This document shows, piece by piece, positions 1 through 28,427 of a DNA stretch of 28,427 nucleotides. The notes under the pieces are model-generated. The model made no database searches and was not told the DNA's origin. It saw only the letters and a program-made list of their open reading frames with translations. The stretch's first letter is position 1. Each line of letters starts with the position of its first letter. The position numbers and the translations under genes are program-made. The DNA lies in IMG/VR virus record IMGVR_UViG_3300021962_000497, positions 1 to 28,427 of that record, one strand, 5' to 3'. The stretch comes from a virus.

Positions 1-1
1 T

Positions 2-832
2 ACGGAAACAGAAGAAATCAGTGAAATTATTATTACTGCTTCTCGTCCTCCACCAACAACACCTCCACCAACTGAAACATTTACATTCAGTTTTACGGAT
101 ACATTGTTGCCTACATTACCACCAGTGACTACAGAGCCTCCTGTGACCACTGAAAGACCTACGGAAACCGAGACAGAAACAGAGACATTTACTTTTACAA
201 TGCCTCCAACATTGCCTCCTACTTTCCCACCGACAATGCCGCCTACTTTACCTCCGACATTGCCACCAACATTACCGCCTACGCAACCTCCACAACGTGG
301 TTTAGGATTAAACCCAGGTTATATCAATCCCAGTGATTTTTATAATACCTATGATCCTGCTCAAAGCAAGTATAACTGGAACGCAAAAGGTTATCAGGTT
401 GGTCCTACATTTGATGATGTTGCTTACAATCAGGCAGCAGGTCCAGATACGCCCTGGGGCTTACAGCAACTTGCTCAACCACTAACTGGAGCACAAATAG
501 CAGATTTAATTGCTGGTAAAAATGTTCCTACACGACAAATACAAGCAGCCAACAGAAGACAGGCTTATAACCCTGCCAGTATGGTCACGCCTAATGCTAC
601 TAACACTTATCAATTACCTACTATATCTGCCGCAGGAGCAATAGCACCTACAACTCAGCCTGTATCTACCAATCCTACAACGGTAGCACAACAAGCAGAA
701 ATAGTTAAACAACTTGGTGCTGATTGGATGACCAGACAGCAAAGAGCAGCCGCTATTGGAGATTGGGATACTTACAACGATATCCAAAGAACGGTAAATT
801 CAATTATCAATCCTGTAATAGACAGGTATTAA
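2..832 (+). CDS. Pro/Thr-rich virion-associated protein, 5' partial
   Basis: The reading frame is open from the left edge, so the start lies outside the window; a TTG at 104 is not a convincing start because good coding sequence continues upstream of it. The visible 276 residues begin with a Glu/Ile-rich stretch ending ITASR, then a Pro/Thr/Glu-rich linker, eight tetrapeptides of the form xPPT (nt 200-295), then a more globular region containing LNPGYI, FYNTYDP and TPWGLQQL. I cannot name a family. The disordered Pro/Thr linker and the position before the ejection-type genes suggest a structural protein of the virion. The Thr/Pro tract could be a glycosylation acceptor for the glycosyltransferase at 11845, which is speculation. 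It ends 8 nt before the promoter-like element at 840. Confidence 0.7.
   Translation, partial: TETEEISEIIITASRPPPTTPPPTETFTFSFTDTLLPTLPPVTTEPPVTTERPTETETETETFTFTMPPTLPPTFPPTMPPTLPPTLPPTLPPTQPPQRGLGLNPGYINPSDFYNTYDPAQSKYNWNAKGYQVGPTFDDVAYNQAAGPDTPWGLQQLAQPLTGAQIADLIAGKNVPTRQIQAANRRQAYNPASMVTPNATNTYQLPTISAAGAIAPTTQPVSTNPTTVAQQAEIVKQLGADWMTRQQRAAAIGDWDTYNDIQRTVNSIINPVIDRY
200..295 (+). repeat. Eight 12-nt repeats encoding (M/L/F/Q)PPT
   Basis: Eight consecutive tetrapeptides MPPT, LPPT, FPPT, MPPT, LPPT, LPPT, LPPT, QPPQ are encoded in phase. The Pro and Thr codons are varied almost every time (CCT, CCA, CCG, CCC; ACA, ACT, ACG), so the DNA repeat is degenerate while the peptide repeat is strict. 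Confidence 0.9.
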
Positions 833-839
833 AATATGC

Positions 840-851
840 TAAATAATACAA
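840..851 (+). promoter_or_regulatory. T4-late-like promoter element (leadered)
   Basis: TAAATAATACAAT lies between the stop at 832 and the ATG at 868. If it works like a T4 late promoter, transcription would start near 851 and give a 17-nt leader carrying AAAGGA before the ATG. The same layout recurs at 13688 before the portal gene. Confidence 0.55.
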
Positions 852-867
852 TACAAAGGAACCCAAT

Positions 868-1581
868 ATGAGTGGCGGAAAATCCAACAATCAAAGTTCA
901 ACAGACCCAAGACTAACAGGTGCTCAAGCCAGTCAAGTTGAGGCACAGAACAAATTCTTTACAGATACATTAGCACCAACATATAATAGTGCTGTTAAAG
1001 GTGCTACTGATGTTTATAATCAGGCAGCAGGTGGCGTATTAAATGCCGCACAGAATCAGGCAGGTGTAGCCAGACAAGCACAGGGCACATTAGGTGAAAC
1101 TGGCGAATCAGCATTACGCACTGGTATTAGTGGATTACAAAGTTTATTTAATCCTGATTACGAAGCCAATCAAATTCAAAGTGCGTTGGCACCCGCACAA
1201 GCACAATACCAACAAAACATTGCTAATCAACAAGCACAATTTGGTGGTAGTGGTAATTTAGGTAGTGCCAGACAAGCATTGGCAGGCAGACAAGCCGCTG
1301 GTGCTAATCAAGCATTGATGGCTAAAACTGCCGCAGATATTCAACGTGATGTTGCTGGACAGCGTATGGCTACGGCTGGACAATTAGCACAATTAGGTCA
1401 AGGTGGTATTGGTCAAGCCCTTGGAGCCGCAGGCACAGCAACTCAGGCTGCTATGTCACCACAACAACTATACAATCAATATGCTTCAGTTATATTTGGA
1501 ACACCAGCAGCCAGTTATAACCTTGGACCTACTGGCAGTTCTACTTCAAGTAGTGGTAGCAACCTTGGCTTTAAGATTTAA
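868..1581 (+). CDS. Ala/Gln-rich putative DNA-ejection (internal virion) protein
   Basis: 237 residues, very rich in Ala, Gln and Gly, with long predicted helices from about residue 18 to 205 and a Ser/Gly-rich C-terminal tail. The segment QQAQFGGSGNLGSARQALA is of a kind I associate with phage ejection or internal virion proteins, but I cannot assign a named family. It starts at ATG 868 behind AAAGGA and is followed 9 nt later by another probable virion protein. The role is inferred from composition and from its place in a run of four such genes. Confidence 0.6.
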   Translation: MSGGKSNNQSSTDPRLTGAQASQVEAQNKFFTDTLAPTYNSAVKGATDVYNQAAGGVLNAAQNQAGVARQAQGTLGETGESALRTGISGLQSLFNPDYEANQIQSALAPAQAQYQQNIANQQAQFGGSGNLGSARQALAGRQAAGANQALMAKTAADIQRDVAGQRMATAGQLAQLGQGGIGQALGAAGTATQAAMSPQQLYNQYASVIFGTPAASYNLGPTGSSTSSSGSNLGFKI

Positions 1582-1590
1582 GGGGCACTA

Positions 1591-3894
1591 ATGAATTATA
1601 ATCCTTTAGACGACGAAGAAGAACGCAAACGTAGAGAAGCCATTGCTGCCAGAATGGATGAAGAAGCAATGGGTAATCCCGTTGGTCCTGTAAATCCAAG
1701 TTTTATGGATAGAGTAGGCACGGCTGTAGGTAATAGATTTGATCAGGCTATGAACAGAGTGTCACAGGCTGGTGATGCTTTAATGAATCCCTCAGATGCT
1801 ATCTATAATCGAATGATGAATGAACAAGCCGATGAAGCAGCCAATACTGAAGTTCAAACAACAACTACTAAACAATATGCTGATGGCAGTAAAGAACGCA
1901 CGGTTAAAACACAAGAACCTGCTGGGCAAGCACAAGGCGGTGCGAGATTGACTACACCTATCGCAGGTATGCCAGAAAATTTATCTGCTCAAGGTGCTAT
2001 ATCACAGGAACAAGCAAATCAGCCTGTTGCTATGGCAGAATTGCCAAAGCCTGGACCACAAGTTCAAGTTGCTGGTCAGACACAAATGCCTCCAAAGGCA
2101 CAACAACAACAACCACCATTACCTACGGGTGCGGTAAATCCTGCTAATTATAGTTTAGCAACTGGTCAAGGTCAGCCAGGTATGCGTTTGCCACAACAAC
2201 CGCTATCTCCTACAATGTTATCACAGGCTGGTCCTGCTCCTGGAGCAAGTTTAGCACAAATGGGTGCTAACGCACGACCTACACCTTATACTCCTACTGC
2301 CGAGCGTGAAGTAGAGCAACCTCAATCTTTACCTTGGATTCAGGCTGCGAATGATGCTGGTAATGACTTAAATAAAATGTTAGATGTTGCGGCAAAGCAC
2401 CCAGAAAGCCGTGATATGATTTTGGAAAAGACAAAATTATTATTACAAAATAAAAATAAAGAAGATCAAGCAAATGCTATTATGGTTGCCGCACAAAATG
2501 GTGATCTTAAAGCAATGAACCAGATTCAACAAGCAATCAAACCAGAAAAAGGCAAGCCCAAAGAAGAAGTCACCGTAAATGACTATCTTAAAGCAGTATT
2601 GTATAAGCGTTTGGGTTTAGATGCGTTAGCACAACAACAACAATTAAAAATATTAGGTAAAGAAACTACATTTGAGCAAGTCACGCTTGGCGGTGCCAAC
2701 TGGCAAGTAGAAAAAGATAGTAGTGGTAATATTATTCGTGCTAAAGACAACGAAGGCACGATTGCTACAACCGATACCTTAAACAAACTCAGAGCAGGTG
2801 CTCAAAAGTTTGGCACACAAGCAACCAGTTTTGCTGGCGGTCTTCACACGGTTCCAAATGCCGCAGGAGATGGACAAGATTTGGTTATGCCAGCGGCAAA
2901 TAGTATTGATCCTACAAAATCAGGCTTTATCTATATGTCAGGACCTAAAAAGGGACAGGCTTACGATGGTAAGGCTACTCCTGTGCCACAAAGTATTGGC
3001 ACTGACTTTAGTAAGAATGTCAATAGAGCATTTATTGAGTTCCAGACTAAACCTTCTATTGCGGCTGCTACAAAAGCCTTGGAAACTGCGGCATTGCTCA
3101 GTCCTAAAGATTATAACGACACATTGACAGCAATCAGAGGCAGAAGCCCAGAGATTTTCAATCAAATCGTATCTGGACAGGCTGGAACACCTCCAGTTCC
3201 ATTAAATGCTGGTGCTCAAGGTGCTACTAACGTTCAAGGCGGTGCTCAAGGCAATGCTGGTGCTGTTCCACCACCTAAACCTGCGGCTGCTCCACCTGTT
3301 AGTGGTCCTGCCAATCCAAACGCTACTGCTGGTGTAGGTGGCAGTGGATTACTTGGTAGAACTGAAGGTATTAAAGCGGATATTGCTACAAATGCCGCTA
3401 TTAAACAAGCAGAATTAAAACAACCAGCCGAAGAACGAGGCAAACAACAAGTTAAACAGATTCAACAACAGGGTTTCGCAGATTCTACATATCCATTGGT
3501 TAGTCACATCAGTGATCTAATCAAGAAAAGCACTGGCAGCGGTCTTGGAACAGGTATTGATAATTTAACCAGAGTTATTGGCGTCGGCACTAAAGGCAGC
3601 CAAGCCATTAAACAATTGGAAACATTTGCGGCACCGTTGGTTAGTATGGTTCCTCGTTTTGAGGGTAGTCAGTCTGATAATGATGTATTATTATACAGAC
3701 AACAAGCAGGTGATTTTGCTAATTCAAAACTTACTGACAGCGAACGATTGGCAGCATTACAGGGTATGATTGATTTGCTTAAAATATATGATAAAGCAGG
3801 TAATAACGATTGGACATTTGGTGGTAAGCCAATTGCTCAACAAGGCGGCAAAGACGGTAAAGGCGGCAAACAAAAAGTTGTAAAATTGGATTAA
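1591..3894 (+). CDS. Large internal virion / ejection-like protein
   Basis: 767 residues. The N-terminal third is charged then disordered, Gln/Pro/Ala-rich (about residues 110-250). A mixed middle region follows, then a second Ala/Pro/Gly-rich linker near residues 535-590. The C-terminal part (about 640-745) looks globular and holds VPRFEGSQSDNDVLLYRQQAGDF followed by SERLAALQGMIDLL; this PRxEGxQSDxDVxxY pattern is one I recognise from the C-termini of internal virion proteins of marine podovirus-like phages. No catalytic motif is seen. The start ATG follows AAGGGG. It is followed 3 nt after its stop by the next gene, implying co-expression. Confidence 0.65.
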   Translation: MNYNPLDDEEERKRREAIAARMDEEAMGNPVGPVNPSFMDRVGTAVGNRFDQAMNRVSQAGDALMNPSDAIYNRMMNEQADEAANTEVQTTTTKQYADGSKERTVKTQEPAGQAQGGARLTTPIAGMPENLSAQGAISQEQANQPVAMAELPKPGPQVQVAGQTQMPPKAQQQQPPLPTGAVNPANYSLATGQGQPGMRLPQQPLSPTMLSQAGPAPGASLAQMGANARPTPYTPTAEREVEQPQSLPWIQAANDAGNDLNKMLDVAAKHPESRDMILEKTKLLLQNKNKEDQANAIMVAAQNGDLKAMNQIQQAIKPEKGKPKEEVTVNDYLKAVLYKRLGLDALAQQQQLKILGKETTFEQVTLGGANWQVEKDSSGNIIRAKDNEGTIATTDTLNKLRAGAQKFGTQATSFAGGLHTVPNAAGDGQDLVMPAANSIDPTKSGFIYMSGPKKGQAYDGKATPVPQSIGTDFSKNVNRAFIEFQTKPSIAAATKALETAALLSPKDYNDTLTAIRGRSPEIFNQIVSGQAGTPPVPLNAGAQGATNVQGGAQGNAGAVPPPKPAAAPPVSGPANPNATAGVGGSGLLGRTEGIKADIATNAAIKQAELKQPAEERGKQQVKQIQQQGFADSTYPLVSHISDLIKKSTGSGLGTGIDNLTRVIGVGTKGSQAIKQLETFAAPLVSMVPRFEGSQSDNDVLLYRQQAGDFANSKLTDSERLAALQGMIDLLKIYDKAGNNDWTFGGKPIAQQGGKDGKGGKQKVVKLD

Positions 3895-3897
3895 ACA

Positions 3898-6678
3898 ATG
3901 GCGTTATATGAATACAAAGGTCAGCAATACGATATAGAAACTGACGATCCTGCGTTAGCCAAAAGTAAGATATTAAAATATCTTGAAACTGGTGAGGGTG
4001 AGTCTAAACCTAAATCTGCTCAACAAGCACCTGTAGAAGGTGCTGGCGGTGCCGCATTTGGCGTTTATCGTCCCGCTGGCAGAAGACCTGAAAGTCAAAA
4101 CCAAAATCGTGAAGACAATAAAGATATGGCATTACAAACTGCCAGAGGTGTTGCCAGTAATGTAATGGCACCTTTAGGTATGCCTGTTGATGTAGGTAAT
4201 GTTGTTTATGGACAGGCTGTAAAACCTGTCATCAATTATGTAGCAGATCAGGCGAACGGATTACGCTTGCCACAATACACTGACTTACCACCAGCAGTTC
4301 AAACTGCGGGTAATGTATTAGGTGGTGCTTATAATACCTTTGTTCGTGGTCAAGAATTCCAACCTTTACCTGAAGTGCCAAAAGCAGAAAAACTTCCAGG
4401 CATTGGTGACTATGGTATGAATTTTTACAATGAATTAGTGCCAGGTCCTCAACCTAATAATGCCGCAGGACAATTAGCATTTGCTGGTGGTCAGGCTATG
4501 GGTGTTCCTGTTGCTAACAAAGCATTTCAGGCTGCTATGGCAACTACTAAAGCAATTGCTAAAGCCCCAGGTGTTGTTAAAAATGCTTATACTACTGGTG
4601 TAAATGAAGCCACGGCTAATCCTACATTCAAAGAAACTCCTACCAGTGCTTTTACACCATTGCGTGAAAAAGTCTATCCGAATGAAACAGCACAACCTTG
4701 GATGGCTGGCACACAAGAACAAAAATTAGCAGGATTGGCAGATTTAGAAGCCAGTCAGGTTCCCAGTGATAGTTTATTCAAAACTCCTTTCCAACGCTTG
4801 TTAAAAGCCACAGCACCAAAGACCAGAGAAGTTGATCCTATATCTGGTAAAAAAGTTGATGTGCCACTAATGCCTTTAGAAGGCAGAGTTGGTCAGGCAT
4901 TTGTAGAAGATTTAACAAGAAATCTAATCAACGACCCATACAGAACAATGGCAGGCAATTTCGCAGGACCATTGGCAGGTGCGGCTGCTGGTAGTTTAAT
5001 TCCTGGAGTTGGCACCGTTCTTGGTGGTGCCGCAGGTCTTTTAGCATCTCCGCAATTATGGAGAGGTTTTGATTTATATAAACTAAACAAATTAGCCAAA
5101 GCAGGAAACTTACAACCAGGCTTTGCTCAAGAATTAGCCGCAACTAAAGCAGCCGCTGGTATGCCTGAAACTATGCCTGCTAATCCAGCCGCAGGTGCTA
5201 ACGCACAAATGCGTCCTATTGATCAAATGGTCAATGATGTCACAAGTCGCTTACAGGCAGCCAACTTTGAGCAAATGCCTGACACTAAATCTGTGGCTTA
5301 TGCTGCCAGAACTAATGAGTATATGGAAAAAGCCAAACTCAATGGTGTGCCAATGTCAAGAAAGCAAGCAGAAGAACTTGCTACTCGTGATGTTGATCGT
5401 CATTTTAGATCAACCGCAGATGCTGAAGCCAAACAACGTAATGCTGAACAGGCTGCCAAGAAAGCAGAAGAAGCCAAAGCCAGAGCAGAATACGAAGCAA
5501 GCCCACAAGGTCAATCTGAAATGGCATATAAAGCACAGATTGATAAAGAGATTGCCGCTAACCCAGAACTTAAAAAAGCATTGGGTATAACAAGAAGCGA
5601 CGAAATGTTTGAAACAATGAGTGATGGTTATAAAAAATCATTACAAGATCCTGCTTACTTTGAACAAGTTAAACGAGAAGTTGCTGATGCCAAAGCCAAA
5701 ACCGCAGAAGCAGATAGATTAAAGAAAATACAAGATTCTTTAGTCAAAGATCAATATGTTTGGAGTTCATTAAAAGAAGCGTTAAAAACTCGTCCGTTAG
5801 ATGACAGAGAAATTCATCAATTAAACCAGATTATTAAACATCGTGGTGAAGACCCGTTTGGCACTGGTAAGTTTGAAGACTACTCGTTTGAAGGCAGAGG
5901 CACCGGTAATCCTAATCAATTAGACTTGCCATTAGATCCTGCTGGTAAAACACCTAACACTGACGCTTTAGCAAGAATGGCGGCAGAAGGAAAGTATCGT
6001 GCTCCTAAAACAACTGCTGGCAGTTTATTTGAAACACCTATAAGTGAAACTCCTGTTTCAACTCCTAAACCAACAAGTGCTCAAGGTTTTACATCAGCCG
6101 CAGAATATCGCAAAAGTTTAACTGACCGAGGATTAAATTCCTATGATATTGACCAACTTGTTAAAAAGGCTTTCCCTGAAGGTGAAACTCCTGCTAAACG
6201 CAAGTATGAAAAACAAGCGGATACGGTTAAAAAATTAAATGAAGAACAAACTGCTGGTATGACTGCTGAAGAAATTGCTGCCAAAGAACAAGCAGAGTTA
6301 GACAGAATAAAAAATATGGCTGATCCTTCAGGACGAATACAAAAAACACTTAAAGGTGGTAAGTTGGGTATGATGACTGACGAATCTGCTGGTAAAGTAT
6401 TTGACAGCAAAAAAGATTATGAAGCACAAGTTTTATTAGACAAACTTGCTGGTAAAATAACTACAGGTTCGTTTGTAGATAATGGTATGCGTTATGAAAT
6501 TAGTGCTATCGACTATGGTAATACTCCAAGAAAAGTATTGGAAGATTTGAATAAGCCTTTAACTCAAGTTAGGGTTTTTACTGAGAAAAGTAATAAACAA
6601 ATATCAGGTCCTCCACCAGAAGTTCGTGAAAAATCTCTACGAGAACGAGTAGAAGACAAGATGAAAAAGCGTAAATAA
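3898..6678 (+). CDS. Large internal virion / ejection-like protein with Gly-zipper segment
   Basis: 926 residues. It opens with a short domain, LYEYKGQQYDIETDDPALA, of a kind seen at the N-terminus of large phage internal virion proteins. Around residues 352-385 there is a strongly hydrophobic Ala/Gly segment with G-x3-G spacing (GPLAGAAAGSLIPGVG and following), a possible membrane-inserting element. A charged Lys/Glu/Ala coiled coil follows near residues 505-560, and the C-terminus is strongly basic (RVEDKMKKRK). No transglycosylase or other enzymatic motif is visible. The start is weakly led (GGA eight bases upstream) and probably coupled to the upstream stop. Its last codons, AAA TAA, form part of the promoter-like element at 6672. 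Confidence 0.65.
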   Translation: MALYEYKGQQYDIETDDPALAKSKILKYLETGEGESKPKSAQQAPVEGAGGAAFGVYRPAGRRPESQNQNREDNKDMALQTARGVASNVMAPLGMPVDVGNVVYGQAVKPVINYVADQANGLRLPQYTDLPPAVQTAGNVLGGAYNTFVRGQEFQPLPEVPKAEKLPGIGDYGMNFYNELVPGPQPNNAAGQLAFAGGQAMGVPVANKAFQAAMATTKAIAKAPGVVKNAYTTGVNEATANPTFKETPTSAFTPLREKVYPNETAQPWMAGTQEQKLAGLADLEASQVPSDSLFKTPFQRLLKATAPKTREVDPISGKKVDVPLMPLEGRVGQAFVEDLTRNLINDPYRTMAGNFAGPLAGAAAGSLIPGVGTVLGGAAGLLASPQLWRGFDLYKLNKLAKAGNLQPGFAQELAATKAAAGMPETMPANPAAGANAQMRPIDQMVNDVTSRLQAANFEQMPDTKSVAYAARTNEYMEKAKLNGVPMSRKQAEELATRDVDRHFRSTADAEAKQRNAEQAAKKAEEAKARAEYEASPQGQSEMAYKAQIDKEIAANPELKKALGITRSDEMFETMSDGYKKSLQDPAYFEQVKREVADAKAKTAEADRLKKIQDSLVKDQYVWSSLKEALKTRPLDDREIHQLNQIIKHRGEDPFGTGKFEDYSFEGRGTGNPNQLDLPLDPAGKTPNTDALARMAAEGKYRAPKTTAGSLFETPISETPVSTPKPTSAQGFTSAAEYRKSLTDRGLNSYDIDQLVKKAFPEGETPAKRKYEKQADTVKKLNEEQTAGMTAEEIAAKEQAELDRIKNMADPSGRIQKTLKGGKLGMMTDESAGKVFDSKKDYEAQVLLDKLAGKITTGSFVDNGMRYEISAIDYGNTPRKVLEDLNKPLTQVRVFTEKSNKQISGPPPEVREKSLRERVEDKMKKRK

Positions 6679-6683
6679 TACTA
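6672..6683 (+). promoter_or_regulatory. T4-late-like promoter with leaderless start (Dps gene)
   Basis: TAAATAATACT directly abuts ATG at 6683. The motif contains the stop codon of the upstream gene (AAA TAA). There is no Shine-Dalgarno. By T4 spacing, +1 falls on the A of the ATG. Confidence 0.6.
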
Positions 6684-7114
6684 TGACAACAACTGAACAA
6701 CTAACTCAAGTCTTTAATGACAACTTCGTGGCATACTACAGAAGCCACGCTGCCCACGCAAACATCACAGGCAGAAACTTTAGAAGCGATCACAAGTTGC
6801 TTCAAGGTGTGTATGAACGCAGACAAGCACAGATAGATATTATCGGTGAATTGCTACGCACTTTACAAGAAATGATGCCTACAGACTTAAACGAAATATT
6901 ATCTAACTCAGATTTACCTACAGATGCCATAGAAGGTAGTGCTGACGAGTTGCTGGAAATGGTATATGATGATTTAGATTTGCTCTGCGATGCTTATAAA
7001 GAATTAAACGAAATTGCCGAAGAAGAAGAACACGACGAAATCAGCAATTACGCTCAAGAACAGATTTTAGATTTGAATAAAAGTTTATGGATGTTGCGTA
7101 GCACATTAGAATAA
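6683..7114 (+). CDS. Dps-like ferritin-family protein
   Basis: 143 residues, mostly helical, about the size of a minimal Dps. Dps proteins oxidise Fe(II) with peroxide and store it in a 12-subunit shell. The inter-subunit ferroxidase residues align by exact spacing with E. coli Dps H51, H63, D78 and E82: here H25 (HANITGRNF), H37 (SDHK), D52 and E56 (QIDIIGE), giving gaps of 12, 15 and 4. E. coli D67 is replaced by Gln41. The N-terminus lacks the Lys/Arg-rich DNA-binding tail, and a central loop is very acidic, so iron or peroxide detoxification is more likely than DNA coating. It is apparently transcribed from its own late-like promoter as a leaderless mRNA. It overlaps the opposite-strand gene by 9 nt tail to tail. 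Confidence 0.85.
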   Translation: MTTTEQLTQVFNDNFVAYYRSHAAHANITGRNFRSDHKLLQGVYERRQAQIDIIGELLRTLQEMMPTDLNEILSNSDLPTDAIEGSADELLEMVYDDLDLLCDAYKELNEIAEEEEHDEISNYAQEQILDLNKSLWMLRSTLE

Positions 7115-7594
7115 ACGCTTGTAAGCGTATGACCCACGGACATCATAACCTGCCTTTTGATGTAGTTTAAGAAATGCTTGTTGGTCATTACGCATAGTAG
7201 TAGAACAGATTATTGGACTTTCAGACAACAATGCGAAACCTTCCCATAGTTGTATCATATCTTTTAATAATTGGATTCTGTTTCTACTGGACAAGCGTAG
7301 ATCAAGATGTGCCATACGCACACCAACCATCTTATCGTCTGACCACGGAGCAAAATCGTTAGTTTTTGCCCAAGTGTAAGCAAGTAGATTACCCGTAGGT
7401 TCTACAGCAACACTAAAGAGTTCGGTGGTAGGTTTATAGAATTGATTTATAATTGCCAATGTAATATTACGAGAATATGTAATTGGTTCGGGAGTAAAGA
7501 TAGTATCTATCTCTGTTTGGAAGTTGGCTTCAGCCAAGGCAACAATAGCAGTGACATCTGTGCCTAATGCTGGTCGCCAAATATATGACATCAT
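7106..7594 (-). CDS. GNAT-like N-acetyltransferase
   Basis: The only minus-strand gene. I place the start at 7594 (a second ATG follows immediately at 7591), because GAAAGGA lies six bases upstream; a longer open frame to 7696 would cover that site and the next gene's start. The 162-residue product begins MMSYIWRPALGTDVTAIVAL, the usual beta1-alpha1 opening of a GNAT fold, and ends with a late strand-helix pattern, FLKLHQKAGYDVRGSYAYKR, typical of GNAT C-termini. Similar proteins occur in marine phages; the substrate is unknown. A classic R/Q-x-x-G-x-G/A acetyl-CoA motif is not obvious, so enzymatic activity is not certain. It has its own divergent promoter-like element. Confidence 0.65.
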   Translation of the reverse strand: MMSYIWRPALGTDVTAIVALAEANFQTEIDTIFTPEPITYSRNITLAIINQFYKPTTELFSVAVEPTGNLLAYTWAKTNDFAPWSDDKMVGVRMAHLDLRLSSRNRIQLLKDMIQLWEGFALLSESPIICSTTMRNDQQAFLKLHQKAGYDVRGSYAYKRLF

Positions 7595-7610
7595 TTCATA
7601 TCCTTTCAAG

Positions 7611-7623
7611 TATAGTATATTTA
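7611..7623 (-). promoter_or_regulatory. Late-like promoter element, minus strand (GNAT gene)
   Basis: Read on the minus strand, TAAATATACTATA lies upstream of the GNAT gene, followed by a leader of about 17 nt containing GAAAGGA and then ATG at 7594. It also contains a sigma70-like TATACT. It sits back to back with the plus-strand element at 7632. Confidence 0.4.
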
Positions 7624-7631
7624 ATCTTGTA

Positions 7632-7643
7632 TAAATAATAATA
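7632..7643 (+). promoter_or_regulatory. T4-late-like promoter with leaderless start
   Basis: TATAAATAATAAT abuts the ATG at 7643. The first eight bases are an exact match to the T4 late core TATAAATA. No Shine-Dalgarno precedes the ATG. Confidence 0.6.
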
Positions 7644-8011
7644 TGACAAAACAAAAACAAATTGCTACGAAAGCCAATCCAAAAGTGAAAAGTCACGGAG
7701 GATATCGTGCTGGTTCAGGCAGACCTAAAGGTGCCAAGGACGCAATCACTATCGGTGGATTGTTAGAGCAAATCTACGCACAGGCTAACGGACAAGATTA
7801 CGAAGAATTATTAGTTCAAGACTTCTTAAAAGCCAGACATAATAATGATGGTGTGACTACATTAAAATACCATAATCTTATTTTAAGCAAGGTTATGAAC
7901 TCATTGGCTAAAATAGAAGTCAATGATAGTGCTGACGCAGTAGCAGCCAAACAACAAGCATTTGCTGACGCACTTGCCAAACTTACTGGCATCAATCCCG
8001 AGGCTAAATAA
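7643..8011 (+). CDS. Putative terminase small subunit / DNA-binding protein
   Basis: 122 residues. A basic N-terminus with GGYRAGSGRPKGAKD precedes helical segments; Gly-Arg-Pro-Lys-Gly motifs of this type are common at the N-termini of phage small terminase subunits and other phage DNA-binding proteins. A helical C-terminal half (LSKVMNSLAKI and a final Ala/Gln-rich helix) could oligomerise. It lies about 2.2 kb before the large terminase rather than next to it, and the 98-aa protein at 9923 is an alternative small subunit. The assignment is therefore tentative. Its AAA TAA end is part of the next promoter-like element. Confidence 0.45.
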   Translation: MTKQKQIATKANPKVKSHGGYRAGSGRPKGAKDAITIGGLLEQIYAQANGQDYEELLVQDFLKARHNNDGVTTLKYHNLILSKVMNSLAKIEVNDSADAVAAKQQAFADALAKLTGINPEAK

Positions 8012-8016
8012 TACTA
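8005..8016 (+). promoter_or_regulatory. T4-late-like promoter with leaderless start
   Basis: TAAATAATACT abuts the ATG at 8016 and contains the upstream gene's AAA TAA terminus. It is base-identical over 14 nt (through the ATG) to the elements at 6672 and 18779. Confidence 0.6.
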
Positions 8017-8177
8017 TGGCAACTAAACCTGGACTATATGCTAACATTCACGCTAAACGTGAGAGAATTAAATCTGGCTCTGGAGAGTCGATGCGTAAGC
8101 CTGGAACTACAGGTGCTCCAACGGCTAAAGCGTTTAAGCAATCAGCCAAAACTGCTAAAAAAGGAAAAAGCAAATGA
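8016..8177 (+). CDS. Small basic conserved phage protein
   Basis: 53 residues, strongly basic, beginning MATKPGLYANIHAKRERI and continuing with SGSGESMRKPG and KAFKQSAKTAKK. I recognise this pattern from many phages, where it is annotated only as hypothetical. The start at 8016 is chosen over an upstream in-frame start because of the promoter element and protein similarity. Nucleic-acid binding is likely from composition, but the function is unknown. It overlaps the next gene by ATGA. Confidence 0.75.
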   Translation: MATKPGLYANIHAKRERIKSGSGESMRKPGTTGAPTAKAFKQSAKTAKKGKSK

Positions 8178-8467
8178 AATATGAAAAAGTAGATCCCGCA
8201 ACAGGAGCCGCAGGTCCTGGTTATAGCCGTGGTTCAAACAAATATAGTGGCAATCACCACACAAAAACAAACCCTGACGCACTAATCAACAAAGGTCAAG
8301 GTCCCAGAGGTGGTGGCACAGCAATGCCTTATTGTAGCGATATGATCAGTGGCAGCAAGAATCCACAAAAGCGTCAAGCAGTGGGTGATGGCAGCACAAA
8401 AGAAATGCCTAACCGTGGTAAAGAAAGTTTTAACTATGGTCGTGGTCCTTTGAAAGGCAACGCATAA
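8174..8467 (+). CDS. Small Gly/Asn/Lys-rich hypothetical protein
   Basis: 97 residues, basic, rich in Gly, Asn and Ser (GPGYSRGSNKYSG, GQGPRGGGTAMPYC), probably disordered. It starts at ATG 8174 behind AAGGA, overlapping the previous stop by 4 nt. The stop overlaps the next start (TAATG). Unrecognised; it belongs to a run of small proteins between the Dps and terminase genes and may be a minor virion or packaging factor. Confidence 0.6.
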   Translation: MKYEKVDPATGAAGPGYSRGSNKYSGNHHTKTNPDALINKGQGPRGGGTAMPYCSDMISGSKNPQKRQAVGDGSTKEMPNRGKESFNYGRGPLKGNA

Positions 8468-8796
8468 TGCCAGCATATCAAATAACTGGAACATTAGTTG
8501 AAGTTGCTGTAGATACTCCAACAACTTTGAGTTTTTCTACAACAACAACTAATCCTGCTGGCAACAGAGGTTTATCTTTTCTTAAAATAGATAACGAAGA
8601 TTTAACTACAGCATCAGCACTTACAATTAGTTTGACTGCTGAAGTATCAGCGTTAGATTATAATAATGCTACTTTAGTTGCTCCTGGCAGCACGGTATTC
8701 GTTCAAGTAGCCCCTGCTGGTTATGTTGGACCAGTTTATGTAAGAGTAAATGGTGGGACAGCACTATGGGTTCAACCAGTATCAATTGTAGGATAA
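8467..8796 (+). CDS. Small beta-rich protein, possible capsid decoration
   Basis: 109 residues dominated by Thr/Val/Ser-rich alternating segments (PTTLSFSTTTTNPAG, ALTISLTAEVSAL, GPVYVRVNGGTALWV), predicting a small beta-sandwich. No cysteines, signal peptide or catalytic motif. AAAGG precedes the start, which overlaps the previous stop. The fold type and location suggest a head decoration or head-fibre protein; this is inference from composition only. Confidence 0.6.
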   Translation: MPAYQITGTLVEVAVDTPTTLSFSTTTTNPAGNRGLSFLKIDNEDLTTASALTISLTAEVSALDYNNATLVAPGSTVFVQVAPAGYVGPVYVRVNGGTALWVQPVSIVG

Positions 8797-8807
8797 AGGA
8801 AAATAAA

Positions 8808-9086
8808 ATGACAAACCCACAAAGCAAACCAATCAATCAAAAGCGTGGTCCTCAAACAGGCAACGCAGGTAGTATGACTAAACGCAATGCGTTTATGGAT
8901 GCTAAATCTACTTCCAGCAGTGAAAAATCCACTTTAGCCAATATGGTGACAAGTGCTTTAGAAATGCGTGGTAGAGGACAAGCAGGCAAAACTAACCCAG
9001 CGTTAGAAGGCTTACACAGCAACACAGGTCCTAAAAAGAACCCAACTGCTGATGGTAGCAAACTACCCAGCAAATACAAAAAATAA
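8808..9086 (+). CDS. Small basic hypothetical protein
   Basis: 92 residues, Lys/Asn/Gly-rich and likely disordered at both ends, with one helix near residues 40-62 (LANMVTSALEMRGRG). The start at 8808 is set by AAAGGA eight bases upstream; an earlier in-frame ATG lies inside the previous gene. The C-terminus is basic (SKLPSKYKK). It is the last gene before a rho-independent terminator. Unrecognised. Confidence 0.6.
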   Translation: MTNPQSKPINQKRGPQTGNAGSMTKRNAFMDAKSTSSSEKSTLANMVTSALEMRGRGQAGKTNPALEGLHSNTGPKKNPTADGSKLPSKYKK

Positions 9087-9104
9087 TTTTGTAGAGTAAA
9101 TAAC

Positions 9105-9131
9105 AGAGCAGTCCAAGACTGCTCTTGTTTT
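9105..9131 (+). terminator. Rho-independent terminator
   Basis: AGAGCAGTC pairs perfectly with GACTGCTCT (9 bp, loop CAA), followed by a T-rich run (TGTTTTGT). It closes the small-gene block. A TAAATA at 9097 overlaps its left flank but is probably fortuitous. Confidence 0.8.
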
Positions 9132-9155
9132 GTATAGTTATGAAAGGAAAAAGAA

Positions 9156-9926
9156 ATGATAACAAGCAATACAGATAATCCTTGGGGCGACAAACCCCAA
9201 CAACCAGTAGTAGAAGAAACTACTAAAACAAAAAAACCAGTCGCACCTAAAGCAGTCAGCAACGCTGAATATGATTTAGAAGGTCTAATGACTGACTTTC
9301 CCACAGCCAAAGAACTTGAGCGTTTCGTATTTGACGAAACAGGCATCGTTCTCAATCTAAAAGGCAGAGCAAACAAACTAAAGTATCAGGTAGCAATGGA
9401 CGCATTAAATGGCGTTGAGATTGATCCTAAATTCACAGGTGAAAACAATCCTTATATTGACAAGGCAGAGATGATTCCTGAAGAACCTCTAAAAGAAGTT
9501 CCAGCCAGAGACGCATCATTGCCTGACCGTAGCCAAGTTCAAAATATATTCTATAGTCCTATTGTCCCACATCCAGATGCTGATGAACGAGCACAGGATA
9601 AAAAAGTCCATATGATGTTCCGCAAATACAAAAACGGAATGATTAGTTATGAGATTATGGGACCGCTTGAGCAACGACCACACGGAGAAAAGATTGACAA
9701 GTTTGGTAGAACACGCCCAGAGATTATTAAATGGGTAGATCCACGCACAGGCGAACAAGTTGTTGTCCGTGAAGATGGCACACTAACTCCACAGGGCAAA
9801 CGCTTGCGTGGTATGATGATGACATTCAAAGTCAATAAGTCAAACCAGTGGGAAGTTTGGGTAGATCGTGAATTTATCAGTCTTGATGATAGCGTCCGTA
9901 ATAATCCTTGGGACTTGACAAAATGA
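9156..9926 (+). CDS. Hypothetical 256-aa protein upstream of terminase
   Basis: 256 residues. A Pro/Lys/Thr-rich N-terminus (to about residue 38) is followed by a helical segment, FPTAKELERFVFDETGI, and a mixed alpha/beta C-terminal half with MMFRKYKNGMISYEIMG, WVDPRTGEQVVVREDG and FKVNKSNQWEVWVD. No family recognised. AAAGGA leads the ATG at 9156. The gene follows a terminator and runs into the terminase with overlapping starts and stops, so a packaging or head-assembly role is plausible but unproven. Confidence 0.6.
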   Translation: MITSNTDNPWGDKPQQPVVEETTKTKKPVAPKAVSNAEYDLEGLMTDFPTAKELERFVFDETGIVLNLKGRANKLKYQVAMDALNGVEIDPKFTGENNPYIDKAEMIPEEPLKEVPARDASLPDRSQVQNIFYSPIVPHPDADERAQDKKVHMMFRKYKNGMISYEIMGPLEQRPHGEKIDKFGRTRPEIIKWVDPRTGEQVVVREDGTLTPQGKRLRGMMMTFKVNKSNQWEVWVDREFISLDDSVRNNPWDLTK

Positions 9927-10219
9927 CAGCCAGAGAACACGAAATAAAGGCAGCACAAGAGGCTGCCAGATACAATGACACACTTATCTTACAAAAGGTA
10001 AATGCCAGTCATCGTATTGCTTTTGCTGACAAATATCCTAATCAGGTAGAGCATATACTTCGTTTGATTACTGAACGCTTACAACTGGGTTTAACTAAAT
10101 TGGAAAATACTGATTTACAAAACCCAGACACTTGGCTACTCAGTTGTGATGAAATACAAAGCCTTGCTGAAGCAATGTTTTATATCCATCAAGTTAGACA
10201 AGACTTAAAGGCAGAATAA
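9923..10219 (+). CDS. Hypothetical protein preceding terminase (alternative TerS candidate)
   Basis: 98 residues, almost entirely helical and charged (EHEIKAAQEAARYND, QVEHILRLITERLQLG, SLAEAMFYIHQVRQDL). I use ATG 9923, overlapping the previous stop by ATGA; a TTG at 9908 is also in frame. Its stop overlaps the terminase start (TAATG), indicating translational coupling. Small helical proteins directly before the large terminase are often the small subunit, but no DNA-binding motif is visible here. Confidence 0.55.
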   Translation: MTAREHEIKAAQEAARYNDTLILQKVNASHRIAFADKYPNQVEHILRLITERLQLGLTKLENTDLQNPDTWLLSCDEIQSLAEAMFYIHQVRQDLKAE

Positions 10220-11835
10220 TGTTAGGACAAGATGTATTGATGGCACGAGCCTTACGCTACAGCGTAGATAAACACGGGCTTGACATTGACGCACTTAAAA
10301 ATATACCAGATTCATTACAACTACAACTAATGGATCTGGCTATTACCGTCAGTGAAGATATGAAGTTTAATGGATTAAAATACTTTAGACCATTTGAACA
10401 TCAACTTAAATTCTTTGCTACTGGCAAACACGACAGACGAGGCATTCTTGCCGCAAACCGTATTGGTAAAACCGTATCAACTTGTTTTGAAACTGCTTGC
10501 CATCTTACTGGTAGATACCCTGAGTGGTGGTCTGGTCATAGATTTACAAGTCCAATAACTTGTATGGTTGCTGGTGAAGGTTGGTCGCAGGTAGCATTGG
10601 TGCTACAAAATGAATTGTTAGGAACGCAGGATGTTAAAATTACTGAAAACTTGGGAACTGGTGCTATTCCTCGTGATTGTATCATTGCTGATACTATGCG
10701 AAATGACGGTGCCAATTGTATCGGTGTCGAGATTCGTCACACTTCTGGGGCTAATAGTTATTTGTTATTCGCAAATTATACTCAGGAGGTTCGTCAATTA
10801 CAAGGTTTCAAACTCAATCTGGCAGTATTCGATGAGCAACCGCCTGATGATTTCTTTAGTGAGATTGTCACTCGAACAGCAACTACGCAAGGTAAAATCC
10901 TTTGCTCTTTTACGCCACTTAAAGGACTAAACGGTCTTGTAAGTAAGTTTTGGAACAAAGAAGAAGGCTACAACTATATCCGTGTGTCGTGGGACGATGT
11001 GCCTGAATACGATCCTTGGGGTCAGCCATTTTTGTTAAAAGAAACACGCAGACAACTTGAACGAGATTATCTACCACACGAACGAGAAGCCCGTATCGCA
11101 GGTAAGCCTGTTATGGGTAAAGGTGCTGTATTCCAGTTGTCAGATTGGACAGCAGTGACTTACAAAACTGGTGAAATAGATTTTAATAGGATGCCAAACA
11201 TACAACGAGTTATTGCTCTTGACTTGGGTTTAGTCAATGACAAGACGGTAATCAGTTTAATGTATTGGGAACCAAACGAGAAAACAGCATACTTACACCG
11301 ACAGATTGTTATACAGGGTGTAGAAGAAGCCGTGCCTACTCAATATGTCAATCACTTGTTGCGTCCTGAAGTATTTGGCACACCTATCGTATTGCCAGCA
11401 GACGCAAGCACACAAGGCAGATATACAATGAGTAGCAGTAGCATTCGTGAGTTGTTTGAAGAATATGGATTGAATGTCTATGAAAAGGCTATTATGAATC
11501 CGCCAGATCAATATGGCAAACAAACTAATCACAAAAGTTATGGTATCAACCAGATGCGACAAATGTTTGAGATGGGCACTTTATATGTCAATGAGAATTG
11601 CTCACACTTTTTAACTGAAGCACAAAACTACTTTGTTGATGAAAAAGGTAGATTCAGTGATCCAGATGATTGTATAGATAGTTGTCGTTATGCTTTAATA
11701 GCAGTATTACAAGGTATCGCAGAACCTTGGGATGGTAGAACTCCACAACAGAGATTTGCCGCACAACGTGAAAGATATGTTAAATATGATGATAGTCAAA
11801 AGCCAAGTTGGAAGAAAACATACTCGGCACAATAA
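10219..11835 (+). CDS. terL: Terminase large subunit
   Basis: 538 residues, normal for the family. The ATPase that pumps DNA through the portal and the nuclease that cuts concatemers are both recognisable. Walker A is AANRIGKT (residues 78-85), followed by HLTGRYPEWWSGHRF, typical of this clade. Walker B with catalytic Glu is AVFDEQ (D205, E206), and the coupling segment is FTPLKG. Nuclease-domain acidic residues are seen in ALDLG (D335), LPADAS (D395) and in a C-terminal Asp cluster, DPDDCID (481-487). The start is AAAGG-led and overlaps the preceding stop. Unusually, the next four genes before the portal are not typical head genes. Confidence 0.95.
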   Translation: MLGQDVLMARALRYSVDKHGLDIDALKNIPDSLQLQLMDLAITVSEDMKFNGLKYFRPFEHQLKFFATGKHDRRGILAANRIGKTVSTCFETACHLTGRYPEWWSGHRFTSPITCMVAGEGWSQVALVLQNELLGTQDVKITENLGTGAIPRDCIIADTMRNDGANCIGVEIRHTSGANSYLLFANYTQEVRQLQGFKLNLAVFDEQPPDDFFSEIVTRTATTQGKILCSFTPLKGLNGLVSKFWNKEEGYNYIRVSWDDVPEYDPWGQPFLLKETRRQLERDYLPHEREARIAGKPVMGKGAVFQLSDWTAVTYKTGEIDFNRMPNIQRVIALDLGLVNDKTVISLMYWEPNEKTAYLHRQIVIQGVEEAVPTQYVNHLLRPEVFGTPIVLPADASTQGRYTMSSSSIRELFEEYGLNVYEKAIMNPPDQYGKQTNHKSYGINQMRQMFEMGTLYVNENCSHFLTEAQNYFVDEKGRFSDPDDCIDSCRYALIAVLQGIAEPWDGRTPQQRFAAQRERYVKYDDSQKPSWKKTYSAQ

Positions 11836-11844
11836 GGAATTGAA

Positions 11845-12804
11845 ATGAAGATTTTTATTAGTATAGCAAGTTATAGGGACCCATTATTAGCAACAACCGT
11901 TAAAAGTGCTTATGATAACGCACACAACAAAGATAGTTTAGTATTTGGTATAGTAGATCAAAGTTATGGAATGGAAACATTTGATCCTGGTTATTTTGAG
12001 TTTAATAAACAAATTAGATATGTTAGGATAGAACCACATTTAGCCCGTGGTGCTTGTTGGGCAAGACACCTTGTTCAAACATTATACAACGAAGAAACTT
12101 ACTATTTTCAAATAGATAGCCACACTATATTTGACAAGGACTGGGATTTATATTTTATCAATCAATATAGACATTTGGAACAATATCACGCTAATCCTGT
12201 GATTACAAGTTATCCATATCCGTTTGACATTGTAGATGGAGATTTAACTAATCTCAAAAAAGGACAAACAAGTAAAGATTGTATGTTGTTGATAGTCAAT
12301 GAAGAACACACATTTAAGAATGCCCAAGAACAACACGCAAGTATTCGTGGCACTTACTTAAAGAAAGAAGAACCCTGTCACGGATTTTTAGTAGCAGGCG
12401 GTTGTTTATTTGGTCCAGGTCATTTGGTAGAACGAGTGCCATATGATCCACATATATACTTTAGTGGTGAAGAATGCTCATACGCACTACGCTTATGGAC
12501 ACACGGCTATAATATATTCCATCCTTGTAATATGCCAGTGTATCATCAGTATGTTGGTAAGTATAGAAACAAGGCTTGGTCAGATAAAATGATAGAACCA
12601 CACGCACAAACTAAATGGCACGAATACAGCAATGCTGGTAAAAACCGTAGTTGGCGAGTGACAACTGGTAAAGAACTTGGTGTTTATGGATTAGGCACGA
12701 AAAGAACATTAAAGCAGTATATAGATTTTTGTGGATTAGATTACATCAACCAAAAATATACAGATAAAAAAGTAGCAGAATTAAATTACAAGGACCCAAT
12801 ATGA
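11845..12804 (+). CDS. GlcNAc-type glycosyltransferase
   Basis: 319 residues resembling the GlcNAc family (PF11397 type), whose eukaryotic members attach N-acetylglucosamine to hydroxyproline of Skp1. Matching features are the N-terminal strand MKIFISIASYRDP (1-13), GACWARHLVQTLYNEE (69-84), the DXD-equivalent metal/UDP-sugar motif QIDSHTIFDKDWD with D91-S92-H93, the SYPYPFD loop (122-128), GGCLFGPG (185-192), and FSGEE (206-210) followed by HGYNIFHP and YHQY. No signal peptide or membrane segment, so it is probably cytoplasmic. It is led by AAGGA and overlaps the next gene by ATGA. The acceptor is unknown: a virion protein such as the Thr/Pro-rich one, or a host glycan, are both possible. 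Confidence 0.8.
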   Translation: MKIFISIASYRDPLLATTVKSAYDNAHNKDSLVFGIVDQSYGMETFDPGYFEFNKQIRYVRIEPHLARGACWARHLVQTLYNEETYYFQIDSHTIFDKDWDLYFINQYRHLEQYHANPVITSYPYPFDIVDGDLTNLKKGQTSKDCMLLIVNEEHTFKNAQEQHASIRGTYLKKEEPCHGFLVAGGCLFGPGHLVERVPYDPHIYFSGEECSYALRLWTHGYNIFHPCNMPVYHQYVGKYRNKAWSDKMIEPHAQTKWHEYSNAGKNRSWRVTTGKELGVYGLGTKRTLKQYIDFCGLDYINQKYTDKKVAELNYKDPI

Positions 12805-13343
12805 AATACACACGAGGAAATGTCAGCACAGACAGAGAGTTTGTGCGTCCAACTATACCAGCCATTGTTGCTTGGTTTGACGATATAAAGTTAGAAGCAG
12901 AACGCAGTGGTTATAAGGCACATTTAACTGGCAGAAGTTTAACAGACATCAATAATACTATGGATGTTGATGTTGTATTTACAGGCAAGTTTAACATAGA
13001 TACTATTGAGAATTTATTGATCTCAAGTGTAGTCGCAGGCTTTAGACATAAATTAGTTATAGATGCTCGTTGGCAAGACAATATTGAAACAGCAGAATTT
13101 AAGGATGGTAAGATAACAATATTGCCTACCGAGTTTGTGTTCTTAAACTATCACGAACACGACAACGGACAGGGACGCAGAGTTATCAACGACTATAGAT
13201 TAAATCCTGCTTTTAAGGTCATCAACGACAACTTGGTTAGTAGCACATACCAAAAGGTCAGTAAAAAACTTAAACCGCATTTAGAACAATATATAATGAG
13301 GCACGGCAAACTTGCCTATTTACCTTTAGGAGCAACAGAATGA
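12801..13343 (+). CDS. Nucleotidyltransferase-like protein
   Basis: 180 residues. HLTGRSLTDINNTMDVDVVFTG (residues 41-62) followed about 20 residues later by LVIDARWQD (75-83) resembles the G-S...DxD...D core of minimal nucleotidyltransferases, although the canonical GS pair reads GRS here. The rest is alpha/beta with a basic C-terminal helix. The substrate is unknown. It overlaps both neighbours by ATGA (12801 and 13340) and so is co-translated with the glycosyltransferase. A role in making or transferring an activated sugar is attractive but is inference from the pairing only. Confidence 0.5.
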   Translation: MKYTRGNVSTDREFVRPTIPAIVAWFDDIKLEAERSGYKAHLTGRSLTDINNTMDVDVVFTGKFNIDTIENLLISSVVAGFRHKLVIDARWQDNIETAEFKDGKITILPTEFVFLNYHEHDNGQGRRVINDYRLNPAFKVINDNLVSSTYQKVSKKLKPHLEQYIMRHGKLAYLPLGATE

Positions 13344-13579
13344 AACTACCAGTGACACCACACCCAGGTCAAACGCCTGCGGCAAATATTACAAACAGAG
13401 ATGATTACAAGTTAGACTTGTCATTACGCAAGTTTAGTGAAGAACAATATGTATTGAAGATTAAAAAGTTTGTGCCAGAATTAGGCTGGCGTGAATTCTT
13501 TTTTATGGTAAGTCCAGAAGAACTGGATAGAATACGCACAGCATTAGATTTAGGAGAAGCATATGGGAAAAGGAAGTAA
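13340..13579 (+). CDS. Small hypothetical protein
   Basis: 79 residues: a polar N-terminus, then alternating hydrophobic strands (YKLDLSLRKF, YVLKIKKFV) and a C-terminal helix SPEELDRIRTALDLGEAY. Unrecognised. The start follows AGGAG and overlaps the upstream stop by ATGA. It overlaps the next small gene by 17 nt, in which its coding sequence supplies the ribosome-binding site (TAGGAGA). Confidence 0.65.
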   Translation: MKLPVTPHPGQTPAANITNRDDYKLDLSLRKFSEEQYVLKIKKFVPELGWREFFFMVSPEELDRIRTALDLGEAYGKRK

Positions 13580-13694
13580 TCGCAGACGCGAAGATGTAAA
13601 GAAAATTAGAGACAATTGGGACGCAATATTTGGGAAAAAAGATCCCAAGGAAGAAAAAACGAATAACCAACAGCCTAAAGAAAACGCTAAATAA
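13563..13694 (+). CDS. Very small basic protein (43 aa)
   Basis: A 43-residue gene beginning MGKGSNRRREDVKKI and continuing DNWDAIFGKKDPKEE, behind TAGGAGA at six bases. MGKGSNRR...NWDxIFGKK is a pattern I recall from many phage genomes as a small hypothetical protein, which supports its reality despite the length. Highly charged, possibly nucleic-acid or head associated. Its final AAA TAA is embedded in the portal gene's promoter-like element. Confidence 0.65.
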   Translation: MGKGSNRRREDVKKIRDNWDAIFGKKDPKEEKTNNQQPKENAK

Positions 13695-13699
13695 TACAA
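13688..13699 (+). promoter_or_regulatory. T4-late-like promoter element (portal, leadered)
   Basis: TAAATAATACAATA, the same 14-mer as at 840, followed by a leader of about 24 nt with TAAAGG and then the portal ATG at 13723. Confidence 0.55.
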
Positions 13700-13722
13700 T
13701 AAACTAAAGGTAATTACCCAAT

Positions 13723-15984
13723 ATGTTAGACATAAAAAACACCGTTCTTGAAGACATCAATAAGAACAGAAAGCAAAACGCCAACTTTGTGCGTTTGAAG
13801 AACTTATTAGATGTCAAGATGGCGGCATACTTACGTTATTTGGCTACTAAAAATGCTGTAAATAGAAGTGCCGACTATCACTATCTATGCTTGGCTGTGA
13901 CTAATTCTACAGCACCAGTAAATGGCATTGACTATATTCACCCAACCGTAAAACCAGTTGTAGATTATGCTACAGCAGTTATCGCTAAAGGTTTAATGCC
14001 TGGTGGTGAAATAAACTTTGAGTTTGTAGCCGACGGAGAAGATGACGAAATAGCCGCAAGACAAGCCACTGATATGGTCAGCAAAGTTGTCAATCAAATG
14101 AATGATCCGCACTTTATTTTAGAGCGTTGGATTATGGATGCTAACTTACACAAAAACGGTATGATGATGATCAAGCCTGTTAGAGAGCAGATTGTTAGAT
14201 ATGTTGAAACACAGGGAACTAATGACCAATTACGAGCATTTGAGCAACAAGCCGCTGAAAGTGGTTTGACAGCATTACGCCAAAGCAAACGCCAAGTCAG
14301 TATTGATATGGAAAAGGCTATGGCAGAAATCCAACAAAATCTTGGACCTGAACGAGCACAAATGGGTAAAGACCATTTAGAAAGTGCCTTGGCTGGTTTT
14401 GCCGAAGGCGAAGATTTGATGGTAGAAGAAGATTTACAAAACATCAACATTGATGCTGAGAAATCAGTATTAGATGATGCTGTGGCAAGAAACACAATAT
14501 ACAAAGCCAAGTATAAACTAACTGGTTATAGTATCAACATCAAGTTTCACCCAATCGCACAACACTATTGGTTATGTGACCCAACGGTGCCCGAGATTAA
14601 AGATCAACCATTCTGCGGGTATTATGACCCAATGACCATACAGGAAGCAATGGAGTTATATCCTGATATTGATTTAGAATTATTCCGCACTCACGCTGAA
14701 TACAACCAAAGTGGTGCTTACCAAGCAGGTAGCGTATTAAACAACTTGGCTATTCACGCACGTGATAGTGTGCCTGTTATGGGCTTGCCAGTTAGCAGTA
14801 GTTCCGCACAAGACCAAGACAGCCGTATTGTTAGTATTGTCACTGCTTGGAACAGATTTGACATTGACGGTGATGGTGAGTTAGAACTTATTGAGATTAT
14901 ATACTCAGGTAGTTATATTATCAGTGCCAGAGAAGTTGAGTTTATTCCTGTGGCTAATATGTGTCCTCGTCCATTGCCAGGAAACTTCTATGGTATGAGT
15001 GTAGCAGAATCAGTTGTTCCAGCACAAGAATATAATACATCAGCAGCCAGAGCAGAGATTCAGTTAGGCTTACTAACTGCTACTCCACGATTAGGTGTTA
15101 AACCTGATAGACTTGACTTTGAAATGCTACAAGATGGCGAATCAGCAATCTTTATTTTAGATTCAAAGTTTGATCCAACTAAAGATGTCTATCAAATCCC
15201 ACCACCAAGTGGTAATCTTCAGTTCTTGGAAACTGCTATGGAACGTATTGCCAAAGATACAATGGCATTAGTTGGTATGACACAGCCTACAGATGTGTTC
15301 AACCCAGAAGTTATGGCACCAGGTAATAGTGGTATTAAACTACAGATGGCACTTACACCTAACCAGATTATTCAGGACAACATTGTCCGTAATAGTGCTG
15401 AAGGTTTGAAAGAAGCATTATGGTTGGTTTGGAGAACACTAATACAATATGGCGATGACTATGGTGTTAAAAAGTTAGCATCAACATTCCACCCTGACAA
15501 GAAACCAGAATTCCTTGACTATCAGGCTTGGGACGATATGAACTTCTGCGAACGCAAACAGATTCACACTGAACTTGCTTTAGGTATGATGAGTGAAGAA
15601 AACGCATTAGGCAGATTACAGATTATTCAAAAATGTCAGGCAGATTTATATGCTACAACACAGCAAATGGTCAGCAGTGGCACTCTAACTCCAGAAGTGT
15701 ATAAAAAGGTCAAGAAGCCTTTTGCTGACACTCTTTATGTTTTAGGTGTTAAAGACTGCGATACTTATTTGCCAAGTGACGAAGAAGTCCAAGCAATGAT
15801 TAAAGCAGGTGCTGAAGCAATGAAGAACAAAGAACCAAGCCCAGAAGATAAGAAACGCTTGTCAAGTGCGGCATTGGATGATATGAAGACACAACAGATC
15901 AAAGCCGAGATGGAAGGCACTGACGCTGAATCGCAGTTAGATTTAATGGCATTGGCACAAGGAACTCCAAAAGTATATAGTTAA
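13723..15984 (+). CDS. Portal protein (P22/SU10-like)
   Basis: 753 residues, the length expected of large podovirus portals that form the dodecameric DNA channel at one head vertex. The signature wing/clip region lies around residues 365-455: IVSIVTAWNRFDIDGDGELELIEI, EVEFIPVANMCPRPLPGNFYGMSV, then AESVVPAQEYNTSAARAEIQLG and TPRLGVKP. An extended acidic insert (about 155-255) separates the N-terminal lobe, and the C-terminus is helical and charged (EDKKRLSSAALDDMKTQQIKAEMEG). It has its own promoter-like element and leader, restarting transcription after the glycosyltransferase cassette. Confidence 0.93.
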   Translation: MLDIKNTVLEDINKNRKQNANFVRLKNLLDVKMAAYLRYLATKNAVNRSADYHYLCLAVTNSTAPVNGIDYIHPTVKPVVDYATAVIAKGLMPGGEINFEFVADGEDDEIAARQATDMVSKVVNQMNDPHFILERWIMDANLHKNGMMMIKPVREQIVRYVETQGTNDQLRAFEQQAAESGLTALRQSKRQVSIDMEKAMAEIQQNLGPERAQMGKDHLESALAGFAEGEDLMVEEDLQNINIDAEKSVLDDAVARNTIYKAKYKLTGYSINIKFHPIAQHYWLCDPTVPEIKDQPFCGYYDPMTIQEAMELYPDIDLELFRTHAEYNQSGAYQAGSVLNNLAIHARDSVPVMGLPVSSSSAQDQDSRIVSIVTAWNRFDIDGDGELELIEIIYSGSYIISAREVEFIPVANMCPRPLPGNFYGMSVAESVVPAQEYNTSAARAEIQLGLLTATPRLGVKPDRLDFEMLQDGESAIFILDSKFDPTKDVYQIPPPSGNLQFLETAMERIAKDTMALVGMTQPTDVFNPEVMAPGNSGIKLQMALTPNQIIQDNIVRNSAEGLKEALWLVWRTLIQYGDDYGVKKLASTFHPDKKPEFLDYQAWDDMNFCERKQIHTELALGMMSEENALGRLQIIQKCQADLYATTQQMVSSGTLTPEVYKKVKKPFADTLYVLGVKDCDTYLPSDEEVQAMIKAGAEAMKNKEPSPEDKKRLSSAALDDMKTQQIKAEMEGTDAESQLDLMALAQGTPKVYS

Positions 15985-15990
15985 ACAACA

Positions 15991-16002
15991 TAAATAATAT
16001 TA
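15991..16002 (+). promoter_or_regulatory. T4-late-like promoter with leaderless start
   Basis: TAAATAATATT abuts the ATG at 16002. There is no Shine-Dalgarno. A 6-bp hairpin (GGAGTT/AACTCC, loop TTAT) occurs at 16022-16037, near the 5' end of the predicted mRNA. Confidence 0.6.
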
Positions 16003-16346
16003 TGATAAACGATACCACGGTGGAGTTTTATAACTCCAAATTGAATTTAGATTTGACAAGTTTTAAGAACCTTACTCCAGCCCAAAAAGACAGGATAAGG
16101 CATTATGGGACACAGGCTGAAAACTTATTGACAAATAAGGATTTGGCTATGTTCATACACCATTTTAAGTTTGAAGTGACAGACCAGTTAGCAGATATGC
16201 GTGGTCACACTCCAGCAGATGATACTCAACGAGTTGCGTTATGTAATCAACTTGTAGGTATTGATAGTTTTGTAAGTAGCCTCAAAAGGGCTGCCTACTT
16301 AAAAAACCGTATCGTAAGCACTAATGAAGTGCCCGATACTGAATAA
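16002..16346 (+). CDS. Small helical protein between portal and scaffold
   Basis: 114 residues, helical and charged, with LTPAQKDRIRHYGTQAENLL and HFKFEVTDQLADM. Unrecognised. Proteins of this size between portal and scaffold may be assembly factors, but no motif identifies a role. It is predicted to be expressed from a leaderless transcript, and the following scaffold-like gene is 11 nt downstream with its own AAAGGA. Confidence 0.65.
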   Translation: MINDTTVEFYNSKLNLDLTSFKNLTPAQKDRIRHYGTQAENLLTNKDLAMFIHHFKFEVTDQLADMRGHTPADDTQRVALCNQLVGIDSFVSSLKRAAYLKNRIVSTNEVPDTE

Positions 16347-16357
16347 AGGAAATAGAA

Positions 16358-17524
16358 ATGACAGATACGATTAGTCCTAACACCGATACAGGTGCGGTCA
16401 CTCAATCACAAGCAGTTCCGAGTTTAGACTCAATAGCCGCTAAAATGACCGCGATGCGTGAAAGCACATTGCGTAATCAAATTGGTGCTACTAAACCAAC
16501 TGCGACAGGAACAGATGGAGAGGCAGAGCAGCCATCAAGCCCTGTGGCAACAGACAGCAGTGATGCTGTGCCAGAAGTTGATGATATCTTTGCTCCAGAA
16601 GAAGCCAGCGACGATCAAGAAGCAGTAGCCCCTGAAGAGGTAAGCACTGATAGTAATGATTCTTCAGCAGACGAACTTATTGATTTTATCGAATTCGCAG
16701 AAACTAACCCGAACGCCAAGTTCAAGTTTATGAAGAACGGTAAAGAAGTAGTTATAGATGCCAAGAAAGCCGCAGCCATTTTAGGACAAGGTTCAGCAAT
16801 ACACGAAGAAGCAAGGCAGTTAAAGATAGAACGAGCAGAGTTTGACGAGTATCTTAAAGATACACAAGCCAGACAAGAAGGTTTAACTTTAGCAATGGAA
16901 TTTACCGTTCAGCCAAAATTACAGCAGGCGTATGATGAGATTTTGAAAACACAAAATTATAATCTTACATTCCAGCAACAAATGGCAAGAACAAATGATC
17001 CTGCGGCTATCGCAAGGATACAAGCGAGTATGGCACAGAATGAACGCTGGATACAGCAACAACAACAGGTTATCGCACAGATTAAACCTGCGGTTGATCA
17101 GTTCAGACAAGTGCGTAGTCAGCAAGTAGCCGAACGATTAGATGCGGCACGAAAAGGATTTACAGACAAAGAGTTGAAAAACGAATATGTCTATAATGAA
17201 GTTCGTGATAAGGTTAGCAAACTTTGGAAGAATGCTAAAGACGAGATCATTCCAGGTGTTCCTAATATAGACCTAATCAGCAGTGACGAAGCCCTTTTGA
17301 GTTTAGTCCGTGATGGTCTTCGCTACAGAGATAAACCAACGACAAAATCCGCAGGTTCTTCTATGGCAGCACTAACCAGTCGCAAGGGTGCCACAACAGG
17401 CAAAAACTCTGGTGATGACATAGGCAAACTTCGTGAGCAAGCCAATAAAGGCGACAAGAAAGCCGCTGATAACCTTTTAGTTGCTCAACTCAGTAGAATT
17501 AGAGCATCAAGAGGTGGAAGATAA
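16358..17524 (+). CDS. Scaffolding-like protein
   Basis: 388 residues between portal and major capsid protein, the usual scaffold position. The N-terminal 105 residues are disordered and acidic, Asp/Glu/Ser/Thr-rich. The middle (about 110-270) is long amphipathic helix with Gln-rich coiled coil (ERWIQQQQQVIAQIKPAVDQ). The C-terminus is short, basic and helical (NLLVAQLSRIRASRGGR), like the capsid-binding tail of known scaffolds. No protease motif is seen. Assignment rests on position and architecture. AAAGGA precedes the ATG. Confidence 0.75.
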   Translation: MTDTISPNTDTGAVTQSQAVPSLDSIAAKMTAMRESTLRNQIGATKPTATGTDGEAEQPSSPVATDSSDAVPEVDDIFAPEEASDDQEAVAPEEVSTDSNDSSADELIDFIEFAETNPNAKFKFMKNGKEVVIDAKKAAAILGQGSAIHEEARQLKIERAEFDEYLKDTQARQEGLTLAMEFTVQPKLQQAYDEILKTQNYNLTFQQQMARTNDPAAIARIQASMAQNERWIQQQQQVIAQIKPAVDQFRQVRSQQVAERLDAARKGFTDKELKNEYVYNEVRDKVSKLWKNAKDEIIPGVPNIDLISSDEALLSLVRDGLRYRDKPTTKSAGSSMAALTSRKGATTGKNSGDDIGKLREQANKGDKKAADNLLVAQLSRIRASRGGR

Positions 17525-17548
17525 AAACCATTATTAAAGGAAAATAAA

Positions 17549-18724
17549 ATGGCAGAAATTACAACAAGTCAAATTGGCAATGGCACAACACTACCTTATA
17601 GTGCTGACATCGTTGTCAAGGATTTAGACCTCGATGTGTCTAATCGTGTCAAGGACGACACACCAGTATTAAATATGGCTATGTCCAAAAAGCGTAAAGT
17701 AAATTCTACTTTGCCACTATGGACTGATGACATCTATCGTGCTCCACAAGTTCAAGCACAAGTTGAAGGTGCTACGGTATCTACAAGTCAAGCAGAGAGC
17801 AATCAACGCTATAACTTGGGCAACTACACACAGATTTTCAGCACCGTTATTGCGGCTTCTGGAACTGCTCGTGCTGTTCTACAAAGTGGTGGCGATCCTC
17901 AACAATATCAAGAGGTAAAACAACTTATTGAATTGATGTTCGACGTTGAACAACAATTAGTTCGTGCTGACCAAATCGGAACAAAATACGCTGGTCAAAG
18001 CGGAACAGCAAGTGGTTTGCCAAGTGGTCAAACAGGTCGTCGTATGGGTTCATTGAACTCTTTCGCTGGCACAATGTCATTCAACACTACAAGCGGCACA
18101 GCAAGTGGTTTGGATACAAACATCAACAACGAAGATACTGACAGCGTAGTTCAGGCTACTAACGCACTTCGCGTTTATGCTAACGGTAATGTATTCTACA
18201 CAGGCACATTTACTAACCAGTATTTCAGCCCTGCGTTATACAAGCAGTTGGTCACGGTTGCTGAACAGCGTTATAACGCTAAAATCCGCACCGTAGTTGC
18301 TCCAACAAGCCTACGCACATCAATCAGCGATAACATCACGCAAAGCCGTGGTATCAATCGTGTTGATTCTGCCCGTGGCGATACAATCCAAACTTATGAG
18401 GGTGACTTTAATTACACTTATGAGATTATGGATAGTTGGATTATGGACCAAATCAACCCTAACAGCATCTACTTCTTAAATGAGGATGTGCTACAATGGG
18501 GTTCATTGCGTGATCTTGGACCAAATAATGAAGTCTTCTCGAACGCTGATGCGTCATTAGACCAATTTATTATGGAAGGAACTTTGATCGTTCGCAACCC
18601 AGCAGGCGTTGGTGTTCTAAACAACATCACAGCAGGCACAACAGCCCAGAGTTCTTTACCTGGTGCTCGTCCTGCCGCTTTGGTCACTCGCACAAACTTC
18701 GGTCCTGGCGATGTCACACCTTAA
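17549..18724 (+). CDS. Major capsid protein (SU10/DUF5309 type)
   Basis: 391 residues, the size of an HK97-fold capsid protein. Recognisable stretches are LPLWTDDIYRAP, VEGATVSTSQAE, and NYTQIFSTVIAASGTARAV (about 93-111), which is the family's conserved block, followed by IELMFDVEQQLVRAD, LYKQLVTVAEQRYN and IYFLNEDVLQWGSLRDLG. An extended N-arm precedes. AAAGGA leads the ATG. A strong UUCG-loop terminator follows 23 nt after the stop, consistent with high expression. Confidence 0.9.
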   Translation: MAEITTSQIGNGTTLPYSADIVVKDLDLDVSNRVKDDTPVLNMAMSKKRKVNSTLPLWTDDIYRAPQVQAQVEGATVSTSQAESNQRYNLGNYTQIFSTVIAASGTARAVLQSGGDPQQYQEVKQLIELMFDVEQQLVRADQIGTKYAGQSGTASGLPSGQTGRRMGSLNSFAGTMSFNTTSGTASGLDTNINNEDTDSVVQATNALRVYANGNVFYTGTFTNQYFSPALYKQLVTVAEQRYNAKIRTVVAPTSLRTSISDNITQSRGINRVDSARGDTIQTYEGDFNYTYEIMDSWIMDQINPNSIYFLNEDVLQWGSLRDLGPNNEVFSNADASLDQFIMEGTLIVRNPAGVGVLNNITAGTTAQSSLPGARPAALVTRTNFGPGDVTP

Positions 18725-18746
18725 ATCTTTATAAGATTATAAGTGA

Positions 18747-18774
18747 CAAGGGCAACTTCGGTTGCCCTTTTGTT
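18747..18774 (+). terminator. UUCG-tetraloop rho-independent terminator
   Basis: AAGGGCAAC and GTTGCCCTT form a 9-bp stem closed by C-TTCG-G, a very stable tetraloop, followed by TTTGTTTG. It separates the capsid gene from the next promoter-like element only a few bases on. Confidence 0.85.
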
Positions 18775-18778
18775 TGGC

Positions 18779-18790
18779 TAAATAATACTA
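18779..18790 (+). promoter_or_regulatory. T4-late-like promoter with leaderless start
   Basis: TAAATAATACT abuts the ATG at 18790, directly after the capsid terminator. Here no upstream gene overlaps the element, so its sequence is not forced by coding constraint. Confidence 0.65.
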
Positions 18791-19377
18791 TGAACGACTT
18801 AAATCAACCTGAATATCTGGATGACAAAGACCCAGAAAAGAATCACGATTATTGGAGACAAGACCACGGTGGTATGATCTCTACGCATAATGGCGTGGCT
18901 GATAAATTATTGTCTGGTAATAATGACTTGTATAACTCATTAAAAGGTGATTGGAAAAGAACTGACACAAATAAGAGTGGTAATATCATTGTCACTACTG
19001 GCAGAGAAGATGGTAAGTTTTATATCCGCAGAGAACAACAAAACACAGATGAAGTTAAACTCAGAGTAAAGAACTACAGACACGCTGCCGAACTTGGAAT
19101 ACCTGATCCGTTAGCACCTATAGGTGATGATGGCAAACTACAATACAAATGGATGGAATTGCCCACGGTTGTTAGTATCCGCATCAGTGACCAATACTTT
19201 GATGGAATACCTTGGAACGCTATCAAAAATGACAGAACACTTAAAGCCCAGTTTTACAAAGTTGTTCAACACGAATACCCAGAATATGTTTGCTACCCAG
19301 GAGGTAAATTACCTATTCCCATAGATGTGCCTTATCCTACGAAAAAAGGCGAGAAAAAATACTTTAGAGGACACTAA
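18790..19377 (+). CDS. Hypothetical protein, possible head-tail component
   Basis: 195 residues, charged and aromatic, with NHDYWRQDHGGMISTHNG, GREDGKFYIRREQQN and a C-terminal Pro-rich, strongly basic tail (KKGEKKYFRGH). No family recognised. It lies between capsid and connector and its stop is 2 nt before the connector gene, so co-translation and a head-completion role are plausible. Confidence 0.6.
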   Translation: MNDLNQPEYLDDKDPEKNHDYWRQDHGGMISTHNGVADKLLSGNNDLYNSLKGDWKRTDTNKSGNIIVTTGREDGKFYIRREQQNTDEVKLRVKNYRHAAELGIPDPLAPIGDDGKLQYKWMELPTVVSIRISDQYFDGIPWNAIKNDRTLKAQFYKVVQHEYPEYVCYPGGKLPIPIDVPYPTKKGEKKYFRGH

Positions 19378-19379
19378 TA

Positions 19380-20591
19380 ATGTTTGTAATCCCAACCGCT
19401 GACGACCTTGTCACATTCATCAAAGACTTTACTGGCTCAACTAATGATGCTGAAATAAAGAAATGTATTTTTATGGCAGAGATGTCAATGAGAAACATTG
19501 AACTTCCAGCACTTCGCTGTGATCCATATGCTATTGAAAACATTGGTATCGCTGATGCTAATGGTAGAGTGCCTATTCCAGGTGATATGAACAAACCCAT
19601 CTTGTTCTTTAAGCAAGGAACACAGGTCAATACAACCGCAACTGCCACAGGCACTTCAAGTCAATATACTATTACTTTGACATCAACGCCAGCACAACAA
19701 ATATCTACAGGTATGGTTGTGTCAGGAACTGGTATTGCTACTAACGCAGTTATCAATAACATCACAGGCGGTGGTGGTAGTGGTAGTGTAGTCACTTTAA
19801 GTTTGGCTAATACTGGCACGGTTTCAGGAACTATCTTATTTTCTTCAGGTGCTAATGACAGCAGTCAAACAGGTCCTTGGATTGTCTATGACCGTATCGG
19901 TGACAGAGATATTATTACTCAGGGTATGATTGCTCAGTTATATCTACAACCAGTAAATGTGCCTAATGTAATCCGTGGTAAGTTTAGTGAAGTAGCAGAC
20001 AAGTATCAATTCTTACCTTATGTTGCTCAAGGCGATCTAATCAATATGTATTACTATCGTGCTTGGCAGTTGTTATTCAGTCCAGTGGCAGATGAACTAA
20101 TCAGTGCTACAGGTTCAGTAAATCCAATAAGCGGTAGTGGTCCTTGGACTATTGCTATTACTGGTATGACAGATACAACAGGATTAAATGTTGGTAGTAA
20201 AATAACCGCTACAGCAGGCACAGGTAGTTTAGGCACAGGCTTTACTTCGGCAGTGGTCACCGAACTAACAAGTTCTACCAGTATCAAAGTTTTAGTCACT
20301 GGAGGCACAAGCCCACAAGGTGGCACAATAACTAACATCTATCTAACAGGACAAACCGTTCAAACTAATGCTGTTCTACAGACTTGGGCAGAAGGTTATG
20401 TTTATGCTACCCTGCGTGAATACTACATCAAACGCCATAATAGCGAAGATGCTCAGGTATATGCTCAAAAGTTTGAGAACGCATACAACATCGTAGAAGA
20501 TCAAAACAATTTAGGTAAGTGGAGTGGCGGTCATACTAAATTGACCAGTGTATGGCAACCTCGTCAATACAGAAACTTCGCTTACAAATAA
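19380..20591 (+). CDS. Head-tail adaptor/connector with two beta-rich insertions
   Basis: 403 residues. The core (residues 1-80, 163-240, 329-403) looks like a podovirus head-tail adaptor: N-terminal helices (ADDLVTFIKDFTGSTNDAEIKKCIFMAEM), WIVYDRIGDRDII, YVAQGDLINMYYYRAWQLLF, and a long C-terminal helical part with WAEGYVYATLREYYIKRHN. Two Thr/Ser/Gly-rich beta segments interrupt it at about 81-162 (nt 19620-19865) and 241-328 (nt 20100-20363). Removing them leaves about 235 residues, nearer the usual size of gp4/gp11-like adaptors. The start follows GAGG. Adaptor identity is inferred from the core pattern and from position after the capsid. Confidence 0.7.
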   Translation: MFVIPTADDLVTFIKDFTGSTNDAEIKKCIFMAEMSMRNIELPALRCDPYAIENIGIADANGRVPIPGDMNKPILFFKQGTQVNTTATATGTSSQYTITLTSTPAQQISTGMVVSGTGIATNAVINNITGGGGSGSVVTLSLANTGTVSGTILFSSGANDSSQTGPWIVYDRIGDRDIITQGMIAQLYLQPVNVPNVIRGKFSEVADKYQFLPYVAQGDLINMYYYRAWQLLFSPVADELISATGSVNPISGSGPWTIAITGMTDTTGLNVGSKITATAGTGSLGTGFTSAVVTELTSSTSIKVLVTGGTSPQGGTITNIYLTGQTVQTNAVLQTWAEGYVYATLREYYIKRHNSEDAQVYAQKFENAYNIVEDQNNLGKWSGGHTKLTSVWQPRQYRNFAYK

Positions 20592-20600
20592 GGATAACCA

Positions 20601-22790
20601 ATGGCAGATAATAGTTCATTATACGGATCTACAGCACCAGCAGGAACGGTGTCAAGTAGCAATTATACTACTTTATATAGCGGTGGCAATAACTATGTTC
20701 CCAGTGGTGACAATGTTATTATCTCAGGAACACTAACGGTCAATGGCTGTGCTATTTTAACTGATTGTAGCAGTTTCAATTTGTTGCCGTTTAACGCAAC
20801 CACGGTGAATGCGTTTAGTAGTGCTACTGCTGTAAGCATTGGTGGTGCTACAGGCGTGACTACAATACAAAACCAGTTGGCTACGGGTAATTACTTATTC
20901 CCATTAGCCGATGGTGCTAACACACAGGTATTGGCTACTGATGGTAATGGTATATTGTATTGGGCTAACAACAACGATTTTAACACAACTTACACTATTG
21001 ATGCCGCGACTACAAGTGGCGGTGCTAACTTAAATTTGGTTGGTAGTGATTCAACTACCGATAGTGTAAAGTTTGCTTCAGGCACTAATGTCACGGTGAG
21101 TAGAACTGATGCTAATACGATTACTATCAATTCGAGTTATGTGGATACAACTTATACACAAAACGCTTCAGTGACTACTGGTGGTGCTAACTTAAATCTT
21201 GTAGGCAGTGATGCTACTACAGATACTATTAAATTCGCTGGCGGAACTAATGTCACGGTTGTTGCCACAGATGCTAATACAATCACTATAAACGCACCAG
21301 ATACAAATACAACTTATACACAAAACGCCAGTGCTACAACTGGCGGTGCTAACTTAAACTTGGTAGGCAGTGATTCTACAATAGACCCAGTTAAATTTGC
21401 CAGTGGCACTGGTATTACGGTGACCAGAACTGATGCTGATACTATTACTATCACTAACACTGATCCAGGATCAGCAGGTGTGACCAGTATTACAGGCACA
21501 GCCAATCAGATTATTGCCAGTGCTTCAACTGGTGCTGTGACTTTAAGCACACCACAGGATATTGCTACAACCAGTGGTCCAACATTTGCCAGTGTCACAG
21601 CGGGTAATATTAGAGTAGGCGGAACTACTGATAACACAATAGACACTATTACAGGTGATTTATTATTAGATAGTGCCAGCGGATTTGTAGAGATCAACTC
21701 TATTGTCAATATTCAGGCAGATTATCTAAACTTAAACAGCGACAATAGTGCCTTTGATAGTGCTATGCGTTTTAATACAGGTGCTCAAATATTATACAAC
21801 TATGCTAATAGTCGATTCGATATATCCAAAGGTATAAGTGTTGATAGCGGAGTTTTATTTGTAGATGCTACTAACAACAGAGTAGGTATCAATAATACCA
21901 GCCCATTATATGAATTACATATAGATCAAGGACTTGACGGTTTAACGCAGTTGGCTATGACTACTGGCGAACGCACAGCATTATTGACAATGAATGATAG
22001 TGATGATCTATTGAGTTTAAGTTATGGTCCTACTTTTGCGGATAATAGACTTCAGTTTAGTCCTACAGCACAATGGTTTAATAGTGGTAATCTTGGTGTT
22101 GCTACTGCTACACCAGCATATACTTTAGATGTAAATGGCACTGGTAATTTCCAAGGTGTAATAACAGGCGGACTAAAAATAAATGGCAGCACCAATGGTT
22201 TTAGTAATTTTATTGCTCCACCAACAGGCAGTGACTTATATTATTCATTACCTGGAACAGCAGGAGCCGCAAACACCGTTCTAACTAATGACGGTGTAGG
22301 TAATTTATCTTGGGCATTGCCTGGTGGTGGTGGATCAACTTTTGGTAATATCACTATTGCTGTTGCTACAGATAATACAATATCAACTACAACTGGTGAT
22401 TTAGTTTTATCCAGTGCCACAGGTATTATGGATGCTTCTACGCTAAATGCCAACTTTGCCGCAGTTGCTTTGGACAACCGAGGGACTTTAGATAGTCAAG
22501 GAATAACTACTACAAGTATATCTCCTGTGGCAATCAATACTACGACCAGATTTGGTATGAAGGCTGTTATCAGCGTGGTAGATAATGTCACTACTCAAAG
22601 ACATATTTTAGAAGCGTTATTGTTTAGACAAGGAACAACTGCTTATATAACAACATACGCAGAAATGTATTCAAATGTGGCATTAGCCACATTCTCGGCA
22701 GATGTAAGTGGCGGAGCACTACGCTTGTTGGCTACTCCTGCTTCTACTAATTCTACAACCTTTACGGTTATTAGAACAAGTATTGACTAA
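20601..22790 (+). CDS. Tail fibre / spike-like structural protein
   Basis: 729 residues, overwhelmingly Thr/Ser/Asn/Gly beta-structure. Three 54-residue repeats (nt 20985-21470) carry GGANLNLVGSD and DA(N/D)TITI. Further on are two copies of a GNI...TDNTI...TGD module (about nt 21597 and 22341) and two fibre-type motifs, VGINNTSPLYELHID and LGVATATPAYTLDVNG, familiar from phage tail fibres. The C-terminal domain (about 620-729) appears distinct and may be the receptor-binding or trimerisation tip. No chaperone domain is visible. AAGGA precedes the start. Confidence 0.8.
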   Translation: MADNSSLYGSTAPAGTVSSSNYTTLYSGGNNYVPSGDNVIISGTLTVNGCAILTDCSSFNLLPFNATTVNAFSSATAVSIGGATGVTTIQNQLATGNYLFPLADGANTQVLATDGNGILYWANNNDFNTTYTIDAATTSGGANLNLVGSDSTTDSVKFASGTNVTVSRTDANTITINSSYVDTTYTQNASVTTGGANLNLVGSDATTDTIKFAGGTNVTVVATDANTITINAPDTNTTYTQNASATTGGANLNLVGSDSTIDPVKFASGTGITVTRTDADTITITNTDPGSAGVTSITGTANQIIASASTGAVTLSTPQDIATTSGPTFASVTAGNIRVGGTTDNTIDTITGDLLLDSASGFVEINSIVNIQADYLNLNSDNSAFDSAMRFNTGAQILYNYANSRFDISKGISVDSGVLFVDATNNRVGINNTSPLYELHIDQGLDGLTQLAMTTGERTALLTMNDSDDLLSLSYGPTFADNRLQFSPTAQWFNSGNLGVATATPAYTLDVNGTGNFQGVITGGLKINGSTNGFSNFIAPPTGSDLYYSLPGTAGAANTVLTNDGVGNLSWALPGGGGSTFGNITIAVATDNTISTTTGDLVLSSATGIMDASTLNANFAAVALDNRGTLDSQGITTTSISPVAINTTTRFGMKAVISVVDNVTTQRHILEALLFRQGTTAYITTYAEMYSNVALATFSADVSGGALRLLATPASTNSTTFTVIRTSID
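20985..21470 (+). repeat. Three tandem 162-nt repeats in fibre gene
   Basis: Repeat starts at 20985, 21147 and 21309 give an exact 162-nt (54-codon) period. Each unit reads TTYT-x-A...GGANLNLVGSD...KFA(S/G)GT...TDA(N/D)TITI. The units differ by substitutions only and no indels were noticed. Confidence 0.9.
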
Positions 22791-22809
22791 CATAAGGATT
22801 GTGTGAATT

Positions 22810-25584
22810 ATGTCAAACGAAAAATTTAAGGTAAAATTTGGACTCGCAGTAGGCGATACATCAATGACGGTAGATGCCGCCACAGGTAATACGGAAACCG
22901 CTGGTATTGGTGTGTTCAAACAAAACACCACAGAACAAGTCACCATAGGTGATGGTAGTGGTAATGGCAGTATTGAGATTGGACAACTAAACAGAGCAAC
23001 TTCAGGAACTCCTTACATTGACTTTCATAGTAGTGCTACCAACACAGACTATGATGTAAGATTATTAGCCAGTGGTGGAACATCAAGCAGTGGTGCTGGT
23101 CAATTGACCATAGATGCTGCCACGGTGGATATCAATGGTAATTTAGTCACTGATGGTGGCACATTTGGTAATATCAGCGTTGGTGTAGTCACAGACAACA
23201 CTATCGCAAGCACAGATACTAATGGTGATATTATAATTCAACCTAATGGCACTGGTGATGTCAGCGTAGCCGCTGACACTTTATTCATTGGTGATGGCGG
23301 ATCAAGTGCGGCTATTACAACTAATGGTGCTGGCAACTTATACTTAAACACAAACAACTATACTAATTCTGGACAAATGTATATTGTAGCAGGTGTCAAT
23401 GGGGCTATTGTAATGGATCCAAACGGCACTGGTTATTTTCAATCAACTAAAAATATATTAGCAGATCAAGGACAAACAACAACCAAAACTATCACTGGTG
23501 GCGGTAAGGTTGTGAATAGCACTGGTGATGTTCCAGTTTTTAATACTTCTATAAGTTCTACACAACAGCCAGTGGCTGCTTTTTTTGATAACACTACATC
23601 AGGTAGATTGGGTAGGGTTGTTGTCAGAGAATATGGACAAAACAATGGCACTAATGCCACAGCCGCTACCGTTGGTGTTGCCAACTTTATTTTAGAAGCA
23701 AGTCGTGGAACTGGCACAAGCCCAACCGCTGTCAATGCCGCCAACGCAACCGTGGGCACTATGGCTGGTGGATATTATGATGGCAGTAGATGGAGTAGTG
23801 AAAACGGTGTTGGATTACCAACTGGTTTTATAGCACAAACAACAGAAGCAACCGCATTTGAAACTTCAGTATTTACTGGTAGTATTTCAGGAACTACACT
23901 AACGGTCACTGCTGTCTCAAGTGGTAGCATTCACGTTGGTCAATTATTGACTGGCACAGGTGTAGCAGTAGGCACCGTTATTACTGCCTATGGCACTAAC
24001 ACATTTGGCAGCACAGGAACCTATACCGTGGGTTTAAGTCAGACCGTAGCATCAACAACTATCACAGGTGTTGGCACAACAGCAGGCGGTGGTAGATTTG
24101 TATTCTTGACTACACCTTCTGGTAATAAATTTTCAGCGACAAGCAGACAAACAACTTTAGTCACTGCTCAAAGCAATACTTCGACTTCTACGGTCAATGG
24201 TGTCACGGTTCCTGTCAATAGTCAGTTAAACTGGATTACTGGTAATGTGGAAAGTGCTGATGCTACCTATGTCAATTCAGCAGGCACAATCGTTTATAAA
24301 GGTAGAGGTGGTGGCTCATTCCAAATACCAAGTTTAAATTTGAATATGGTTGGTCTGCCGTTTGAAGATACTTGTAGTTTTGCTGGTTATATAGACAATG
24401 GTGCTGGATCGGCTGGTAATACGCTGACGGTGACTTCGGTTGCCAGTGGTGTGTTATATGTTGGACAACTAATCAGAGCCGTGGGTTTAAGTAATACAAC
24501 TCCGTATTTTATCACAGCCTTGGGCACAGGTAGCGGTGGTGTTGGAACTTATACTATTGCTTCTACATTCCAAACAGCAGGCACATTATTAGGCAGTAGC
24601 GGCACACCAGTGAATATGGTTGGTAGTCCTGATGATTATGGTATGAAAGGCTGCGGTGCTAATTTAAATGTTCTCTCAGCCAGAAAAAGTGTTGTTCCTG
24701 GTCGCAGAGCACCATTGAAAACTAATGATACTATTTTTAGTATAAACACCTCTGGACAAATTGGTGCTTTAGGCACAAACACTTCTAACAATACAGGTAG
24801 TTTAAGTTGGTTTGCCGCAGAAAACTTTGGCACTGGACTTGCTGGCAGCACGGTCAATATAAAAACTACAGATATTGGAACGACTACACAGGCTACAAGA
24901 TTTTTATCTAATGATGTTTCTACAAACTTAAACACAGATACTTTTACTATCAATAAAGGTGGTGGTAGAACAGGCGGGGCTGTATTAAATATGATTTCTA
25001 CTACTGGTGAAGTTTTATTACAAGCAGGTGATGTCAATATTTTACAAGCAGCCTCAACCTGGCAAACTACTTACGCACCTGGTTTTAAATATAATGGTTT
25101 AATGAGTAGTTCAACACAGACTAACACTGGTAGTCAGTTCGAGATGAGCAGTCGCTGGAAGGCTTCGGCTGGAACAACTACATACGCACCACCACAAAGT
25201 GGCTGGGGTTTAGGTAAGTTTGGTTTTACTGCTGATACTACTACAACAAATACTAACCAAATACAAAGTGCTGGTATTCAGGTATATGCCACAGAAAACT
25301 GGGATAGCACACACTACGGTAGTAGAATGACATTTAACGTCAATCGATCTGGGACTGGTGGCAATATTGAAGTATTAGATTTACGAAGTGATCGTGCTAC
25401 ATTTACTACACCAGTTGGTTTTCCAGTTTATACAGCGGCAGCGGCTAATGCTATAACTGGTTTAGTCGGACAGCAAATCTGTATCAGCAATAGTGGCGGT
25501 GGTGGCAACCCAAATGGTATGATGGCATTCTGGGATACAACAAATAATCGCTGGAGTTATATCCACGACAACTCGGCAGTATAA
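22810..25584 (+). CDS. Long tail fibre-like structural protein
   Basis: 924 residues, beta-rich, with [16 protein letters not shown]...[12 protein letters not shown] (nt ~23164-23256), matching the module of the preceding fibre. Two adhesion-type modules of the form LTVTxVxSG...VGQL...GTYT...T follow at about nt 23874-24071 and 24379-24600. The C-terminus contains [34 protein letters not shown]-like sequence, resembling the tip or capping domains of phage fibres. AAGGA is 14 bases from the ATG, a long spacing; the nearer in-frame GTG at 22801 is followed by a stop, so ATG 22810 stands. Confidence 0.8.
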
Positions 25585-25585
25585 T

Positions 25586-25858
25586 ATGGACAACTTCAAA
25601 GAAACTACGCTCAAAGGGCACATACACTTATGCGAACTACGCTATAAGGCATTAGAAGGAAGGCTGGATAATGTTGAAGCAAGACTCACCAAGATTGAGG
25701 ATCAGGTATCTGCTCTTAAAGCACAGACTAACCAAGGGTTCGCTGAAATCAAACTTATGCTGGAGCGTCAAAATACCAGTAAGCAAACTCAACTAATAGC
25801 CAGCGTCGGTGCCATTATAGTTGCTATAGTTGGTGCTGTTGTTATCTATATTAAATAA
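25586..25858 (+). CDS. Coiled-coil membrane protein, holin/XhlA-like
   Basis: 90 residues. Residues 15-62 form a heptad-patterned coiled coil (LEGRLDNVEARLTKIEDQVSAL), and residues 70-89 a single transmembrane helix (IASVGAIIVAIVGAVVIYI) ending in one Lys. This N-coil/C-anchor architecture matches XhlA-type haemolysin/holin accessory proteins, so membrane insertion during lysis is likely; no endolysin is present in the window to confirm a lysis cassette. There is no clear Shine-Dalgarno, and the start is 1 nt after the fibre gene's stop, so translation may be coupled. Its AAA TAA end lies inside the next promoter-like element. Confidence 0.7.
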   Translation: MDNFKETTLKGHIHLCELRYKALEGRLDNVEARLTKIEDQVSALKAQTNQGFAEIKLMLERQNTSKQTQLIASVGAIIVAIVGAVVIYIK

Positions 25859-25863
25859 GAGTA
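25852..25863 (+). promoter_or_regulatory. Late-like promoter variant with leaderless start
   Basis: TAAATAAGAGT abuts ATG 25863; core TAAATA at the standard five-base spacing, with the right half diverged. Confidence 0.45.
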
Positions 25864-26228
25864 TGGCAAACAGAGCAATGAGTTGGTGTTATGTAGATGG
25901 AACACCCAGAAGAGAATATGTTGATCCAAGAATACCAGTTGCTAAACAACTGGCTTGGACTAAACTTCCTGGTGATACACCATATACGGTGCCTGAACCT
26001 GACAACTACAATCGAGCAATAATGACAGATAAACCTGTTGAATGCTTGTTAGTAGAAGATCAGGTCATTTATAAAAACACTAATAAAAATACGTGGGTCA
26101 CACTGATGTATGTGCCTGATGAACAACTTGCTGAATATGATCTATGGCTAAACAGACAATCAGTTCGAGCATATTGGCAACATACCAGGGCACCTAAAAT
26201 AAAAAAACAACGCAGTTATGAACTTTGA
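25863..26228 (+). CDS. Hypothetical 121-aa protein
   Basis: 121 residues, mixed charge, Trp/Tyr/Pro-rich (WCYVDGTPRREYVDP, WTKLPGDTPYTVPEPDNY), with a basic C-terminus (APKIKKQRSYEL). Unrecognised. The start at 25863 is preferred to an upstream TTG-type opening because of the promoter element at exact spacing and absence of a Shine-Dalgarno. Confidence 0.6.
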   Translation: MANRAMSWCYVDGTPRREYVDPRIPVAKQLAWTKLPGDTPYTVPEPDNYNRAIMTDKPVECLLVEDQVIYKNTNKNTWVTLMYVPDEQLAEYDLWLNRQSVRAYWQHTRAPKIKKQRSYEL

Positions 26229-26243
26229 TTAGAGTCAAAGGCA

Positions 26244-26255
26244 TAAGTAATAGTA
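26244..26255 (+). promoter_or_regulatory. Late-like promoter variant with leaderless start
   Basis: TAAGTAATAGT abuts ATG 26255. One core base differs (G for A), but the AATANTATG half is intact and the gene has no Shine-Dalgarno. Confidence 0.45.
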
Positions 26256-26524
26256 TGGACAAACAAGAAATCAAACATTGGTATGGGGCGTTTTGCCCAG
26301 ATTGTGAGTTCGACGGAGATCGAATATACTTGGACAAGTATCACTTGTTAGTGTATATGGAACCCAGCGATGGTAAAGTTAAACTTGTCAGCGAACTACA
26401 TAACGCACAAATGACTTATATTATTGGTGATTATGATTTCGAAACCGTGGAAAAACTAATGGCTATTTGGGGCGAGTTTAGAGAGTTGAATGAAGATATG
26501 GAAGGAATGAAATGGACCACATAA
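26255..26524 (+). CDS. Hypothetical 89-aa acidic protein
   Basis: 89 residues, acidic and aromatic, with a CPDC pair (residues 14-17) near the N-terminus. The pair alone is not enough for a zinc ribbon, as no second cysteine pair is present. Unrecognised. The start at 26255 follows the promoter-like element; the open frame upstream to a TTG at 26225 overlaps the previous gene and has no ribosome-binding site. Confidence 0.6.
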   Translation: MDKQEIKHWYGAFCPDCEFDGDRIYLDKYHLLVYMEPSDGKVKLVSELHNAQMTYIIGDYDFETVEKLMAIWGEFRELNEDMEGMKWTT

Positions 26525-26688
26525 CATTACTATCACAACTATATTTGGCTTACAAAAACGAAGACGCTGAACTGGCTTTTGCGTTGCGAGATGAGTATCC
26601 AGAAATATTTGCTGAAGTTGCTGATTTAGTTGTTCGAGCAGATACACAAGAAAAGTTCCAAGAACTTTTAGAAGATTTACATAAATAA
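26512..26688 (+). CDS. Small acidic helical protein (58 aa)
   Basis: A 58-residue gene (MDHITLLSQLYLAYKNEDAE...) behind GAAGGA at six bases, overlapping the previous gene's end by 13 nt. It is predicted fully helical and acidic (AEVADLVVRADTQEKFQELLEDL). Unrecognised. The AAA TAA terminus is contained in the promoter-like element of the RNA gene. Confidence 0.6.
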   Translation: MDHITLLSQLYLAYKNEDAELAFALRDEYPEIFAEVADLVVRADTQEKFQELLEDLHK

Positions 26689-26693
26689 TAGTA
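26682..26693 (+). promoter_or_regulatory. T4-late-like promoter of a non-coding RNA
   Basis: TAAATAATAGTATA has the full nine-base core; by the spacing used elsewhere, transcription would begin at A26693. No ORF follows until 26902. Confidence 0.6.
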
Positions 26694-26827
26694 TAGTAGC
26701 CCGCCAGTATATACTGGTTATCCTCTAATGTTATATCCCTTTCTACAATAGGCTACTATATTAAACTGAATGCTGCCGCATTTGGTTTGGAAACCCTGAG
26801 TATTTGGTCATTCTCAGGGTTTTTTTT
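26693..26827 (+). ncRNA. Structured small RNA of unknown family (~135 nt)
   Basis: From the predicted start A26693 to the terminator tail almost the whole sequence can pair. P1 closes the 5' domain: ATAGTAGCC (26693-26701) with GGCTACTAT (26751-26759), 9 perfect pairs beginning at the first nucleotide. Inside it is P2, CCAGT/ACTGG (26704-26717, loop ATAT), followed by a pyrimidine-rich single-stranded stretch. P3 is AAACTGAATG (26763-26772) with CATTTGGTTT (26779-26788), 10 pairs including two G-U, loop CTGCCG. P4 is the terminator. No credible ORF or Shine-Dalgarno. It is not a tRNA: no T-loop or anticodon arm. The family and function are unrecognised. Confidence 0.6.
26792..26827 (+). terminator. 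Rho-independent terminator of the small RNA
   Basis: AACCCTGAG pairs with CTCAGGGTT (9 bp, 12-nt loop), followed by an uninterrupted T run to 26827. It lies 75 nt before the next coding start and ends the predicted RNA. Confidence 0.85.
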
Positions 26828-26872
26828 GGACAAATATGTGTAGAAATAGTGTATAAAAACAGAATACAGGCA

Positions 26873-26884
26873 TAAATAACTATA
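26873..26884 (+). promoter_or_regulatory. Late-like promoter element (GIY-YIG gene, leadered)
   Basis: CATAAATAACTATA lies downstream of the terminator. Predicted start near 26884 gives an 18-nt leader with AAAGGAG, the strongest Shine-Dalgarno in the window, before ATG 26902. Confidence 0.5.
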
Positions 26885-26901
26885 CATTAAAGGAGATGTA
26901 T

Positions 26902-27747
26902 ATGAAAAGAAATGAAGATGGAACTTACCAACCAGGTTATATCTATGAACTGCGTTGTAAGATAGAAGATGCTTGGCATCCATTCTATGTTGGTGAAACA
27001 ATAAGCATATCACAACGCATTGGACAACACAGAGTTAGTGCCAAATACGCTGATGATACAAGCACATTGGTTTATAGGTTCATACACGATTATTTGGACG
27101 CAAACAACATTGAATGGGACTTGTTTGAAGTAGATCAATATGGTGCTGACGGACCAGAAGCACTTGAAGATGAACACATTATGAGACTATTAGTTGATAA
27201 CGTGGCATTGAAAAATACTAAAAAGGGCAATGATCTTTGGATGACAGAGCGTATGGCTGTAGCCGATGATATGCGTATGCGTAAGATCACAAGTTATAAA
27301 CGCTACAAAGAAGTATTGACCTACGAAGAACATCAACGCAAAGTTGATGAAGCCAATCAACAAAGACTGGAACGCATAGAGTTTGAAATACGAACGCAAA
27401 CTAAACAAGAGCAGATCAGACAACAAATGATTGAACAGGCTAAAGTATTTGCTGAACAAGCAAGGATTAAACTGGAACAAGAAAATCAGGCACGATTGGC
27501 AAGAGCAGAAGCAGAGCGATTGGCTTGGGAAGCAGACGCACCTGCCAGAGAGCAACGACTACGAGCGGAAACAGAACGCTTGGAAAAAGAAGAAGCAGAG
27601 CGACAACGTGTAAAAGATGAACGATTGGCTAAAGTTGATGCGAACATAGCAGAGCACGAAGAGCGTATGAAGTTGGTCAAACAACAAGAAAATAAAATGC
27701 TTGAAAACGCAAGAGCGAGAATGGCAAAGATATTGGAGAAGAAATGA
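26902..27747 (+). CDS. GIY-YIG nuclease-like protein with long coiled coil
   Basis: 281 residues from ATG 26902; an ATG six bases earlier would sit directly on the AAAGGAG site. Residues 11-110 carry GIY-YIG features: GYIYEL (12-17), HPFYVGET (26-33) for the two Tyr motifs, SQRIGQH with R39 and H43, and an acidic helix ALEDEHIMRLL supplying the metal-binding Glu. Residues about 130-281 form a highly charged Glu/Arg/Gln helix, probably coiled coil. GIY-YIG proteins cut DNA in homing, repair or restriction; the coiled coil resembles none of the zinc-finger or helix-turn-helix binding domains of homing enzymes, so the role is open. It overlaps the next gene by ATGA. Confidence 0.75.
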   Translation: MKRNEDGTYQPGYIYELRCKIEDAWHPFYVGETISISQRIGQHRVSAKYADDTSTLVYRFIHDYLDANNIEWDLFEVDQYGADGPEALEDEHIMRLLVDNVALKNTKKGNDLWMTERMAVADDMRMRKITSYKRYKEVLTYEEHQRKVDEANQQRLERIEFEIRTQTKQEQIRQQMIEQAKVFAEQARIKLEQENQARLARAEAERLAWEADAPAREQRLRAETERLEKEEAERQRVKDERLAKVDANIAEHEERMKLVKQQENKMLENARARMAKILEKK

Positions 27748-28301
27748 AAATAACTTTATTTGACAGCGTCGAGAAGGCGTGGATATATAATGCGTATCAA
27801 CAAGCAGATGATACTTGGGATAATGTAGCAGACTTTTTAACGGTCCATCGTAGTGCCGAAAGTAAAACTGATGTGCCTATGTTTAACTTGGCAGAGTTCA
27901 AGGATATTGGTGATCCTACTGCTGAGTTAGGTAGAACTAAAATCTTTAACAACGGTGAATGGACAGGCGATTATATACAACACGAAAATACGGTGCGTAG
28001 GTGTAAAGCAAATGTAGTAGCGATACACGGCATTGTATTAGATGTGGATAAAAATCAACGCATTGAAGCGGCTATGGAACTATACAAGGATATTGAGTAT
28101 GTGATTTATACAACATTTAATCATACTGCTGACAATCACCGTTTTAGAATAATCATTCCGTTTAGTCAGCCGTTGATGCGAGCAGACATAGCACCCCGAC
28201 AAGCACATATAGTAGAAACATTTAAGCAAGTTGATTTAAGTAGTTTTACAATGTCGCAGAGTTTTTACTTTCACAGCGGCAACAACGATGCTATTGCTTA
28301 A
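27744..28301 (+). CDS. PrimPol-like primase N-terminal domain, ends at in-frame TAA
   Basis: 185 residues. HGIVLDVDKN (D100, D102) gives the DxD of archaeo-eukaryotic primase/PrimPol domains, followed by YVIYTTFNHTADNHRFRIIIPFSQPL (120-144), which matches the usual yTTxSH...RxRxxxP block of phage primases, and MSQSFYFHSG, the later Phe-Tyr strand. The protein stops inside the region where relatives continue. The downstream frame, separated by this single TAA, resumes with HNQGVMIDPYMFEE, which looks like the family's next segment. The gene may be truncated, recoded or sequence-errored. The start overlaps the upstream stop, with GGAGAAG preceding. Confidence 0.65.
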   Translation: MKITLFDSVEKAWIYNAYQQADDTWDNVADFLTVHRSAESKTDVPMFNLAEFKDIGDPTAELGRTKIFNNGEWTGDYIQHENTVRRCKANVVAIHGIVLDVDKNQRIEAAMELYKDIEYVIYTTFNHTADNHRFRIIIPFSQPLMRADIAPRQAHIVETFKQVDLSSFTMSQSFYFHSGNNDAIA

Positions 28302-28316
28302 CACAATCAGGGTGTT

Positions 28317-28427
28317 ATGATTGATCCGTATATGTTTGAAGAACGAGTAATAGAAGAACCTGTGTATAGTGATATTGACAGACCAGTGTATGATAACATT
28401 GATCCACTATACAAAGAAGCAGTATTG
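28317..28427 (+). CDS. Continuation of primase frame, 3' partial
   Basis: ATG 28317 opens a frame running off the right edge (37 codons, MIDPYMFEERVIEEPV...). It lies in the same frame as the primase domain, 15 nt after its TAA, with AGGG a few bases upstream as a possible ribosome-binding site. It may be translated separately or be the rest of one primase or primase-helicase polypeptide. Confidence 0.5.
   Translation, partial: MIDPYMFEERVIEEPVYSDIDRPVYDNIDPLYKEAVL

Follow-up and report, generated by a model that had tools for sequence, protein, structure and literature searches.

Antisense small RNAs of bacteria that carry C-rich loops, such as RNAIII of S. aureus, the UCCC-motif sRNAs, LhrC of Listeria and sX13 of Xanthomonas, bind Shine-Dalgarno (SD) sequences. 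A structured non-coding RNA is also known from phage phi29, the packaging RNA, in the size range of 100-200 nt. The RNA gene described here belongs to the same size range and is likewise a structured, non-coding phage RNA, but no sequence, structural or positional link ties it to the phi29 RNA and the Rfam scan was empty. It resembles the bacterial sRNAs with C-rich, SD-binding loops (PMC2837412, PMC4132741, PMC3771888) in being structured and intrinsically terminated and in displaying a pyrimidine-rich, SD-complementary stretch. Unlike them, it is phage-encoded, has a putative T4-late-like promoter and differs in sequence and architecture, and its action is a prediction. It shares with the phage-derived small RNAs of PMC12197685 that it is encoded by a phage genome and possibly acts on phage or host expression. 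Its design (late box, 5 nt, closing stem, anti-SD stretch and terminator, one per phage genome) has no counterpart among those covered in the accessible part of that source, and the phages concerned here are uncultured.

A structured RNA gene behind the late module

The window, a stretch of 28,427 nucleotides, comes from an uncultured tailed phage, as judged by matches to terminase, portal, major capsid and glycosyltransferase. A 38,992-base contig carries the same region with 100% identity across the compared stretches. The coding-free stretch noted in the initial annotation is present as a gap of 213 nt (26689-26901) between a 58-aa ORF, which ends at 26688, and a GIY-YIG-like ORF that starts at about 26902 (26902-27747; weak Pfam match). 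The features assigned to this gap are as follows.

26680-26687, + strand: CATAAATA, a late-type promoter box without -35 element (TAAATA at 26682-26687) that overlaps the 58-aa gene's stop codon
26693-26827, + strand: RNA gene, about 135 nt from the predicted +1 to the end of the U-tract, fold z about -5, homologues in G004, G008, G050 and G051
26693-26701 (extends to 26691), + strand: 5' arm of the closing stem P1, from the fold; first pair A-U here, G-C in four close homologues
26751-26759 (extends to 26761), + strand: 3' arm of P1, from the fold
26703-26718, + strand: internal hairpin P2, with its own sequence in each relative and paired in 5/5
26718-26730, + strand: junction element UUAUCCUCUAAUG, the second stretch with complementarity to the SD; its UAUCC recurs in many relatives
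26729-26747, + strand: P3, a weak hairpin of 3 bp (UGU/ACA) that encloses the anti-SD stretch; short helix with moderate support
26733-26745, + strand: exposed stretch AUAUCCCUUUCUA, putative anti-SD, identical in 5/5 homologues
26762-26789, + strand: hairpin without U-tract, counterpart of the relatives' terminator hairpin
26790-26827, + strand: intrinsic terminator, 11-bp stem (hairpin 26790-26823), 12-nt loop, U8 at 26820-26827
26855-26878, + strand: the next gene's own putative boxed promoter (AAAAACAGAAT ... TAAATA), +1 predicted at 26884, leader foldable with the SD in the loop

The stretch 26690-26833 folds at -47.4 kcal/mol, compared with a mean of -29.4 for 200 dinucleotide shuffles (z -5.2; 0/200 as good as the native sequence). 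This bears out the heavily structured RNA of the initial annotation, and its 9-bp closing stem, internal hairpin and strong intrinsic terminator are all in the computed fold. P1 comprises 9 bp from 26693, or 11 bp with its flanks (26691-26701 with 26751-26761). The 10-bp hairpin that had also been described is present, but its role had to be corrected. The four close homologues end in a single terminator hairpin, and in the window the counterpart of this hairpin has no U-tract and is followed by a second terminator. The simple terminator scan takes only loops of up to 8 nt, and the loop of the hairpin at 26790-26823 has 12 nt.

Short ORFs inside the RNA stretch (e.g. MLYPFLQ, MYIPF) were considered as coding and rejected, since the relatives do not share them, and no consistent ORF lies on the opposite strand. 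The tRNA search, also run on the relatives, found no tRNA gene in the window; two of the related phage contigs have one each, at L348 5233-5303 and L353 8547-8617. Rfam gave no match in the window, further hits being weak and below the gathering thresholds, nor for the RNAs of the relatives, in line with the earlier view of a dedicated structured RNA that is neither tRNA, tmRNA nor a known Rfam family. In the five homologues, a discrete RNA with its own late box, stem spacing and terminator was found at the level of sequence. A dedicated, non-coding, intrinsically terminated structured RNA is thus predicted, and its existence and architecture are well supported. We call it a new family outside Rfam, of a known functional kind, namely a putative SD-covering sRNA.

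The promoter box and its spacing

What had been taken for a full promoter-like element was correctly placed but is of another type. The sigma-70 promoter scan listed none on the + strand at the start of the RNA, and the element is a late-type TAAATA box. Five nucleotides separate it from the predicted +1 (26693, as placed by the box spacing), which is the first base of P1. This TAAATA-N5-P1 spacing is kept in all five homologues, so that the agreement between promoter spacing and stem start holds in the close relatives; it is also strongly over-represented across the wider phage group (see below). Late promoters of T4 lack a -35 element and carry an 8-bp TATA box roughly one turn upstream of the start site (PMC2988020). 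The present box is similar in layout, being TATA-like, about one turn upstream of the predicted start and without a -35 element; it differs in consisting of TAAATA with a 5-nt spacer, in podovirus-like contigs of about 40 kb, where no counterpart of gp55, gp33 or gp45 was noticed. The RNA is probably made late in infection.

At late genes, the same 5-nt spacing would place +1 on the A of ATG. TAAATA-N5-ATG occurs 8, 8, 6 and 7 times in four near-complete contigs, against about 0.6 expected, and is absent from the other strand; the counts shift slightly with the method (overlapping matches). By analogy with the layout of T4 late promoters, and from the spacing, we infer that many late mRNAs would start at the A of AUG and be leaderless. 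In the window, TAAATA-type boxes lie about 5 nt before a late-gene ATG at 6672, 7631, 8005, 15990 and 18779, where the spacing of the RNA would give leaderless mRNAs. A second promoter class, ATAAC(T/A)GAAT-N7-TAAATA, precedes early SD-led genes and is followed by a leader of 20-35 nt that carries the SD. The RNA promoter is the bare form, TAAATA without the upstream box. Sites of the second class were seen at 26855-26901 of the window and at 18191, 19475, 20767 and 21485 of the oriented contig G001.

Close homologues with compensatory changes

In a DNA search of related contigs, G004 and G008 matched in the corresponding position, and a P1-plus-loop pattern yielded two further homologues, L222 (G050) and L223 (G051). 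All close homologues lie downstream of a 58-aa gene (40-48% identical to that of the window) and upstream of an early gene that varies. This gene is swapped among the relatives, being GIY-YIG-like in the window and G004 and, in G008, G050 and G051, coding for an acidic protein of 47-49 aa.

P1 reads GUAGUAGC/GCUACUAC in G004, G008, G050 and G051 and AUAGUAGCC/GGCUACUAU in the window, the first pair being G-C in the four homologues versus A-U in the window, a compensatory change. As MAFFT misaligned P2, P2 and P3 were compared through a separate fold of each sequence. The P2 of the window, CCAGU/ACUGG, is represented in the four homologues by AACAAG/CUUGUU, AACUCA/UGAGUU, AACUUAC/GUAAGUU and ACUUCG/UGAAGU, and P3 has the equivalents GUAU/AUAC or UGUA/UACA. 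The fold z of the five homologues ranges from -4.9 to -6.5. The initial annotation had named a lack of compensatory changes in relatives as speaking against the RNA; such changes are present in the closing stem and in the internal hairpin. The predicted fold is kept through compensatory changes of P1 and P2 around an invariant exposed stretch.

A wider set of predicted RNAs with this design

Stems starting at TAAATA-N5 were then sought in more distant contigs (terminase 82-85% identical). RNAs were found whose plan is the same but whose sequences differ, among them those of G015 (GUAGUGAGAC...UUCCUUUAACCCGUCUCACUAC) and G042 (GUAGAGGAUG...UUUCCUUUAUGCGUCCUCUAC). The spacing was assessed in 48 related contigs (1.16 Mb), with stems of at least 9 bp including 4 G-C pairs. 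Eighteen stems start 3-5 nt after TAAATA, compared with about 0.45 per position at 6-39 nt (Poisson P about 1e-14, the contigs being related and the counts therefore not independent). About 20 RNAs of one design, with diverged stems, emerged from this, and most carry UUCCUUUA or UCCCUUUC.

The 24 stems at 0-5 nt after TAAATA were also compared with 2981 other stems for features outside the selection criteria. CCUUU lies inside 15/24 versus 5% of the others, UCCUUUA or UCCCUUUC inside 14/24 versus 0.3%, and UAUCC inside 13/24 versus 4%; GCCA is present in 16/24 versus 24%, and a terminator follows within 80 nt in 12 of the 24 versus 6%. Four of the 24 look like chance occurrences (G016 7660, G017 5900, G023 7198 and G047 18738). 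P1 is 97.8% paired over 15 distinct members, with double changes at all nine pairs; since the distant members were picked for having P1, this is weak proof alone, and the spacing and motif tests bear the weight.

In a covariance-model search, the kind of check proposed in the initial annotation, a first model (R1, with only 8 P1 pairs) recovered the five close members and missed the diverged RNAs. The wider set therefore rests on architecture, spacing and motif enrichment, and not on a covariance-model score, and its members are probably homologous to the window RNA. Distant relatives at L348 2482, L353 (minus strand), L225 1517 and L227 5396 share UAUUUGCCAAAGU and have an extra hairpin with a GCAAU loop after P1; they possibly form a separate subfamily.

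Other searches added little. By DNA similarity, sequenced phages gave no match to the window stretch and a single chance match (E 0.7) to the RNAs of two relatives; genome contigs gave no match. The P1 14-mer was present in 110 stretches of viral contigs, apparently by chance except for the near-identical contig. Of 81 matches to the loop pattern plus TAAATA, a matching stem was found in only the five known members. Searches with neighbouring genes for more loci returned few relatives, or loci in which the gene had been replaced.

A putative anti-SD stretch and its candidate targets

The SD-complementary stretch is invariant in 5/5 homologues and predicted to be accessible. The mean unpaired probability of UCCCUUUCU is 0.95 in the predicted ensemble of the window RNA, and the SD-complementary stretch is unpaired at 0.67-0.98 in the ensembles of seven RNAs. 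In the window clade, its long matches (9-10 nt) are SDs of early genes. Early leaders contain a perfect 9-10-nt complement, UAGAAAGGGA or AGAAAGGGA, in G001, G008 and G051, and a 9-nt complement, UUAGAAAGG, in G004, G008 and G050. Several early leaders can be folded from the predicted +1 with the (U)AGAAAGG(G)A SD in a loop, each weakly (-0.4 to -2.4 kcal/mol), and joint folding of the RNA with candidate leaders gains 3 to 12 kcal/mol. AGAAAGG precedes ATG 15 times in 158 kb of the window clade versus 3 times in 374 kb of other groups, and UCCCUUUCU in the RNA is likewise a trait of this clade. The window RNA is also perfectly complementary over 11 nt to CUAUUGUAGAA of an early leader, a match within chance for a 40-kb genome. 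Complementarity to start regions reached P=0.02 with shuffles of the full loop and P=0.14 when the CCUUU core was kept, so that significance was lost and the choice of targets is weakly supported. The leader CUAUUGUAGAACAUAACAAAGAAAGGGACUAC is nearly unchanged before unrelated genes in three genomes. Together with its promoter it forms a module, seen at G001 19475, G008 12361 and at 4090 and 5134 of G051 (oriented contigs), a pattern that would suit a control region moving as a unit.

The early-leader matches, the clade-specific co-occurrence of AGAAAGG and UCCCUUUCU and the joint folding gain favour pairing with phage messages, and the RNA is likely to act as an anti-SD on messages. We give an even chance to the view that it is a phage-encoded, late regulatory antisense small RNA that covers SD sites and might help the early-to-late shift of translation. 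The bare TAAATA box would start the RNA 5 nt downstream, at the closing stem; the RNA would be produced late and end at the intrinsic terminator, with a length of about 135 nt. Its exposed stretch AUAUCCCUUUCUA would then pair with ribosome-binding sites of phage mRNAs and block the entry of ribosomes. The best targets in the window clade would be SD-led early leaders, with which a loop-loop contact is possible. Many late mRNAs, leaderless by promoter spacing, would have no such site, and the RNA might in this way help to shift translation from early to late genes.

In the wider family, UUCCUUUA fits the common AAAGGAA sites, which occur at both early and late genes, and selective early shut-off is therefore not general. 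Late genes within operons also use SDs, and any anti-SD stretch would pair with many genes. A phage-wide translational switch, in which the late RNA covers early SDs, leaderless late messages escape and the anti-SD co-evolves with the ribosome-binding site of each clade, seems to us rather unlikely. The locus would offer a testable case of RNA-based translation control by a phage, within an RNA family of uncultured phages for which a simple search rule exists (late box, 5 nt, stem, anti-SD, terminator), and it hints that early and late genes of one phage use different modes of translation initiation.

We considered the possibility that the same RNA is aimed at the host, its anti-SD covering ribosome-binding sites of host mRNAs and thereby favouring phage messages. 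Within the close clade the loop does not vary, though the phage target leaders differ, and a generic anti-SD would pair with many host genes. Yet the AGAAAGG type of ribosome-binding site co-occurs with the loop type within phages, and SD-led late phage genes in operons would be covered too, which makes a host target unlikely.

Other explanations of the structure

The RNA gene comes directly after the late module, ends in a terminator and has a TAAATA that overlaps the 58-aa gene's stop codon. It could thus be a stable 3' end of the late-operon mRNA together with its terminator, lacking both a promoter of its own and a function in trans. For a 3' end, however, the invariant exposed loop and the fixed distance from TAAATA to the stem would be superfluous, a terminator hairpin being sufficient, and we regard this explanation as improbable.

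Still more doubtful is a scaffold role, in which the pyrimidine stretch of the RNA would be the binding site of a phage protein, for instance in packaging or in the control of RNA polymerase. Its three-hairpin architecture with conserved unpaired elements would suit such a function, as would the GCCA hairpin loop kept in relatives. Against it, there is no link to the terminase gene, which lies about 15 kb away, and the best-conserved unpaired segment has ribosome-binding sites as its complement. For the same reasons a packaging RNA, one of two functions put forward in the initial annotation, is unsupported, and we found no positive evidence for it. The other, a late small RNA with an effect on host or phage expression, is the more likely one, the anti-SD stretch, which that annotation lacked, offering a mechanism. 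Overall, its structural observation is confirmed and its interpretation partly supported.

Lastly, the RNA might act in cis, as leader, riboswitch or attenuator, on the downstream gene, which starts about 75 nt past the terminator and whose own leader is partly complementary to the RNA (UCCUCUAAUGU against ACAUUAAAGGA). This is highly improbable, as the terminator and a separate boxed promoter intervene, no Rfam riboswitch matched, and the replacement of that gene (GIY-YIG or 47-49-aa protein) among the relatives already makes it unlikely.
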